Shown here piece by piece: positions 1 through 64,000 of a stretch of DNA of 64,000 nucleotides (position 1 is its first letter; every line of letters begins with the position of its first letter). The position numbers were made by a program, and so were the translations under genes. This stretch comes from Tychonema sp. LEGE 06208 (GTDB lineage: Bacteria > Cyanobacteriota > Cyanobacteriia > Cyanobacteriales > Microcoleaceae): contig NZ_JADEWT010000001.1 of NCBI RefSeq assembly GCF_015207505.1, positions 62,001-126,000 on the forward strand. Reading direction: 5' to 3'. The notes under the pieces are model-generated. The model worked only from the letters and a program-made list of their open reading frames with translations. It made no database searches and was not told where the DNA came from.

Positions 1-2
1 CA

Positions 3-716
3 TCTGGATGGGAAAGCTATCAAGCTCAAACTGCTGATTCTTTATCGGTTCAGTGGTTGGGCCACACTTGCTTTTTGTTCGCCGGTGGCGGTGCGAGGGT
101 GCTGGTGAATCCTTTTCGCCCCCTGGGCTGTACGGCTGGCTATCGCTCTCCCAAAGTACCCACTGATTTGATTCTGATTAGCAGCAGATTGCTCGATGAA
201 GGGGCGGTGGACGGATTTTCGGGCAATCCCGGCCTTTTGTACGAGCCTGGGGCTTATCGATCGAACGGGCTGAGGATTCAAGGGATTCGCACGGAAAAAG
301 ACCGGGAGGGCGGCAGGCGATTTGGGATCAATGTGGCTTGGCTCTGGCAGCAAGCCGGTATTAAGATTTTACACTTGGGTGGAGTTGCTGGCGCGATCGG
401 CATTGAAGAACAAATCCTAATCGGGCGGCCGGATTTGGTGCTGATTCCCGTGGGCGGAGGGCCGAAATCTTACACTCCGGCGGAAGCAAAGCAAACTTTA
501 CAAATTCTCAAACCAAAGATGGTGATTCCCACGCATTACAAAACCCAAGCCGCCGATGCTGCTGCGTGCGATTTAGTGCCGCTAGATGACTTCTTGGCGC
601 TGATGGATGGTACGCCGGTGCGCCGATTGAATAATGACACGATTTCGATTAAACCCGCTGACTTACCTCAAACTGGTTCGGTGATTGAGGTTTTGAGTTA
701 CCGATTTAGCACTTGA
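3..716 (+). CDS. MBL-fold (UlaG-like) metal-dependent hydrolase, 5'-truncated
   Basis: The reading frame is open from the first bases of the window (S-G-W-E-S-Y-Q-A-Q...), so the true start lies outside; the TTG at 57 is not the start. The segment Q-W-L-G-H-T-C-F-L-F near residue 18 is the first strand and His of the metallo-beta-lactamase fold found in UlaG-like Zn-dependent hydrolases. A late PTHYKTQAAD-like segment (about 130 residues later) carries the C-terminal metal His. Cytosolic; the substrate cannot be read from sequence. The stop codon at 714-716 overlaps a TTGACA hexamer. Confidence 0.8.
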   Translation, partial: SGWESYQAQTADSLSVQWLGHTCFLFAGGGARVLVNPFRPLGCTAGYRSPKVPTDLILISSRLLDEGAVDGFSGNPGLLYEPGAYRSNGLRIQGIRTEKDREGGRRFGINVAWLWQQAGIKILHLGGVAGAIGIEEQILIGRPDLVLIPVGGGPKSYTPAEAKQTLQILKPKMVIPTHYKTQAADAAACDLVPLDDFLALMDGTPVRRLNNDTISIKPADLPQTGSVIEVLSYRFST

Positions 717-882
717 CACTTTTTCGCTAAGTTTACGTTATATTAAGGGAGTTTTGGTGCGATCGAAAATCCCAGAAAATTTTCTCTATACGTTAGCCTT
801 TTCAACCCTATCTTTTGTGGTAATTTGGCTAACACAAGTATTCATGTTCACTCTTTTATTCTCATAAGGAAATCTCAGCCCA

Positions 883-1491
883 ATGAAAAATCAAAATGTA
901 CCTAGCTGGAGCCAAAAATTCACAGGTTTGGCAGGAGTAATCGGCGCTAGCGCGTTGATTGCTTTCCCGGCTTGGGCTCACATCAACTCTAATACAACTG
1001 TTGCTAATGCAACTCAAACTCAACAAGTTGCAGGAAATGTGAAAACTGCCGCAGCACCGACACCAATGGCCGCCACTAAGGATATTGTCGCTATTGCATC
1101 TGGTGACGCTCAATTCAAGACATTGACAAAGGCTTTGGGAGCAGCAGGTTTGGTGACAACTCTCAAAGGAAAAGGCCCTTTCACTGTTTTTGCACCGACA
1201 GACGCGGCTTTTGCTGCTTTGCCAAAAGGAACGTTGGATGATTTGCTCAAACCGGCCAACAAAGCCAAACTTACTAAGATTTTAACTTACCACGTTGTTC
1301 CTGGTTCAGTTTTATCTACTAGCCTGAAATCCGGCGATGTTAAAAGTGTTGAAGGCACCTCGCTGAAAGTAGCAGTTAGCGCAGGCAAAGTTACCGTCAG
1401 CGGCGCTAATGTTGTGAAAGCTGATATCAAAGCTAGCAACGGCGTTGTTCACGTAATTGACAAGGTTTTGATCCCCGCTGATGCGAAGTAA
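883..1491 (+). CDS. secreted fasciclin (FAS1) domain protein
   Basis: 202 residues. An N-terminal signal peptide (hydrophobic core about 15-30, ending FPAWAH) is followed by a Thr/Ala/Gln-rich linker and one complete FAS1 domain (about 68-200). The diagnostic H1 motif is present ([15 protein letters not shown]), as is the H2 region ([17 protein letters not shown]...) and the closing [14 protein letters not shown]1 domains mediate adhesion or matrix association, so an extracellular or periplasmic location is expected. A purine-rich AAGGAAA lies about 12 nt before the ATG. It stands alone, with repeats downstream. Confidence 0.9.
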
Positions 1492-1509
1492 GACTAGCGG
1501 TTTTTGCAT

Positions 1510-1589
1510 CTACAGCAATTAACTGATATCGGGTGAAATACAGGTATTTTGTAGGGACACAACAATGTTGTGTCCTTATTTTTATGGCA
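1510..1589. repeat. 80-bp dispersed repeat, copy 1, with palindromic core
   Basis: Nearly identical to 1631-1710 (2 differences over 80 bases). Near its 3' side is a perfect palindrome-like stem (GGACACAAC / TTGTGTCC). The two copies are separated by 41 bp. The repeat directly follows the fasciclin gene. Confidence 0.85.
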
Positions 1590-1630
1590 CACAATGAACG
1601 CATTACCCCGGAAACGGCACTGCCGTTTCC

Positions 1631-1710
1631 CTACAGCAATTAACTGATATCGGGTGAAATACAGGTATTTTGTAGGGATACAACATTGTTGTGTCCTTAT
1701 TTTTATGGCA
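1631..1710. repeat. 80-bp dispersed repeat, copy 2
   Basis: Same orientation as 1510-1589. One of its two substitutions falls in the left stem arm (GATAC for GACAC), leaving a mismatch. A weaker relative with a GGGACAC...GTGTCC stem occurs at about 14778-14801. Confidence 0.85.
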
Positions 1711-1739
1711 GGCAATTCTGAATTGGTATAGATAAAGTT

Positions 1740-2675
1740 TTAGCTAGCTGCTGACACTGGCAAAAATGGCTGCCAACCTTTACCGCGATAGCCAAAATCG
1801 AAGATTTCGGGATGGATAATTTCTGCTAAAATTTCTAAGGAATCCACCAATCTCGGCCCTGGCCGGTTGAAGTAAGAATTGCCGTCAGTTATGTAAACTT
1901 TCCCGGCTTTGACTGCTTGCAAATCTTGCCATTCTGTGTATTGAGCCATCGGCATTGCTTCGCTGCGAGTGCGATTTAAATCAAAGCCGCAAGGCATAAA
2001 AATAATCACATCGGGATTAGCTTCAACCAGGGATTCCCATTGTAACCAAGGGGAATGTTCGCCTATAACCCCAAACAGCGAATTTCCTCCCGCCATTGCT
2101 ACTAATTCGGGAATCCAATTTCCCGCAGCCATCAAAGGTTCAATCCATTCGATACAGGCTACTGTGGGTTTAACGGTTAATGTTTCGGTTTTTAAGATAA
2201 TAACATCGATGCGGGATTCCAAAAGTGCGATCGTACTTTGAGCATCGACACCCAAAGCAGCAGCAACTCGCCCAATATCCGTCCAGATTTCTGCTAGCAA
2301 ATTTGGCTGCAAAGAAATAATTTCCGGCTGGCTATTTACCAGCGTACTTACTGCTTGTTCAACCTCTGTCAGAGAACAAGCACAGACTTCACATTGAGCT
2401 TGAGTAATGATGTGAGTTGGCTGCAATTTTTCTAAAGTATCTATTTCTACTTTATAGACGCTGAGCGCATTTTGCAACAATTCTGTGACGCGGTTGTGAA
2501 TTTCGCTGCTAGTTCCTTCGGGATTGAATTTAGGCTGAGTGCAAACAGGTAAATTCTGGATTTCTGCGGGATAGTCGCATTCGTGGGAACGGCCGACAAT
2601 GGCATCGATTAATCCTAAAGCTGCTACAATTTCGGTGGCACTGGGAATTAGAGAGACAATTCTTAGTTGATTCAT
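1740..2675 (-). CDS. cobalamin-binding protein, BtuF-like (Peripla_BP_2)
   Basis: 311 residues. It begins RIVSLIPSATEIVAALG, the characteristic first strand of the periplasmic-binding-protein fold of BtuF/FhuD proteins, followed by VGRSHECDYP and a Cys-rich QCEVCACS segment typical of the cobalamin-binding subfamily. No signal peptide is visible, which is usual in this subfamily and leaves its location open. No BtuC/BtuD partner genes are in the window. Upstream (2676-2815) is heptamer repeat, and no B12 riboswitch is recognisable there. Confidence 0.85.
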   Translation of the reverse strand: MNQLRIVSLIPSATEIVAALGLIDAIVGRSHECDYPAEIQNLPVCTQPKFNPEGTSSEIHNRVTELLQNALSVYKVEIDTLEKLQPTHIITQAQCEVCACSLTEVEQAVSTLVNSQPEIISLQPNLLAEIWTDIGRVAAALGVDAQSTIALLESRIDVIILKTETLTVKPTVACIEWIEPLMAAGNWIPELVAMAGGNSLFGVIGEHSPWLQWESLVEANPDVIIFMPCGFDLNRTRSEAMPMAQYTEWQDLQAVKAGKVYITDGNSYFNRPGPRLVDSLEILAEIIHPEIFDFGYRGKGWQPFLPVSAAS

Positions 2676-2690
2676 GAGGAAGTTATTGGT

Positions 2691-2809
2691 TATTGGTTAT
2701 TGGTTATTGGTTATTGGTTGTTGGTTATTGGTTATTGGTTATTGGTTGTTGGTTGTTAGTTATTGGTTGTTGGTTATTGGTTGTTGGTTATTGGTTATTG
2801 GTTATTGGT
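2691..2809. repeat. tandem heptanucleotide repeat (GGTTATT / GGTTGTT)
   Basis: About 17 units of a 7-bp repeat start 15 bp upstream of the cobalamin-binding protein gene. These are the short tandemly repeated repetitive (STRR) sequences known from filamentous cyanobacteria. There are no spacers, so it is not a CRISPR array. Confidence 0.9.
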
Positions 2810-2853
2810 CATATCGTTTCCGATAGCGTCGGAATTATATATTTTAATCATTG

Positions 2854-2909
2854 ATAGTGCGATAGTCCCCGCTCGCTATCGACTTCGCGAGCGGGGACTA
2901 TCGCACTAT
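2854..2909. repeat. perfect 23-bp inverted repeat (long hairpin)
   Basis: Arms 2854-2876 and 2887-2909 are exact reverse complements around a 10-base loop. The inner part (TCCCCGCTCGC) resembles the stem of the miniature element at 42593. No run of T follows, so it does not look like a terminator. Confidence 0.85.
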
Positions 2910-2936
2910 AGCCTTTCTCAAAAAAGTGAGGTATGC

Positions 2937-2972
2937 CCGGTTTGGCCGGTTTGGCCGGTTTGGCCGGTTTGG
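2937..2972. repeat. 9-bp tandem repeat CCGGTTTGG x4
   Basis: Four exact tandem copies of CCGGTTTGG. The array sits between two oppositely oriented copies of a TATAGCCTTTC...GAGGTA motif (2906-2933 and 2994-3022). The rest of 2810-3153 shows no coding potential. Confidence 0.85.
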
Positions 2973-3153
2973 TCTATTCCCTATTCCCGACAGTACCTCA
3001 TATGAGAGCTTGAAAGGCTATATATCATTCCAATGCTACCGGATTTGATATCATTAGCAAGAAGGAAGAAGGAAGTTAGTCGGGCGAAGTACACCGCACT
3101 TTGCTGCTTATAAATAGCGCGTGAAACTACGTTTTTGGTATTCCTAATAATTG

Positions 3154-5811
3154 TTAAATTTTCAACTTTTTTAAGAATTGCAAATCTTGCCACGCTTGGA
3201 TGAGATTGCCTTGCATTAGAGCGGCTAAACCGTTTAAAACTCTAATTTCTGGTAGGTTGGGGTTGAGGGCGAGAGCGGGTTTTAAGGCTGTTTGAGCGGC
3301 TTGGGGATGCCATCCGTAGAGCTGGACGAAGGCGAGATAAGCATAAGCATAAGGGTTTTGAGAATCGAGTTTGGTAACTTTTTCTAAGGCTGCGATCGCA
3401 GTTTTGACATTTTGCTGCAATACCCGAGAAAATGCCAAAGCATAAGCGAATTCTAGATTGTTAGGTTCTTGCTTCAACCTATATTCTAGTGCTTGTTCCG
3501 CTTGCACTGTATAATCTTGAGTTGGATCGTACTGATTAATGCGTCCAATCTGCTCGAATATGGGTTCTAAACTGGTTAATCCTTTTGGTAAATTAACTGC
3601 CATCGCCCGCAATTGAGTCACCAAATCTAACTCCGGCTTATCCTCGTTACCGGGAAGAGTCTGGACTATTTTCAACTTTTGATCGTTTTTGTTCCCCGGA
3701 ATGGTTTGGGAAGGCATATTTATCGGTTCTGCATCGATTTGAATTGTTACCGATGGCACCTTGAGCGGATAAGTTTCGCCGGTTTTTCGGTTCAGATAAG
3801 TAGCTTGCAGGTTGTAACTTCCCGGTGCAATATTAGCAGGAGTTAGCATCGCCGTGCGATCGACAACTCGAAACCCGACTGCAAATTTATCTGCTTGCAG
3901 AATTCCCGGATGTAAAGTCCCTTGGGCGATCGCGCGATCGTGTAAAATCCTTAAAGCTTGTCCCGACTCTAGGATATCACTAGCTAGCCGATGTTTCCAC
4001 GTTACCAACACTAAACCAGACTGCAACTGCTGCCAAGGCCCAGACCAAATATAAGTAACCGGCAGTGCGACTCCGGGAATCGCTTTTCCCGTAACAGTAA
4101 CTTGCTCTAATTGTACTTGCGCTCGCGCTTCATTCAACGGCTGTATTTCAACAGGCTGCCGTCGCTTGCGGTAAAGATTTAGATTAGTATTATCAGGCAA
4201 AAACCAAGCTTTTTCTAACTGAAAATCTTCCCCTTTTTCAATTGTATCTACCGCAGCATTTTGAGCTTTTTTAAATTTTTCCCGAATCGAACCTTGCGGG
4301 CCTGTTTTTGTGACAAACCAAGAAAGCGATCGCACATCTTGCGGCACTTCTTTTAAATTAGTTCCCACCTGCCGCCCGTACACCTGAAAATTCGCCAAAG
4401 CACCGTAATAATTCAAATTATGCTGATTAATTTCCGGCGTGGAAGGCAACACACCTAAAGTAGATTGCAAATAAGGTTCCGCAGCAAGAATTTCTGCAAT
4501 TACCTCTCGGTGCGGCCACTCTTTGCCCAAGTAAGGATAACTAGAATTACCGGGGCTAACAAGTTGAACTAAGCTATGTCCAAAAGCACCGCCCACCGGC
4601 CACATATGCAGCAGCATCGTCAAAGTTGCTAAACCAATTGTTCCCCAGCGAATTTGTCGCCCCCAACGCGGAGGCCACAGTGTTAAACAGTAGGCTAAAA
4701 AAATAGATAATACTGGCAAATAAGGTATCACATATCTGTCGTCTTTGTTGATATTTAAAGAATTAATTAAATAAGCTCCTACCCAAAAAATAGCCAGCCA
4801 CCGACAGGAGTTGAGGTGAAAGATTGATGAACTATTTTTCCTGCGGAGCCAATAAAGTATCAATCCAACTAAGGGAATCAGTAACAAAGGCCAAGAAAGC
4901 TGTTCGGGTAAGTGCTGAATGTAGTAAATCCAAGCGTCGATCGTATTGAGGGCTGGATCTCCTTCGGCGATCGCAGAATCCAGCGTTGCCCGTTTTCCCC
5001 CGGTCAAAATTAACAGCCAATTGGTTTTTGCCCAGGGCCCAAACACTGCCACCGACAGCAACAAAGCACCAGCTAATTGACCTAATCTTCCCCAAGCTTT
5101 TTGCCGCAAAGCACCCGCAGCTAACCAGACTATCGGGGTAAACAGAAATAAGACTGTAGTGTGTTTAACTAATATTGACAAGCCGAGAGAAATTCCAAAG
5201 GCGATCGCCCAAAAGAAAGATAATCGACTCAGGTAAAACTTTTTACCCTTTTCCTGATTTCTTCTATCCGCTACATCCGCTACCAAATCCGCTGCCGAAC
5301 CTTCCTCTTTCCACATTGTCAGACAATAAAAAGCCAAAGTAATCGCAGCAGCTAGGGGATAGTCTAGCAAAAATTGCAAGCGGAACCGATAAAGTCCCGG
5401 TAACAAAACGCAAATTGCAGCGGCCCACAAACCGACTTGTCTGTTGAATAATTTGACGCCCAGACTGTAGACTGAGGCGAGGAGAATTGCACTAAATAGT
5501 AAATGAACGAGGGTTGCCCGATCGCCCCCAGCACCGAAAACATTAAAAAACGGTACCGTTAAGATGTACGTCAAGGGTGGAATTTTTGTCGAAAGCAGCC
5601 AGAAGTTTGTCCACCAATCCCCCGAAAACCACTGAGGATGCTGCAGCGCCTGCCAGTAATTCAGCGTGCTCGTGAGGTATTCGGCCTGATCCCACGCGGG
5701 TACAGAGCGATCGAAGGCAAACCAGAGGCGATCGCTAATTGCCCCCAACAGCCAAATTGTCCCCAAGACAAGCAGACTGTTGCCCCCGCTAGCCCGATGT
5801 TGCTGTGCCAT
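3154..5811 (-). CDS. GT-C family membrane glycosyltransferase with C-terminal TPR repeats
   Basis: 885 residues. The N-terminal half (about 10-430) is a polytopic membrane domain like ArnT / PMT-type glycosyltransferases: the first external loop carries the acidic motif PAWDQAEYL (Asp41) that coordinates donor binding in GT-C enzymes, then many hydrophobic helices. A beta-rich region (about 550-710, with long loops) follows, and the C-terminal 120 residues form TPR-like repeats (EPNNLEFAYALAFSRVL, NPYAYAYLAFVQLYG, NPNLPEIRVLNGLAAL). It probably moves a sugar from a lipid-phosphate carrier to a protein or lipid at the outer face of the inner membrane; the acceptor is unknown. Monocistronic, directed away from tRNA-Phe. 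Confidence 0.85.
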   Translation of the reverse strand: MAQQHRASGGNSLLVLGTIWLLGAISDRLWFAFDRSVPAWDQAEYLTSTLNYWQALQHPQWFSGDWWTNFWLLSTKIPPLTYILTVPFFNVFGAGGDRATLVHLLFSAILLASVYSLGVKLFNRQVGLWAAAICVLLPGLYRFRLQFLLDYPLAAAITLAFYCLTMWKEEGSAADLVADVADRRNQEKGKKFYLSRLSFFWAIAFGISLGLSILVKHTTVLFLFTPIVWLAAGALRQKAWGRLGQLAGALLLSVAVFGPWAKTNWLLILTGGKRATLDSAIAEGDPALNTIDAWIYYIQHLPEQLSWPLLLIPLVGLILYWLRRKNSSSIFHLNSCRWLAIFWVGAYLINSLNINKDDRYVIPYLPVLSIFLAYCLTLWPPRWGRQIRWGTIGLATLTMLLHMWPVGGAFGHSLVQLVSPGNSSYPYLGKEWPHREVIAEILAAEPYLQSTLGVLPSTPEINQHNLNYYGALANFQVYGRQVGTNLKEVPQDVRSLSWFVTKTGPQGSIREKFKKAQNAAVDTIEKGEDFQLEKAWFLPDNTNLNLYRKRRQPVEIQPLNEARAQVQLEQVTVTGKAIPGVALPVTYIWSGPWQQLQSGLVLVTWKHRLASDILESGQALRILHDRAIAQGTLHPGILQADKFAVGFRVVDRTAMLTPANIAPGSYNLQATYLNRKTGETYPLKVPSVTIQIDAEPINMPSQTIPGNKNDQKLKIVQTLPGNEDKPELDLVTQLRAMAVNLPKGLTSLEPIFEQIGRINQYDPTQDYTVQAEQALEYRLKQEPNNLEFAYALAFSRVLQQNVKTAIAALEKVTKLDSQNPYAYAYLAFVQLYGWHPQAAQTALKPALALNPNLPEIRVLNGLAALMQGNLIQAWQDLQFLKKLKI

Positions 5812-5894
5812 TGCGATTTTTGGATTTTAGGTTGCAGCTTTTAGCTTACAGGCGGGCGGTTCCGGGCGAGCTAAAAATTAGTTGAGAAAAGTGC

Positions 5895-5924
5895 TTGCTA
5901 AATTGTGTATGTGTCTGCTAGGAT
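5895..5924 (+). promoter_or_regulatory. candidate promoter of tRNA-Phe
   Basis: TTGCTA (5895-5900), an 18-nt spacer and TAGGAT (5919-5924) end 20 nt before the tRNA. The tRNA-Lys gene at 48544 also has a TTGCTA -35-like box. Confidence 0.4.
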
Positions 5925-5944
5925 AGTAAAGCGCGAAAAAACAA

Positions 5945-6017
5945 GCCGGGATAGCTCAGTTGGTAGAGCAGTGGACTGAAAATCCACGTGTCACGAGTTC
6001 AAGTCTCGTTCCTGGCA
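5945..6017 (+). tRNA. tRNA-Phe (anticodon GAA)
   Basis: 73 nt with a complete cloverleaf: acceptor GCCGGGA paired with TCCTGGC (one G-U), D loop AGCTCAGTTGGTAGAGC, anticodon stem GTGGA / TCCAC around CTGAAAA (anticodon GAA), and T loop GTTCAAGTC. The discriminator is A; no CCA is encoded. Confidence 0.97.
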
Positions 6018-6126
6018 TAGCTTTCTAAAACATACATTTACGGTATCTAGGATTTTAACTCAATCCTAGTTTTGTTGTTTGCACTCATTTTTCGCTGAGT
6101 TCGTCTTCAGTGTAGCCAAAAAAAGA

Positions 6127-6160
6127 GGGAGCATCTGGGGCTTTGTAAAAAGCATTTTTT
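6127..6160. mobile_element. solitary end of the GGGAGCATC miniature element
   Basis: These 34 bases are identical to the reverse complement of 42671-42704, one full end of the miniature inverted-repeat element at 42593-42704. Similarity stops abruptly at 6161 and no matching second end is found nearby, so this is a truncated copy. Confidence 0.75.
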
Positions 6161-6260
6161 TATTTTAAATAAATTCATCTAACTAAACCTATGAGGGCGA
6201 TCGCTCAAAGGCCTGCTTTGTATCTATTTTTGCTTCTTCCTCCTGCATCCTGCCTTCTTC

Positions 6261-6524
6261 CAATTGACCAATGACTAATGACTGTTGACCAATGACTAAT
6301 GACTGTTGACTGTTGACTGTTGACTGTTAACTGTTGACTGTTGACTGTTGACTGTTGACTGTTAACAGTTAACCAATAACCAATAACAAATAACAAATAA
6401 CAAATAACCAATAACCAATAACCAATAACCAATAACCAATAACCAATAACCAATAACCAATAACCAATAACCAATAACCAATAACCAATTCCTGATAACC
6501 AATAACCAATAACCAATAACTAAT
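6261..6524. repeat. heptanucleotide tandem repeats (TGACTGT and AACCAAT families)
   Basis: About 260 bp of two abutting 7-bp families: GTTGACT-type units to about 6372, then ACCAATA-type units. All frames are artificially open through it. Apart from this array and the element end at 6127, 6018-6808 shows no gene. Confidence 0.9.
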
Positions 6525-6808
6525 TGCAAAGCCGATCGAAAACTTGGCTGTCATCCGGGATCTCACCAATATGCCGCTGATAGTGGCACTCTGGCAAGAC
6601 AATAGTTAATTTATGGGATTTGAAATTTGGGGTGTTTGATTAAAAAATTGGGAATGACTGATTGTGTATGGTTTTGCAGCTTGCAAGCGAGTTGCATTAT
6701 TTCTGGAAATTGGTAGAGCCAGTGGCGCGACTGAGAAAAAAATTAGGACGAACACGCCAAAAAGCTCTATCTTAATAGTTATAACTTGGCTCTAGGAGGA
6801 CTCGATCG

Positions 6809-7873
6809 GTGTACCGCCGCTCTTACAACTTCAGCTATGTCGCAGCTATAAGTATTGTTTTATCTCCCGCACTCAGCCTGCTGGCAATCTCAGACGCTGC
6901 GGCCTTTGCGCCTATTATAAATGCAAGGCTGGTTCAAAAAAGCGATCGCGCCCAGGCAACTGAACCCAACACGCAAGCAGACACACTCTTTGAAACAGGA
7001 GTAAAACAGCACCGCGAAGGTTTGTTTATCGAAGCAATCCAGACTTTTGAACAAGTTTTGGCAATTCGCAAGCAACAAAACGACAAACCCGAAATCGGCA
7101 GAATCCTCAACCGCCTAGGAGAAGTTTATGGCGAAATGGGTTCAAAGTCGAAAGCTTTGGAAGTTCTGCGACAAGCTTTAGTCATTCACCGAGAAATAGG
7201 CGATGCGCGCCGCCTTGCTCAAACCCTCAATCTCATGGGTTTCATCAACCGGATTTCCGACAAATTTCCCGAAGCGCTGAAACAGCACGAAGAAGCGTTG
7301 GAACTTGCCAAAACTGTCAACGACGAAGTTGAAATCGGAGAAGCACTCCATAACATTGCGGCCGTGTACGCAGAACAGGCAGAATATGCTAAGGCGATCG
7401 AATTTTACCAGCAAGCGCGGGTCATTCGCACCCAACAGAGCGATCGACGAGATTTAGGCCGTACCCTCAACAATATGGGCGGCGTTTACTACAACATCGG
7501 CGATTTTGACAGAGCGATGGAATTTTACCACCAAGCTTTAGCAATTCGCCGGGAAATCGGAGACAGGGCTGGCGTGGGCCGCCTCCTCAACAACATGGCA
7601 CTTACCTGTCGCAAACAGGGTAAAGATACTCAAGCGCTGATCTATTTTCAGCAAGCGATACCGATGTTGGAAGCAATCGGTGACAAGACAAGTATCGGAA
7701 GGTTACTCAACAATATGGGCGAGATTTATGAAAGTCTCGGTCAATCTGCTAAAGCTCTCGAATCCTACGAGCAAGCTTTGAAAATTGCCCGCGAAAAAAA
7801 CGATAAATTTGGAGAAAGTGGGGCGATGGAGGGAATTAAGCGATTATCTTCCGGTCGGCTCGTCCCGCAATAA
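6809..7873 (+). CDS. secreted TPR (tetratricopeptide) protein
   Basis: 354 residues starting at GTG, chosen because AGGAGG lies 10 nt upstream. A signal-like hydrophobic segment (about 8-32) precedes at least six TPRs of the kinesin-light-chain type (TPR_12) with recurring RLLNNMGEIYESLGQ and EFYHQALAIRREIGDR-like helices spaced about 40 residues. A scaffold for protein contacts outside the cytoplasm; no enzymatic domain is seen. Stands alone. Confidence 0.85.
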   Translation: MYRRSYNFSYVAAISIVLSPALSLLAISDAAAFAPIINARLVQKSDRAQATEPNTQADTLFETGVKQHREGLFIEAIQTFEQVLAIRKQQNDKPEIGRILNRLGEVYGEMGSKSKALEVLRQALVIHREIGDARRLAQTLNLMGFINRISDKFPEALKQHEEALELAKTVNDEVEIGEALHNIAAVYAEQAEYAKAIEFYQQARVIRTQQSDRRDLGRTLNNMGGVYYNIGDFDRAMEFYHQALAIRREIGDRAGVGRLLNNMALTCRKQGKDTQALIYFQQAIPMLEAIGDKTSIGRLLNNMGEIYESLGQSAKALESYEQALKIAREKNDKFGESGAMEGIKRLSSGRLVPQ

Positions 7874-8056
7874 TGACCAAAAAAGGTTTCAGGAACGCTA
7901 GAATTTTGATTAATATCTGGCTCGAAAGATAGAAACAATTTCTCAATGGTTTCGTCGGTTTGCTCGATCGCCCACAATCAATCTCAGCTATGGATATCCG
8001 CCCCGAAAAACCCGAAAATGCGGCAGCTAGACTAATACCATTATCATAAATTTACA

Positions 8057-8317
8057 GTGACCCGATACCAGCCTAACTCCCAACCTAGGATAGAAATTTC
8101 CCAAAGTCACGGCTTGCTAGCTCCTGATTTGATCCGAGTAGCTCGATCGGCCTACGGTATCTATCTGAAAGTGCATTCCGAGCAGATGCAGCGTCCAGCA
8201 GGTGTAGTTGTTAGTCTAGGTAGCAATCGAGGTCAGCTAATTTTTGCTTCGCAGCCAGTTTTGTTGCCCGGTGAACGTTTTGTTACTTTTGACGAAATTG
8301 AATCTCAAATGTATTAG
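8057..8317 (+). CDS. small conserved hypothetical protein
   Basis: 86 residues from a GTG start. No recognised domain; no signal peptide or membrane helix. Composition and codon use fit the neighbourhood. The stop codon TAG is the first part of a TTAGTTG-type heptamer array, so the natural C-terminus may once have been different. Function unknown. Confidence 0.55.
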   Translation: MTRYQPNSQPRIEISQSHGLLAPDLIRVARSAYGIYLKVHSEQMQRPAGVVVSLGSNRGQLIFASQPVLLPGERFVTFDEIESQMY

Positions 8318-8440
8318 TTAGTTGTTATTAGTTAGTTGTTATTAGTTGTTGGTTATTAGTTGTTGGTTGTTAGTTGTTAGTTGTTAGTTGTTGGTTATTA
8401 GTTATTAGTTATTAATCATCGGTCATTAGTCATGAGTCAT
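8313..8440. repeat. heptamer/AT-rich tandem repeats (TTAGTTG, TTATTAG)
   Basis: The degenerate heptamer array begins inside the stop codon of the upstream gene. The following stretch 8441-8619 holds short palindromic GC-rich pieces (GCGCTCTAGCGC, ACGCG) but no gene. Confidence 0.85.
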
Positions 8441-8619
8441 GCCAACTCGGATTTGGCTATTACCTTTGTCTTCTGACTCTTCTCTTCGCGCTCTAGCGCT
8501 TACGCGCGGCTTCGCCTAACGCGTCTTCGCGGTTCAATCATCAAGGGGGTAAATAATACGGATTTGGAATCGTTGGGAAATTGGTCATGTAATTAGTAAG
8601 TAGTTATTGCTAGCTGCTA

Positions 8620-8728
8620 CTAACAGCTAACAGCTAACAAATAACAGCTAACAAATAACAGCTAACAAATAACAAATAACAAATAACAAATAACAGCTAA
8701 CAAATAACAAATAACAAATAACAAATAA
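8620..8728. repeat. tandem repeat ACAAATA / ACAGCTA up to the pilD start codon
   Basis: 7-bp units (AACAGCT, AACAAAT) continue without a break into the ATG at 8729. The repeat therefore occupies the whole ribosome-binding region and no Shine-Dalgarno sequence is present. Confidence 0.9.
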
Positions 8729-9559
8729 ATGGAAATTATCTTTAATGTCCTTGTCACCGCGATCGTCTTTGTTGTCGGCTCGGCGATCGGCAGCTTCTTG
8801 AATGTGGTAGTTTATCGGTTGCCTGCGGGTTTGTCGGTGATACACCCTCCCTCTCGCTGTCCCAAATGTTTAAATCAACTCAGAACTTACGAAAATATAC
8901 CCGTGTTCGGTTGGGTGTGGCTGCGGGGACGCTGCAATCACTGTCGCAGTCCGATTTCTGCCCGCTATCCGCTGGTAGAAGTAGCTACGGGTTTGCTGTT
9001 TTTGCTCATTTTTTGGCGGTGTGGGATAGCAGTAAAAACTCTGGGGTTTTGGGCTTTTTTTAGCTGGCTATTGGCTTTGTCTTTGATTGACTGCGATACA
9101 ATGACTTTGCCCAATTCTTTAACTCGATCGGGCTTGGTGCTCGGATTGGTTTTTCAAGTGGCGAAAGGTTGGTGGCCGACTTTTAGCCCGATCGACTCGG
9201 TACACTATCTGGTACTCGACGGTATTCTGGGAGCAGTTGTCGGGTTGTGGCTGTTTGATGCGATCGGACTTGCAGGTTCGATCGGCTTCGGGCAGACTGC
9301 TATGGGGATGGGAGACACCAAATTGGCAGCTTTGATGGGGGCTTGGCTGGGCTGGAAATACTTGCTGTTAGCGGGATTTATCGCGTGTTTCGCTGGAGCT
9401 TTTGTCGGCGGCGGGGCGATCGCCCTGAGATTGCTCGATCGGCGTCAACCCATGCCTTTCGGCCCGTTTCTGGCCCTCGGTGCAGCAATTACTGCCCTGT
9501 GGGGCGAAGCGATCTTATCTACTTACTTGCAATTATTTTTCCCGAATTTTACTTTCTGA
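8729..9559 (+). CDS. pilD: type 4 prepilin peptidase / N-methyltransferase
   Basis: 276 residues, usual length for family A24. The N-terminal DiS_P_DiS domain has the two Cys pairs C44/C47 and C69/C72 of the methyltransferase part. The membrane peptidase domain carries the Asp of L-I-D-C-D-T (121/123) and the GMGD motif with catalytic Asp196, plus about seven hydrophobic helices. It cleaves and N-methylates type IV pilins needed for motility and DNA uptake. No pilin genes are adjacent. The start lies directly against a tandem repeat, so translation probably does not use a Shine-Dalgarno site. Confidence 0.93.
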   Translation: MEIIFNVLVTAIVFVVGSAIGSFLNVVVYRLPAGLSVIHPPSRCPKCLNQLRTYENIPVFGWVWLRGRCNHCRSPISARYPLVEVATGLLFLLIFWRCGIAVKTLGFWAFFSWLLALSLIDCDTMTLPNSLTRSGLVLGLVFQVAKGWWPTFSPIDSVHYLVLDGILGAVVGLWLFDAIGLAGSIGFGQTAMGMGDTKLAALMGAWLGWKYLLLAGFIACFAGAFVGGGAIALRLLDRRQPMPFGPFLALGAAITALWGEAILSTYLQLFFPNFTF

Positions 9560-9620
9560 TATGTCGGTACTCCGGCGCGATCGAACATAACATTGTCTCA
9601 ATAATTGGTAAAATTGTTCC

Positions 9621-9842
9621 GTGTCTTGGATTACACTTACAACTACTAGCTTTCGCTGGGAAGCGGAATTAATGCAGCAGATCCTAGCTGCTCATCAAAT
9701 CCCAGCTCGCATCGTTGACTTGGGCGTAGCATCTTATTTAGGAGCTGGAAGTGCTACAGCTTTGCAAGTTCTTCCAGAAGACCAGCGGACTGCATCGCTC
9801 CTGATCAGTCCCGTTGAAGATGAGCCAGAATCTGGTGATTAG
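9621..9842 (+). CDS. DUF2007-type small protein
   Basis: 73 residues from GTG. The pattern SFRWEAELMQQILAAHQIPARIVD followed by a hydrophobic LQVLPEDQRTASLLI strand matches the small alpha/beta DUF2007 fold, annotated as a putative signal-transducing protein; its role is not established. The stop TAG is the end of GATTAG, the first unit of a TCATTAG repeat array. It lies between pilD and accD on the same strand, but repeats separate it from both. Confidence 0.7.
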   Translation: MSWITLTTTSFRWEAELMQQILAAHQIPARIVDLGVASYLGAGSATALQVLPEDQRTASLLISPVEDEPESGD

Positions 9843-9968
9843 TCATTAGTCATTAGTCATTAGTCACTAAACAACTAGCAATTGACAACTAGCAACTGAC
9901 AACTAATTACCAATTCCCAATTACCAATTCCCAATTCCCAATTACCAATTCCCAATTACCAATTACCA
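9838..9968. repeat. tandem repeats (TCATTAG; CAATTCC / CAATTAC)
   Basis: TCATTAG units, a CAACTAG/TGACAAC stretch, then CAATTCC/CAATTAC units up to 8 bp before the accD start. No separate Shine-Dalgarno motif is seen for accD. Confidence 0.85.
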
Positions 9969-9975
9969 AGTTTTA

Positions 9976-10929
9976 ATGTCTCTATTTGATTGGTTTGCAA
10001 ATCGAAGAAAATCTGTACCGAACTCTCAAGAACGGCCGGAACGGGAAATTGCCGACGGGCTTTGGAATAAGTGCGAGGCTTGCGACGCGCTGAGTTATAC
10101 CAAAGACCTGCGAGCAAATCAAATGGTTTGCTTGGAATGCGGGCATCATATCAGAGTTTACAGCGACGATCGCATTGAACAGTTGATCGACCCCAATACC
10201 TGGATGCCCCTTAACGAAGGTCTCCACGCCACCGATCCCCTAAAATTTCGCGATCGCAAAAAATATAGCGATCGGCTGCGAGAATTTCAAGAAAAAACAG
10301 GCCACCTAGACGCGGTACAAACAGGCATCGGTCAACTCGAAAATTTGCCCGTCGCCCTCGGAGTCATGGAATTTCAGTTCATCGGCGGCAGCATGGGCTC
10401 AGTGGTCGGAGAAAAACTGACCCGCCTCATCGAACACGCCACGCGGGAACGTTTACCTGCGATTGTGGTCTGCTCCTCTGGCGGCGCAAGAATGCAGGAA
10501 GGGATGCTCAGCCTGATGCAAATGGCCAAGATTTCCGGGGCTCTGGAGCGCCACCGGGAAGCGAGACTGCTTTACATCCCAATTTTGACCCACCCGACCA
10601 CAGGCGGTGTCACCGCCAGTTTTGCCATGTTGGGAGACATTATAATTGCAGAGCCAAAAGCTACTGTAGCCTTTACGGGCGGTCGGGTAATCGAGCAAAC
10701 TCTGCGGGAAAAGCTGCCGGAAAATTATCAAACTTCCGAATATTCCTTCGCCCACGGTTTTGTAGACTTGATCGTACCCCGGACTCAATTAAAAAAAACT
10801 CTCGGTCAACTGATCGCTCTCCACCAGCCCCAGCCGTTCTTGGCAAAATCGGAATTTCCAGCCCTCGATGTCGGCGAGGCCCACCACGCTTTACCCGCAC
10901 CTACTCACGCTCTCAAGCTTTCTCCCTAA
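9976..10929 (+). CDS. accD: acetyl-CoA carboxylase carboxyltransferase subunit beta
   Basis: 317 residues, full length. The N-terminal four-Cys zinc ribbon (C33, C36, C52, C55) is intact, followed by the crotonase-like carboxyltransferase domain with [21 protein letters not shown] and [14 protein letters not shown], which form the CoA-binding and oxyanion regions. With AccA it transfers CO2 from carboxybiotin to acetyl-CoA, the first committed step of fatty acid synthesis. accA is not in the window. Confidence 0.97.
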
Positions 10930-11085
10930 GCCGCAGCGCCAAAGGACTTTTGTCGTCAAGAGATCGAAATTTTAGACTCCCGTTCAAGCCCCAGATTGGA
11001 TCTGTGGAGTAAATCTCAAATCTCAAATCGACTGATTGTCTGTTGGTGAGCCCGCCCAAGACCAAAATCTCAGAGGAATTGCCAA

Positions 11086-11151
11086 AAAACCCTGGTTTCT
11101 TGGCAAAACATCAAGTTTGGTGGCGAGAAATTCAGGCAAATACCGGGTTTT
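11086..11151 (+). terminator. hairpin with AAACC/GGTTT arms downstream of accD
   Basis: AAAACCCTGGT (about 11087-11097) pairs with ACCGGGTTTT (11142-11151) with one bulged T; only a short T run follows. It belongs to the same repeat family as hairpins at 33115 and 57418. The rest of 10930-11400 shows no gene. Confidence 0.45.
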
Positions 11152-11400
11152 GAGCCTCACGCGCTCAAGTCCTATTGATAATAAACACCCGGCAATGGGA
11201 TGATATTAGTTGGAAGTTGATGGGCTATGAAGTTTGAGTGAGCAAAAATGCTTAGTGGTAGTTAGTGGTTAGTGAGCTGGCGATCGAACAAAATCTCAGA
11301 ACAAACTAACAGATTGGGAGCTAACACCACTTTGTTAAATTGTCCAGCTTTCTGTCAATAGCCGTCAACTCAATTTTGACCAGTCAGCGACCTAAAAATT

Positions 11401-11592
11401 ATGGGTTTTGCAGACCTATCCATCGCAGAAATAGCAGAGGACTTCGACGTCCCTGTTGAAGACGTGCTCCGCTTGTGCGACGAGTTGGAAATTGCCTACA
11501 AGCATCCTCAAACCCGTTTGGCTTTGGAAGATGTTAAGGCAATTATGTCCGCTCTCGAAAAAAGGCGCGACTCAAAAGGGATTGCAGATTAG
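11401..11592 (+). CDS. small conserved cyanobacterial protein, helix-turn-helix-like
   Basis: 63 residues, acidic. ADLSIAEIAEDFDVPVEDVLRLCDELEIAYKH-like spacing suggests a small helical domain similar to the IF2 N-terminal or MerR-type helix-turn-helix; LALEDVKAIMSALEKRR follows. It lies just upstream of psbV on the same strand (147-bp gap). Function unknown; a regulatory role is only an inference from the fold. Confidence 0.65.
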   Translation: MGFADLSIAEIAEDFDVPVEDVLRLCDELEIAYKHPQTRLALEDVKAIMSALEKRRDSKGIAD

Positions 11593-11739
11593 ATAGCAAA
11601 ATTCCTCTACCTCGACGTTGGGGTACGGCTGCACAAATTTTTGCCAATTGTCGCAGCAGGAAGGAATTTTCAAGATCGATCTGTTTGCCTACGCTCTCTT
11701 AGCGTTCAATAATTTGTCGGATTTTTTTTAAGGAGAACC

Positions 11740-12228
11740 ATGCTTAAAAGATATTTCATTGCTCTGACCGCTGTATTCTTGACATTTCAGTTATTTGTCA
11801 GCAGCGCGATGGCTATCGAACTGAGTCCGGAACTTCGCACTGTGACTTTAAATGACAAGGGCGCTCCGGTGGTGCTGAGCCTCAAACAAGTTCAGCAAGG
11901 CAAACGCTTGTTTAACTCAGCCTGCGCTCAATGTCACGCTGGGGGAATGACAAAAACTGACCAGAACATAAATTTGAGTCCCAAAACTCTGGCTTTGGCC
12001 AACCCACCCCGCAACAATATTGAGTCGCTGGTGGACTTTATGAAAAATCCCACCACTTATGACGGCTTTGAGGAGATTTCCGAGCTGCATCCGAGCATGA
12101 AGAGTGCGGATATTTTTGCTGAGATGAGAAATCTCTCAGAAGAGGATTTGTACGCGATTGCCGGTCACATTCTGTTGCAGCCCAAAATCATTGGCGAGCA
12201 GTGGGCTGGCGGTAAAGGCGCTCGTTAA
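11740..12228 (+). CDS. psbV: photosystem II cytochrome c-550
   Basis: 162 residues. A signal peptide ending near AMA (about 26) leads to mature IELSPELRTV. The haem site is C62-A-Q-C65-H66 and the second axial ligand is His117 (SELHPSM), the bis-His ligation of PSII c-550. It is an extrinsic lumenal subunit that stabilises the Mn4CaO5 cluster and Cl-/Ca2+ retention. AGGAG precedes the ATG. First of three c-type cytochromes in a row. Confidence 0.97.
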   Translation: MLKRYFIALTAVFLTFQLFVSSAMAIELSPELRTVTLNDKGAPVVLSLKQVQQGKRLFNSACAQCHAGGMTKTDQNINLSPKTLALANPPRNNIESLVDFMKNPTTYDGFEEISELHPSMKSADIFAEMRNLSEEDLYAIAGHILLQPKIIGEQWAGGKGAR

Positions 12229-12374
12229 TTGATGTTAAATTTTAGATTTTGGATTTTGGATTGAGAGAGGGCGGGGCTTTGGCAAGCATTGCTGGCCGGT
12301 CGTTTTTCGCTCTAAAATCTGAAATCTAAAATTTACTTGTTACTCATTGATATCGCAAAAGGTTGTAGTGCGTC

Positions 12375-12875
12375 ATGCAGCGTCTTGGTGTTTTTGTCTG
12401 CTTTTTGTTGGGAATTTTAATTATTTTGCCGCTGGTGCTGCTGGCACCTCAACCAGCCTTGGCTGCTTCTGATGCTTACGTGACTCGTTATTTGAAAGTC
12501 ACCGAACCTGTGCCATTGGAATTGGACGCACAGGGAAACACTCGGTTATTTTCGGCTGAGGATTTGTCCTCCGGTAAGCGGTTGTTTGAGCAAAGCTGCC
12601 TCAACTGTCATGTTGGGGGAACAACTTTGCCGGATCCGACTGTATCTTTGTCTTTGACTGCTCTGGAGGGGGCAACGCCTCCGCGCACCAGCATCAATAG
12701 TTTGGTGGCGTATCTGAGAGAACCCATGACTTATGACGGTAGTGAGGAAACTTTTTGGTGCCGCCAAGTGCCGGAAAGCTGGATGCAGCAGGATGAGATT
12801 GAAAATTTGGCTGCTTTTGTGCTCCGTGCTGCTCAGAAGGCTCCGGGCTGGGGCGTGGATAATCTGGAGAGTTGA
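12375..12875 (+). CDS. psbV2: cytochrome c-550-like protein PsbV2
   Basis: 166 residues and clearly paralogous to psbV (KRLF, CxxCH, GG, TPPR, MTYDG in the same order). Signal peptide to about ALA-A (31). Haem motif C75-L-N-C78-H79. Where PsbV has the second axial His, this protein reads TFWCRQV with Cys129 at the equivalent site; structural work on the Thermosynechococcus PsbV2 showed a Cys axial ligand there. The role is unsettled: it can partly replace PsbV, and a redox or sensing role has been suggested. Confidence 0.93.
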   Translation: MQRLGVFVCFLLGILIILPLVLLAPQPALAASDAYVTRYLKVTEPVPLELDAQGNTRLFSAEDLSSGKRLFEQSCLNCHVGGTTLPDPTVSLSLTALEGATPPRTSINSLVAYLREPMTYDGSEETFWCRQVPESWMQQDEIENLAAFVLRAAQKAPGWGVDNLES

Positions 12876-12999
12876 ACGGCTTTTGGTCAAAAAGTGTAAA
12901 TTACTAGAAAAATCCCGATCGCGACTGCGTGTTTGTGCCTGAATAAACAGGTAAAATAACTAAATAACCACCTTCAAAAGTGTCCATTAGAGGAGAACT

Positions 13000-13341
13000 G
13001 TGTTGAAAAGACTCTTATCGATCGCCCTGTTAGCGATCGCAATTTTTACCGTCGGCTTCGGCCGCCCTGCCTTGGCCGGCGATGCTGCTAACGGAGCTAA
13101 ACTCTTTAGCGCCAACTGTTCTGCTTGTCACATCGGTGGCGGCAACGTGGTTATGGCAATGAAAACCCTGAAAAAGGATGCTCTGGAAAAGTACGGCATG
13201 AATTCCATCGAAGCTATCACTACTCAGATAATTAAGGGCAAAAATGCTATGCCTGCTTTTGCCGGCCGCTTGAAGCCCGAACAAATCGACGATCTCGTAA
13301 CCTACGTGCTCGAACAATCTGAAAAGAACTGGAAAGGCTAA
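13000..13341 (+). CDS. petJ: cytochrome c6
   Basis: 113 residues starting at GTG, chosen for AGGAGA 4-9 nt upstream. Signal peptide ends ALA-G (about 26). Haem motif C40-S-A-C43-H44 and axial Met84 (NAMPAF), giving the high-potential His/Met ligation of c6. It is a soluble lumenal electron carrier from cytochrome b6f to photosystem I, in place of plastocyanin. Same strand as psbV and psbV2, with 124 bp from the latter. Confidence 0.97.
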
Positions 13342-13680
13342 ACTGCCTCTTTGAATTCGGACAAGCTGGACTTGATTTAATTTAAAACCTGTCCTCCCGA
13401 TCGCACCCTCTCTCTCTCTTGTGCGAATAAATATCGGTTTGCAGCAATCTTAACCTGTTTGGGAAAGCGCGCCACAAATCGGATTTTTATTTGCCCAAGC
13501 GCGAGGGAGGGAAATTCGATTTTAGATTGAAGATTTTAGATTTTAGATGGAAGATTTTAGATTTTGTATAAATTATCAAGCACCTTACATTAAGAATTAT
13601 TATTGCTGGCGTATAAATAAAAATTCGGTGCTAGGATATAAAGCTTTATTAGCTAAGCATTGAAATCACAAATAAAGTCA

Positions 13681-14715
13681 ATGGCGAAAGTGGACTCTAC
13701 ATATATCATGAACGTAAAAACATCAGCAAAAGTTAAAACTCTCGGAGACGCAGCCTCTGGTGCGATCGAGAAATATTTTCGTAAAACAATAGCGCACGAG
13801 GCTGAAGTTATCAAAGACAAAGATGCAGAAGAACTTCACCAAATGCGGGTAGGATTGCGGCGTTTGCGATCGGCTGTAACGGGTTTTGCTCCGGTTTTAG
13901 ACTGGCCAAAAGAAGCTTCTGAACGCAAAATTGGTAAAGTGGGGCGGATTCTGGGAACGCTCAGGGATTTGGATGTGATGCTCGAAAGTCTCCAAAAACG
14001 CTATTACCCGAATTTGCCGACTGAAGAACAGGAAGTTTTAGATGAGGCTTTGTCGAGTTTGCTAAAACAGCGGCGCCGGGCTTTGAAAAAGGTGAGGGCT
14101 GTTTTGGAACGCAAAAGTTACCAATCGCTGAAAAAGTCGATCGAGGATTGGTTGGAAAAACCGCAGTTTCGGGCGATCGAACATTTGCCAATTGCTGAAG
14201 TTTTGCCAGATTTACTCTTACCTCAAGTCAGCGAATTTTTTCTGCATCCGGCTTGGCTGCTGGGCACAAAATATGAGGATGGCCAAGTTAAAGTTTGTGA
14301 TGATTTGAATGAGTCGGCTGTCGAAGAGAAGTTAACAGCGGAGGGAACTATTCTGCACGATTTGCGGAAGCAAGCCAAGCGGGTTCGCTATTTGATGAAT
14401 CTGTTTGGGGATTTTTACAGCGAGACTTACGAAGTTTATGTCGAAGATGTGAAAGCTGTTCAAGAATGTTTGGGCGACATTCAAGACAGTGAAGTTTTAA
14501 GCGAGTTTTTGACAGATTTTGTCGATCGCGATTTGCAAAAAGAGTTGCCGCAACTGGCGGATTTATTGGCGAAAAAGCGCTACGAAGCTTGGCAAAAGTG
14601 GCAGGTTGTGCAGAATAAGTATTTGAGTTCGGAAGTTCGGCAAGGTTGGCGATCGACCTTAATTAATCCTGTGGTTGAAGATGCAGCTTCGGGAGATTCG
14701 CAGCCGGAAAGTTAG
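13681..14715 (+). CDS. CHAD domain protein
   Basis: 344 residues from the first ATG; an in-frame TTG at 13660 would add seven residues, and neither start has a good ribosome site. Residues about 25-330 form a CHAD domain: helical, with the conserved basic/His motif EELHQMRVGLRRLRSA and a second HDLRKQAKRVRYLMN repeat. CHAD domains bind polyphosphate. No CYTH triphosphatase partner is adjacent. Confidence 0.88.
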   Translation: MAKVDSTYIMNVKTSAKVKTLGDAASGAIEKYFRKTIAHEAEVIKDKDAEELHQMRVGLRRLRSAVTGFAPVLDWPKEASERKIGKVGRILGTLRDLDVMLESLQKRYYPNLPTEEQEVLDEALSSLLKQRRRALKKVRAVLERKSYQSLKKSIEDWLEKPQFRAIEHLPIAEVLPDLLLPQVSEFFLHPAWLLGTKYEDGQVKVCDDLNESAVEEKLTAEGTILHDLRKQAKRVRYLMNLFGDFYSETYEVYVEDVKAVQECLGDIQDSEVLSEFLTDFVDRDLQKELPQLADLLAKKRYEAWQKWQVVQNKYLSSEVRQGWRSTLINPVVEDAASGDSQPES

Positions 14716-14949
14716 GTTTTTGGCGAGGAGAGAATGCGATCGACTGACGGGAGGGAGTAAAAGATAGATATTTTTAGGGACACGTCATTGCAGTGTCCTT
14801 CATTATGTAACTCAATAAAGGGCGATCGCACTTGGGGATAGGTTCAATAAAAAACCTTAACAATTACTCTTTCCAGTAACGAGTTAAAATCCGAATTACT
14901 TCACCAGTGTGAAGTAAAAAAGGGCGATCGCATTTTTTACCATAGCAAA

Positions 14950-15447
14950 TCACGATTGCAACCACTTCATAAACTTATTCGTTGCAGTACCAATAGACTC
15001 TCCCACTTGTTTCTTCAAACGCCACCGCCCAAAGGCTTGTTCGTAATCTTCGCCTTCAGTTTGATAAACATTCCAAGCATTCAGCGACAATCCTAAGCCC
15101 CAGGTTAGTAAAATGAAAAGCGACCAAGAAAGCTCGTGGGATCCAGCTAGATTAAACAAAACTAGAAAACTATTGATAATGCCGTATTTTGTCACATTTT
15201 TCTGCAATTTGCGACGACGGTAAGTGTTAAAAACCAGTTTTTCTTGAACTTCTCCTCTAGTTGCTAACCATTGCTGTTCCGCCGCCACGATATCCTGTTC
15301 GGAAATGCCCAATTCCGCTGCAATCTCGAACAACTGCACTCTGGATAATTCCCCTTCATCTTGTCGGCGGGCGATCGCAAGCTGTAAAATACCTTGAGCA
15401 TCCTCCGAACCGTAAATTTGATTTATTTGATTGTCATTGGTCGCCAT
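14950..15447 (-). CDS. 2TM domain protein
   Basis: 165 residues. The N-terminal part (about 12-60) is a predicted helical SHOCT-like segment (GILQLAIARRQDEGELSRVQLFEIAAELGIS). The C-terminal part has two close transmembrane segments (IINSFLVLFNLAG and WSLFILLTWGLGLSLNAW) followed by a basic amphipathic tail, the 2TM architecture. Function unknown; no partner is evident. Confidence 0.75.
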   Translation of the reverse strand: MATNDNQINQIYGSEDAQGILQLAIARRQDEGELSRVQLFEIAAELGISEQDIVAAEQQWLATRGEVQEKLVFNTYRRRKLQKNVTKYGIINSFLVLFNLAGSHELSWSLFILLTWGLGLSLNAWNVYQTEGEDYEQAFGRWRLKKQVGESIGTATNKFMKWLQS

Positions 15448-15604
15448 ATAACAAGTTTCCTATAATTCCTGACATCCTTTCTATGATAGAGATAACCGGA
15501 GTTAAACGGCAGGTGGGGACATTGGCGGATTTCAACACCCGGACATTCGAGTTGACGCATTGGGCTAAGGGAATTGGGCCAAGGGCATTGCTAATTGGTA
15601 GTAA

Positions 15605-15706
15605 ATAACCAACAACCAACAACCAACAACCAACCAACAACCAACAACCAATAACCAATAACCAATAACCAATAACCAATAACCAATAACTAATGACTAT
15701 TGACTA
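15605..15706. repeat. heptamer tandem repeat (CCAACAA / CCAATAA)
   Basis: About fourteen 7-bp units end at the stop codon of the minus-strand gene at 15704. Confidence 0.9.
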
Positions 15707-17278
15707 ACCCAAAGTATACATCCACCCGTCTCTCGCGCAAATCCTGACAATTCCGTCCCAAACAACAGGCGTAGCCTCAAAGGATAAACCAGGTTTAAAT
15801 CTCCCCGATTCTATTACTTTCAAACGGTAAAACTCGCCTTTAGCATTTCTCAAAGCATTCTTATCGCCCGACTTCGCTCGTTCCCAATTCAAATTAAACA
15901 AATAAACACCGTTGTATCCCGCACTTATCAGTTTATTGCCATCTGTAAAAATCGGAGTCGAAATTGAAGAACCTATTTCTTTTTTAAAGACTATTATCGG
16001 AGTATCATAAGACTGATTTCGCCAAGGCACAGCAATTTTTTTACCTGTAATCATATCTTGGGAACCGATGTACAAATTGCCGTCGATCGCATTTGTGGCA
16101 AACAGCGCCGGAAACTCCCCGGAATTGTACTCGTCGTTCAACGCCACCGAACCAATTATCCCGCCTTCCCAACTAGAAAGTCGGCGGTTTCCAGTAGGCA
16201 AAAACCATTCGACACTGGCATTCGGTTCCTTGTTCGGATTCAGTTTCAGGACTCCGCCGTTGCCCTGAATGTATTGTTTTTCAATCGCACAAAATAGTTT
16301 TCCAGATTTAGAAATTACAGCACTTCCATCCAAATCTGAACCTGTATAAAAATCCCAAACTATCTTTTTAGTGGCAATGCTAATACCGTAAATATGACCG
16401 GAACCAGCAGCTATAAATATTCTATCTTTGAGCCTTGATGGCGATGACTCCGCTACCAAGTTGCCGCCGTGCTTGCCGATATCTGCTGCTGCATAAAGCT
16501 GTACTTCTGACAAGATCTTTGGCTGTTTAATTCCTTGTTTTAGCTTGGCATTGCTTGTGGAACTATCGAGAAAATAGCCGATCGCATTTTCGCCCGCATT
16601 GAACAACACGCCACCGCCGATGTCCAAAGCACTGCTATCGTTATCTTGGCTGTAGCTGGGCGTTTTCCTGATGTCCAGCTTCCAAATTTCCTTGCCAGTT
16701 CTAAAAGATATTGCCCTAAAACTCGGCACCACACTTTTGCCACCACCGCCGCTGCGGCTGCCTTGCAAAATCACAATTCTGTTTTCAGCGCTGGCTTTTT
16801 CATCGATATAAATCGTTGATGAACCTTTGATTATATCATCAAACTTATAGCGCCACACTTCTTTATTGGTAGCCATATCTATTTTTCGCAAATTGTGGTC
16901 GAAAGAACCTATAATTAAATAAGTTTTACCCCGGTCTCTGGTAATTGTTGGCTGTCCAGTCCAACCCGCGCCGCTCCAAATTTGCGATCGCCTTCCCAGA
17001 AAAGTTCGTCCGGTTCCTAGCTGAAATTTGTCGATTAATTTCAAGCTTTTCGGAATACCTCTGCCGTAGAAACGGCGCTTGTCGTTACCTAAAAATGTCG
17101 GGACTAATAATTCTATTTCTGGGTCTGCTTTTGCCAGAGCATTGTTAAGATTAGTTTCTAATAAAGCTTGTTCCGAGGATGCAGTTTGGTACAGTTTGAG
17201 AACAGCAGGAGGAACAGCAGCACTCAGCAAAAATTGTCCTAGCTGTTGATTGAAGGTTCTGCGAGATGATAAACTCAT
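15704..17278 (-). CDS. PQQ-like beta-propeller protein with twin-arginine-like leader
   Basis: 524 residues. The N-terminus SSRRTFNQQLGQFLLSAAVPPAV is a short Tat-type signal (RR then F, hydrophobic stretch). The rest is a repeated beta-propeller with blades ending in GKEIWKLD, NKEVWRYKF or KIVWDFYTGSDLDGSAVIS-like motifs, as in BamB and quinoprotein-like propellers. No catalytic quinoprotein Asp/Glu set can be asserted, so a structural or binding role is likely. Confidence 0.75.
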   Translation of the reverse strand: MSLSSRRTFNQQLGQFLLSAAVPPAVLKLYQTASSEQALLETNLNNALAKADPEIELLVPTFLGNDKRRFYGRGIPKSLKLIDKFQLGTGRTFLGRRSQIWSGAGWTGQPTITRDRGKTYLIIGSFDHNLRKIDMATNKEVWRYKFDDIIKGSSTIYIDEKASAENRIVILQGSRSGGGGKSVVPSFRAISFRTGKEIWKLDIRKTPSYSQDNDSSALDIGGGVLFNAGENAIGYFLDSSTSNAKLKQGIKQPKILSEVQLYAAADIGKHGGNLVAESSPSRLKDRIFIAAGSGHIYGISIATKKIVWDFYTGSDLDGSAVISKSGKLFCAIEKQYIQGNGGVLKLNPNKEPNASVEWFLPTGNRRLSSWEGGIIGSVALNDEYNSGEFPALFATNAIDGNLYIGSQDMITGKKIAVPWRNQSYDTPIIVFKKEIGSSISTPIFTDGNKLISAGYNGVYLFNLNWERAKSGDKNALRNAKGEFYRLKVIESGRFKPGLSFEATPVVWDGIVRICARDGWMYTLG

Positions 17279-17405
17279 GTTAGATAGAGATAATCAGCAA
17301 TAATATTAAAACATAATTATCAGCAACAACTCAATTAAAACAGATCGCGCTAAACTGCTAAATAACTGACAAGCTTACTCAGTACGAGTTAAAGTATATT
17401 TGATT

Positions 17406-19493
17406 ATGGTGAACCGTCTTGCTCAATCCCAAAGCCTTTACCTGCGGAAACACAGCGAAAATCCGATCGACTGGTGGCCCTGGTGCGACGAAGCCTTAGA
17501 AACGGCCCGGAGCGAAAATAAACCGATTTTCCTGTCAATTGGCTACTCTAGCTGCCATTGGTGCACGGTGATGGAAGGGGAAGCATTTTCCGATCGCGCG
17601 ATCGCCCAATACATGAATTCGCAGTTTATACCGATCAAAGTCGATCGCGAAGAACGCCCGGACATCGACAGCATATATATGCAAACCTTGCAAATGATGA
17701 CCGGTCAAGGTGGTTGGCCGCTCAACGTTTTTCTCACTCCCGACGAGCGAATTCCCTTCTACGGAGGCACTTATTTCCCCGTAGAAGCCCGCTACGGGAG
17801 ACCAGCATTTTTAGAAGTTTTGCAAGCAATCCGCCGTTTTTACGACACAGAAAAAGGCAAAGTAGAAGCTTTCAAAGCAGAGATTTTAGAGAACCTTCAA
17901 CAGTCGGCAGCACTGTCAGCAGGAACCGCAGAACTAAATCGCGAAATATTCCAAAAAGGCTGGGAACTCAACACCGGAATTATTGCCGGCAGCAACCCAG
18001 GGCCCAGTTTTCCCATGATGCCTTATGCTGAGCTAGCACTGCGGGGAACGCGCTTTAATTTTGATTCAAAATACGACAGCAAACAAGTCTGCACTCAGCG
18101 CGGATTAGACTTAGCATTGGGCGGCATTTACGACCACGTAGCCGGCGGATTTCACCGCTACACAGTTGATGCTACTTGGACTGTGCCGCACTTTGAAAAA
18201 ATGCTCTACGACAACGGTCAAATTGTTGAGTATTTAGCAAATTTGTGGAGCGCGGGAATCCAAGAACCGGCTTTTGAAAGTGCGATCGCGCGGACAGTAG
18301 AATGGTTGAAGCGAGAAATGACCGCAACCGCAGGCTATTTTTACGCCGCACAGGATGCCGACAGTTTTAACACTTCAGAGGAAGTTGAACCGGAAGAAGG
18401 AGCGTTTTATGTTTGGACTTACAGCGAACTAGAACAACTGTTAACTGATGAGGAATTGGTAGAAATTCAAGCACAGTTTACTGTGACTCGCGGCGGCAAT
18501 TTTGAAGGCAAAAATGTCTTGCAGCGCCACCAGCCGGGAAAACTCAGCGCCACGGTAGAAACGGCTTTAGCTAAACTTTTTGCTGTTCGCTACGGCGGCA
18601 ATCCCGATACTGTGAAAACCTTTCTCCCAGCCCGCAACAATCAAGAAGCTAAGAATGAAAGTTGGCCTGGTAGAATTCCGGCAGTTACTGACACGAAAAT
18701 GATTGCTGCTTGGAATAGTTTAATGATTTCGGGTTTGGCGCGGGCGGCGGCTGTTTTTGGGAATTTGGACTATCTGGAATTGGCGGTGAATGCTGCTAAT
18801 TTTATTTTAGACAATCAGTGGCAAAATGGGCGGTTTCAGCGGCTGAATTATGACGGACAATCGGCGGTGGCTGCACAGTCGGAAGATTATGCTTTGTTTG
18901 TGAAAGCTTTGTTGGATTTGCATCAAGCGAGTTTGAATTTAGGCAATGGGGAAGCAACACAGCAATTGCCTAATTCTCAGTTTTGGTTGGAGAAAGCTGT
19001 GCAGGTGCAAGAAGAGTTTGATGAGTTTTTGTGGAGCGTGGAATTGGGAGGGTATTACAATGCTGCTAAGGATGTGAGCGGAGATTTGTTGGTGCGGGAA
19101 CGCAGCTATATAGACAATGCAACTCCGGCGGCGAATGGAATTGCGATCGCCTCTTTGGTTCGCTTGGCCTTGCTGGGCCCGAATTTAGAATATCTCGATC
19201 GCGCCGAACAAGCTTTGCAAGCTTTTAGCAGTATTGTCCGAGATGCTCCCCAAGCTTGTCCGAGTCTGCTTTCGGCGATCGACTGGTATCAGCATTCTAC
19301 CCTGATTCGCACTTCGCCCGACCTGATTTCTGGGTTAATTTCGCAGTATTATCCGACTGCTGTTTGTCAGATTGAGGCGGATTTGCCTGAAGGTGCGATC
19401 GGGTTAGTTTGCGAGTGTTTGACTTGCAAAGAACCGGCAAAAACTCAAGAGATGCTGTTAGCAGAAATTCAGCAAAGTCAAAGGCGAGGATAA
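17406..19493 (+). CDS. YyaL/SSP411-type thioredoxin-domain protein (DUF255)
   Basis: 695 residues. I start at the ATG at 17406, since the TTG two codons earlier has no ribosome site. The N-terminal thioredoxin-like domain (1-165) has the family signature YSSCHWCTVME with C50-x-x-C53. The C-terminal part is an (alpha/alpha)6 barrel related to N-acylglucosamine 2-epimerase (DADSF, AWNSLMISGLARAA, ATPAANGIA). Conserved from bacteria to human SPATA20; the reaction is unknown. Monocistronic. Confidence 0.92.
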   Translation: MVNRLAQSQSLYLRKHSENPIDWWPWCDEALETARSENKPIFLSIGYSSCHWCTVMEGEAFSDRAIAQYMNSQFIPIKVDREERPDIDSIYMQTLQMMTGQGGWPLNVFLTPDERIPFYGGTYFPVEARYGRPAFLEVLQAIRRFYDTEKGKVEAFKAEILENLQQSAALSAGTAELNREIFQKGWELNTGIIAGSNPGPSFPMMPYAELALRGTRFNFDSKYDSKQVCTQRGLDLALGGIYDHVAGGFHRYTVDATWTVPHFEKMLYDNGQIVEYLANLWSAGIQEPAFESAIARTVEWLKREMTATAGYFYAAQDADSFNTSEEVEPEEGAFYVWTYSELEQLLTDEELVEIQAQFTVTRGGNFEGKNVLQRHQPGKLSATVETALAKLFAVRYGGNPDTVKTFLPARNNQEAKNESWPGRIPAVTDTKMIAAWNSLMISGLARAAAVFGNLDYLELAVNAANFILDNQWQNGRFQRLNYDGQSAVAAQSEDYALFVKALLDLHQASLNLGNGEATQQLPNSQFWLEKAVQVQEEFDEFLWSVELGGYYNAAKDVSGDLLVRERSYIDNATPAANGIAIASLVRLALLGPNLEYLDRAEQALQAFSSIVRDAPQACPSLLSAIDWYQHSTLIRTSPDLISGLISQYYPTAVCQIEADLPEGAIGLVCECLTCKEPAKTQEMLLAEIQQSQRRG

Positions 19494-19533
19494 AAGGAAA
19501 AAAACTGAAGTCCTGACTGCGAACCTGTTTTAC

Positions 19534-19672
19534 TCGTTGACTCGTCACTAGGCTTTACTCGTTACTAGGCTCTGCCTAGTAACACAGATCCGGAGGCTCT
19601 GCCTCCAATTTCCGAAGCGAGGCAGAGCAAGAGTGATATAGGTTCCTTTCGCTGTAGCCTGGGAACCAGTTA
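19534..19672. repeat. palindromic GC-rich repeat cluster
   Basis: Two perfect hairpins: GTTACTAGGC-TCT-GCCTAGTAAC (19561-19583) and GGAGGC-TCT-GCCTCC (19592-19606), followed by GAGGCAGAGC. Related CTCTGCCT-containing DNA recurs at about 42448-42525. Confidence 0.75.
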
Positions 19673-19768
19673 AAGCCCTCAATTCATCAATCCCTGAATC
19701 TAAAATCTAAAATTTCAACTCCTTACCTTTTTGAGAAAGGCTATATTCCGTGAAAGAGGTATCTAAAA

Positions 19769-20123
19769 ATGAACTTCACCATCAAACTGCTTGATGTCGT
19801 TGCATTACTAGAAGATTTACCAGAACAGGGCTTATATCGGGGTCAAGTGGGAACAGTAATTGATGAATATGATGCAGAATTTGTTGAAGTTGAGTTTAGC
19901 GATTTGCAAGGTTGTACCTACGCGCTAGAAGCGGGAGCATCTCACTTTTCCAAAAAGCATTTTTTTACATTACAGTGCGAGTACCTCAAGAACTCGCGAG
20001 TACAATACGCGAGCTCTTGAGGTACTCGCACTACAAATGCAAAACTGAGATGCTCCCCTAGAAGCCCTTAGCAAGTCGCAGTTAATGATTTTGCATCACA
20101 GTCCGCTTGCTGAAACCAAATAG
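19769..20123 (+). pseudogene. DUF4926 gene interrupted by a miniature element
   Basis: The first 55 codons read KLLDVVALLEDLPEQGLYRG...FVEVEFSDLQGCTYALE, the recognisable DUF4926 fold. At codon 55 a 125-bp inverted-repeat element (19933-20057) enters, flanked by CTAGAAGC on both sides. The present frame runs through the element to a stop at 20020 and yields an 83-residue chimera with an unrelated tail. If the element and one 8-bp duplication (133 bp) are removed, the frame continues A-L-S-K-S-Q-L-M-I-L-H-H-S-P and stops at 20121-20123, giving a 73-residue protein with the normal family ending. An AGAGG motif precedes the ATG. Small toxin/antitoxin-associated roles have been proposed for such proteins; none is shown here. 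Confidence 0.85.
19933..20057. mobile_element. 125-bp miniature inverted-repeat element (MITE), intact
   Basis: Ends are a perfect 12-bp inverted repeat, GGGAGCATCTCA...TGAGATGCTCCC. The direct 8-bp flank CTAGAAGC at 19925-19932 and 20058-20065 is a target duplication. Inside, arms starting GTGCGAGTACCTC fold into a 24-bp stem (one mismatch) around AGTACAATA. No coding sequence of its own, so it must be moved by a transposase encoded elsewhere. Confidence 0.9.
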
Positions 20124-20331
20124 CTGAAAACTCAACCATTATTACAAAAACAAGTTTTAAATCCCTAATACTTCCATTTTTTACAAACAATACAGCGGTG
20201 GGCAATATCCGAACTTATACAGAATAAGTTATGGCCAACTCTACAATCTAAAATCTACAATCTAAAATTGTATAATCCCCGTGCAGCTAACAGTTACCCC
20301 TCAGCAGCTAAAAACATAAGCTTTTTTTATA

Positions 20332-20360
20332 TTGACTGAACCGAATTTATTAACTATAAT
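20332..20360 (+). promoter_or_regulatory. sigma-70-type promoter of dxs
   Basis: TTGACT (20332-20337), a 17-nt spacer and a perfect TATAAT (20355-20360). Transcription would start near 20367, leaving a leader of about 145 nt before the dxs ATG. The rest of 20124-20510 contains only short TCTAAAATCTACAA repeats. Confidence 0.75.
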
Positions 20361-20510
20361 TACCAGGTCAAAAATAACAAAAATCTTACGCCTAACACTT
20401 TTCTCAAATAACAGGTAAACTATTCTAACGTTTGCCCGTACCGAACGCTGCAGGCAAAACCTATATCTGTTAAGCATTCGTCCTAATTCTTAGGAGCAGG
20501 ATTTTAAAAT

Positions 20511-22418
20511 ATGCATCTCAGCGAACTGACTCACCCAAACCAATTACACGGCCTGTCGATTCATCAACTCGAACAAATTGCCCGACAAATTCGAGAAAAG
20601 CATTTAGAAACAGTAGCTGCGAGCGGCGGACACCTAGGCCCAGGATTGGGTGTAGTCGAACTCACCTTAGCACTCTACCAGACACTCGACCTCGATCGCG
20701 ACAAAGTTACCTGGGATGTCGGCCACCAAGCTTATCCGCACAAATTGATCACCGGCCGCTACAACCAATTCCACACCCTGCGCCAAAAAGACGGCGTTGC
20801 AGGCTATCTCAAGCGCTGCGAGAGCAAATTTGACCACTTTGGGGCCGGTCACGCCTCCACGAGCATTTCCGCAGCCCTGGGAATGGCAATGGCGCGGGAC
20901 CTCAAAGGCGAAAACTTTAAAACTGTAGCAGTCATCGGCGACGGCGCGCTGACGGGCGGTATGGCACTCGAAGCGATCAACCACGCGGGCCATATGCCGA
21001 AAACCAATTTGTTAGTTGTGCTCAACGACAATGAGATGTCAATTTCGCCCAACGTCGGCGCAATTACCCGTTATTTAAACAAAATGCGCTTGTCGCCACC
21101 GGTGCAGTTTCTCAAAGATAACTTAGAGGAACAATTCAAACAAATTCCCTTTGTCGGCGAAACTTTTACTCCAGAAATGGAACGCATCAAAGAAGGGATG
21201 AAACGCTTGGCTGTCTCGAAAGTTGGAGCTGTAATTGAAGAATTGGGCTTTACTTACATGGGCCCGGTAGATGGACACAATTTGCAAGAGTTAATTACCA
21301 CTTTCAAACAAGCTCATACTATCCAAGGCCCTGTGTTAGTTCACGTTGTGACGGTGAAGGGCAAAGGATATGCGATCGCCGAAAAAGACCAAGTAGGATA
21401 TCACGCCCAAAATCCTTTTAACTTAGCCACCGGCAAAGGCATTCCCTCCACCAAGCCCAAACCTCCCGCCTACGCGAAAGTCTTTGCCCACGCCCTCGTC
21501 AAGCTAGCAGAAGATAATCCGAAAATTGTTGGCATTACTGCTGCAATGGCAACCGGCACGGGGTTAGACAAACTTCAGGAAAAACTGCCGAAACAGTACA
21601 TCGATGTTGGCATTGCCGAACAGCACGCGGTGACTTTATCGGCTGGTTTAGCCTGCGAAGGAATGCGCCCGGTTGTAGCAATTTACTCGACCTTTTTGCA
21701 GCGGGCCTACGACCAAATAATTCACGATGTCTGCATCCAAAACTTGCCTGTTTTCTTCTGTTTGGATCGCGCGGGAATTGTCGGCGCAGACGGCCCCACT
21801 CACCAAGGAATGTACGATATTTCTTACTTGCGGTGCTTGCCAAACATGACAATTATGGCTCCAAAAGACGAGGCCGAATTGCAGCGGATGGTAGTCACGG
21901 GAATCAACCACACCAGCGGCCCGATCGCGATGCGCTACCCGCGCGGCAACGGTTACGGCGTACCTCTGATGGAAGAGGGTTGGGAAGAATTGGCGATCGG
22001 CAAAGCCGAAATTCTCCGCAACGGCGACGACTTGCTAATATTAGGTTACGGTTCGATGGTTTATCCGGCGATGCAAACTGCCGAGATTTTGAGCGAACAC
22101 GGCATCGAAGCAACAGTCATCAACGCGCGTTTTGTCAAGCCTTTGGACACTGAATTAATCTTGCCTTTAGCACAGCAAATCGGGAAAGTTGTCACAATGG
22201 AAGAAGGTTGTTTGATGGGCGGTTTCGGTTCAGCAGTAGCCGAAGCTTTGCTAGATAATAATGTTCTTGTTCCTGTGATGCGCTTGGGTGTACCGGATAC
22301 ATTGGTAGACCACGCAACACCGGATCAGTCGATGGCAACCTTGGGCTTAAATCCGTCGCAAATGTGCGATCGTATCTTAGCACAATTCAGCCGCAAACAA
22401 TCACCCGTTAGCGTCTAA
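20511..22418 (+). CDS. dxs: 1-deoxy-D-xylulose-5-phosphate synthase
   Basis: 635 residues, full length. A transketolase-type enzyme with the ThDP/Mg site [17 protein letters not shown]...NDNEMSIS, the pyrimidine-domain signature [17 protein letters not shown] with the catalytic Glu, and a C-terminal domain. It condenses pyruvate and glyceraldehyde 3-phosphate, the first and often flux-controlling step of the MEP pathway that supplies carotenoids, phytol and quinones. TAGGAGCAGG precedes the start. Confidence 0.97.
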
Positions 22419-22487
22419 TTAGCTAGAATTGTAGGGTGGGCACTGCTCACCTTACTTCACCTTTACTGCACAAAAGGAGAATCAACA

Positions 22488-22805
22488 ATGACTTATCTCA
22501 ACCCAACTAGCAGAACTCCCCGGAGAAGATTGCACCCAAAACGCACAGGTTCTGCAGAAGAAATAGCCCAATGGTATGCTGAGAGAGAAGCATTTTATCA
22601 GCGCTGCAAACCTATTTTCGATCGCCTCAAACCAGAATTGATTAAAACCCACTACAACTGGTACATGGCCGTTGAACCCGACAGCGGTGAATATTTTATC
22701 GACAAGGATGATATGCTAGTTGCAAACATAGCCCATGAAAAATACCCTAAAGTTAAATTGCACGTCTTTCGGATCAATGAAACTGGAGTTTGTGGCACGA
22801 TATGA
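22488..22805 (+). CDS. conserved hypothetical protein paired with a retropepsin-like gene
   Basis: 105 residues, preceded by AAAGGAGAA 9 nt from the ATG. It has a basic N-terminal segment, a helical EEIAQWYAEREAFYQRCKPIFDRL region and the segment HYNWYMAVEPDSGEYFIDKDDMLV. Its stop overlaps the ATG of the next gene (ATGA), so the two were translationally coupled. Family function unknown. Confidence 0.75.
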   Translation: MTYLNPTSRTPRRRLHPKRTGSAEEIAQWYAEREAFYQRCKPIFDRLKPELIKTHYNWYMAVEPDSGEYFIDKDDMLVANIAHEKYPKVKLHVFRINETGVCGTI

Positions 22806-23170
22806 TGGAAGGAATATTTGGCGATCAGGACGAGCTATTTTTTGAAATTGAATTGATTGCTGATAACGGCTTAGAATTACCTATTGACGCTCTGCTTGAT
22901 ACAGGTTTTTCCGGCTGGTTAGCTATGAACGATTAAGATTTAGAGGGACTTGATTGGATATATGTGAAACAAGAAAAAATGCGAACAGCTAAAGGAGAAT
23001 TTAATTTCGATCTTTATGCAGGAAAAATTACAATTGATGAGCAAGAGTTTGACATTCCCGTTCATGTAGGCGCGGGAGTACCCGAAATTTTAATCGGCCG
23101 CCAACTGTTGAAAAATCGGCGCTTGGTAGTTGATATTTCGGCGGGTATTTTGACATTGGAAACGATTTAA
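22802..23170 (+). pseudogene. retropepsin-like aspartyl protease gene with an in-frame stop
   Basis: Starts in an ATGA overlap with the preceding gene. The first 44 codons include LPIDALLDTGFSGWLAM, with the DTGxSG active-site motif. Codon 45 (22934-22936) is TAA in the middle of an otherwise continuous frame. Downstream in the same frame come IPVHVGAGVPEILIGRQLL and a closing VVDISAGILTL, the second half of this small clan-AA family. A single C-to-T change (CAA to TAA) would explain the stop. Total length without it is about 122 residues, normal for the family. Confidence 0.85.
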
Positions 23171-23177
23171 AAGCAAA

Positions 23178-24404
23178 ATGAACTTAAAAAATTTTGATAT
23201 AGTAATAGTAGGAGCAGGCCCAGCAGGCGGTCACTGCGCGAGAATATTGGCAAAATCCGGCCGCAAAGTCTTGCTTGCCGAACAAAACGACAATTTTAAT
23301 AAAAACGACTTTTCCAGCGCCGCCACGCCTTTAGAAACCCTTTCTCAATTCGATTTACCCGAATCAGTTGTCGGCAGTTGTTGGCACAAACTGACTATTG
23401 AAACTAGCAAAGTCAGTCAAACTTGGGAGTCTCCCGAAAACTTGGGAGTTGTTCTCAATTTTGCTAAATTTAGAGCTTTTTTAGCCGAGGAAGTTGAGCG
23501 ATTTGGCGGTGAAGTTTGGCTTGGTTGTCGCTACACCGGACATTCGCAAGCTAACGGTGAAACAATCGTAGAATTTAAACAGCTATCTGACGGTCAACTT
23601 ATCAAAGCTAGCACTAAAGTTTTGGTTGATGCTACGGGTTTTGCTAGGGCGATTATGTACGAAAAAGAAAACGATAAGCCAGAGTTTTTATCGGGAACCG
23701 GCATCGAATATTTAATTGAAGTAGAACCGGAAATTTATCATAAATATGCCAATGATTTAATCTTTTTTTTGGGCGATAAATGGATGCCGAAGGGTTATTC
23801 TTGGATATTTCCAATGGAACAAAACAGGCTGAAAGTTGGTGCGGGCCGCATTTTTTTAGATCCGAAAACTGTGAAAAATTTGGAACCTTTGAAAAAATAT
23901 ATCGATTTGCTGATTGATGAATATCTGAAGTCTAAAAATTATACAATTATTGACAAACACGGTTCTACTCTGAAGTACAGTCAGGGTTTGCAGGATATTT
24001 ATTACAAGGAGAATATAATTGCGATCGGCGATACTGTCTCCACTGTAAATTTTTTGGGCGGCGAGGGTATCAGACACGGGATGGATGGTGCCGAAATTGC
24101 GGGGAAATACATTGAAAAATATTTGGACGGGAAAATCTCAGATTTTGGAGATTATGAAACCCAAATGCACCGCAAGTTCGATCAAAAATGGCATATTTCG
24201 GAAAGGTTGGCGGTGAGAAAGTATATCGATGATGTTAATGATGAGCTTACAGACAAGGTAATTTCTTACTTAAAGTACATGAAAACTGATGATGTGATGG
24301 ATATTTTATTTTATTATAAGTTTGAGAAGATTTATAGAGGATTTGGCGGTTATTTAGGGCGGAAGTTTCAGGGTTTGGTGCAGCGGCTGAGAAAAAGTTT
24401 TTAG
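23178..24404 (+). CDS. geranylgeranyl-reductase-family FAD-dependent oxidoreductase
   Basis: 408 residues. The N-terminal dinucleotide-binding motif is DIVIVGAGPAGGHCARIL, and a mid-protein AIGDTVSTVNFLGGEGIRHGMDGAEIAGK segment is the second FAD-binding motif of this family. Homologues include ChlP and lycopene-cyclase-like or menaquinone-side-chain reductases. It is not ChlP itself, being divergent in the substrate region; the substrate is uncertain, though nearby dxs makes an isoprenoid plausible. It starts 8 bp after the broken retropepsin gene. Confidence 0.85.
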   Translation: MNLKNFDIVIVGAGPAGGHCARILAKSGRKVLLAEQNDNFNKNDFSSAATPLETLSQFDLPESVVGSCWHKLTIETSKVSQTWESPENLGVVLNFAKFRAFLAEEVERFGGEVWLGCRYTGHSQANGETIVEFKQLSDGQLIKASTKVLVDATGFARAIMYEKENDKPEFLSGTGIEYLIEVEPEIYHKYANDLIFFLGDKWMPKGYSWIFPMEQNRLKVGAGRIFLDPKTVKNLEPLKKYIDLLIDEYLKSKNYTIIDKHGSTLKYSQGLQDIYYKENIIAIGDTVSTVNFLGGEGIRHGMDGAEIAGKYIEKYLDGKISDFGDYETQMHRKFDQKWHISERLAVRKYIDDVNDELTDKVISYLKYMKTDDVMDILFYYKFEKIYRGFGGYLGRKFQGLVQRLRKSF

Positions 24405-24478
24405 TAATGATCTAAATCGTCATCAAGTTGGTTTGTAGTGAGGACTTGATTCCTTCCGAATGCGGACTAAATTCATCA

Positions 24479-26899
24479 CTACGAACCTAATTTTAAGGGA
24501 TTTTCCTTGGTGATTTGAATGCGGGGTAGCGACATTAAAGAATCGTCTAAGCTGCTAAACTTTGACCTATAGGATACACCAAAAGTATACCCGCTCGCCC
24601 CGATTAAATGTTCTACAATTTTATCGACATCTCCGTAAGGATAAGCAAAACATTTAACAGATTTCCCTAATCCCCGTTCCAAAATAGCGCGACATTTTGC
24701 CCCCTCACGCACAATTTCTGTGGGCGACAAGGTAGTTAATGGTTGATAGGTAGCAGACATCGAACCGAATTCAATTCCTGCATCCTGCATTTGCAGAATT
24801 TCTGGCCATCCCATTAAGTTTACTTCTTCACCTTCGGCTTTTTCCCAACTATTTGTCTTTCCAATCGACTCGGCTACTAAAAAAACAGTTGCTGTAAAAT
24901 CATAGCGTTTTAGCAAAGGCCAAGCATATTGGAAAAAGTCGAGATAGCCTCCGTCAAATGTTATCAATACGGCTTTACCGGGTAAAGGAGTTTTAGTCTG
25001 TTTTGCGCTTCGCCAATTTTCCCAACTCGCACTGTAATAACCTTTTTCTTGTAAATCCTGTAGTTGCTGTTCAAACAAGTCGGGAGTAACGGTATTTAAA
25101 CCATCGGGAGAAATGCGGCCGTAGGCGAGAATGGGCAGATTTTCTGTGACGCTGTTATTGTTAAAAACTTGAGGTTTTTCTGGGTTGGCAACTTCTCGAT
25201 AAGGCGATTTTTTACCGATGATTTCTGGTGCATAAAATACTTGTTTGTGTAGCTCGTTTTCTAAGGGAATTTGCATTGTTGTTTCCCCGGCGATTGCTGC
25301 GGCTGATGCGATTTCTCGCAGCGCTGCGGCTGGGAGTGCGGCGCGGCGGCTGATACTGGTGCCGATCGCACCCGATCGCCTGCCGAACATCACTGCATTT
25401 GGCGGGTAAATGCCACCATAACCCTCTGCATTCAACCACTCTGGCTGATTCGACCTTTGGCGGGCAGCAGAGGCTAAGCGCGATCGCAGCGATTGCTTAC
25501 CGTCGATCGGTTTTCCCAGCAAAGCTTCTCGCACGGTGGCGACGCACAACTCAAAACCGCTATTTCGAGTAATTGTCGATCGCAATTTTTGAGCAGAAAC
25601 GAAATTATTTTCCACCGCAACCGTTACAATACCGACAGCAACGCCGCCTACTTTCACCAGGACATCTATTTCAGAAAGCTCAACTTTTATATTAGGCAAT
25701 TCCTCGCTAACTTCTACAGCAATTAAATCTTTTTCGAGGGTAATTGTTGGGACTTCCTCTGGTATTTCTGGCTTGTAGAAATCCTCCAAATGCCAATGCG
25801 ATCGCACCCATAATTCTTGTAAAAATAGCCTCCAGTCATTTTTCTTGTGGAATGGTTGCAGCAAAGTTTCCCACAATCTATTACCTTTTTCGCAGCGATT
25901 GCGTTGAAAGTAGCGATCGAGAATTTGCCAAGCAAACTGGGCTGCAACCGCATCCGCCAACACCGCACCCGCCACAATCCCGTCGCAGACTGGCAATTCC
26001 ACAACACCGAGTTTAATGCCTTCTAATTGAATTGTACAGTGCAGGCGATCGCATATTTGCAAAGTGTAAATATCCGAAATTGGTTCGCTCACTTCTACCG
26101 TAACTTTCCAGGCAATTTCACCCTTGACTCGCTTAATCTTATCTAAAATATCTTTAATTTCATTAGTCGTAAAAATTTTATGATATTTGTGAACATTACT
26201 CCTTTTAACCTCTCTCTCAATTCCTTGGTGCCAAGGTAAATTTAAACTGAGACTAGCAGCTTTTTCTTGATAAAACTCCAGCATTTTTGCGTCATATTCA
26301 ACCCCCATAAAATGACAAAGCTCTTCTAATTTCTTGACTTTATTATCGACAATTTCCTCATACTTGACTAATATGTGATTAGAATTTTTAGCATATTTGT
26401 GACTAATTAACGTCGCCTCCTTCCAGCGATGGATACAGTGGTTTAAATCCCAACCAGGCCCCCACAAATCATGAGAATTCCTAGTAGCCTCATGCAGAGA
26501 AGCTATTGTATCCATACCGTTTCGCAAAATATGTATAAATTTAGCATCCGGCAAAAATCGCTCTATGTCATCAATAAAATATATATGTTCCGGCGTTTTT
26601 TCCAACCAAATGCTTTTGTTTTGTTCCGCAGCCAAACCATCCAAAACTCCGACAAACCAACTAACTTTAGTTCCCAAACTTTGACTATCATCAAAACCTT
26701 GCAAAAGTTCAGGGCGATTAATCTCATCTTTAAAAAAAGCTTCCATCCTACCTGGAAACTTTCCCGCAAACTTCTTGTAAAGTAAATATTGAAAAAACTT
26801 AGATTCAGGAAAAGAAATAACTTCAGGATGAGCAGCCAATAAACTTTGAAGCATTGTTGTGCCGCTTCTCGGAGAGCCTATTAAAAATATCCGTTTCAT
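24479..26899 (-). CDS. sulfotransferase - tandem accessory domain - degenerate polysaccharide deacetylase fusion
   Basis: 806 residues. Residues 1-255: sulfotransferase with 5'-PAPS loop GSPRSGTT (8-15) and 3'-phosphate motif HILRNGMDTIASL (Arg126, Ser134). Residues about 264-330 and 393-460: two copies of a beta-rich domain also found in the two GT2 proteins upstream. Residues 586-800: NodB-like polysaccharide deacetylase fold (AVLITFDGGYLDF, CFAYPYGD). Its TFDDG is TFDGG (Gly649 for the metal Asp) and the metal motif HxxxH reads GSMSATY, so both His are lost; deacetylation is unlikely. Last gene of the leftward polysaccharide cluster. The combination suggests a sulfated glycan product. Confidence 0.85.
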   Translation of the reverse strand: MKRIFLIGSPRSGTTMLQSLLAAHPEVISFPESKFFQYLLYKKFAGKFPGRMEAFFKDEINRPELLQGFDDSQSLGTKVSWFVGVLDGLAAEQNKSIWLEKTPEHIYFIDDIERFLPDAKFIHILRNGMDTIASLHEATRNSHDLWGPGWDLNHCIHRWKEATLISHKYAKNSNHILVKYEEIVDNKVKKLEELCHFMGVEYDAKMLEFYQEKAASLSLNLPWHQGIEREVKRSNVHKYHKIFTTNEIKDILDKIKRVKGEIAWKVTVEVSEPISDIYTLQICDRLHCTIQLEGIKLGVVELPVCDGIVAGAVLADAVAAQFAWQILDRYFQRNRCEKGNRLWETLLQPFHKKNDWRLFLQELWVRSHWHLEDFYKPEIPEEVPTITLEKDLIAVEVSEELPNIKVELSEIDVLVKVGGVAVGIVTVAVENNFVSAQKLRSTITRNSGFELCVATVREALLGKPIDGKQSLRSRLASAARQRSNQPEWLNAEGYGGIYPPNAVMFGRRSGAIGTSISRRAALPAAALREIASAAAIAGETTMQIPLENELHKQVFYAPEIIGKKSPYREVANPEKPQVFNNNSVTENLPILAYGRISPDGLNTVTPDLFEQQLQDLQEKGYYSASWENWRSAKQTKTPLPGKAVLITFDGGYLDFFQYAWPLLKRYDFTATVFLVAESIGKTNSWEKAEGEEVNLMGWPEILQMQDAGIEFGSMSATYQPLTTLSPTEIVREGAKCRAILERGLGKSVKCFAYPYGDVDKIVEHLIGASGYTFGVSYRSKFSSLDDSLMSLPRIQITKENPLKLGS

Positions 26900-26940
26900 T
26901 TTTATAGCTAATAAATGGTTTGTGAATTAGATTTTTTTTT

Positions 26941-27026
26941 ACGAACCGCAGAGAGCGCAGAGGGCACTGAGGAAGAGAAGAAAGAGGTATGATTGATGTT
27001 CATCTCTGGGCTATCTGCGGTTAAAA
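26941..27026. repeat. inverted repeat ACCGCAGA...TCTGCGGT
   Basis: An AACCGCAGA-type arm near 26943 and CTGCGGTT near 27014-27021 flank purine-rich DNA. Similar ACCGCAGAT stretches recur at about 59960 and 61667. It separates two genes of the polysaccharide cluster. Confidence 0.5.
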
Positions 27027-27035
27027 ACTTTTTTC

Positions 27036-29108
27036 CTAACTCCAACTAAAATCCTCATGCAACAAATCCGAAAGTTCCTGATTGTAAGGTTTGAAGTAAT
27101 TAGTCAATTTTTCTGCGATTTCCGGTGGCATTTGGCTGTATTCATCGAGATGATTGATTTTATCTTCTTTACCTGCATTCTCACTAATATCCAGAAAATT
27201 CAATACTTCGGAAAAGACTTTGCCTGTATGTGTGTAAAAATCTTCGCTCTTGAGAATTAGCAATTGTTCTCTCGGAAAATAGTCGAGCCAATTTTTGATT
27301 TGTTCTACATAAATTCCCCGCGACAAATAGGAATAGTGCTGGTGATTGAAACTGTAATATTTTTCATCGGCTTTGATTTTTTCAATCTCACCTTTGAGTC
27401 GATCGCCCTCAGAGGCGATCGCCTTTTCAAAATCCAACTTTTCGCAGCCGTTTGCCACTTCTAAATGATAGTGCATCCACGCTCGTTTTACCGGGTTTCG
27501 CAGCATTACAATCAGCTTAACATCCGGGAAACACTTGTAAACTCGCTCCGCTACCAAGGGATGATAAATATAGTAAGCAGTCATCTCCCAAAGGAGCACT
27601 TTCTCACTCGCTACACTCCGCGTCAACTGCTTGCTGTACCACTCAATACCACGCTCGAAATTTAATTCAAAAAAGTGAATGTCCCGCGAACCTTCTTTGA
27701 TAATTTGCAAGTGATTTGCGAGATAGCTGTATAGAGATTCCGTGCCGCAGTTTTGAGCACCAATCATTAAAAAATCAGGTTTTTGCTTGTTTTCCAACTG
27801 AGTCAAAATCTTGGCGTAGCCGGGATTATTCTTATCCAAATCGTAAGTTGCAGCGGCTGGTTCGGCTAAATCCAGAAGCGGCATTTTGCCCTCAAATTCC
27901 CAGCGGTACGGCGGACAAAGAATCGTTTTTTGGTTGACAGTCGATCGCACGTACAGCGGATAAACCTGCCAATGATAATCGTAGGCGTAAGCCAAAGTTT
28001 CCTCGTAAACCCCAGCATTCACGTAATACTGACCGTTTCCTAAATCCAGCCTGTCTATTTGCAGCCGGATTTTGCCTTTCCCCTTTACAAGCGGCAGCAG
28101 TCTGCCCATTTGATTAGTATTAGTCTCAAAACAACTTTGACCATCATCCCGGCTGATTGTCACGGCAAAAATAGCAGCAGAAATTTCCTGAGACACCGAA
28201 TAATGGATTTCAATGCTAATAGCATCACCGCTATCTATTTCTACATTCGGAAATACTTTAACATCGGTAATTTCTACTTCCAAAGAACCGAAGCGATTCT
28301 GATTACCTCGCAGTGGCGAGCCGCTACTTGTAGCTTCAGCACCGCGCAGGGGAGTGTGATTTTCTGTGGACGATCGCATTTCTGACAAATACTGACCGAC
28401 TACTACTTCCGGTTCCCCATAGGCCACGATTTCACCTGCTTTCAGCCACAAAGCCCGATCGCACATTTTCTGAATTTGCGACGCAGTGTGAGAAATCAAA
28501 ACAATCGCACATCCTTGATTTTTAAACTCAGTTATCTTATTCAAACATTTGGTTTGAAAAGCCACATCACCAACCGACAAATGTTCATCAACTAACAGCA
28601 CTTCTGGATCGGTATGCACCGCCACGGAAAAAGCCAGCCGCATTTTCATCCCCGTACTGTAAGTCCGCATCGGGCTGTCAATAAACTTTTTTAACTCTGC
28701 AAATTCCACAATATCGTCAAACCTGCGCGCCACTTCCCGGCGAGTCAAACCGGCCACCACCGCACCCACAAACACGTTTTCTCTGCCCGTTAGATCCGTG
28801 TGAAAACTCGCACCCAAATCCAACAAGCCGCCAATTCTGCCGTTAACTTTAATAGATCCTTCCTCAGCCCGGCAAATACCGCCGACAAGTTGCAGCAGCG
28901 TTGATTTTCCCGCGCCATTCTTGCCAAGAATTCCCAGCATTTCCCCAGGAGAAACAGTAAAATTTATATTCCGCAGCGCCCAAAAACTCGCCTCCGGCTT
29001 CAGCTTCCACCAACCGGATAAAGCGGCTTCCATAATCGTATAAGGTTTCGCGGTAGAGTAGCGGTTAAAACGCTTACCCAAACCTTTGACAATAATTGCT
29101 TCACGCAT
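27036..29108 (-). CDS. Wzt-type ABC exporter ATPase fused to a sulfotransferase domain
   Basis: 690 residues. Residues 1-245: ABC ATPase with Walker A GKNGAGKST (62-70), signature YSTGMKM (150-156), Walker B VLLVDE (170-175) and H-loop SH (206-207). Residues 272-390: the C-terminal carbohydrate-recognition domain of Wzt (QMGRLLPLVKGKGKIRLQIDRL). Residues 443-690: sulfotransferase fold beginning DFLMIGAQNCGTESLYSYL. The PAPS loop usually reads GAQKCGTTSL, so the Lys is Asn453 and a Thr is Glu457. Wzm/Wzt exporters move O-antigen-like polysaccharides. Start abuts the permease stop, so the two are cotranscribed. Confidence 0.88.
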   Translation of the reverse strand: MREAIIVKGLGKRFNRYSTAKPYTIMEAALSGWWKLKPEASFWALRNINFTVSPGEMLGILGKNGAGKSTLLQLVGGICRAEEGSIKVNGRIGGLLDLGASFHTDLTGRENVFVGAVVAGLTRREVARRFDDIVEFAELKKFIDSPMRTYSTGMKMRLAFSVAVHTDPEVLLVDEHLSVGDVAFQTKCLNKITEFKNQGCAIVLISHTASQIQKMCDRALWLKAGEIVAYGEPEVVVGQYLSEMRSSTENHTPLRGAEATSSGSPLRGNQNRFGSLEVEITDVKVFPNVEIDSGDAISIEIHYSVSQEISAAIFAVTISRDDGQSCFETNTNQMGRLLPLVKGKGKIRLQIDRLDLGNGQYYVNAGVYEETLAYAYDYHWQVYPLYVRSTVNQKTILCPPYRWEFEGKMPLLDLAEPAAATYDLDKNNPGYAKILTQLENKQKPDFLMIGAQNCGTESLYSYLANHLQIIKEGSRDIHFFELNFERGIEWYSKQLTRSVASEKVLLWEMTAYYIYHPLVAERVYKCFPDVKLIVMLRNPVKRAWMHYHLEVANGCEKLDFEKAIASEGDRLKGEIEKIKADEKYYSFNHQHYSYLSRGIYVEQIKNWLDYFPREQLLILKSEDFYTHTGKVFSEVLNFLDISENAGKEDKINHLDEYSQMPPEIAEKLTNYFKPYNQELSDLLHEDFSWS

Positions 29109-29900
29109 TTACACTTCCTCCACAAAATGAGCGCTTTGCCGTCTAAAAATTCCCAGTCCGATGGGTAAAAGAGCCGCCACAGCCAAGCTCAAAATTAACA
29201 GAGCCGACCAATCCGGCTGCATACCTTTAAGAAGTATGGCGCGGTAAGCTTCAATCAGCGGCACCATTGGATTTAAGTAATAAAAAATCTTAAATTTTTC
29301 CGGGACGCTGTTGATGTCGTAGAAAATCGGAGTCAGGTAAAACAGCATCTGCAAAACTACTCCCAAAGTGTGTTGAGTGTCGCGAAAAGTGACATTTAAA
29401 GCTGCAAGGGGATAAGCAAAACTAACTGTCAACACAAACTGAATAATCATCAGCAGCGGCAACAAAAGTAACACTGGATTTAGATGAACGCCATCAATTA
29501 GCAGAAAGATAATTAACACCGGCAAAGCTAACACAAAGTGAATGAGCCCCGTCGTCGTCGTGACTACCGGCAAAATTGCCGGGGGGAAATTTGGCTGCCT
29601 GATTAGTGGCTTATGATTGGTAATTAATGCCGTTGATTTAAATAATACCGTTTGAGACCAATTCCAGATTAACAAGCCGCTGAAAACAAAGGAAGAATAT
29701 TTGGGAATATTAAGCGCTACGACAGAGCGAAACAAAAAGGAAAATACAGCCAACTGTAACAGCGGACTGATTAAAGTCCAAGCAATCCCCAAGGTCGATC
29801 GCTTGTAAAGTAATTTCATCTCGCGATCGACCAACACCCGCAACAAATCGAACCAATGAGCCATTTTGCGCCGATAAAGCACCGTTCCCGCATTTCTCAC
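29109..29900 (-). CDS. ABC-2 type polysaccharide export permease (Wzm-like)
   Basis: 263 residues from GTG, chosen because GGAGG lies 7 nt upstream and the start overlaps the stop of a small upstream ORF (GTGA). It has six hydrophobic segments and the family signature around PLLQLAVFSFLFRSVV and YLNPMVPLIEAYRAILL. It forms the membrane channel for the ATPase encoded immediately downstream (0-nt spacing). Confidence 0.93.
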   Translation of the reverse strand: MRNAGTVLYRRKMAHWFDLLRVLVDREMKLLYKRSTLGIAWTLISPLLQLAVFSFLFRSVVALNIPKYSSFVFSGLLIWNWSQTVLFKSTALITNHKPLIRQPNFPPAILPVVTTTTGLIHFVLALPVLIIFLLIDGVHLNPVLLLLPLLMIIQFVLTVSFAYPLAALNVTFRDTQHTLGVVLQMLFYLTPIFYDINSVPEKFKIFYYLNPMVPLIEAYRAILLKGMQPDWSALLILSLAVAALLPIGLGIFRRQSAHFVEEV

Positions 29901-30049
29901 CGCACACCTCCGGCAACTATCTGAGGTTCTGGCCGGGATGCCTCCCAGGGCTGAATCTTAACCAAATTCAGGGTCGGCACCAGGGTCAGCTTGTCAGCAA
30001 TTGGTTCTAAAAAATAAGCTTCAATCAATTTTAGTGCCATGATTACCAT
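29897..30049 (-). CDS. 50-residue small ORF translationally coupled to the permease
   Basis: ATG at 30049, stop overlapping the permease GTG start (GTGA). It encodes a small protein with an amphipathic start (MALKLIEAYFLEPIADKL) and a Pro-rich tail. Purine-rich AAAGAGAAA lies 8 nt upstream of the ATG. No family is recognised. The overlap favours a real coupled ORF, but it could also be a leader peptide or the remnant of a longer gene. Confidence 0.45.
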   Translation of the reverse strand: MVIMALKLIEAYFLEPIADKLTLVPTLNLVKIQPWEASRPEPQIVAGGVR

Positions 30050-30151
30050 TGTTAATTTCTCTTTCTTTTAACTCTCAATTACTACTTACGATTAATTAAA
30101 CGGTTAATTAATTACACCTCTATATTCTGTTTTTTCTCTAATCTAACTATG

Positions 30152-31504
30152 TCAGTTATAGGAAGAACTTTTCAGTGGTTTTTTGTCCACTACTGTAAAT
30201 AACATTAGATGTTGAAGTAGGGTGTTGTCAACTAAGCTAGGCTCAGAATGAGCAGCACTTTTGGGCATACCGTTAACCGCGATCGCCCGAGCCAGGGGTT
30301 CGGCAAACTCAAGCGCCAGAATCGATCGCAAGTGAGCGCCCCGCAGTGGCTCTACACCGAATTTGGGAGTGACGTGACCGACTGACAGTTCACCGTAACG
30401 GAGGTAAATGCCATCGGGTTTTTGCTCGTCAATCATTAGTTCTGCTGCTTCCCAACCTTCCTGCAAATCGATTTCAATTTCATGTCTGCCCAAATCGCCG
30501 CTAGCCGTTCCTTCTTGCATAAAACTAGAAAGAGCCGATCGGGTTTTTAACTGATCCATCACTCCCCGCAAGTACGAGTAAGCCAGTAGTCTCGTCCGCA
30601 GCCACCGCCAAGTTCCCCGCATCCCCATGTATTGAAGCCAGTCAAGGGATTTTCTCAGTCCGACAGCCAGCAAATCTAAGGCGGCAGGCCAGAAAAATAC
30701 GATCGCGACCAAAATTTTATTTACCAGCGAATCAGGAGTTTCGTAGTCTTTTATGTGCAGCGTCGGTTTCATTTCCGGGTGCCGCTGACCGATCAAAACA
30801 TCCGAACGCCCTTCCGCGCGAGCTCGCCCAAAAGAGCGATCGAGGTTGTTAGTTTCGTGTTCGTAGTGATACCCGACTGCATCCGTTGCCACCGCAAAAG
30901 GTACATTTGCTTTGAGCAAGCGCAAGGCAAACTCGTAATCTTCATAGGCAGTACCCGGGCCGAAGGCAGAATCGAAGCCTCCGGTACCAGCAAACAGTTT
31001 TGTATCAATAGAAAGGTTCCCACAGAGCAAATCTTGATAAGTGTACCGATGAGTCGGCTTGCTCATCTGGTAAAACTTTTCCTCCCACCAAGTCCGCACT
31101 TCTACCTCAAAAAAATTAGTCCTGGATTGCAACTTTGGCGGATAAGGACCGATCGCGGCGCAGCCTGGACGTTCTCGATGAACGCGCCCGTGGTTTTCGA
31201 CTAAACACGGCATTGCTTCGATGTCATCGTCCAGAAACAACAGCAGTTGTCCAGTAGCCTCCGCTGCTCCAATATTGCGAGACATACCCACACTCCGGCA
31301 GTTGGCCTCAATTGTGTGCATTTTAAAAGGAGCTTTGTAGTCTTGTAACATTCCTAAAGTATCGTCAATGCAGCTATCTACGACTACCCTGACTTCGATG
31401 AGATCCATCGGATAAGTCTGTAATTGCAGAGCATCCAAAGCCCGCCGCAGCGAAGAGCTTCGGTTGTGAGTTATAAGAATGATGCTAAATGTTAGATTTT
31501 CCAT
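30152..31504 (-). CDS. family 2 glycosyltransferase with C-terminal accessory domain
   Basis: 450 residues from the ATG at 31504. An upstream in-frame ATG (31558) would add 18 residues coded by CAATTCC-type repeat DNA, so I reject it. GT-A fold: FSIILITHNRSSSLRRALDAL, the DxD-type LFLDDDIEAMP, and the acceptor region GGFDSAFGPGTAYEDYEFALRL. A hydrophobic segment lies near 265-285. Residues about 340-412 (IYLRYGELSVGHVTPKF...) match the accessory domain of the neighbouring enzymes. It probably adds a sugar to the exported polysaccharide. Confidence 0.85.
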   Translation of the reverse strand: MENLTFSIILITHNRSSSLRRALDALQLQTYPMDLIEVRVVVDSCIDDTLGMLQDYKAPFKMHTIEANCRSVGMSRNIGAAEATGQLLLFLDDDIEAMPCLVENHGRVHRERPGCAAIGPYPPKLQSRTNFFEVEVRTWWEEKFYQMSKPTHRYTYQDLLCGNLSIDTKLFAGTGGFDSAFGPGTAYEDYEFALRLLKANVPFAVATDAVGYHYEHETNNLDRSFGRARAEGRSDVLIGQRHPEMKPTLHIKDYETPDSLVNKILVAIVFFWPAALDLLAVGLRKSLDWLQYMGMRGTWRWLRTRLLAYSYLRGVMDQLKTRSALSSFMQEGTASGDLGRHEIEIDLQEGWEAAELMIDEQKPDGIYLRYGELSVGHVTPKFGVEPLRGAHLRSILALEFAEPLARAIAVNGMPKSAAHSEPSLVDNTLLQHLMLFTVVDKKPLKSSSYN

Positions 31505-31592
31505 ATTTACATTCGGAACTGGGAATTGGGAATTGGGCGGAGCGAAGGGTTTGGGCATTGGGCATTCTTAACTTATAACCAATAACTAACAA

Positions 31593-32789
31593 CTAATAAC
31601 TAATAATTTCTTCCTTAATTTTTTGCAACCACTTGCGAGACACAAAATAAGCCTTCGGGCCGCTAATGCAGCCCCGCAGTTGAGCTAAAAGCAAATCACT
31701 AGGGATAGAATCCGGTTGCCTTCGCAAAGAAGCAATTAGTTCAGGAATTTGTATGTACCACAGCCATGACAAGGCTAAGATAGGTACGCTGAATTCTCTG
31801 TTGACCACAAATTGTTGCGTCCAGAAAGCATAGAGTCCCATTGCGTAGCCTTGGAGCGTGTTTCGCAGTTCTTCCCATGTGCGCCGGTGGCGGTGCCAAC
31901 TCAAGGCCCTCGGTTCGTAAACGATGCGGTAGCCGGCGCACAAAATGCGAGCAAACAATTGGCAGTCTTCCCCGTTGGCAGTGGGCGTTCCCGGTCCCAA
32001 AGCCTCGTCAAACAAGCCGATAAAGTCGATCGAACTTTTCCGCAAAGCCATACTCGCCGAAACCCCCACTGGCGAGACAACCAGCGGGTTGCAGTGCACC
32101 CCGTCAAAAATTAGGCGCTCGAAGCCCCGCCCGTGGGGGGTGTAGCGCTCGAACCATTCTTGCGCTTCGCTTTCGAGTTCCAAGGGCATCACCAGCCCCG
32201 TGACGCACATAACTCGGGGATCGCTAAAATTCCCCAAGAGCGATCGCAGCCAGTTCGGATCGGGGGCTGCATCGTCATCTGTAAACGCTACGAATTCGTG
32301 TTTAGCTTCGCGTAAAGCTCGGTTGCGGGCAGCGCTGGAGCCCGGTAGGTCTTCGCGCACATAGCGCACTTTTGGGTAATTTTTGACCAGTTCCCTGCTA
32401 GCGTCGGTAGCCGGACAATTGTCAATTACTAAGTATTCCTGACCGTCGTCGGGCAGCCGCATAAACGCTTCTAAACAGCGCCGCAAATCTTCCGGTCGAT
32501 CGCGCGTGCAAACTGCTACTGTGGCGATCGGCAATGCCTCCATCGCCCCCCGCTCATCCCATTCGAGAACGTCGTAGAGCCAATTTTTCCAAAGGTTATC
32601 CCCCGCAGCATCCATCAGTGTTTCCCGCAATTGAGAGCCCTCAATGCGACCTCCGACTACCGAAAGTTGAGCGCTCGCGATCGGCTTTCCGTGCAGTCTA
32701 ATTAAAACCAAGGCTTTGCTGTAACGCTCCTCAACCGCAATTTCTGGCGGGAGTTTGGAGATTTCTAGGTCGAGAATAGCTGTTGCCAT
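31593..32789 (-). CDS. family 2 glycosyltransferase with N-terminal accessory domain
   Basis: 398 residues. Residues about 6-75 form the accessory domain (KALVLIRLHGKPIASAQLSV...). Residues about 88-330 are a GT-A glycosyltransferase with VAVCTRDRPEDLRRCLEAF, the nucleotide-sugar DDD in FTDDDAAPDPNWL, and NGEDCQLFARILCAG. First gene of the leftward cluster; 88 bp of tandem repeat separate it from the next glycosyltransferase. Confidence 0.85.
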   Translation of the reverse strand: MATAILDLEISKLPPEIAVEERYSKALVLIRLHGKPIASAQLSVVGGRIEGSQLRETLMDAAGDNLWKNWLYDVLEWDERGAMEALPIATVAVCTRDRPEDLRRCLEAFMRLPDDGQEYLVIDNCPATDASRELVKNYPKVRYVREDLPGSSAARNRALREAKHEFVAFTDDDAAPDPNWLRSLLGNFSDPRVMCVTGLVMPLELESEAQEWFERYTPHGRGFERLIFDGVHCNPLVVSPVGVSASMALRKSSIDFIGLFDEALGPGTPTANGEDCQLFARILCAGYRIVYEPRALSWHRHRRTWEELRNTLQGYAMGLYAFWTQQFVVNREFSVPILALSWLWYIQIPELIASLRRQPDSIPSDLLLAQLRGCISGPKAYFVSRKWLQKIKEEIISY

Positions 32790-32791
32790 TT

Positions 32792-32825
32792 TAGATTTTA
32801 GATTTTAGATTTTAGATTTTAGATT
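32792..32825. repeat. tandem repeat TTTTAGA
   Basis: Five units of TTTTAGA immediately upstream of the glycosyltransferase start. The remaining 32826-33114 holds no recognisable gene. Confidence 0.85.
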
Positions 32826-33114
32826 GCCAAAAAATCATAGAGTCTCCGTATTTTACCGGATGTATTTTAGCCAAAATTGTTGTAGGGGATAGCAACTTAT
32901 CAATGCCATACTTGCCGATCGCCGATGCGCGAATCAAACATAAAGCCTCATATTTATTATTGCTGTTATTTATTTTTACTTTCGATTACCGGTTGATGTC
33001 AAGTTTTTTGTCTAAATAATTTTTGTCGCCGACAGCGATTGCTCGTCCAACACGATCTCAATGGCGAGTGTCATTGGGGGCCAGGGCTACCAAATTTTGC
33101 GATTAATGCCAAAT

Positions 33115-33152
33115 CAAAAAAACCCGATTTTTTATTAAGAAAACCGAGTTTT
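33115..33152 (-). terminator. intrinsic-type terminator of the pentapeptide gene
   Basis: Read on the minus strand: AAAACTCGGTTTT, a 6-nt loop, AAAAATCGGGTTTT, then further T. About 13 base pairs with G-T wobbles. It lies 65 bp after the pentapeptide gene stop. Confidence 0.6.
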
Positions 33153-33217
33153 GGCGATCGATCCTGATTTCAGCGTTAATTGCGATCGGCTACTATTCTC
33201 AAAAAAATATCAAACAA

Positions 33218-34054
33218 TCAAACACCCTCGCAATTCAAACTTTCGCGAGTAGTAGTTCTACTATAAGAATTCCAACTATCCAACTCCGCCGAACTCCGGT
33301 GACAAAGCATCGCCCTCACCCCTTCGTCAAGTCCGCGAACCCCAGTAAAATCCGCACCCTCAATGCTAGTAACATGATCGAAACTAGCATTAGTCAAATC
33401 AGCAGCTCGAAAATCAACACCCTGCAATTCCGCACCATTTAACCGCGCATCTCGCAAGCAAGCACCAGTCAAAAAAGCCCTCCGCAAATTAGCGCCGCTC
33501 AAACCCACACCTTGCAGATTAGCACCAGTCAAATCAGCCCCGCTTAAATAAGCGCCCAGCAAATTAGCACCCCTCAAATCCACAAACCGCAAATTAGCCG
33601 TATTTAAAAAAGCCCCAGTCAAAATAGCTCCAGGCCCCACAGCGCCGCAACTTTTGAATCTAAAACCCGACGGCCAAACTGTCAGCGAATCGTAGATAGC
33701 AACTTGCAATTTCGAGCCGCTCAAATCAGCCTCGCTCAGATTAGCATTCTGCAAAGAAGCCCTGCACAAACAACTGTTTTGCAAAGCAGCCGACTGCAAA
33801 ATCGCCCCTTGCAAATTAGCACCGCGCAAATCCGCTTCAACCAGATTAGCACCGCTCAAATCTGCACCGCACAGGTTAACACCAATCAAACTAGCACCCG
33901 CGAGGTTAGCACCGTCAAGCTTAGCACCGCTCAAATCGCGATCGTACAAATCAACCCCGCTCAAATCAACCCCTGCCAAACTCTGCCCCGACTTCACAGC
34001 AGCCAGTAAACTCTCCGAATCAAAATTTGTGCGATCGATCGTTAAATTAACCAT
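33218..34054 (-). CDS. pentapeptide repeat protein
   Basis: 278 residues. From about 27 to 245 the sequence consists of A(D/N)LxX pentapeptides (LSGADLTGANLQGVGLSGANL-type), which fold as a right-handed quadrilateral beta-helix. The run is interrupted around 121-140 by a Trp/Pro-containing loop (SLTVWPSGFRFKS). No enzymatic or transmembrane part. Common in cyanobacteria, mostly of unknown role. It is not part of the cpe cluster. Confidence 0.9.
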   Translation of the reverse strand: MVNLTIDRTNFDSESLLAAVKSGQSLAGVDLSGVDLYDRDLSGAKLDGANLAGASLIGVNLCGADLSGANLVEADLRGANLQGAILQSAALQNSCLCRASLQNANLSEADLSGSKLQVAIYDSLTVWPSGFRFKSCGAVGPGAILTGAFLNTANLRFVDLRGANLLGAYLSGADLTGANLQGVGLSGANLRRAFLTGACLRDARLNGAELQGVDFRAADLTNASFDHVTSIEGADFTGVRGLDEGVRAMLCHRSSAELDSWNSYSRTTTRESLNCEGV

Positions 34055-34310
34055 TTCTTTAAAAAAAACACCTCAATCCAACTGATTATACCTTGACCAG
34101 AACCCCTCCCGACATCCCTCACGCCATTTTCGATTTTTAATTTTTAATTTTCAATTGCGAATCATTTACTGAATGTCGGTTAGAAGCACAAGCCAGCATT
34201 TATCTTCTTTTTGGCTGCTAGAATTACTAAACTTTACAATCAAACATTCTCAAATTTAGTAAAATCGAGAAAACCGCATTGCCCAAAAATCAGCAGAGGT
34301 CACAAATACC

Positions 34311-34901
34311 ATGAAAATCCAACCGCCGATGACAATGATGGACTTCTTTCGCAAAAGCGAAGGAACCTGGTTTTCGCAGCGTTCAGTCCATCACTTCGAC
34401 GCAGTAGCAGACGAGTCAGGCGAATCAAATCTCATCATTCAAATCATGGAAAAAGACCACCCCAAAATACAAGAAATTTGCGAAAAGCAAGCAGTAAATC
34501 CAGCACTAGCCGTCGGTGGAGCTATATTCATGTGGCAGACAACCCTAGACGCACAAGACAAAGAACCAAACCCAAATTACGCAGCCATTCTAGTAGATAT
34601 TCCCGATCGAAACAATCCCCAATCAGGAAAATTTCTCCGCAACCAAGGCTATGTAGAAGGAATACCAGTCATCGGGAGATACAATTTTGCAACCGATGGA
34701 GTATTAACAATCGACACCGAATATGAAAAAAATCAAGGTCAAGAACGCTGCTGGTTTATCACTGACGATTTCCGCGTGCGCGTCAGCACAGTACGCATGA
34801 TGAACGGCATCAATCTTATGACTTACAGCTCAGAACGCCGCTGCGTCGCACCCGCAGATTTACAGCAAATCATTCAACAGCAACAACTCATCACTCATTA
34901 G
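34311..34901 (+). CDS. CpcS/CpeS-family phycobiliprotein lyase
   Basis: 196 residues. The S-type lyase fold (calycin) signature is clear: MDFFRKSEGTWFSQRSVHHFD, RGYVEG-like NQGYVEGIPVIGRYNF, and ERCWFITDDFRVRVSTV. S-type lyases attach bilins to Cys82-equivalent positions of phycobiliproteins. It is paralogous to the lyase at 36415 and convergent with cpeR. Whether it serves phycoerythrin, phycocyanin or allophycocyanin cannot be told. The stop TAG is part of a TCATTAG-like repeat unit. Confidence 0.88.
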   Translation: MKIQPPMTMMDFFRKSEGTWFSQRSVHHFDAVADESGESNLIIQIMEKDHPKIQEICEKQAVNPALAVGGAIFMWQTTLDAQDKEPNPNYAAILVDIPDRNNPQSGKFLRNQGYVEGIPVIGRYNFATDGVLTIDTEYEKNQGQERCWFITDDFRVRVSTVRMMNGINLMTYSSERRCVAPADLQQIIQQQQLITH

Positions 34902-34965
34902 TCATCAGCCATATCATGTCCGACTGAATAATTCTTACATATTCAAAGATTTGTAGTATTTGTAG

Positions 34966-35021
34966 GGTGCGTCGCCATTAAAAATCCGTACATCCAATTA
35001 ACAATCTCAGGGCGACGCACC
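34966..35021. terminator. inverted repeat between convergent lyase and cpeR genes
   Basis: GGTGCGTCGCC (34966-34976) and GGCGACGCACC (35011-35021) are exact complements with a 34-nt loop. It may terminate both convergent genes; it also resembles a common cyanobacterial dispersed repeat, and no T run is present. Confidence 0.4.
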
Positions 35022-35081
35022 TTACATCATATTTGAGAAAACAAGCCTAAAAATTATCTAATTTCAACCGCAGATTTTTAT

Positions 35082-35387
35082 TTAACAGCGTTCATCAAAC
35101 CTAGTATAAAAACTGCCGTATTTAATCCAGTATTGCTTGAGCTCGTGCTGAGGAGTGTGCAAACTCGCCTTAGCTTGATATAAAATAACTTTTCGGTGAT
35201 TGCCAATCCAAACTTTATTAATCGGGTGAACGCAAATAAAAGTTCCGCCCAAACTCTCAATGCACTCCCCAAAATTTTCAATAGTAGGATATTCTAGAGT
35301 TTCAAATATAAAAAAATTTCCCGAACAAATCAAATGCCGGCTCCGAATCCAGCACTCCATTTTTTTTCTAGCTAAAGGCGGCAGCAT
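35082..35387 (-). CDS. cpeR: phycoerythrin operon activator CpeR
   Basis: 101 residues, the family length. It begins LPPLARKKMECWIRSRHLICSGNFF and ends YWIKYGSFYTRFDERC, as in Fremyella CpeR, which is needed to activate cpeBA expression in green light. It is last in a cpeC-D-E-S-T-R order and only 24 bp after cpeT. The cpeBA target is not in the window. Confidence 0.92.
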   Translation of the reverse strand: MLPPLARKKMECWIRSRHLICSGNFFIFETLEYPTIENFGECIESLGGTFICVHPINKVWIGNHRKVILYQAKASLHTPQHELKQYWIKYGSFYTRFDERC

Positions 35388-35411
35388 AATATTTTAAACG
35401 TTCAGCTTTTA

Positions 35412-36011
35412 TCATATTACTAACGCGGTCGCAGGCACTTCACTAGCAAAACTTTCGACTTTATCAAACAGCAAAGGCCCTTCAGTCGAACCCCAAACTT
35501 GCTCGCCAGTATTAACATCCATTCCTCGGTCTAAACTTGTCCAAGTATGCTCTGTTAATTCCACATCACTCACTAAATAAGTCTCGCATCCCTTGCGATT
35601 AATCAAACACTTCTGCCCGGGTTCTACGCTTCCTCGAAATATTTCGCCATCTCTCTTAAATACCATTGAACAGTTATAGCGGCGTTCAATACTATCCGGC
35701 GTAATCGTCATCAAAATATCTAATTCTCGTCCTGCACCTGCATAAAGCATACCATCTTTTAGACCATAATTTTCTATATAAATTTGATCTTCTTGTTCGA
35801 CAAGTCGGTGAATTCCTTGACGGTAAGGATTCCACACATCGTAGTCATAAACTTGTTCGGAATAAAAACCAATGCCGCCAAAAAACTCAAAGGGTAAAGG
35901 CCGAAACAAAACCCGAATGTGAGCGTAATTTTGCGGATTTGCAATTGATTGCTTTTGGTTGCTGAAATGCCCGGCCATCAAGTTAGCTAGGGCGATAAGT
36001 TCACTTGTCAT
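35412..36011 (-). CDS. cpeT: T-type phycobiliprotein lyase CpeT
   Basis: 199 residues. CpeT/CpcT family (PF06206-type): ALANLMAGHFSNQKQS, the HIRVLFRPLPFEFFGGIGFYSEQVYDY core and the MDVNTGEQVWGSTEGPLLFDK ending. T-type lyases attach bilin to the beta-subunit Cys153-equivalent, here presumably phycoerythrobilin on CpeB. Between cpeS and cpeR. Confidence 0.92.
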   Translation of the reverse strand: MTSELIALANLMAGHFSNQKQSIANPQNYAHIRVLFRPLPFEFFGGIGFYSEQVYDYDVWNPYRQGIHRLVEQEDQIYIENYGLKDGMLYAGAGRELDILMTITPDSIERRYNCSMVFKRDGEIFRGSVEPGQKCLINRKGCETYLVSDVELTEHTWTSLDRGMDVNTGEQVWGSTEGPLLFDKVESFASEVPATALVI

Positions 36012-36059
36012 TGGGTAAAAGGAAGAAGGAAGTTCGGCAACGGATTATGTACGGGATGT

Positions 36060-36417
36060 AACGGATGTAAGTCCGTCGGAAGAAGGAAGAAGTCATTAGT
36101 CATTAGTCATCAGTCATTAGTCATGTTTTGCTATCGCCTCCGAGCTTTCCGTACAACGTCATCAGGCAGAAGGAAGAAGGAAGGAAGGAGGCAGAAGAGA
36201 AAAAACCAGGAGGAAGAAGGAAGAAGGAAAAAACAGCTATTGCTGTATTCGTGACTTCCGAGTCGTGAATCAACGTAGTTGGTAATTCGTAATCGGTAGT
36301 TGTCAACCACTAATGACCAATGACTAATGACCACTGACTAATTACTAACAACTAACAACTAACAACTAACAACTAGCGACTAATGACTAATGACTAATGA
36401 CTAATGACTAATGACTA
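36060..36417. repeat. tandem repeats between cpeS and cpeT
   Basis: TCATTAG/TGACTAA heptamers and GAAGAAGG purine repeats fill most of the 403-bp gap. The last TAATGAC run includes the stop codon of cpeS. No gene is seen. Confidence 0.85.
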
Positions 36418-36948
36418 ATTAGCGGACAAACAGCGGATTTCTGATGAAAAAGAAGCGGTGGTAACGCCTGCGCCGTCGCTTGTTTTGATTAGGGAGACGC
36501 GGAAGCGCAAATTGGGAGTACCGAACCAGATGCGCTCTTCTGCAGCGGCGCGATCGTACTCTGTAATTAAAATAAAAGTTCCGTCCTCTGTCAACTGGTA
36601 GCGGCCAACAGCAGGCACTGTCTCAGCATACCCGCGATCGCGCAGCAGTTTCCCTTGGGACGGATTTTCGGGATTTGGCACGGGTACGAGCACGCAACTG
36701 CCTTCTAGTACCTCTTTTTCGTCCCAATCCGACTCGCCCTCCCAACTCATCCGAAAAGGATGAGCAGCGTCAGCAGGATCGATATTGTACGATCGACAAA
36801 GCTCAACTACTTCTGCATCGTCGGCATTCAGCGCTACAATGTCAATTCTAGAACGAACTTCCTCAAAGTGACTGAATGCTAAATGGTGAGCGCTGCGTTG
36901 CGATCGCCATTTGCCAATTGAACGATCGATAAATTCACTTAACTGCAT
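36415..36948 (-). CDS. cpeS: S-type phycobiliprotein lyase CpeS
   Basis: 177 residues. S-type lyase: LSEFIDRSIGKWRSQRSAHHLAF, RDRGYAETVPAVGRYQL, RIWFGTPNLRFRVSLIK. Assigned to CpeS from its place between cpeE and cpeT, the order of the Fremyella cpeCDESTR operon. It would attach phycoerythrobilin to a Cys82-type site of phycoerythrin. Confidence 0.87.
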   Translation of the reverse strand: MQLSEFIDRSIGKWRSQRSAHHLAFSHFEEVRSRIDIVALNADDAEVVELCRSYNIDPADAAHPFRMSWEGESDWDEKEVLEGSCVLVPVPNPENPSQGKLLRDRGYAETVPAVGRYQLTEDGTFILITEYDRAAAEERIWFGTPNLRFRVSLIKTSDGAGVTTASFSSEIRCLSAN

Positions 36949-36954
36949 CTGCTA

Positions 36955-37100
36955 ATTGGTAATTTGTAATTTTAAATCAGTTATCGGTAATTTGTAATTT
37001 CTTATCGGTTATCGGTAATTAGTTATTAGTTATTAGTTATTGATGACAACCAATAACCAATAACCAACAACCAATAACCAATAACCAATAACTACTGACC
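36955..37100. repeat. tandem repeats between cpeE and cpeS
   Basis: GGTAATT, TTATTAG and CCAATAA heptamers fill the gap between the two genes. Confidence 0.85.
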
Positions 37101-37110
37101 AACTATCCCT

Positions 37111-37869
37111 CTAACCAACCTCAGTAATGCTGAGGATTTTTCCCCCACTCTTATTGATATACTGAATGTTCTGAGACAACTGGCTGTAACCCACTTCATA
37201 AGTTACATTGCTCACCTTTCTCCGAGAGCCACTACCCTTGACAGCCGAGATCCGAAAACGCTTACCAGTATTGCTGTAAGCACCGAAACTGCTAGCAGGA
37301 GCTTTGATTTTTGTGCCGAGATTAGCAGCTACATCGGTAATCAATTTTGCCTTATTGCTGGCATCGCTAGTAGCATCGCCGCGGTACAAAGCAAACATCC
37401 GATTGAAACCAACATTTTTGTTGCCAACTTGGCTGCGAGTGCTGCGGGCATAGGGAACAGTATTCTCGCCAAAACTTGAATTGTACTCGTTGCTATCGAG
37501 ATAAGAGTCAATTTCAGCATCGTATCCTTGCTCGTTATAAGTGATAACGTGCTGGGAAATTTCCGATTGATCGGCAGGGGCGCGGCCCAACAAATGCTTA
37601 GAATTGAGTTCGATAAACCGATAGGGGGAACTCGACTCAAAAAAGAGCGATCGATACAAATCCGATTTGGCTACCAAGTTCACAAAACCCTTGACGGTGA
37701 TATCGCCATTTCGCAACAGCGATTCAGCACTCGTTAGTCGATCGCACTCCATCAAGTGTGCGTTACCCAAGACTTGTTTGTAAACAGCCCGAATCACTGT
37801 TTGCAAATCATCTTCTGTAGCATTTGCTCGCAGTTCTACCGGTGTCGATTCCACAGCCCATAAAGACAT
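37111..37869 (-). CDS. cpeE: phycoerythrin-associated rod linker CpeE
   Basis: 252 residues. PBS linker domain (about 15-150) with [33 protein letters not shown] and [13 protein letters not shown]; a C-terminal CpcD-like domain (about 200-252) with [14 protein letters not shown] and [10 protein letters not shown]. It assembles phycoerythrin hexamers into phycobilisome rods. AGGAG lies upstream of the ATG. Third linker in the cluster. Confidence 0.9.
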
Positions 37870-38166
37870 TTGATTTTCTCCTAATTTTCAATTGCTTTGG
37901 TAATTGTAATTAGTTCGACCGTTCGCAATGCCAGTCCTCCAATCGTGAAAACTTGCATTCCGCACCATCGAACTATTTTGATTACGAGGGATTGATCGGC
38001 AACGATCTAACTGGTAATTGGTAACTCGCAAATTCTCAAATCTTGCACGCTTCGACGATGGTAATTCCTCTTTTTTATTGGTAATTTCTCAAGTTTGAAT
38101 TCATCATTCATCCTTTTTCTTTACCTTCGCAATTACCCTTCGCAATCACCAATTATCCATTACCAA

Positions 38167-38961
38167 TTATCCAATTTCAGTGATGCTGACAATTCGGCCG
38201 CTCGTGCGATTAATCCGCTGAATTTGGGGAGTCATTCTGTTACCAGGAACAATATATTCCACAGTGCTGCGGCGGCGGGGTTGGTTGTATTTAGCACCTT
38301 GCACCACAATCTTAAACATCTTTTCAGTCGCGTCGGCATAACCGCTACGGCCTCCAGACATCGGCGGTACAATCTTGTTGGTGCTGTTAGTGGCCACAGC
38401 ATAGGTTAGCTGAGAATCCTTATTTGTGTCAGTTTCGGCAGGGCCGCGGAACAGAGCAAAAATCCGGTTGTAGCCTACTTGTTTTTGACCGACTTGGCTG
38501 ACAGCAGCGCGGTAGAAAGGTACGGTATTTTCGCCAAAGTTTTCTTGATATTCTTGGCTGTCAAGATAAGAATCAATTTCTGCGTCGTAACCGTGTTCGT
38601 TGTACCGGCGAACGTGCTCGGAAATCTCGGCTTGATCTTGAGGTGCTCGACCTAACAAATGTTTGAAATTGAGTTCGACAAATCGGTAGGGAGAAGCTGT
38701 TTCAAAAAAACGGGCGCGATACATTTCTGATTTGGCGATCGCCCGCACGAAGTCGCGCACGGAAGTGCTACCATCGCACAACTGAGATTCTGCGCTCGTC
38801 AAACGCTCGCTTTCCATCACGTAAGCGTTGCCCAAAACCTGCCGGTAGGCTGCTCGAATCACGACTTGTAACTCTTCCAAACCGCTTGCAGGCCACAGCT
38901 CAACTGGTGCGCCAGAAAAAGCTTCTATTCCGAATTTTACTGCTGGTGCTGTACTGACCAT
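38167..38961 (-). CDS. cpeD: phycoerythrin-associated rod linker CpeD
   Basis: 264 residues. Same architecture as CpeC and CpeE: linker domain (about 22-160; AYRQVLGNAYVMESERLTSAESQL) and CpcD-like cap (about 210-264; MFKIVVQGAKYNQPRRR, GRIVSITEIG). Symbol by gene order. A 297-bp gap with repeats follows. Confidence 0.9.
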   Translation of the reverse strand: MVSTAPAVKFGIEAFSGAPVELWPASGLEELQVVIRAAYRQVLGNAYVMESERLTSAESQLCDGSTSVRDFVRAIAKSEMYRARFFETASPYRFVELNFKHLLGRAPQDQAEISEHVRRYNEHGYDAEIDSYLDSQEYQENFGENTVPFYRAAVSQVGQKQVGYNRIFALFRGPAETDTNKDSQLTYAVATNSTNKIVPPMSGGRSGYADATEKMFKIVVQGAKYNQPRRRSTVEYIVPGNRMTPQIQRINRTSGRIVSITEIG

Positions 38962-39155
38962 TTGTACTTTTCCCCCTTCCTATTCAGTTGATAAAAAACT
39001 TTGAAAATCTGCTTTTCCACTCTGTTAATTTTTGCGAGTAGATTGCTTCCAAAATAACTGTAAAGCGCGCACTGCGTACCTACCCCAGTCAGCGTTACAT
39101 CCGCAATTAACGTAGCGTTCGCAATACGCACCTTACTCAAACATTTTGCTGTTTC

Positions 39156-40025
39156 CTAGCTCACCGGTGTGATGCTAGCAATCACGCCGCCCATTTGGTG
39201 AATCCGCTGGTACTCTTGCGATAATTTGTCAAAAGGAACCAGATAGACTTGGTTGCTGCGACGGAATTTCGAGACGCGGTTGACCACATTCGATCGATAA
39301 GCCGTAACTTCGATCCGGTATACCTTGCCTTCTTCGCCAGCCCCGGCTCCGTGACGAGTCCGAGCGCCAACCGGCGAATCTTGGAACGCCCAGCCGTCGG
39401 AACCGCCTGAAGGAGCGATTACAGCTAGGGGCGTTTCTTGAATTACGTGCTTGTACAATTTGGGACTGTTACCAGCCAAACTGCCCTTCAGGTCGCTGCT
39501 GGAAGCACCCCGCAGCAGTTGGAACATATAGGTAAAACCAACCATGTTCTTGCCCGTTTGGGTTTTGTAGCCGCGGTAATACGGTACTGTGTCTTCCCCG
39601 TAAGCATTTTGGTATTCGTCGCTGTCGATGTAGGCATCGATATCAGCTTCAAAGCCGCTTGCATCGAGGATATTGCTGTGATGCTTCGTTTCTTGGTAGC
39701 CCTCTGGCGCTCTACCTAACAGGTGCTTGAAAGTCAGCTCCGTATAGCGGTAGCGCGGACAAACGTCAAAAAAGCGCGATCGGTAAAGTTCCGATTTCGC
39801 TACTTGGCGCACGAACTCGCGGACGCTGATTTCACCGCGTTTGAGCTGCGATTCGGGAACCGCAAGCCGTTCGCTTTCCATTACATAAGCATTGCCCAAA
39901 ACTTGTCGGTACACTGCTTGAATTACGGTGGCGGCTTCCTCATCCGAGCGTCCGGGCCACAACTGAACAGGGTCTGTGTCTTCAAATAGGGCGACGCCCA
40001 ATTGAGATGCAGGTCCAAAAGCCAT
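39156..40025 (-). CDS. cpeC: phycoerythrin-associated rod linker CpeC
   Basis: 289 residues, the longest of the three linkers as expected for CpeC. Linker domain about 27-165 (VYRQVLGNAYVMESERL, HLLGRAPEGYQETKHH), a longer Gly/Ser insert (195-230), and a CpcD-like domain (236-289; KVYRIEVTAYRSN, GGVIASITPVS). AGGAGAG is 9-15 nt before the ATG. First gene of the cluster. The 500 bp upstream (40026-40527) must hold the promoter, but I recognise no defined box. Confidence 0.92.
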   Translation of the reverse strand: MAFGPASQLGVALFEDTDPVQLWPGRSDEEAATVIQAVYRQVLGNAYVMESERLAVPESQLKRGEISVREFVRQVAKSELYRSRFFDVCPRYRYTELTFKHLLGRAPEGYQETKHHSNILDASGFEADIDAYIDSDEYQNAYGEDTVPYYRGYKTQTGKNMVGFTYMFQLLRGASSSDLKGSLAGNSPKLYKHVIQETPLAVIAPSGGSDGWAFQDSPVGARTRHGAGAGEEGKVYRIEVTAYRSNVVNRVSKFRRSNQVYLVPFDKLSQEYQRIHQMGGVIASITPVS

Positions 40026-40701
40026 TTAAACTCTCTCCTGGATAGCCACAAGGTTTGCTTAGAAAAATGTATCAAACTTTTACAAAGAAACCGATCGAAC
40101 TCATAAACTCCCTATCTGCCCTGACAGCAGCAGTTAGCTAGCGCGAATCTGGTTCTCCAAGTTTTCCTTTTTGGACTATACACCGCCCTCAAAACCCTAG
40201 AGATGAAGATTTGTAAAGTTTTGTCAACATCTTTGGGCTGCTGAATTAAAATCTTCTCATAAAAAAGACTAGCTTTTAGCAGGCGCAAATTGTGAAAAAA
40301 GATTTAAAACTCAGAATACGAGATCGAGTTCGCTGCTATTACAAGGTGCAATAAAATTTAACTTTTGATGCCCGCAACCAGTAGCATTAAGTTTGTCGAA
40401 AGGCCAAAACCCAAGAGTCGCTGCCTTCGGAAAATCGCTTTCAGGGCGCTGCATCAACTCTTAAAGTTCTATTACTTTCCTTGCACGGGAGCCGGAGCCT
40501 TCGAGCCAATATTAAACTCTAGGGCTATTGGACGACGCGCGATCGACCTGGTTTTTGTGTCGGGAAAAATATTTTAGTTTGTCAAAGCTGGTCGATCGCG
40601 CGTCGGTAACTGAACTCGATCGAAATAAATGCAGTCGCAGCCCATATTTTAGATCTCGCGATACTGCAAATTGCGCGCAAAACAGGGGACTAAACCCAGT
40701 G

Positions 40702-42336
40702 ATGGATCTCGATTGTTTACCTTACGGCGCAGGCCACGCACAGGAAGGGGTCTGTTTGCTAGTCCGCATGGGGCCGCACCGCATTTTACTTGACTGCGGT
40801 GTAGAGGATGTATCGCCCCTGTCAGCGAAACTAGATCGATCGCTCCCAGCCGATTTTGTGGTGTGCACCCACGCCCACTCCGACCACGCCAGAGGTTTGC
40901 TAGCACTTCACAAGTCTTTCCCGCACTTGCCAATTTACGCCAGCGAAGTCACAGCGCGACTGCTACCACTCAACTGGCCGGAACAATCTCAGCAGCCGGA
41001 GTCCCGTTTCTGTCAGGGACTGCCCTGGCAGTCGTCGATCGAACTGCGACCTGGGCTGACCGTGCAGTTGTTCCCGTCGGGCCATTTGCCCGGAGCGGCC
41101 GCTGTACTGCTGACCTATACAGCCCCCCACCGCACCTACACCCTCGTTTACACGGGCGACTTTTTCCTGTCCAATTCTCGTTTGGTAGAAGGTTTGCCAC
41201 TGGGAGAACTCCGAGGCATGAAGCCGGACGTGTTAATTTTGGAAGGCAGTTACGGCACGGCGCGCCACCCTCACCGCCGACAACTGGAAAATCAATTAGC
41301 CGATCGCATCCACCGGGCGATCGGCGACGGGTACTCGGTACTCCTACCCTCGCCGGCGATGGGTTTGGGCCAAGAACTGCTGATGCTGCTCCGCAGCCAC
41401 CACTATTTCACAGGCCGCGACTTGGATATTTGGGTAGACGGCACCGTCGCCGACGGCTGCGACGCTTATCTGGAACTGCTGCCCCAATTTCCCACGGCTG
41501 TCCAAAATTTTGCTCTGCACCAACCTTTGTTTTGGGACGAAAGGGTGAAACCCCGCGTCCGCCGACTGTCGGCCCAAGGGCGCGCCGGATTGGGTTCTAC
41601 ACCTTGTATTGTGATTACTGACCGCATTGCTGATTTGAATTTGTATGTTGCCGATCGGACAAATCCTTGGATTTTGCTCGCACCTCAAAAACCCGGATAT
41701 CCGCTCCGGGACTGGCTGCCCAACTGGGCCGAATCAGGAGTCAGAAGCCTCGAAACTTATTTGCTAGCCGAACACTGCGACGGCCCGGGGACTACCCAGC
41801 TCATCCACAACTTGCGTCCCCAGCACGTAATTTTTGTGCATGGTTCCCCCGCCTATTTGGCTGATTTGGCTAACTTAGACGAGCTCCGCAACCGCTATCA
41901 GTTGCACACTCCGGCGACGGGTACGATCGTCGAATTGCCGATCGGGGAAATGTTTTTGCAGCCCGCGATCCCCGAAACTAACTATGAAGGAGAACTCAGC
42001 GAATTAGGCACAGAGGTAGCCATTAGCTTGCCGAGTCCGATAACAGCCGATCCTCGGTGGGCAAACTTTGCCGATACCGGTTTAGTAGAAGCCCGCTGGC
42101 AAGGCGAAGAACTTGTACTGCGCGGCATTTCCCAGCGGGAACTGCTTTTTCAAGGCAGCCCCGTTGCCACCAACCTCGAATGCTGCGGCAATTGCCAGCA
42201 CTACCGCGGCCAGCGCTGTTGGAACCAGTCCAGTCCTTTGTTTGGCTTTAAAGTTACTCCCGACGGTTACTGTCCGGTGTTTGAATCGATATCGGAGTCA
42301 GAACTTTTCCTAGATGCGGAAACAGAAGGTGAGTGA
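40702..42336 (+). CDS. metallo-beta-lactamase/beta-CASP-like hydrolase (Cft2/RNase J-like)
   Basis: 544 residues from the ATG at 40702; the frame is open upstream to 40528 but that segment looks non-coding and lacks MBL features. The Zn motif is THAHSDHARG (His57, His59, Asp61, His62), with later GHLPGAAAVLL and TGDFF. The central region resembles beta-CASP nucleases (LILEGSYGTARHPHR, HGSPAYL). The C-terminal 60 residues carry a Cys-rich CCGNCQHYRGQRCWNQSS...GYCPVF motif that may bind a metal. RNA processing is likely but not proven. Confidence 0.82.
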   Translation: MDLDCLPYGAGHAQEGVCLLVRMGPHRILLDCGVEDVSPLSAKLDRSLPADFVVCTHAHSDHARGLLALHKSFPHLPIYASEVTARLLPLNWPEQSQQPESRFCQGLPWQSSIELRPGLTVQLFPSGHLPGAAAVLLTYTAPHRTYTLVYTGDFFLSNSRLVEGLPLGELRGMKPDVLILEGSYGTARHPHRRQLENQLADRIHRAIGDGYSVLLPSPAMGLGQELLMLLRSHHYFTGRDLDIWVDGTVADGCDAYLELLPQFPTAVQNFALHQPLFWDERVKPRVRRLSAQGRAGLGSTPCIVITDRIADLNLYVADRTNPWILLAPQKPGYPLRDWLPNWAESGVRSLETYLLAEHCDGPGTTQLIHNLRPQHVIFVHGSPAYLADLANLDELRNRYQLHTPATGTIVELPIGEMFLQPAIPETNYEGELSELGTEVAISLPSPITADPRWANFADTGLVEARWQGEELVLRGISQRELLFQGSPVATNLECCGNCQHYRGQRCWNQSSPLFGFKVTPDGYCPVFESISESELFLDAETEGE

Positions 42337-42447
42337 GCTGTAGGGCACCTTGAAGCCAGCCCGCACCAAGACAAACAAAGGAGAGCTTCTGTGTTTTGCA
42401 TTCATCAAGATACTTGAGTGAAAATTTAATAACTTAAGCGATTGCTC

Positions 42448-42530
42448 GTTGCTCGTTACTTTCGCTCTGCCTGGTAATGCAGATGCTTTGGCTCTGCCTC
42501 TCTTTACCTCGCGGCTTCTGGAGAGAGAAA
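42448..42530. repeat. CTCTGCCT-containing palindromic repeat
   Basis: GCTCGTTACTTTCGCTCTGCCTGGTAA-like DNA related to the cluster at 19534-19672. Between this and 42593 there is no gene. Confidence 0.6.
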
Positions 42531-42592
42531 ATCGTGGCAGATGCTTAAGTTATTAAATCTTCGTTTTTAAGACGGGCTAGCCCAGTGTCCGT

Positions 42593-42704
42593 GGGAGCAT
42601 CTGTGTTTTGTATTTATAGTGCTGTCTCGGATCGCGAGTACAATACGAGAGCGGGGACAGCACTATCATCAAAAAATGCTTTTTACAAAGCCCCAGATGC
42701 TCCC
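42593..42704. mobile_element. 112-bp miniature inverted-repeat element, second full copy
   Basis: Ends GGGAGCATCTG...CAGATGCTCCC. Flanks GTGTCCGT (42585-42592) and CTGTCCGT (42705-42712) match at 7 of 8 positions, an aged target duplication. The core CGCGAGTACAATACG (42633-42647) is identical to 19995-20009 in the first copy, but the stems (AGTGCTGTC / GACAGCACT) are different and still complementary. Confidence 0.88.
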
Positions 42705-42899
42705 CTGTCCGTCCCACAAAAATCTTTTTTTTCTTGTGAGACGTTGATCCCCGCAGCGTCCCCAAAATTTTATCAAAAAAACAGAGGCAAGAAATATTCT
42801 CCTTAAACCCAATTTTTTGGTAATTCTTCCAGAAAAAAGGGAGAAAAATCGTTTGATTTTCCCCCAAATCTTATTTTTGCTTCAAGCGCGAGCTCAAAA

Positions 42900-43211
42900 C
42901 TAATCTAAATTCGAGTCGGGGTAATGATTGCGAATTTGTTCCGCTTCGGGACAATCGTCAGAAACTAGGGGTTCGCAGTTAGTTCTCGACACCGAAGCCA
43001 ACTTCTGGGATACAGCTCCAATACTTTCTAGACGCACCATTTCTTCCCAGGAGCTAATTTCGTCTTCTTCGTCGGTTTCGTAGCGCAGCGTGACTAGATC
43101 CCCTTCAATATCTAGGATACGAGCGCGCTCTATCCAACGTTGCTGATCTCGAAGAAAAATAGAAACCTCACGACCATCACAACAGAGTTGATAGATTTTG
43201 CGCTGTAGCAT
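42900..43211 (-). CDS. conserved cyanobacterial small protein (possibly DUF6679)
   Basis: 103 residues. A compact beta-rich N-terminal part (KIYQLCCDGREVSIFLRDQQRWIERARIL...LVTLRYETDEED), then SSWEEMVRLESIGAVSQKLA. No signal or membrane segment. Resembles cyanobacterial proteins filed under DUF6679; that label is from memory. Function unknown. Confidence 0.72.
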   Translation of the reverse strand: MLQRKIYQLCCDGREVSIFLRDQQRWIERARILDIEGDLVTLRYETDEEDEISSWEEMVRLESIGAVSQKLASVSRTNCEPLVSDDCPEAEQIRNHYPDSNLD

Positions 43212-43262
43212 TTGTCAGTTCTCCTGCGCAGTGTATTTGCTTAAAAAGATTGCCTGTTTACA

Positions 43263-43298
43263 TTGACATAATCCCCAACCTCAAGGCATAGGGATTCT
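43263..43298 (-). other. IS200/IS605-like right-end hairpin, degenerate
   Basis: TTGACATAATCCCC...AGGGATTCT resembles the end that follows minus-strand tnpB genes in IS200/IS605 elements (TTGACATactCCCC...GGGGATTCT). The stem has decayed. No intact tnpB lies upstream on that strand; 43300-43960 holds only short open frames. Confidence 0.35.
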
Positions 43299-44059
43299 GG
43301 ATTTCAAATAGCTTTCAGCAAGCACAGCTTGCCTGATATTGCCTATTCCGATAGTGGATGCCCCAACCTATTTGAGATTTTTGGGATTTATAGAGTTGAG
43401 ACCGGATTGTGACATCTGGCGAATCAACAATACGTAACTTATCATGAAAGCCGTCCTGTAACGACTGGAATCCTATGCCAATTGTTCCGTAACGTACTTT
43501 GGGTTTGACATCGGAAGGCCCAGCCATATTGACGAGCCAGTTTCACGTTTTTTTGAAACTTCAACACCGATGGGTGTTACTAAATTTGATTTTACCACTA
43601 AATCTATCTAGTACGCCATTTATCCGATCGCAGATTTTGCAGCCACCGACATCTCTCGCCAGACGCATTTGCCACAATACATCCCAGAATCAGGATTTGA
43701 GGGAGCGATCGAACCCTCAGAGACACCAAGCAAGCGACAATAAACACAGTTCGCGCGTGCGGATGACCGTCCGCTCAGTTCTGCAATACCTGCATTCCGC
43801 ACGCGCGATCGAATCTTACTGCGGTTAATCGAGCCGACATGATAAAACTCTTCGTCACTCGATCTCCCTGTCGCGGTGCTTGAGGCAGCTCACAAATGCT
43901 CTGCGATGATTGCACAGACCGCTTTCACATAGTATAATTTTGCGATCGAGCTGTTGATATCCCACCTGATCATAAGGATTTTCGGGCGATCTGGCAATCC
44001 AATCACCAACGGAAAATCAACAGTTTCAGACCGCGACTTCAAAACAGTTCGGACTGTGG

Positions 44060-45360
44060 GAAGAAATTGCGATCGAACAAGTGGCCGCGACTTTAAGACG
44101 CTGTAGAGTAAAGTTAAGCAAAATAGGAAAGCCCCTTAGCGATTAGAGGCGAACCGATCGAGAACCGGCATACCAAAGGGCGATACCAGGGGCTCGACAA
44201 AGCTCCAAAGTACACCTCCGGGACTTGCACGCTCAACTACCAGCGTGACTGCGACTTTAAAACCGAGCGTCAAGTCAGTATTCACACGCTAGATGGTCGC
44301 ATTGTCCTCCCGACGGCTACAACCAGCACATCTATCTGATTGCTTAGTGCAAGGATATCGGTGCTGCGAAGATTGTCTGTCGGAAATTATCGAAGACTGA
44401 TTAATTGATGGTAAATCTACAGCTTAAAATGCCTGCTTTCGATCCACTAAATATCACTAGAATTTATGGTGTGGACGCGGGTTTGAGATATCGCCTCGAA
44501 ACAGATTTGCCAAACAAGTCTAGTTTCTCTTCGGTCAAGGTGGCACTGCACAAAGCTAAATCCGATCGACAGGCTAAACAGTTTTTTCAGCGTAAAGATA
44601 ACCGTTAGGCTTCGCAAATTTTAATCGTTTCGTCGGGAGAAAAAAGAAGATTTATTGCTGATACAAACACCAGATAGCGATTACTATTGCTAATTTTAAT
44701 GGTTTAATTAAACTCAAATATAGGAGCAAGACACCGGATAGATTTAGATCGCATTTAGCAAAAATACGAGCAACAAAAAGCGAAGATTTAATCAAGAAGG
44801 AGCTAAATAATTGTTGCTATAATTGCCCAGTTATGTCTGCTTTAAGGCTGCGTTTATTGGCTAAATAGCTAAATCTAGGTGCATTATATAGCGGTGATCA
44901 AGCATTGTGAGGATAGCCCAATGCCCTATGCCCAATCCCTCCGCTTCGCGCTCGCCCTGCGCGGGCCAATCCCTCCGCTTCGCGCTCGCCCTGCGCGGGC
45001 CAATGCCCTATCCCGCGTACCTCATATGAGAGCACAGAAAGGCTATACCTCGCTTTAGTTGCTCGAATTCTGGGCAGACCTCTGAGACCGAGCAACCGCA
45101 GAAAAAGCTAATTTTTCGCTGTGAATGTCGGGGGTTTGAACTTGATGCCGATCGCGCCGGAAGCAGAAATATTGCAATATATATAAAGCTGCTTGTCCGG
45201 GAAGATTCGAGGGGTACGGGGATATTCTCAGCACTCCCTAATGTGTAGGACACTGAAGCCAAAGCAGCAATCCTTTCGAGGTTTTTGGAGTTGCGGTGGA
45301 GTTCAGATGCTGCACACCATGCAGCGGTACTCGGCCGGCGGTGGCTGGTAGTTGACAACA
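44060..45360 (+). pseudogene. decayed tnpB (IS200/IS605 OrfB, RNA-guided nuclease family)
   Basis: Fragments of TnpB appear in the right order in shifting frames: KAPKYTSGTCTLNYQRD (from 44202), QVSIHTLDGRIVLP, the RuvC-I motif YGVDAGLRY with Asp at 44474, VALHKAKSDRQAKQ, RRFIADTN (44651-44668), a relic zinc finger CSNSGQTSETEQPQKKL (from 45060; one Cys is now Ser) with CEC (45120-45128), and RuvC-III ELDADRAGSRNIA (Asp at 45144/45150). Multiple frameshifts and stops. Between about 44905 and 45045 it is split by repeat DNA. Ends are approximate. Not functional. Confidence 0.8.
44933..45000. repeat. exact 34-bp tandem duplication inside the tnpB relic
   Basis: 44933-44966 and 44967-45000 are identical and rich in CGCTTCGCGCTCGCC-type palindromic bits. 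Lies in the DNA that splits the tnpB relic. Confidence 0.9.
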
Positions 45361-45395
45361 AATTAAAGCGATCGATGTGTTAAGGAGGATAATTT

Positions 45396-47510
45396 ATGGT
45401 ATATGCAGAAAATTGGTCGCAGCCGTCTATGTTGGAACTAGCGCGATCGGGCAACTTTCAAGCCCTGAATTACTGGATTGACAGCTTGCTCAGACCCGAA
45501 GGGATTTATGCTCGTGTCGAACAAGCTCAAGCCGGCTGCGTCCAAATCTTAGTAGAATTCCAGCGGGAATTTGCGCCGGATACTACATTACTGGGGAGCA
45601 CTCTCCGGGAAAGCTTAGTCAAATTTATTTGTCACCAAGTCTGGAGACTCAACTCCCCAGCGGTAGAAGGGGTGCGAATTCACGCGCGGTTGGCTGGAGA
45701 ACCAGAGATTCTCTGGAAACAGTCAGTGCGAATTGTGACTCCGGCAAATCGGCGGCAGCGGCGCGATCGTTCCCTATTCGTCATAGATTGGGTTAAATTT
45801 AAAACGTATCGTTCTCTGCTGCTAGTGGGATCGGCACTTGCTTCATTTATTTTAGGGTGCTGGGTGAGCTACCACGAGGCTCTGGCCGTGCGGTTAGTAT
45901 CTCCAGTCTCGCCGTACCAGCAAGCTGGGCTAATTTCGGGGCCGCCTCCCAAACGTCCAGATTCGGTGCAAGCGGCTTTGGAAGTAGTACCAGTAGTGCA
46001 ACAAAAGCAGGTTGCTAATCCCTACGACCCCACCGTAACGCTGATGTTCGGGGGAAATGTGAATCTATCGGATGCGATCGGAGCATCTGCCGGTAACGAT
46101 TATGATTGGGCTTTTGCCAATATGGACGAGTATCGGCAAGCAGATGTGTCGATGGTTAATCTAGAAAATCCCCTGACTACCTCTACCTTGACCAAGAATA
46201 AAAAACAATTAAATTTTAAAGCCGATCCAGAATTGGTGAAAATATTAACAGCGGGAGGAGTGGATCTTGTCAATCTGGCAAACAGCCACGCTATGGATTA
46301 CGAGGAACCGGGGCTGGTGGAGACTATAAATACTCTAAATAATGCTGGAATTGGGCATCTGGGAGCCGGTAGAAATATTAAAGAAGCTAGGCGTCCAGAT
46401 ATTATTGAGGTTAAGGGTCAGCGGATCGCTTACCTCAGTTATTATGATACCGACCTTAACTCTGCCGACCAAGGGAAAGCTGGTACTAATCCCCGCCGCA
46501 ACAATCGCGTGGCAGAGGATATTCGAGCTCTCAGGGGTCAGGTAGACTGGATTATTGTTAATTACCACTGGGGAGTTGAGTTGGCAGATTATCCGGGAGA
46601 TTGGCAAATTGATTTGGCTCGGTTTACGATCGACCAAGGAGCAGATTTGGTAGTGGGACACCACCCCCACGTCCTCCAAGGTGCAGAAGTTTACAAAGGC
46701 CGCCCAATTGTTTACTCGCTTGGTGATTTTATATTCGGCGCGAATGCTCGCAGCGATTACGATACTGCAGTCCTGAAAGTATCGCTCAAAGACAGGAATA
46801 TGAAGGTAGAATTTCTGCCTGTGGAGGTGAAAAAGTTTCAGCCTTCGGTTGTGAATGGGGCGGCGGGCGATCGGATTCTCAAACACGTCGAACAAATTTC
46901 TAGTATTTTCGATCGCCCAATGCGATCTTCTGTAGTTCTAGATGCCACAATTAACTCAGGAATTACACCAAAAACTCCAAACTATCCATTGTCCCCAGCC
47001 AAGAGCGGTATCGACGGGCCAGGGCTGAATTCGCCCAAAACAGCAGGTGAAAGCAATCTGCCAGACCCAGCACAATCCAAACCTACTCCGATTTTGCCAG
47101 CTTTGCCTGCAGCACCCAAACAGCCGGACAACTCCTCATTATTTCAGAACGGCGCTGGGCCTGCAATTGAGTCAAGCCCGCCTCAAAATCAAGATTTGCC
47201 GCCGCGCATCTACCACACTCAACCTCAAAATCCCAACCGGGAAGCAGATCCCTTTACCAAAGAGCCATTCATCAAAGAACCGTTTATTGCGCCCCTATCT
47301 GGGAGTCAAGGAGGGGCGATGAGTCCCCAAAGCTATCTTCCCCCGACTCGGGCTCTATCTTTCAAAGTCGGGGTCACAGAGCAGCAGACACGCAGGAACA
47401 TTCCAGACACCAGCAGAGATCGGTCTAAGCAGCCGATCGCGCTGCCTCCTATAATAACTGCGAGGATGGGGACGGCCTATGAAGGTCGGAGCTATGATGC
47501 ACAGGGGTAA
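45396..47510 (+). CDS. CapA-like metallophosphatase-fold membrane protein
   Basis: 704 residues. Residues 1-125 form a cytoplasmic domain (ARSGNFQALNYWIDSLLRPEGIYARV) often seen fused to CapA in cyanobacteria; one transmembrane helix at about 137-158; the PGA_cap domain at 212-490 (VTLMFGGNVNLSDAIG, NLENPLTT, NLANSHAMDY, VVGHHPHVLQG, VYSLGDFIFG); then a Pro/Gln-rich disordered tail. CapA proteins act in poly-gamma-glutamate or capsule production. AAGGAGG precedes the ATG. Confidence 0.88.
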   Translation: MVYAENWSQPSMLELARSGNFQALNYWIDSLLRPEGIYARVEQAQAGCVQILVEFQREFAPDTTLLGSTLRESLVKFICHQVWRLNSPAVEGVRIHARLAGEPEILWKQSVRIVTPANRRQRRDRSLFVIDWVKFKTYRSLLLVGSALASFILGCWVSYHEALAVRLVSPVSPYQQAGLISGPPPKRPDSVQAALEVVPVVQQKQVANPYDPTVTLMFGGNVNLSDAIGASAGNDYDWAFANMDEYRQADVSMVNLENPLTTSTLTKNKKQLNFKADPELVKILTAGGVDLVNLANSHAMDYEEPGLVETINTLNNAGIGHLGAGRNIKEARRPDIIEVKGQRIAYLSYYDTDLNSADQGKAGTNPRRNNRVAEDIRALRGQVDWIIVNYHWGVELADYPGDWQIDLARFTIDQGADLVVGHHPHVLQGAEVYKGRPIVYSLGDFIFGANARSDYDTAVLKVSLKDRNMKVEFLPVEVKKFQPSVVNGAAGDRILKHVEQISSIFDRPMRSSVVLDATINSGITPKTPNYPLSPAKSGIDGPGLNSPKTAGESNLPDPAQSKPTPILPALPAAPKQPDNSSLFQNGAGPAIESSPPQNQDLPPRIYHTQPQNPNREADPFTKEPFIKEPFIAPLSGSQGGAMSPQSYLPPTRALSFKVGVTEQQTRRNIPDTSRDRSKQPIALPPIITARMGTAYEGRSYDAQG

Positions 47511-47576
47511 AAAAGGGGCGGTAATGGGCAAAAATCAACTAGCAGCGACCAATTACGACCGATTTACTAAGAACCA

Positions 47577-48476
47577 ATGATCGACGACCTACTACCGATG
47601 ACAAATGTGTTTGCGATCGCGCTGAAGCAAAAGCAGTATAAAACCTATATCCTCTCCGACGAAACCGCTAACTCTACTCTAGAAGTTGTGCCGGAACGGG
47701 GCGGTATTGCCACTAGCTGGCTGGTTGAAGGCAAAGAAATGTTGTACTTGGACGCGGAACGGTTCGCCAATCCCGATCGAACTGTACGCGGCGGGATTCC
47801 CATCTTGTTTCCCATCTGCGGCAATCTCGCCGACCAGACCTACACCTACAAAGGAGTCTCGCGCCAGCTCGAACGACACGGCTTTGCTCGCGATTTGCCT
47901 TGGACGGCGACGGAACAAGTCACGGAGGGTTGCGCGGCTCTTACCCTAGTGCTTAAAAGCGACGAGAAGACTCAAGCTGTTTATCCGTTTGATTTCCAGC
48001 TAGCTTTTACTTATCAAATTAAAGGCAATTCTTTGGAAATTGTGCAGGAATACACCAATCTTGGTGTCGAGCCCATGCCCTTTTCTAGCGGCTTGCACCC
48101 TTACTTTTTCGCTCCCGACAAGACAAATCTGCGCTTTCAGATTCCGGGGATGCAGTACAGAGATCGGAATACCCACTCTAAGGGTTATTTCACGGGGGTT
48201 TTTGACCCGACGCTGGATGAAATAGATATTTCCTTTGATGAACTCACGGGTCTTGCTGCTATTGTTACTGACGCGGCGCGGGGCTTGCGGCTCACCCTCA
48301 GTTACAATTCCAGCTATGGGAAGTTGATCTTCTGGATGATCGAGGGCAAGGATTTTTACTGTCTGGAACCTTGGACTGCTCCTGGAAATGCTCTAAACAC
48401 TGGCGAACACTTGATTTATTTGCAGCCGGGAGCGACTTGTGAGACGATCGTGCGGATGACTGCAACTTTTTTCTAA
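47577..48476 (+). CDS. aldose 1-epimerase family protein
   Basis: 299 residues. Galactose mutarotase-like fold: RGGIPILFPICGNLADQTY, the conserved HGFARDLPW (catalytic His), PFSSGLHPYFF (second His) and the late LEPWTAPGNALNTGEHLI (Glu). Closer to the D-hexose-6-phosphate epimerases than to GalM. Equilibrates sugar anomers in the cytosol. tRNA-Lys follows at 68 bp. Confidence 0.9.
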   Translation: MIDDLLPMTNVFAIALKQKQYKTYILSDETANSTLEVVPERGGIATSWLVEGKEMLYLDAERFANPDRTVRGGIPILFPICGNLADQTYTYKGVSRQLERHGFARDLPWTATEQVTEGCAALTLVLKSDEKTQAVYPFDFQLAFTYQIKGNSLEIVQEYTNLGVEPMPFSSGLHPYFFAPDKTNLRFQIPGMQYRDRNTHSKGYFTGVFDPTLDEIDISFDELTGLAAIVTDAARGLRLTLSYNSSYGKLIFWMIEGKDFYCLEPWTAPGNALNTGEHLIYLQPGATCETIVRMTATFF

Positions 48477-48483
48477 AAAACAC

Positions 48484-48512
48484 TTGCTATTTGAAATGAT
48501 GGGTGCTACTGT
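48484..48512 (+). promoter_or_regulatory. candidate promoter of tRNA-Lys
   Basis: TTGCTA (48484-48489), a 17-nt spacer and TACTGT (48507-48512), 31 nt before the tRNA. Same -35-like hexamer as upstream of tRNA-Phe. Confidence 0.35.
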
Positions 48513-48543
48513 TAGAAATTGTCTGCGGTAACAACGTTTACAC

Positions 48544-48615
48544 GGGTCGCTAGCTCAGCGGTAGAGCATTCGGCTTTTAACCGATTGGTCTCGGGTTCAA
48601 ATCCCGGGCGACCCA
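48544..48615 (+). tRNA. tRNA-Lys (anticodon TTT)
   Basis: 72 nt: acceptor GGGTCGC / GCGACCC perfectly paired, D loop AGCTCAGCGGTAGAGC, anticodon loop CTTTTAA with TTT, T arm CGGGTTCAAATCCCG. Discriminator A. Confidence 0.97.
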
Positions 48616-48801
48616 TTAAAAATCTAGAATTTTGAGTTTCGAGTTGAATGCTCGGAGCTCGAAATTTTGTTTTTTGAGCTTTTAAGTAGAAATTTGGAAA
48701 GATAATGCGCGATCGGCTACAAATTGTCTTAAGATTATCGTAAGAATTGAGCTTGTCTAAAATTCACGGCCCAGAAACACAAATAACTAGGAGGAATATC
48801 T

Positions 48802-49881
48802 ATGGCGCTTGTACCTATGCGACTGCTGCTCGACCACGCGGCTGAAAACGGTTACGGCCTACCGGCTTACAACGTCAACAACATGGAGCAAATCCAAGCG
48901 ATCATGCGCGCTGCTGACGAAACCAACAGCCCTGTGATCTTGCAAGCTTCTCGCGGCGCTCGCTCCTACGCTGGGGAAAATTTCCTGCGCCATTTGATTT
49001 TGGCGGCAGTTGAAACCTATCCTCACATTCCCATTTGTATGCACCAAGACCACGGCAATGCCCCCGGCACTTGCTATTCTGCCATGCGCCAAGGTTTCAC
49101 CAGCGTAATGATGGACGGTTCTCTGGAAGCGGATGCTAAAACTCCGGCCAGCTACGAGTACAACGTTGAAGTTACTCGCGAAGTTGTGAAAGTGGCTCAT
49201 TCGATCGGCGTTAGCGTTGAAGGCGAACTGGGTTGCTTGGGTTCTCTGGAAACAGGAATGGGCGAAGCAGAAGACGGCCACGGCTTTGAAGGTGCGCTTT
49301 CCCACGATCAATTGCTCACAGATCCCGAAGAAGCTGTTAATTTCGTTGAGCAAACCGGCGTTGATGCTCTCGCAGTGGCGATCGGCACTTCCCACGGCGC
49401 TTACAAGTTCACTCGCAAGCCGACTGGCGAAATTTTGGCAATCAGCCGCATTGAAGAAATTCACCGCCGCTTGCCCAATACTCACTTGGTAATGCACGGT
49501 TCTTCTTCTGTACCCCAAGAATTGCTGGAAATCATCAACAGCAACGGCGGCAAAATCCGCGAAACCTACGGCGTACCTGTGGAAGAAATCCAAAAGGGCA
49601 TCAAGTGCGGCGTTCGCAAGATCAATATCGATACTGACAACCGTTTGGCGATTACCGCTGCGGTGCGCGAAGCTTTGTTTGCTAAGCCCGAAGAATTCGA
49701 TCCGCGCCACTTCTTGAAGCCGTCGATCAAGTATATGCAGAAGGTTTGTAGCGATCGTTACAACTCTTTTGGTTGCGCCGGTCAAGGTACAAAGATCAAG
49801 CAAGTTTCTTTGGACGATTTCGCAGCTAAGTATGCTAAGGGCGAATTGAGTTCTTCTACTAAGAAGACTGTCGCTGTTTAA
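48802..49881 (+). CDS. fba: class II fructose-1,6-bisphosphate aldolase (Calvin-cycle type)
   Basis: 359 residues. Class II signature: the HQDHGN motif with Asp83 and Zn ligand His84, [21 protein letters not shown] and the [11 protein letters not shown] phosphate loop. Long C-terminal extension as in the CbbA type. Cleaves/condenses FBP and sedoheptulose-1,7-bisphosphate in the Calvin cycle and glycolysis. AGGAGGAA lies 9-16 nt upstream. Strongly biased codon use produces long antisense open frames. Confidence 0.96.
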
Positions 49882-49931
49882 TAATTTTAGGTTTGAGATT
49901 TGAGATTTATCTGAAGTCTAAAGTTTGGATA

Positions 49932-49961
49932 GCCGGGTAGCTGCGAAGTTGCCCGGTTTTT
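49932..49961 (+). terminator. intrinsic terminator of fba
   Basis: CCGGGTA pairs with TGCCCGG (7-8 bp), 9-11-nt loop, followed by TTTTT; 50 bp after the fba stop. Confidence 0.7.
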
Positions 49962-50085
49962 GTTTGTGGACAGAAACCGATAAGAGTTGTTATTGACAAC
50001 TGCGATCGCTATAGCAGTTTCCCTAATTTTGCTTACAATGAAACTAATTTTCGTGTGAAAAACCGTTTGAATCAAAGGTGAAGGA

Positions 50086-50733
50086 ATGGCAAAGGTTATT
50101 GCAGTTACAGAAGCTATTAAAAGCCTTGCTGAGGCTGAATCAAGGTTGAATTTGAGCAGAACTGAGGATGAGGCTTTTTTTACTGAGTGGCTAGCCCAAT
50201 TGCCAAATCCCAGCGATTCTGAACAAGCTGCTTTGGATACGCTACGACGCAGATTGCTATATCATAGAGCAGATGGAGAGTTGTTAGAAGGGTCAGTGAC
50301 TTTGCTGGTGGCATCACCTTTGTTAGAACTGGCGGGTTTCTACGATCCACCGTTTAGAATGAAGGCTGAGGCTGCGGTCGAAATTGCGATCGATGATGGG
50401 GAAGAAACGCTGCGCGGACGCATTGATATTTTGATTTTGCAGAATCAGCTTTGGGTAATGGTTTTGGAGTGTAAGAAGACTACGATTTCGGTGCGATCGG
50501 CATTACCCCAAGCATTAGCATACATGATGGCAAATCCCGATCTGGATAAACCGAGATTTGGGATGTTGACGAATGGCGATGATGTGTTGTTTGTGAAACT
50601 TATGGCTCAACCTACGCCCGAATACGGGTTATCGCGGGCATTTTCGATCTATACTGTGGGTAGTGAATTGCGATCGGCATTTCAAGTCTTGAAGCATTTA
50701 GGGCAAAGCATTACTAGATCGGACGGCGGTTGA
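50086..50733 (+). CDS. HsdR N-terminal-like (PD-(D/E)XK) restriction-type protein
   Basis: 215 residues. The central region has the type I restriction R-subunit N-terminal fold: EAAVEIAIDDGEETLRGRIDILILQNQLWVMVLECKKT, with the Asp, Glu and xK residues (RIDIL...LECKK) of a PD-(D/E)XK nuclease core. No helicase domain follows. A stand-alone form is common in cyanobacteria and of unproven role. The last three residues and the TGA stop lie in a GACGGCGGTTGAAACCGC palindromic repeat. Confidence 0.75.
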   Translation: MAKVIAVTEAIKSLAEAESRLNLSRTEDEAFFTEWLAQLPNPSDSEQAALDTLRRRLLYHRADGELLEGSVTLLVASPLLELAGFYDPPFRMKAEAAVEIAIDDGEETLRGRIDILILQNQLWVMVLECKKTTISVRSALPQALAYMMANPDLDKPRFGMLTNGDDVLFVKLMAQPTPEYGLSRAFSIYTVGSELRSAFQVLKHLGQSITRSDGG

Positions 50734-50742
50734 AACCGCGTC
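50722..50742. repeat. REP-like palindrome, copy A
   Basis: GAC-GGCGGTT-GAAACCGC-GTC imperfect palindrome. Contains the stop codon of the HsdR-N-like gene. Related copies at 50801 and 62492. Confidence 0.8.
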
Positions 50743-50798
50743 TACACAAACGATGTCCGGATGGTGCGCGGACTAAGAAATAAAGGGGTATTTAAGAT

Positions 50799-50826
50799 AA
50801 GACGGCGGTTTCAACCACCGAGTCTT
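50799..50826. repeat. REP-like palindrome, copy B
   Basis: AAGAC-GGCGGTTTCAACCACCG-AGTCTT. Encodes the last residues (IRLGG) and the stop of the minus-strand STAND gene. Confidence 0.8.
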
Positions 50827-52190
50827 ATGGTGGCATATTGCCTCAGTACAGGTGAAATAGTGTAAAAATTTGCTTGTTGTTCTATCAAGCAGCGACGCGA
50901 TAAAGATTGCAGCGCATTTACCAAATCTGAGGCGGGAATTTGGCTATTTTCTAGCAATTGGGTGAGGTTAATTGCATCGCTTGCTTTGGCTAACAAGGAG
51001 ATTACTTGTTTTTCTAATTCGGATAGGCGGCTAAATTGCTGCTGTAAAACATCTTTCAAATCTTCGGGCAACAATATGATATCATTTGGTAATAACTGAT
51101 TCACGCAGCCTCCCAATTCTTGAATCAGAGTCGCCACGCTTTTTAACCAGAGGGGATTGCCTTGGTAGCGATGGATGAGTGCTTCACTGTTATCGCTTTC
51201 TTCTAATCCGCAATCTCTCAGTATTTCCCGTCCGGCGGCGATGTCTAAACCTTTGAGTTGTAAGGTACGAATAGAAGTATTTTGGTTTTTAACTTGAGTC
51301 ACTTCTCTCGGTTGTTCCCAACCGATTAACATCAAGCAGCTTTGATGGGATAATTTTTCTATTTGTTTGAATAAGGTGCGATATTCTTCGCATTCAGGTT
51401 TATATTTGCCTGCGAATTCGCCGCTACAAAAAAGGTTGTGAACGTCATCTAATATTATTAAACAGCGATGGTTTTGTAAATACTTAATTAACGGTAAGGG
51501 TTTCTGGTTGGTTGGGGATGAATCTTGTTTTTGTGAGTTAGAAAAAAGCTGTGTTAGGTTAGATTGAAATTTATCTATGGTGGGGAATTCGTCGAGGGTG
51601 TACCAAGCTGTGTACTCAAACTCGTGTTTGATTTGTTGTACGAGTTGTACTGCTAGGGTGGTTTTGCCGATGCCGCTGATGCCGGTGAGGGTGATGAGGC
51701 GGCTGTTTTGTTGTAGAATCCAGTTGGTGAGGGTGTCGAGAGAGGAAGTGCGATCGTAGAAATCACCCAACTCTGGCATTTCGCTTAAATCTTGATGTAG
51801 AGTGTTGGTTTGTGTTGAGTTAGATGTTTCCTGATTTGGTGGCTGTGAGTTGGGTAGTTCTGGTGGGTATCTAGCTTGTCCACAAATGTTGAAAATACTG
51901 CTCACGTTGTTTGCAAAGTTTAAAGCATTAGAGTTTTGCAACCTCTCCATTGTAGAGCGAAAATTCGATTTACTGACATCTTCTCCTAACTCCTCTGACA
52001 GTATCTGCCATAATTCCGATCCGATTTCCCTGATGCGACTTTCGGAACAGTCAAAATCCTTGGCTATTTGCTTGTATGTCTCGCGTTGTAGAGTTCCCCG
52101 CAGTACCGCTGCTTGTAAATCATCAAGGTGCTGACCTGTTTTCTCGAAAACTATGCGATCGGCGAGGTTTAACATTTCTTTAAGATTCAT
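50811..52190 (-). CDS. NB-ARC STAND NTPase with vMAP-type N-terminal helix-turn-helix, shortened C-terminus
   Basis: 459 residues. Residues 1-85: helix-turn-helix domain of vWA-MoxR-associated proteins (LRGTLQRETYKQIAKDFDCSESRIREIGSELW). Residues 140-380: NB-ARC NTPase with Walker A GISGIGKTT (170-178), Walker B CLIILDDV (243-250) and the GNPL motif (344-347). Residues 385-450: winged helix (SELEKQVISLLAKA, PVLRQYA). Relatives usually continue into WD40, TPR or another sensor or effector; this one stops at once, in a palindromic repeat. STAND proteins act as switches in signalling and defence. Divergent from two glycine-rich membrane proteins. Confidence 0.85.
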   Translation of the reverse strand: MNLKEMLNLADRIVFEKTGQHLDDLQAAVLRGTLQRETYKQIAKDFDCSESRIREIGSELWQILSEELGEDVSKSNFRSTMERLQNSNALNFANNVSSIFNICGQARYPPELPNSQPPNQETSNSTQTNTLHQDLSEMPELGDFYDRTSSLDTLTNWILQQNSRLITLTGISGIGKTTLAVQLVQQIKHEFEYTAWYTLDEFPTIDKFQSNLTQLFSNSQKQDSSPTNQKPLPLIKYLQNHRCLIILDDVHNLFCSGEFAGKYKPECEEYRTLFKQIEKLSHQSCLMLIGWEQPREVTQVKNQNTSIRTLQLKGLDIAAGREILRDCGLEESDNSEALIHRYQGNPLWLKSVATLIQELGGCVNQLLPNDIILLPEDLKDVLQQQFSRLSELEKQVISLLAKASDAINLTQLLENSQIPASDLVNALQSLSRRCLIEQQANFYTISPVLRQYATIRLGG

Positions 52191-52240
52191 CTGGCAGGGA
52201 GATGCGAGAGTTTTGTGTATTGTAGCTCACAACTGCCAAC

Positions 52241-52270
52241 ATTTTCGTACATTTTCGTACATTGTTGTAC
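52241..52270. promoter_or_regulatory. three 10-bp direct iterons between the STAND and glycine-rich genes
   Basis: ATTTTCGTAC, ATTTTCGTAC, ATTGTTGTAC in exact 10-bp phase, i.e. on one face of the helix. They lie 51 bp upstream of the STAND start and 81 bp upstream of the -35 hexamer of the divergent gene. Likely operator; the binding protein is unknown, though the HTH of the STAND protein is a candidate. Confidence 0.6.
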
Positions 52271-52335
52271 AAACTTAGATTAAAGTTAAAGTAAAAGCGA
52301 GGGAGAATTGGCGGCAAAATAGAACTTTTTTGGGC

Positions 52336-52364
52336 TAGACAAACTTTGAATTTATTAAGATAAT
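52336..52364 (+). promoter_or_regulatory. promoter of the glycine-rich gene pair
   Basis: TAGACA (52336-52341), 17-nt spacer and GATAAT (52359-52364), each one mismatch from consensus. AAAAGGA precedes the ATG at 52395. Confidence 0.6.
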
Positions 52365-52394
52365 GGAACAAGTATTAAAAGGATAAATTAATTT

Positions 52395-52985
52395 ATGAAT
52401 TGGGAAAATATTGCCAGTAAAGCGGGTGAAAAAGTTGTAGAAAATGTTGTAGAAAACACTCTGGGAATTAATGGAAATACAGTCAAAACAGTCAAAGCGG
52501 TTGCAGAAACTGGTGCTGCGGTAGGTGCGGCTGCCAGTGCTGCTACAGGGTTGACTGTTGCAGCAACGTCAGGAGCAGGAATTACTTCGGGTCTAGCTGC
52601 AGCAGGTGGTGTGGTTGGTGGTGGTATGGCGGCTGCTCCTGCGGTATTAGCAGCAGGCCCTGCTTATCTGGGGGCAAAAATAATGAATGAAACTTTGTTC
52701 AAAGAGCAATCGAACTTGTCTGAGGAAGAGAATGATGCTCGTGCAGCGGCAAGAACAGCTACAAACATTGGGGCTGTTGCTGGTTTAGCTGGTGCTGGTG
52801 CTGTAACGGTAGCTGGCGGTGCTTCTGGTGCTGCAATTATGGGCACCCTTGCTGGTATCGGTGGCGTTGTCGGGGGAGGCGCGATCGCTGGTACTGCCAT
52901 AGTTGCTGCTGCACCTGTTGCGGCGGCGGCTGCTATTGGATACGGAATATATAAACTGTTTGGAGGTAAAGGGAAAGATAGTTAG
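52395..52985 (+). CDS. glycine/alanine-rich membrane protein with glycine-zipper segments
   Basis: 196 residues. After a short charged N-terminus (MNWENIASKAGEKVVENVVENTL), residues 36-100 and 118-188 consist almost wholly of Gly, Ala and Val in GxxxG-type spacing (GITSGLAAAGGVVGGGMAAA; GTLAGIGGVVGGGAIAGTAI), separated by a charged loop (KEQSNLSEEENDARAAAR). It ends in a basic tail. Predicted to insert into membranes as helical hairpins. No family with known activity is recognised; pore-forming effectors and holins share such composition. Confidence 0.7.
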   Translation: MNWENIASKAGEKVVENVVENTLGINGNTVKTVKAVAETGAAVGAAASAATGLTVAATSGAGITSGLAAAGGVVGGGMAAAPAVLAAGPAYLGAKIMNETLFKEQSNLSEEENDARAAARTATNIGAVAGLAGAGAVTVAGGASGAAIMGTLAGIGGVVGGGAIAGTAIVAAAPVAAAAAIGYGIYKLFGGKGKDS

Positions 52986-53039
52986 TTCAGTTTGGCTTTG
53001 AAAGTCTAATTAATCTGAAGTTTAGCGGAACATTTAATT

Positions 53040-53387
53040 ATGATGGATGAGATAGTCAATAAGTTAGCTGGTCTAGGAGTTGCTGGTTTAGTCTTAGTTG
53101 GGCTTGTTGCAACCTCTTCTTATGCAGGAGCCGTAGCAATTACAACTTCGTTAGCTTTTTTAGGTGGTCCTTTTGGCATGATTGGTGGCGCAGTTGCTCT
53201 CACCTTGATTGCAGGCGTTTCAAGCATGATTGCAAAGGTTGGGGTTGAGACTTTAGCAAAGGCTGTAGTTCAGGAACTCAAGAAGAGTGGCAGATCTGAG
53301 AGCTCTATCATTCAAGAAATCAATAATTTTCCAATGATTACTCAAGGTCTACGTTCCCAACTACGTGAATATGTCCGCCTAGTATAA
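53040..53387 (+). CDS. small membrane protein with glycine-rich hairpin
   Basis: 115 residues. Two hydrophobic helices at about 10-30 and 38-65 (GVAGLVLVGLVATSS; GGPFGMIGGAVALTLIAGVSSMIA), then an amphipathic charged C-terminus (VVQELKKSGRSESSIIQEIN). 54 bp after the preceding glycine-rich gene, same strand, with a shared terminator; probably cotranscribed. Function unknown. Confidence 0.7.
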   Translation: MMDEIVNKLAGLGVAGLVLVGLVATSSYAGAVAITTSLAFLGGPFGMIGGAVALTLIAGVSSMIAKVGVETLAKAVVQELKKSGRSESSIIQEINNFPMITQGLRSQLREYVRLV

Positions 53388-53438
53388 AAGGAATAAGTGT
53401 GATTGCTGCTCTCCATTAGTGCGATCGTCTTTTTTTGT

Positions 53439-53477
53439 AGGTTGGGTTGACGCTGGTGTCACCCAACCTCTTTTTTT
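53439..53477 (+). terminator. intrinsic terminator of the glycine-rich gene pair
   Basis: AGGTTGGGT(T)GAC pairs with GTCACCCAACCT (12 bp, one bulge, 6-nt loop), followed by CTTTTTTT. Confidence 0.7.
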
Positions 53478-53594
53478 ACTTACAATCTTATCCATTTCCA
53501 CCATCTCAAAGGGCGACGATCGCACGGAGAGTGATCGCCCATAACGCATCGAGAGCGATCGCATTTCTCTTTTACAAATCAAGATTCCAACTGC

Positions 53595-53864
53595 TTAGGG
53601 AAAATAACGATAAAATTCCCGACGATGTAGAACACGCATCACTTCTATAACATCTTCATTAACCTCTATTCCAATACGGTAATCGCCGATGCGGATGCGA
53701 TAGCGACCCGCGTAACCTCTCATGGCTTTAATGTCAGAAATCTCCTCCAAGGTGTTGATTGCTTCTAGTGTGGTAAAAGCCAGATCGTAGATGCGTTGGT
53801 AAGATGTCGAGCTCTTCAGTTGTTTCAAGTCTTTTAGAAAAGCCTGACGGTATTGAACTTCCAA
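53595..53864 (-). CDS. RelE/ParE-family toxin
   Basis: 89 residues. The pattern VQYRQAFLKDLKQL, then ALEEI-like TLEEISDIKAMRGYAGRYRIRIGDYRIGIEV and VMRVLHRREFYRYFP is the RelE fold with its basic strand and C-terminal catalytic-type Arg/Tyr. mRNA cleavage at the ribosome is the family activity. 5 bp downstream of its antitoxin gene. Confidence 0.85.
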   Translation of the reverse strand: MEVQYRQAFLKDLKQLKSSTSYQRIYDLAFTTLEAINTLEEISDIKAMRGYAGRYRIRIGDYRIGIEVNEDVIEVMRVLHRREFYRYFP

Positions 53865-53869
53865 GATAA

Positions 53870-54097
53870 CTATTCCTCAAGATAAGCTAAGGCTTCCGAG
53901 CGATTTAGCAAGGGAGTATTAACAGCTTCATCCATTGCTTTGTTCATGCAATAATCTTCTACCGCACCCGCAAGTCGATCGACAGAAACTTCTTCATTAG
54001 GTAGTAGTAGTTGTCGCCATAGCTCAATAGGAATCACCACAGCGCTTACATCTCCGTCTTTGTTCGTAAGATATTCAATATTTAACGTTGTTTCCAT
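53870..54097 (-). CDS. antitoxin of the RelE pair
   Basis: 75 residues. Begins METTLNIEYLTNKDGDVSAVVIPIELWRQLL, a short beta-alpha N-terminal DNA-binding type, and ends in an acidic helical tail for toxin binding. Precedes the toxin, the usual order, so it would neutralise it and repress the operon. Confidence 0.8.
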   Translation of the reverse strand: METTLNIEYLTNKDGDVSAVVIPIELWRQLLLPNEEVSVDRLAGAVEDYCMNKAMDEAVNTPLLNRSEALAYLEE

Positions 54098-54254
54098 GTC
54101 ATACTCCCGAAACTTCCTGCAATTCTAGCTTACCTGAGAGTGCTGTGGCAATATCTGGTTTAGGATAAAATATCAAGTAAACATTGGTAGCGATCGCCCC
54201 ATAACACATAAAGAGCGATCGCTCTTTATGCAACCAAAAGCATCAACGTTAGTT

Positions 54255-54590
54255 TTAATTCACTGCAAATTCTGTGAATTGACGCATATAAGGTGGATGA
54301 AACCCAACCACAATATCAGACTTCGGCACACCTATATTAACCAGCTCTTGCCCTAAATCGATTTCTGTTCCATTCTGCTGAATCCAGATTTTGCCATCCT
54401 TAATATCGAGATGTATAGGACAACCGTAAACTCGCTGTTTGTTATCCCAACCCACTCGAACAACTTGATAATGATTGTGTTCTGTGTCAAAAACAACTTG
54501 CACCTCTACTTCTCCATAAGAAGGCTTGTATGCAGCATATTTCGTGAGAACTTGTTTGATACAATCCCGATATTTTTCTACTTTTTCCAT
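54255..54590 (-). CDS. xisI: XisI-like fdxN-element excision controlling factor
   Basis: 111 residues. Matches XisI: YRDCIKQVLTKYAAYKPSYGEVEVQVVFDTEHNHYQVVRVGWDNKQRVYGC... and ending GVPKSDIVVGFHPPYMRQFTEFAVN. In Anabaena XisI acts with XisH and XisF in fdxN excision during heterocyst formation; non-heterocystous genomes carry many XisH/XisI pairs whose role is unclear. Overlaps xisH by 13 nt. Confidence 0.9.
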   Translation of the reverse strand: MEKVEKYRDCIKQVLTKYAAYKPSYGEVEVQVVFDTEHNHYQVVRVGWDNKQRVYGCPIHLDIKDGKIWIQQNGTEIDLGQELVNIGVPKSDIVVGFHPPYMRQFTEFAVN

Positions 54591-54994
54591 AAAGCTATCA
54601 CCTCTTCTTCTACGTCATAGACCAATAATTTTAACTGGTAATCTTCCACAACAGCGGTTGTAAATTCCAGCTTGAAGAAATCGTTATACGCCGTCAAAGG
54701 AATTGCCAAAAATAGCTGACGTTGGGGGTCTTTAAACTTGAGTGCTGTACGGTAGTTAATAAATTGTCCAACCGCTAAATGAAAATCTGTTATCGCTGAA
54801 GTATTCAAAAAGCTCTTGATTTCTACAGCAATTTTCTCGCCCTGCCGTTCGGCTGCCAGCAGACGTTCCGCCCCCAGATCGATTAACATATTAACTCCAC
54901 CCACACTGATGGAAAGTGGGTCATCTGTAATCTGCCAACCCTCCTTTTGCAACGCAATCTTCACAACATCATGAAATTTATCCTTTGCTGACAT
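54578..54994 (-). CDS. xisH: XisH-like fdxN-element excision controlling factor
   Basis: 138 residues from the ATG at 54994 (MSAKDKFHDVVKIALQKEGWQITDDPLSI), the standard XisH start; the frame is open to 55054 but the extra 20 residues are not part of the family. The fold resembles restriction endonucleases (GAERLLAAERQGEKIAVEIKSF), with E/xK residues of a PD-(D/E)XK core. Confidence 0.9.
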   Translation of the reverse strand: MSAKDKFHDVVKIALQKEGWQITDDPLSISVGGVNMLIDLGAERLLAAERQGEKIAVEIKSFLNTSAITDFHLAVGQFINYRTALKFKDPQRQLFLAIPLTAYNDFFKLEFTTAVVEDYQLKLLVYDVEEEVIALWKK

Positions 54995-55353
54995 AAAGCC
55001 CTGATGACAAACAACTACAATTATACTGGCGTTAATTGAGATGTGTGAGCGCAATAGTCATTACAAACACACAAGGAATGTCCGCATCCCTATCTATCGA
55101 AAGCTTACCACCATTTCGCAAACCCCCAAAATTTGGCGGATATCCTCATGAATTGCTGAGCATGGGGTAAATCCCTTCAGTGGCGCGATCGCCCTTCACA
55201 CCAAATACCAAACACTGTGATAATTTTACGAGTTGCGTGAAGCGTAGCTATCCCGCAGGGCGATCGCCCTTTCTTGTTTCTGATGAGCGAGATCTTAAAA
55301 TGAAAGAGCGATCGCCATTGGTTGGCAATTAACTTAATTTAAAAGTTTATTCG

Positions 55354-55686
55354 TCAATAAAGCTCAAGACAATCCAAAGTAGCGCTATCGCTCAATTCTT
55401 GAATTGCGTCTGCTCCAGCTCGAAGCATTGCTTCCACACTGCTGGTAGGTGTATTGCCACACTGCAGCCAAATCACCTTTGGCGGAGAACCATAAAGACG
55501 GCTTCTTTCTGCAAAATCAGCATCCTGAGTAACAATACAAAACCCTTGAATTTTAGCTAAATCCCAAATTTCGCTATCCATAGCTTCTGTAAACCCGTGA
55601 AACTGAACATGACTAGCATCCGGGAAGATATCAGCCAAGCGATTCACTAACTTCCGGCTCAAGTTTTGATCGAACAGTAATTTCAC
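55354..55686 (-). CDS. PIN-like DUF5615 protein (toxin-type)
   Basis: 110 residues. MKLLFDQNLSRKLV at the start and IVTQDADFAERSRLYGSPPKVIWL in the middle carry the acidic residues of the PIN-like fold (Asp6, Asp75/Asp77 region). Start overlaps the DUF433 stop by 4 nt. Together they look like a toxin-antitoxin pair; ribonuclease activity is inferred from the fold. Confidence 0.85.
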   Translation of the reverse strand: MKLLFDQNLSRKLVNRLADIFPDASHVQFHGFTEAMDSEIWDLAKIQGFCIVTQDADFAERSRLYGSPPKVIWLQCGNTPTSSVEAMLRAGADAIQELSDSATLDCLELY

Positions 55687-55913
55687 CTTTCACCTACTAC
55701 GGCAATTAAACGATGTTCTCTATCGGCAGCAAATTCAAGACAAGCTCTAATATCTTCCTCTGTTAACTCTGGGAAGTCATCTAAAATTTCTGCATGAGAC
55801 ATACCAGCAGCTAACCAGCCCAAAACATCGTACACGGTAATCCGCATTCGTCTGATACACGGCTGGCCACCACGCTTACCTGGTTCTATTGTAATGATGT
55901 TGCGATAGCTCAT
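55683..55913 (-). CDS. DUF433 antitoxin-type protein
   Basis: 76 residues. The signature GKRGGQPCIRRMRITVYDVLGWLAAGMSHAEILDDFPELTEEDIRACLEFAA is a complete DUF433 domain, a helix-turn-helix protein that usually precedes a DUF5615 PIN-like gene, as here. Confidence 0.9.
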   Translation of the reverse strand: MSYRNIITIEPGKRGGQPCIRRMRITVYDVLGWLAAGMSHAEILDDFPELTEEDIRACLEFAADREHRLIAVVGER

Positions 55914-55991
55914 GGGAAAGGGAATTTGGTATTTATAAAGCCAGTTTAGCCTAATTTTCCATTCTTTTGGTGTTCTGCCTCACTAGACAAA

Positions 55992-56624
55992 TTAATTGTT
56001 CCTCTCTTCTCTCAACTCCTGCTGCCGAATCCCCTTCAAAAACTCCTGTCTTGCCTCAATCCTTGAAGGCATTAAAACACAACGCACCAACAATTCTAAA
56101 TCCAATTCCGGCAACAAATCACTTTTAGAAATTAGCTCATAATCATTCTCGCGCAGCCCATACACAGCCAACTGATTATTTTCCCAAAACCAGACTTCTG
56201 GGATGCGAAGTCGCAGATATTTAGCTAGTTTATTTGTACTTCCGCTAGTAATTGTCACTTCTACTGCTAAATCGGGATGCTCTTTCGTTTCACCTATATA
56301 ATAAGACTCATCAGGCTCAAATGAGACATCTTTGGCTCGATTTTTGCGAGTTGCACTTCCTACAGGAATATATTCAATTTCCCTTTCACAAAAGTAGAGT
56401 TGTATCAAAAAATTAAGAATACAACTGATTGTCTCATGTGCTTCGCCCAATGTCATAAACTCGATCCACCCATCAAGATAAATAATTCGCAAACCAGGCG
56501 CATCTGCCATTAAAGATTCCAGCGCCTCAAATTGCTCCCAACTATAATAACCAGGGAGAATCAATCGCTGTTCGGCAAGCGTAACTATTTCTTCTAAAAC
56601 TTGTGCAGTCACAGCTATCACCAT
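55992..56624 (-). CDS. Uma2-family PD-(D/E)XK protein, copy 1
   Basis: 210 residues. Uma2 (DUF820) fold: LPGYYSWEQFEALESLM, LRIIYLDGWIEFMTLGEAHE, FEPDESYYIG, PDLAVEVTITSGSTNKLAKYLRLRIPEVWFWENNQL. The D...ExT core belongs to the restriction-endonuclease superfamily. Multicopy in cyanobacteria; function unknown. Almost identical to the next gene except for residues 64-86. Confidence 0.88.
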   Translation of the reverse strand: MVIAVTAQVLEEIVTLAEQRLILPGYYSWEQFEALESLMADAPGLRIIYLDGWIEFMTLGEAHETISCILNFLIQLYFCEREIEYIPVGSATRKNRAKDVSFEPDESYYIGETKEHPDLAVEVTITSGSTNKLAKYLRLRIPEVWFWENNQLAVYGLRENDYELISKSDLLPELDLELLVRCVLMPSRIEARQEFLKGIRQQELREERNN

Positions 56625-56713
56625 CCTATTTTAAATATTGCTAGCCCTTATCTAGTGTAACCCTGGTAGGACAGCATGAAATCGCATTCAAAACTTAGCG
56701 AACAAAGTCGAGC

Positions 56714-57322
56714 TTACTGCGGCCGAATTCCCTTCAAAAACTCCTGTCTTGCCTCAATCCTTGAAGGCATTAAAACACAACGCACCAACAATTCTAAATC
56801 TAATTCCGGCAGCAAATCACTTCTGGAAATTAGCTCATAATCATTCTCGCGCAGCCCATACACAGCCAACTGATTATTCTCCCAAAACCAGACTTCTGGA
56901 ATGCGAAGTCGCAGATATTTAGCTAGTTTATTTGTACTACCGCTAGTCATCGTTACTTCTACTGCTAAATCGGGATGTTCTTTCTTTTCACCTATATAAT
57001 AAGACTCATCAGGCTCAAATGAGACATCTCTTGCCCGGTCTTTGCGAGTTGCACTCCCTACAGGAAAGAACTCTATTCCGATCGCAAAAAAGTATGCTTC
57101 CAGCAATATAGCGATCGCCTTTTTAAAGCTTTCATGTGCTTCACCCAATGTCATAAACTCGATCCACCCATCAAGATAAGTTATCCGCAAACCAGAAGAG
57201 TTTGCCATCAAAGACTCTATAGCCTCAAATTGCTCCCAACTATAATAACCGGGCAGAATTAATCGCTGTTCCCCAAGCGTAACTACTTCTTCTAAAACTT
57301 GTGCAGTCACAGCTATCACCAT
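56714..57322 (-). CDS. Uma2-family PD-(D/E)XK protein, copy 2
   Basis: 202 residues. Tandem paralogue of 55992-56624, with the same start context on the complementary strand (ATAGCTGTGACTGCACAAG). Residues 1-63 and 87-200 are nearly identical to copy 1, while 64-86 (SFKKAIAILLEAYFFAIGIEFFP) are replaced. The C-terminus lacks the ELREERNN tail of copy 1. Confidence 0.88.
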   Translation of the reverse strand: MVIAVTAQVLEEVVTLGEQRLILPGYYSWEQFEAIESLMANSSGLRITYLDGWIEFMTLGEAHESFKKAIAILLEAYFFAIGIEFFPVGSATRKDRARDVSFEPDESYYIGEKKEHPDLAVEVTMTSGSTNKLAKYLRLRIPEVWFWENNQLAVYGLRENDYELISRSDLLPELDLELLVRCVLMPSRIEARQEFLKGIRPQ

Positions 57323-57417
57323 CCTATTTTAAATATTGCTAGCCCCTACCCAGTAAAAACCAGGCAGGGGCATTCTCTCACATTCTAGCTTAATCAATCC
57401 TGGATGCGCGGGGGAGC

Positions 57418-57484
57418 AAAAACCCGGTTTCTACATCAATATTTCTCGAAAAAAGCGACTATTTTTGGAAGAAACCAGGTTTTT
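57418..57484 (-). terminator. hairpin terminator downstream of the transketolase-like gene
   Basis: Arms 57418-57432 and 57470-57484 form 15 base pairs (one G-T) with a 37-nt loop; GGGTTTTT closes the minus-strand read. 15 bp after the stop. Confidence 0.5.
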
Positions 57485-57498
57485 TTGCCTAAGTCTGA

Positions 57499-59739
57499 TT
57501 AATTAACTAACCCGATCGCCCTTTTAGTCAAAGCATCAGCAGTCAACCCATTAAACGCCATCAACTCACCCGCACTAGCAGTCGTTTCCCCCCGCTTCCA
57601 AGCAAAAGTATCACGCGGGCAATTGCTGCGTAGCATCACAGGCTCCAACATCCCAGAAGCGCCGCCTATGACACCAATCAAGGCATCTCCGCCAAACATT
57701 TCGGCAAATTTGTCATCGCTCAAAAAGCCGCCGTCAGCCTCGGAACAAGTATCCCAAGCAACATCAGTTGGACGATACAAACGCCGAGGATTGATAATAG
57801 AAACAATCCGCGAACCTATGCCTGATTTTTCCAAAGATGCCGCTGCTTCAAACACCGGAATCAAACTCATATCGCCAATGACAGCAAATACAACCTTCTT
57901 GCTCCCCCCTTGATTAAGGGGGGTTGGGGGGGGATCGATTTCTTGCAACACAATAGCACCATCTTCCAAACCTTGGCGAGTCTGTGCAAAAGTAGTGCGA
58001 ATTGGCAGCGGCGACTTGCTCGCAGTAATCACAACTCCCTTATTCTTCGCACTCAAAGCCCACTCGTAACAAGCTTGAATGCTGTTAGCATCCGGTGGAA
58101 ACAAAGGAAACACATTTCCATTCCGCATCATGGCCGCAAAATAAGCCTCAATTTCCGGGCGTTGGTGCGTCCAACCGTTCCGGCCTTGCTCCAATGCACC
58201 CGCTGTAAATAAGGTGACAGCAGCCGGAGTTGGACGGCGCAATTCTGCCATTGCTTGGGTAACAGTTTGCCAAATTGGTAAACCGTTGATGGCAAAAGAT
58301 TCGTAGGAACACCACAAACTCCGCCCTCCAAACAGCGACAAACCTACAGCCAAACCCGCGCAAGCATCTTCGCTCAAAGGTTCGTAAACTTGACCGTTTG
58401 GCGATTGATTGTACAAGTCATCTGTTGTCGGGTGAATAATTTTGAGAGCTTGATTGATGTTGGCAATTGCCGATGCTTCATTACCGTCAGCATTGGTGAC
58501 AAGAAAAGTCCGATCGCACTCGCCGACTTTCGCTACCAAACGTCCCATTGCAGTTGTCGAAATCTTGGCTTCTCCGCCAACCGCAAATTCTTCTAAAGGC
58601 AATTCCCCCAAATCTGCCAGCGGCAATGTAAACTCAGTAACAACTGTTTTCGCTGCAGGCCCGCCGCCGGCGCGCTCGCAATTTGTCCGCACCAACTCCC
58701 AAGCAGCCACCGTCAAAGCGCGCTCTTTTAAAGCACTGATAATGTGCGGAGCATCCAGCGTATCTTTTGGATAAAGGTTGTGAGATTTCGAGCCGCGCGC
58801 GTGCACTCCGGCACCTTTCAACTGTTTGATGATAAACACAGTCAATTTGCCGCCGAGAGCAGATTTTGCCGCTTTGTCAACTCCTTGTAAAACAGCTTTG
58901 GTAAATGCCATGCGCTGTTCGAGTGAAAAAGCAGTGCTGTCAACATAAGCTTCCGGTTGATTTTTATCGTCAAATTCCTTAGCATCAACTAAGATAACTT
59001 CTTCAAAACCGTTTCCTTGCCAATAAGCAATCATTTCAGCATTAGTTTTTGTCGAAACCATGCTGTGATGTTCTTGAGAATATCCGTTCCAAACTAACAC
59101 TGGTAAAAAGTTAGTAGCCTTGGGATAAGCAGTGTGGAAATGCCCCATGCTGCTCATGGGATAGGGTTCGCCCATGCCGCCGTCGCCGATTGTGAAAGCA
59201 AACAGTTTTCCGGGATGCAAAAGCGCTCCCGCCATTGCAAAATGCTGCCCTTGTCCGAGGGGGCCAGCAGGTGCTAAAAGACCGGGAATGAAACCGGAAA
59301 GATGTCCTAACAAACCGTCTTTTTCGCGGAATTTATCGCGCACTTGCTGCACGTTGACAATTCCCATGTCTTCTAAAGATCGATCGAGAAACATGGCACT
59401 GTAAAATCCCGGCGCGTGGTGCCCCACTTCGGTGACAATGTTCTTGTGTCCGAGCATCACCAACGCGGCATAAGCCTCGGCTTGGCTGGCAAAACCGCCC
59501 GGATGTCCCGATGCCTTGCTGGCGGTGACTTGCAGCGTCAGGTAGCGCAGGGCGTCTGCTCCCAGCATTGTTTGAAAGACGGCGGCGGGATCGGCGGGAT
59601 CGGCGATCGACTTGCTTCCCTCGGCGATCGCGGGTGCTTTCCCGTAAGTCTCAAAACCCGGCACTGTTTCGGAGAAATACTGGATTCCTTCGCAAAAACT
59701 GGGGATGGCTGACGTTGCCTTCGACGTAGTTGCAGTCAT
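57499..59739 (-). CDS. ThDP-dependent transketolase-like enzyme (putative phosphoketolase, Sll0529 type)
   Basis: 746 residues. N-terminal ThDP domain with ASGHPGGFASQAEAYAALVMLG, GHHAPGFYSAMFLDRS, GQGQHFAMAGALL and the GDGGMGEPYPMSS...VLVWNGYSQ segment; pyrimidine domain with RRPTPAAVTLFTAGALEQGRNGWTHQRPEIE; a transketolase C-terminal domain. It lacks the typical Xfp N-terminus, and in Synechocystis the similar Sll0529 is called a putative second phosphoketolase, so the reaction is uncertain. Residues coded by 57898-57940 (PPPTPLNQGGSKK) come from a GC-rich palindrome kept in frame. Confidence 0.8.
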   Translation of the reverse strand: MTATTSKATSAIPSFCEGIQYFSETVPGFETYGKAPAIAEGSKSIADPADPAAVFQTMLGADALRYLTLQVTASKASGHPGGFASQAEAYAALVMLGHKNIVTEVGHHAPGFYSAMFLDRSLEDMGIVNVQQVRDKFREKDGLLGHLSGFIPGLLAPAGPLGQGQHFAMAGALLHPGKLFAFTIGDGGMGEPYPMSSMGHFHTAYPKATNFLPVLVWNGYSQEHHSMVSTKTNAEMIAYWQGNGFEEVILVDAKEFDDKNQPEAYVDSTAFSLEQRMAFTKAVLQGVDKAAKSALGGKLTVFIIKQLKGAGVHARGSKSHNLYPKDTLDAPHIISALKERALTVAAWELVRTNCERAGGGPAAKTVVTEFTLPLADLGELPLEEFAVGGEAKISTTAMGRLVAKVGECDRTFLVTNADGNEASAIANINQALKIIHPTTDDLYNQSPNGQVYEPLSEDACAGLAVGLSLFGGRSLWCSYESFAINGLPIWQTVTQAMAELRRPTPAAVTLFTAGALEQGRNGWTHQRPEIEAYFAAMMRNGNVFPLFPPDANSIQACYEWALSAKNKGVVITASKSPLPIRTTFAQTRQGLEDGAIVLQEIDPPPTPLNQGGSKKVVFAVIGDMSLIPVFEAAASLEKSGIGSRIVSIINPRRLYRPTDVAWDTCSEADGGFLSDDKFAEMFGGDALIGVIGGASGMLEPVMLRSNCPRDTFAWKRGETTASAGELMAFNGLTADALTKRAIGLVN
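57904..57933. repeat. CCCCCCTTGATTAAGGGGGG palindrome inside coding sequence
   Basis: A 20-bp near-perfect palindrome followed by TTGGGGGGGG, the well-known PTPLNQGG-coding cyanobacterial repeat. It sits in frame in the transketolase-like gene, at a linker between domains. Confidence 0.85.
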
Positions 59740-60047
59740 GCTTGATACCTGAAAAATTTGGATTAGATTAATTTAACAGTAATTTTATAACTTATTTGTT
59801 GCAAAATATCGTTATTTCTGTTATTGCCAATTATAAATCATTCAAATATCTTAAACTTTTAGATGAGTGCGCCCGATATTTTCACAAGCAAATCAGCGCG
59901 ATTTTGCCGAAAAAATATCGCCGATCAGATTTCTTGCACGAGTCTTGGATAGCTATGAAAACCGCAGATTTCAGGCAGATAAACACAAATAAACGCAGAT
60001 TTTTTTTTCCAGATTGTTTCTAAATTTTGCCAGCAGTCTATTACAAA
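59740..60047. other. gene-free interval
   Basis: AT-rich; contains one ACCGCAGATTTCAGGCAGATAAACAC-like repeat (about 59960-60002) of a type scattered in cyanobacterial genomes. Open frames here show no recognisable protein. Confidence 0.6.
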
Positions 60048-61286
60048 TTAGGGCTCGCTAACATCTAAACCCAGCCGTTCCCCAACATTAATATAAACGG
60101 GAGTGCTACTTTCAAAAAGAGAAGGTCTAGCCTTCTGATTCCCCAGCCACACAAAGAAACTGCTGAGTGCTGGAGCCGGATCTTGATCGCGGCGCAGCGT
60201 GTAGATCAAACCTTCGCAGGGCCCGTTAACGCGGCTGCTGGTGCAAATCACTTTCTGATTGTTGACAGTGCCTACAGTGACATAATTTAGCTGTTTGTTG
60301 CGGCTGTAATTTTCTAGGCGCTGAGTGACTTGTTTGCAGCGAGTCAGAGGATCGTAGCCAGAATCCGAAAAGAAATTAGAATTCCAGCGAATCCAAGGCT
60401 CCCTAAACCCTTGCGGATTTTGATAAACAGTCATCGGTTCGCCGGTGGAGGTATCGCAGACAAAGCCTCCTGGCCCCAGATTCGATTGAGTTTGGCTGTA
60501 GCCGCGCTGGATCGAAATATTGCTGAGAATATCAAACCCGTTAGGTTTAGCTTGCGATCGCAACGACATCAAAGAATCGATCGGGATTGCTGCATTTAAC
60601 CCTGTTTTAATTTCCTCAATTTGACCGTTCCACTGGCCGATCACCGTACCAACAGTATCACCCTGACCGTGAATTCCCACAACAGTGCCATCAGCATCAA
60701 ATACAGGCCCGCCGCTCATGCCGCGCCTGGTGACAGCTTGATATCGCAGTCCGTATCCCGATGATGCGCGATCGAGACGAGAAGAAACAATACCTGCTGT
60801 AAATTCGAGTTTTCTTTCATACCAAGAAGCGATGGGCAGTGGATAGCCAGCAACGTAAATAGTAGAACCGACTACAGCACGTTTTGATTCGCCAATTGGC
60901 GCTACTGGATAATTTTCTCTGCTGTAAAACTGGATCAGAGCTAAGTCTATATCGCGGTCGTTTTTCGGCAGCCGCTGTATTCTGATTGCTCTATAATTTT
61001 TTTCTAAATGAGTGCGAATGCTGTATTCTTGGGCGAGGCTGGCAACAACGTGATTCGCCGTCAGAACCGTATAAATATTGCCTTGTTTTGCAATAATTAC
61101 TCCCGAACCGCTAGTAGCAAAACCCAGCGTATTGTTAACTTCGACGGTGCTCAACGTTGCTACCTGGGCAATTTCTTCCGCTGTTTTGGCACAAGCAGCA
61201 TATTGTTGGCCGACAATTGCTGTCGCCGTTATTGCACCGGTCAAGATGATTGTCAGCACCCCGAACCGCGAACCCCACAAATTCAT
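60048..61286 (-). CDS. secreted trypsin-like serine protease with C-terminal COP23 domain
   Basis: 412 residues from the ATG at 61286, chosen for GGGGAG 6 nt upstream and because it begins a good signal peptide (FGVLTIILTGAITATAIVG, to about AACA). The protease domain has the triad His79 (TANHVV), Asp114 (DIDLALIQF) and Ser191 (RGMSGGPVFD). Residues about 275-405 form a COP23 domain (VCDTSTGEPMTVYQNPQG, WNSNFFSDSGYDPLTRCKQV). COP23 was first described as a circadian-oscillating membrane protein in Cyanothece. The same domain is the whole of the neighbouring gene at 61770. Confidence 0.88.
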   Translation of the reverse strand: MNLWGSRFGVLTIILTGAITATAIVGQQYAACAKTAEEIAQVATLSTVEVNNTLGFATSGSGVIIAKQGNIYTVLTANHVVASLAQEYSIRTHLEKNYRAIRIQRLPKNDRDIDLALIQFYSRENYPVAPIGESKRAVVGSTIYVAGYPLPIASWYERKLEFTAGIVSSRLDRASSGYGLRYQAVTRRGMSGGPVFDADGTVVGIHGQGDTVGTVIGQWNGQIEEIKTGLNAAIPIDSLMSLRSQAKPNGFDILSNISIQRGYSQTQSNLGPGGFVCDTSTGEPMTVYQNPQGFREPWIRWNSNFFSDSGYDPLTRCKQVTQRLENYSRNKQLNYVTVGTVNNQKVICTSSRVNGPCEGLIYTLRRDQDPAPALSSFFVWLGNQKARPSLFESSTPVYINVGERLGLDVSEP

Positions 61287-61288
61287 CG

Positions 61289-61495
61289 CTAACTCCCCAG
61301 ACATGACGAGACGAACTGCAAATATATACCGATCGGAATTCCCCAACTGGATTTAACCATTTTTTCCAATAATTCTCGCGTCGGCGCGCTTCCATCTTCA
61401 AAAGTATAGACCTCAAAACCGGGATGTCGATCGCTGCCCCGATCGTTAATTGCCACCAAGAAACTTTTGCCATTAAAAATCCGGCGGCGGTTCAT
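61289..61495 (-). CDS. small ORF directly upstream of the serine protease
   Basis: 68 residues from ATG 61495 (the frame is open to an ATG at 61591). Reads RRRIFNGKSFLVAINDRGSDRHPGFEVYTFEDGSAPTRELLEKMVK, then a hydrophobic tail. Its stop lies 2 nt before the protease ATG, and the protease ribosome site is inside it, which suggests coupling. No family recognised; no ribosome site of its own. Confidence 0.4.
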   Translation of the reverse strand: MNRRRIFNGKSFLVAINDRGSDRHPGFEVYTFEDGSAPTRELLEKMVKSSWGIPIGIYLQFVSSCLGS

Positions 61496-61769
61496 GGCAA
61501 TTTTAACGTTATTTGTATACCGCAAGCTATAGCCTTGACAAAAAGATTTTGGCAGCAGCAACTCTACAAAACCCCGCGCTACTGCCAACACCTCAGCACC
61601 AGCAGGGAATCAGGTGGCGGCGACTGTCCCACCGCAGGGCCTAGGAACTGCTGTCGTTCGATCTGTTAACCGCAGATTTCAAGCGTACAAACACCGATCG
61701 ACACAGATGCATTCAATCTTGAAAATTGCCCAACCATTAAGCAAGGCTGGAGGATGGCGAAAAAATCGG

Positions 61770-62303
61770 CTATTGCGCCCCATCATCCGTGCTTTCCCCT
61801 AGTTTTTGCCTCACGTCAATGTAAGGAATGTTACGGGCTTCATCAAAAGACGGCATCCCGACATATCCTTGACGCCAAGCTAACAAATTATATAAAGAGC
61901 CGATCGGGTCTTGGCCTGGTCTGAGAGTATAAATCAAATTTTGACACAAACCGTTGACTTGATTCGCCGTGCAGATGACGTTTTGGCCGTTCATCCGGCC
62001 TGCTGTAATGTACTTGAGCACCCGGTTGCGGCGATAGGTTTCGAGGCGCTGGCTGACTAATTGGCACCGAGTTTGTGGATTGTAGCCAGAACCGGAAAAA
62101 TAATCTGAATTCCACTCAATCCAAGGCTCTACCGCACCTTGAGAGTTTTGGTACACCGTCACCGGTGCGCCCCTGACGGTACTGCACGAAAATCCCTTTT
62201 CCGTGGGTGAACTCCAGCCGTAACTAGGCTCAAAAGGCACTGTCAGGCTGCTGAGGGCGATCGCGCTTGTCGCCAAAACCTTCGTCAATAATTGCTGTTT
62301 CAT
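61770..62303 (-). CDS. secreted COP23-domain protein
   Basis: 177 residues from the ATG at 62303, which begins a signal peptide (LLTKVLATSAIALSSLTVPFEPSYG); the 21 residues upstream in frame do not fit. The COP23 domain spans about 37-175 with four Cys at positions matching the protease paralogue (CSTV, RCQLV, VICTA, LCQNL), probably two disulfides. Transcribed toward the protease gene. Confidence 0.88.
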   Translation of the reverse strand: MKQQLLTKVLATSAIALSSLTVPFEPSYGWSSPTEKGFSCSTVRGAPVTVYQNSQGAVEPWIEWNSDYFSGSGYNPQTRCQLVSQRLETYRRNRVLKYITAGRMNGQNVICTANQVNGLCQNLIYTLRPGQDPIGSLYNLLAWRQGYVGMPSFDEARNIPYIDVRQKLGESTDDGAQ

Positions 62304-63100
62304 GATGATGTTCTCACTATTTTTGATGGAATTCGGTAGAAAAATCACCAAATGTTGCGATCGCACCCTGAATGCGCCAGAGGCTGGCTGCTAAATTATG
62401 TTGTTCGCGACTTGCACGTTTGCTGGTGCCAAATCCGGCTGAAATACCCGCTTTATTTCTTAGTCCGTCTCGGCGGAGGAAAGCTTGTACAGTCGAGGTT
62501 TCAACCGCCGACTCATCAGGGATTTTTAATGTGGATTTTGTTCTGTAACTGCACCGAAAGCCCAGTTATGCCACTCCGCAGCCCTCGTAAAATGCGCGCA
62601 ACCGTCGAAAATATGTCCTCATTACTACTAATCAAGGTCAAGGTTTCGCCAACCGGAAAAAAGCTATTTAAATCAGACGGAATAAAGCGATTTGCAACGC
62701 TACATCACACCGCCGATCGGTTATTCGATCTGACTGGCAGTCTAGCGTTACGAGCTCGCATCTGATGAGATCCCGACCCTGCAGCAGCGTTGCACGCATC
62801 AAGTGCCTTACCCGTTTACGTGAAACCACAATAAAATTAAGGTATTAATCAGAACTCTTAACTTGTTTTCATCTACGTATATCTTTGGCACTGATTCACA
62901 AATTCTCTGAAATTATCTAATCTAGAGTGTGCTTATCTGCTTTTCATCTGCGGTTTATGTATCGATCCGGAACTTATCCAAGACATCTCGTATTGCGGAT
63001 GCCGGGAAATACTCATAAGTGAGTGTAATCAGGAAGTAAGTGCTTTCTACCAGAAAAATTCACCCTCCACGCACAGACGTGGAGTTGAGTATTAAAAACT
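62304..63100. other. gene-poor interval with one REP-like palindrome and a leader hairpin
   Basis: Contains GTCGAGGTTTCAACCGCCGAC (62492-62512), a copy of the REP-like family of 50722/50799. A small stem CTCCACG/CGTGGAG (63065-63084) lies just before the lipoprotein gene. The open frame 62352-62765 looks non-coding. Confidence 0.6.
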
Positions 63101-63706
63101 ATGAACAGTATCTGCAAACAGTTAGGGTATTTAGCCACTGGATTTATTTTGATGGGCGTTAGCAGTTGTTCCAGCTACGATCCAGCGAACTTAACCGCAA
63201 ACCAGAGCCAATCGCCAAGGGGTGCCAGTCAATTCGGAGACATACAGCTAACGGGAAATCGAGTTGAGGAGCGATCGGCTCAAACAGCTGGGCCTTCTAA
63301 CTTTATTTCTCCTGTTTTAGCCAGTGGAGTAGCATCAGAAAATACTGTCACCGTTAAAGTTTATAAGGTAAACAATCTCTGTCAAACTCTGAACCCGGAA
63401 ACAGTAACAGGCACCGACAATCAGTTAATGTCATCCGTCATTAATGAAGTGTTAAAACAGCAGATTTTCGATAGTCTTGGTTTGGTTGGCTATCGGCTAA
63501 CGATCGATCGCGACCTCGGAATAGCGACCCTCGATCTGCGGGCCTTCGGGAATTCCCGGCAGAAATTGCAAAATCTGTCGAGCTGTCAAATGCTAGGTTT
63601 GTTTGGAGGCGTGCGCCAAACTTTAACCAGTTATGCTCCTTGGCAAATCAAAACAGTGCGTTTTACAGAACTGGGACAGGACATTGTAAGCACCGTTCGA
63701 GAATAA
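63101..63706 (+). CDS. GerMN-like domain lipoprotein
   Basis: 201 residues. Lipoprotein signal: hydrophobic core then MGVSSC (lipobox, Cys23). Ser/Gln-rich linker, then a GerMN-like domain (82-195; TVKVYKVNNLCQTLNPETV, GLVGYRLTIDRDLGIATLDLRAF, QMLGLFGGVRQTLTSY, IKTVRFTELGQDI). GerMN domains occur in envelope proteins of spore-formers and others; in cyanobacteria the role is unknown. Membrane-anchored in the periplasm. Confidence 0.8.
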   Translation: MNSICKQLGYLATGFILMGVSSCSSYDPANLTANQSQSPRGASQFGDIQLTGNRVEERSAQTAGPSNFISPVLASGVASENTVTVKVYKVNNLCQTLNPETVTGTDNQLMSSVINEVLKQQIFDSLGLVGYRLTIDRDLGIATLDLRAFGNSRQKLQNLSSCQMLGLFGGVRQTLTSYAPWQIKTVRFTELGQDIVSTVRE

Positions 63707-63799
63707 CCTCTTAAAATTATTGCAGAGGGTATAACCCGGTTTCTGCAGCAGTCCTATTTATGTTCTCCAAGTTCTTTAACAAGCACTACCACAATTTCT

Positions 63800-64000
63800 A
63801 TGACCTTACCTGACGGCCCCAACAACCCCCGCTTCGTGCAGCTAATTCAATGGATAGCCGATCCGCTGACATACATGGATGTCAGCGCCAAAAAGTACGG
63901 GGAGATTTTCACGACGCGGTGGGGGAACCTCAAACCATTCGTGATGATCCACAACCCGCAAGCGATCCAGGAAATGCTCAACAGCAAAGCGCTTGAGGCT
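63800..64000 (+). CDS. cytochrome P450, 3'-truncated by the window
   Basis: 67 codons visible: TLPDGPNNPRFVQLIQWI, then YMDVSAKKYGEIFTTRWG and FVMIHNPQAIQEMLNSKALEA. The Pro-rich start and the KYGxIFT..WG...V..P.A..E.L pattern are the N-terminal beta-1 region of class I cytochromes P450 (CYP110-like in cyanobacteria). The haem-binding part lies outside. No membrane anchor. Confidence 0.82.
   Translation, partial: MTLPDGPNNPRFVQLIQWIADPLTYMDVSAKKYGEIFTTRWGNLKPFVMIHNPQAIQEMLNSKALEA

Follow-up and report, generated by a model that had tools for sequence, protein, structure and literature searches.

Nezha is a cyanobacterial MITE of Anabaena and Nostoc (Zhou et al., 2008, cited in PMC10969869). 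It is a short element that has terminal repeats and a high copy number, and its source is described as ISNpu3-like. In these general traits it resembles the element analyzed here, which is likewise short, bounded by terminal repeats and present in many copies. MITE insertions are known to inactivate cyanobacterial genes, as in the case of mcy in Anabaena (PMC10969869); there, too, a MITE lies within a coding sequence, the gene being a different one and the likeness being one of insertion type. With respect to insertion sequences (ISs), IS256 and ISKra4 have both been placed in the prokaryotic Mutator superfamily, which is characterized by repeats of 8 or 9 bp and by terminal repeats with a terminal C, and for which a circular intermediate has been argued; in one of its groups, ISMich2 (p-MULT 4), the transposase is encoded in two ORFs (PMC3942029; Guerillot et al., 2014). 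Of four papers found that mention both ISKra4 and MITEs, none has a title or abstract dealing with a link between them.

Here we analyze a 125-bp MITE located in a window of 64,000 nucleotides (the whole stretch of DNA that was studied, from Tychonema sp. LEGE 06208). It is inserted in a gene encoding a DUF4926 protein and very probably represents a non-autonomous member of the ISKra4 family (Mutator superfamily, probably ISMich2 group) that was moved in trans.

Results and Discussion

Insertion of the element in a DUF4926 gene

The features of the locus, along with the other family sequences present in the window, are listed in Table 1. A preliminary description of this DNA had proposed a MITE with exact 12-bp inverted ends, flanked by a perfect 8-bp duplication, and both features were confirmed in the sequence: the ends, GGGAGCATCTCA and TGAGATGCTCCC, are exact over 12 bp and match in 18 of the 20 outermost bases, and CTAGAAGC is found directly at both edges of the element. 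The MITE carries no transposase gene and no ORF of note of its own. As single-stranded DNA, the whole element folds with an energy of -44.5 kcal/mol (z -13.9). The matches to the Rfam families mir-3140 and cow-rumen-3 were discarded: their scores fall far short of the gathering thresholds, and they are due to nothing but the hairpin.

Table 1. Position of the MITE, the interrupted gene and other family sequences in the window
Feature	Position	Strand	Remarks
Solitary truncated family end, followed by typical subterminal sequence	6127..6138	+	
DUF4926 gene, 5' portion upstream of the MITE (54 codons plus 2 bases)	19769..19932	+	Pfam PF16277, 75.5 bits
Target duplication (8 bp), left copy, CTAGAAGC	19925..19932	.	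Single copy in relatives
MITE of class A (hairpin class), 125 bp	19933..20057	+	
Left terminal inverted repeat, GGGAGCATCTCA	19933..19944	+	
Inner hairpin core, AGTGCGAGTACC...GGTACTCGCACT	19974..20032	.	
Stop codon in the MITE, ending the interrupted 83-aa ORF	20018..20020	+	
Right terminal inverted repeat	20046..20057	-	
Right copy of CTAGAAGC	20058..20065	.	
DUF4926 gene, displaced 3' portion	20066..20120	+	Joined frame; gap-free junction match to 12 relatives
TAG, stop private to the studied genome	20121..20123	+	TGG (Trp) in 12/12 orthologues
Second family copy, 112 bp	42593..42704	-	Duplication with one mismatch (GTGTCCGT/CTGTCCGT)

The same description had interpreted the locus as the result of a transposition into the gene, with its disruption, and this is supported by the empty site found in relatives. 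Forty related genomes were searched with positions 19700-20200 of the window as query, and in one relative after another the left and right flanks adjoin, overlapping by the octamer of the duplication. BLAST of the joined flanks, followed by alignment, revealed a gap-free junction without the insert in 12 other Microcoleus genomes, all of which have a single octamer, identical to CTAGAAGC except for one changed base in three of them. The 12 sites can be considered orthologous because dxs is located downstream of the DUF4926 locus in all of them, and a 697-residue thioredoxin-domain gene is the upstream neighbour in the four relative loci where it was detected. The polarity of the insertion is given by the presence of the insert in the studied genome and its absence from the 12 relatives. 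A side observation concerns positions 19700-19746, a stretch of about 47 bp close to the DUF4926 gene on its upstream side: it is another dispersed repeat, found at many sites with around 82-96% identity in the same genome and in relatives.

The ORF starting at 19769 enters the MITE, where it stays open for 28 codons, and shows similarity to DUF4926 over 48 of the 57 Pfam positions. When the flanks are rejoined by excising the MITE together with one octamer (133 bp, i.e. 1 mod 3), an open frame is obtained that covers 56 of the 57 positions, with an increase in the score from 75.5 to 87.2 bits, bearing out the earlier proposal that this deletion would rejoin the frame. That proposal also took the stop at 20121, and thus 73 residues, as the ancestral state, and in this respect it has to be revised: since TGG occupies the position in all 12 relatives and the three orthologue ORFs that were translated (of the 12) have 88, 89 and 94 residues, a length of 73 residues is probably not that of the ancestral gene.

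The private TAG could also indicate that the gene was already decaying, through the change from TGG to TAG, and that the MITE landed in a pseudogene. We consider this sequence of events rather unlikely. There are four other DUF4926 genes in the studied genome, so that loss of this one may be tolerated; on the other side, the first 54 residues are open and keep 94-96% identity to the nearest orthologues (83-96% to most of them), and the nonsense change removes only a poorly conserved tail and could postdate the insertion. It is less probable still that the interrupted 83-aa product remains functional and that the insertion was a neutral C-terminal change: most of the Pfam positions are kept, as indicated above, but the SQLMILHH segment, which is conserved in relatives, is lost. 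We infer instead that the product of the interrupted gene is inactive.

A large family of MITEs with common ends

The 12-bp end of the element is abundant in the studied genome, with 67 forward and 71 reverse matches at a maximum of one mismatch (138 in total), compared with 4 and 5 (9 in total) for a control consisting of the same pattern read backwards. A further end match in the window, at 19239-19250, was rejected, being located inside a coding gene and within the control rate. Across the genus, family ends number in the hundreds, and when the genomes of species were scanned for GGGAGCATCTCANTTTTGCA, all the records among the matches listed corresponded to cyanobacteria.

All the fetched loci together yielded a set of 229 distinct elements, none longer than 170 bp; a few of them are chance or partial pairings. 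An exact duplication of 8 or 9 bp was present in 121 of the 229, with around 0.6 expected from shuffled flank pairs. Scanning of lengths between 6 and 11 bp gave 91 elements with 8 bp, 30 with 9 bp, and one each with 6 and 11 bp. Some flanks in which a ninth base seems merely to adjoin an 8-bp repeat are in fact 9-bp duplications.

Two main classes share these ends. In class A elements a GC-rich inner hairpin is flanked by AT-rich subterminal parts that differ in length, and class B elements contain a polypurine tandem repeat (of the GGAGNCAGGAG type); two class B copies of the studied genome, L061 and L064, are near-identical. In this same genome there are also elements of 36 bp (L172:102-137, contig C163) and 44 bp (L173:103-146, contig C188), scarcely more than two terminal repeats, around which the octamers match in 7 and 6 of 8 positions, respectively; these are possibly minimal mobile forms or deletion products.

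Source of the transposase

A full IS was sought by means of exact-end pairs in G012, a nearly closed, MITE-rich genome. No full IS was obtained from these pairs, which yielded only MITEs and one remnant, L133, a solitary end with an ISKra4-like N-terminus just inside, and it was this remnant that led to the idea of an ISKra4 source. A search of the genus with NF033572, the model for the ISKra4 transposase, then gave matches in 18 of 30 genomes. An end that differs from GGGAGCATCTCA by no more than two mismatches is present at each of the 30 ISKra4 loci fetched, and in 20 of them paired GGGAGCATCTCA-like ends are found 1.1-1.25 kb apart. The ISs of 1165-1193 bp carry an ISKra4 transposase (NF033572, up to E 4e-83), the matches being bounded by GGGAGCATC or GGGTGCATC ends, and an IS end such as GGGAGCATCTCAGTTATGCAATAAG coincides in 23 of 25 bases with the class A consensus, GGGAGCATCTCAGTTTTGCAAAAAG. 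Examples are L188 (1184 bp, duplication GTTTATCA), L182 (1174 bp, duplication GACTCGACC, of 9 bp) and L180 (1179 bp, ends GGGTGCATCTCA, duplication CGATCTAA); among 13 of these ISs, six duplications have 8 bp and three have 9 bp. The exact MITE end GGGAGCATCTCANTTTTGCA is also found beside ISKra4 coding sequence in Aliterella (L312) and in Chlorogloea sp. CCALA 695 (L322). The ends are therefore common to the MITE and to ISKra4-family ISs, and both show the signature of 8- or 9-bp duplications. Another IS candidate, of 1110 bp (L070), turned out to be a chance pairing around an apparent membrane-protein gene.

Within the ISKra4 family, the source of the MITE probably belongs to the ISMich2 group, an assignment based on the organization of the transposase, encoded in two overlapping ORFs at a run of six to nine T residues, which points to this group. 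ISs with MITE-type ends resemble it in this two-ORF transposase over a T run and in being found in cyanobacteria. The second ORF is in the -1 frame in L180, L181, L200, L201 and L203, and in the +1 frame in L182, L188 and L191, which are the three ISs with GGGAGCATCTCA ends. Like the MITE, ISKra4-family ISs of the ISMich2 group have terminal repeats ending in GGG/CCC and duplications of 8 or 9 bp. Unlike them, the MITE has 125 bp and no transposase; no IS matched it beyond the ends, the GC-rich hairpin core having no counterpart in the ISs examined.

As to the full-length IS with MITE ends that the preliminary description had suggested looking for, ISKra4 ISs of this kind exist in the genus, while the studied genome provided only fragments. 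No complete ISKra4 transposase was found in its assembly. The remains there are a degenerate piece (C203:31520-31864) and, where contig C203 ends, some 115 bp of an IS end that runs on into a different repeat. Either the assembly or the genome itself may lack a complete copy; the assembly breaks at repeats, so that such a copy could have been lost from it. Four contigs, C203, C152, C108 and C9, end in a common stretch of 127 bases for which no continuing contig was found, and this contig-end repeat is missing from the assembly.

In the mechanism we propose, an ISKra4 transposase encoded elsewhere would bind the GGGAGCATCTCA ends and move the MITE in trans. The element entered codon 55 of the DUF4926 gene, most likely at a staggered cut whose gap repair would leave CTAGAAGC twice; the gene now encodes a truncated DUF4926 protein that lacks the end of the domain and carries around 28 MITE-encoded residues. 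We infer that the copy at 19933-20057 was itself moved by an ISKra4 transposase.

ISL3 and IS256 elements have ends that begin with G and generate 8-bp duplications, and on this general basis the preliminary description had guessed that one of these families was the source. Mobilization of the MITE by an ISL3 or IS256 transposase now seems very improbable: paired MITE-type ends were present at none of 30 ISL3 loci, PF00872 was absent from all 30 genomes of the genus, which argues against IS256, a quarter of the exact duplications have 9 bp, and it is ISKra4 ISs that carry the ends. The guess of IS256 is nevertheless a near miss, because IS256 and ISKra4 both belong to the Mutator superfamily (PMC3942029). 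Finally, the 28 open codons might evoke an ancestral coding extension that the relatives have lost, in place of an insertion; this notion has a negligible probability, given that none of the 12 relatives carries the insert, their orthologues being continuous at the junction, and that sequence of the same type lies between direct repeats at many unrelated sites.

Hairpin modules of class A copies

The inner stem of class A elements is a palindrome built from a small set of interchangeable modules (GTCCCC, TTAAGA, TGTCCCC, TGTCGCG and others). In 59 copies a module could be recognised on each arm, and in 44 of these it was the same module on the two arms; over 10,000 shuffles the mean was 15.2 and the highest value 28. 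The size of this effect is approximate, the modules having been defined by eye and many of the copies from relatives having been picked by similarity to the window copy. Since kinship of the copies could cause such a match between arms, a fold test was done with 19 cores less than 85% alike. The mean folding energy of the native cores, calculated with RNA parameters, was -37.8 kcal/mol, and that obtained with arm-swapped halves across copies was -27.8 kcal/mol (sd 1.35, lowest value -32.0 of 500). There are also mosaic copies, in which the modules of one arm differ from those of the other. RNAalifold on a MAFFT alignment detected no covariation, the modules differing in length and falling out of register.

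As a tentative explanation, which we put forward as possible, both arms could change together, either because one arm is copied from the other (e.g. by template switching on the foldback) or because selection for mobility or for tolerance by the host favours a foldback; in this way the MITE would renew its interior and keep its ends. In the core of six class A copies (L232, L259, L264, L281, L299 and L348) there is AAGAGCGGACTGAAGTCCGTACTACGAACC or a variant of it, apparently a palindromic repeat in its own right that is nested within the MITE.

Concluding remarks

This analysis provides an insertion with known polarity and a clean empty site, and it links a large family of cyanobacterial MITEs with ISKra4, a branch of the Mutator superfamily. 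The mix of 8- and 9-bp duplications that is common to the MITE and the ISs makes the source directly testable, and the matching arms of the hairpin raise a further question, i.e. how foldback MITEs renew their interiors.
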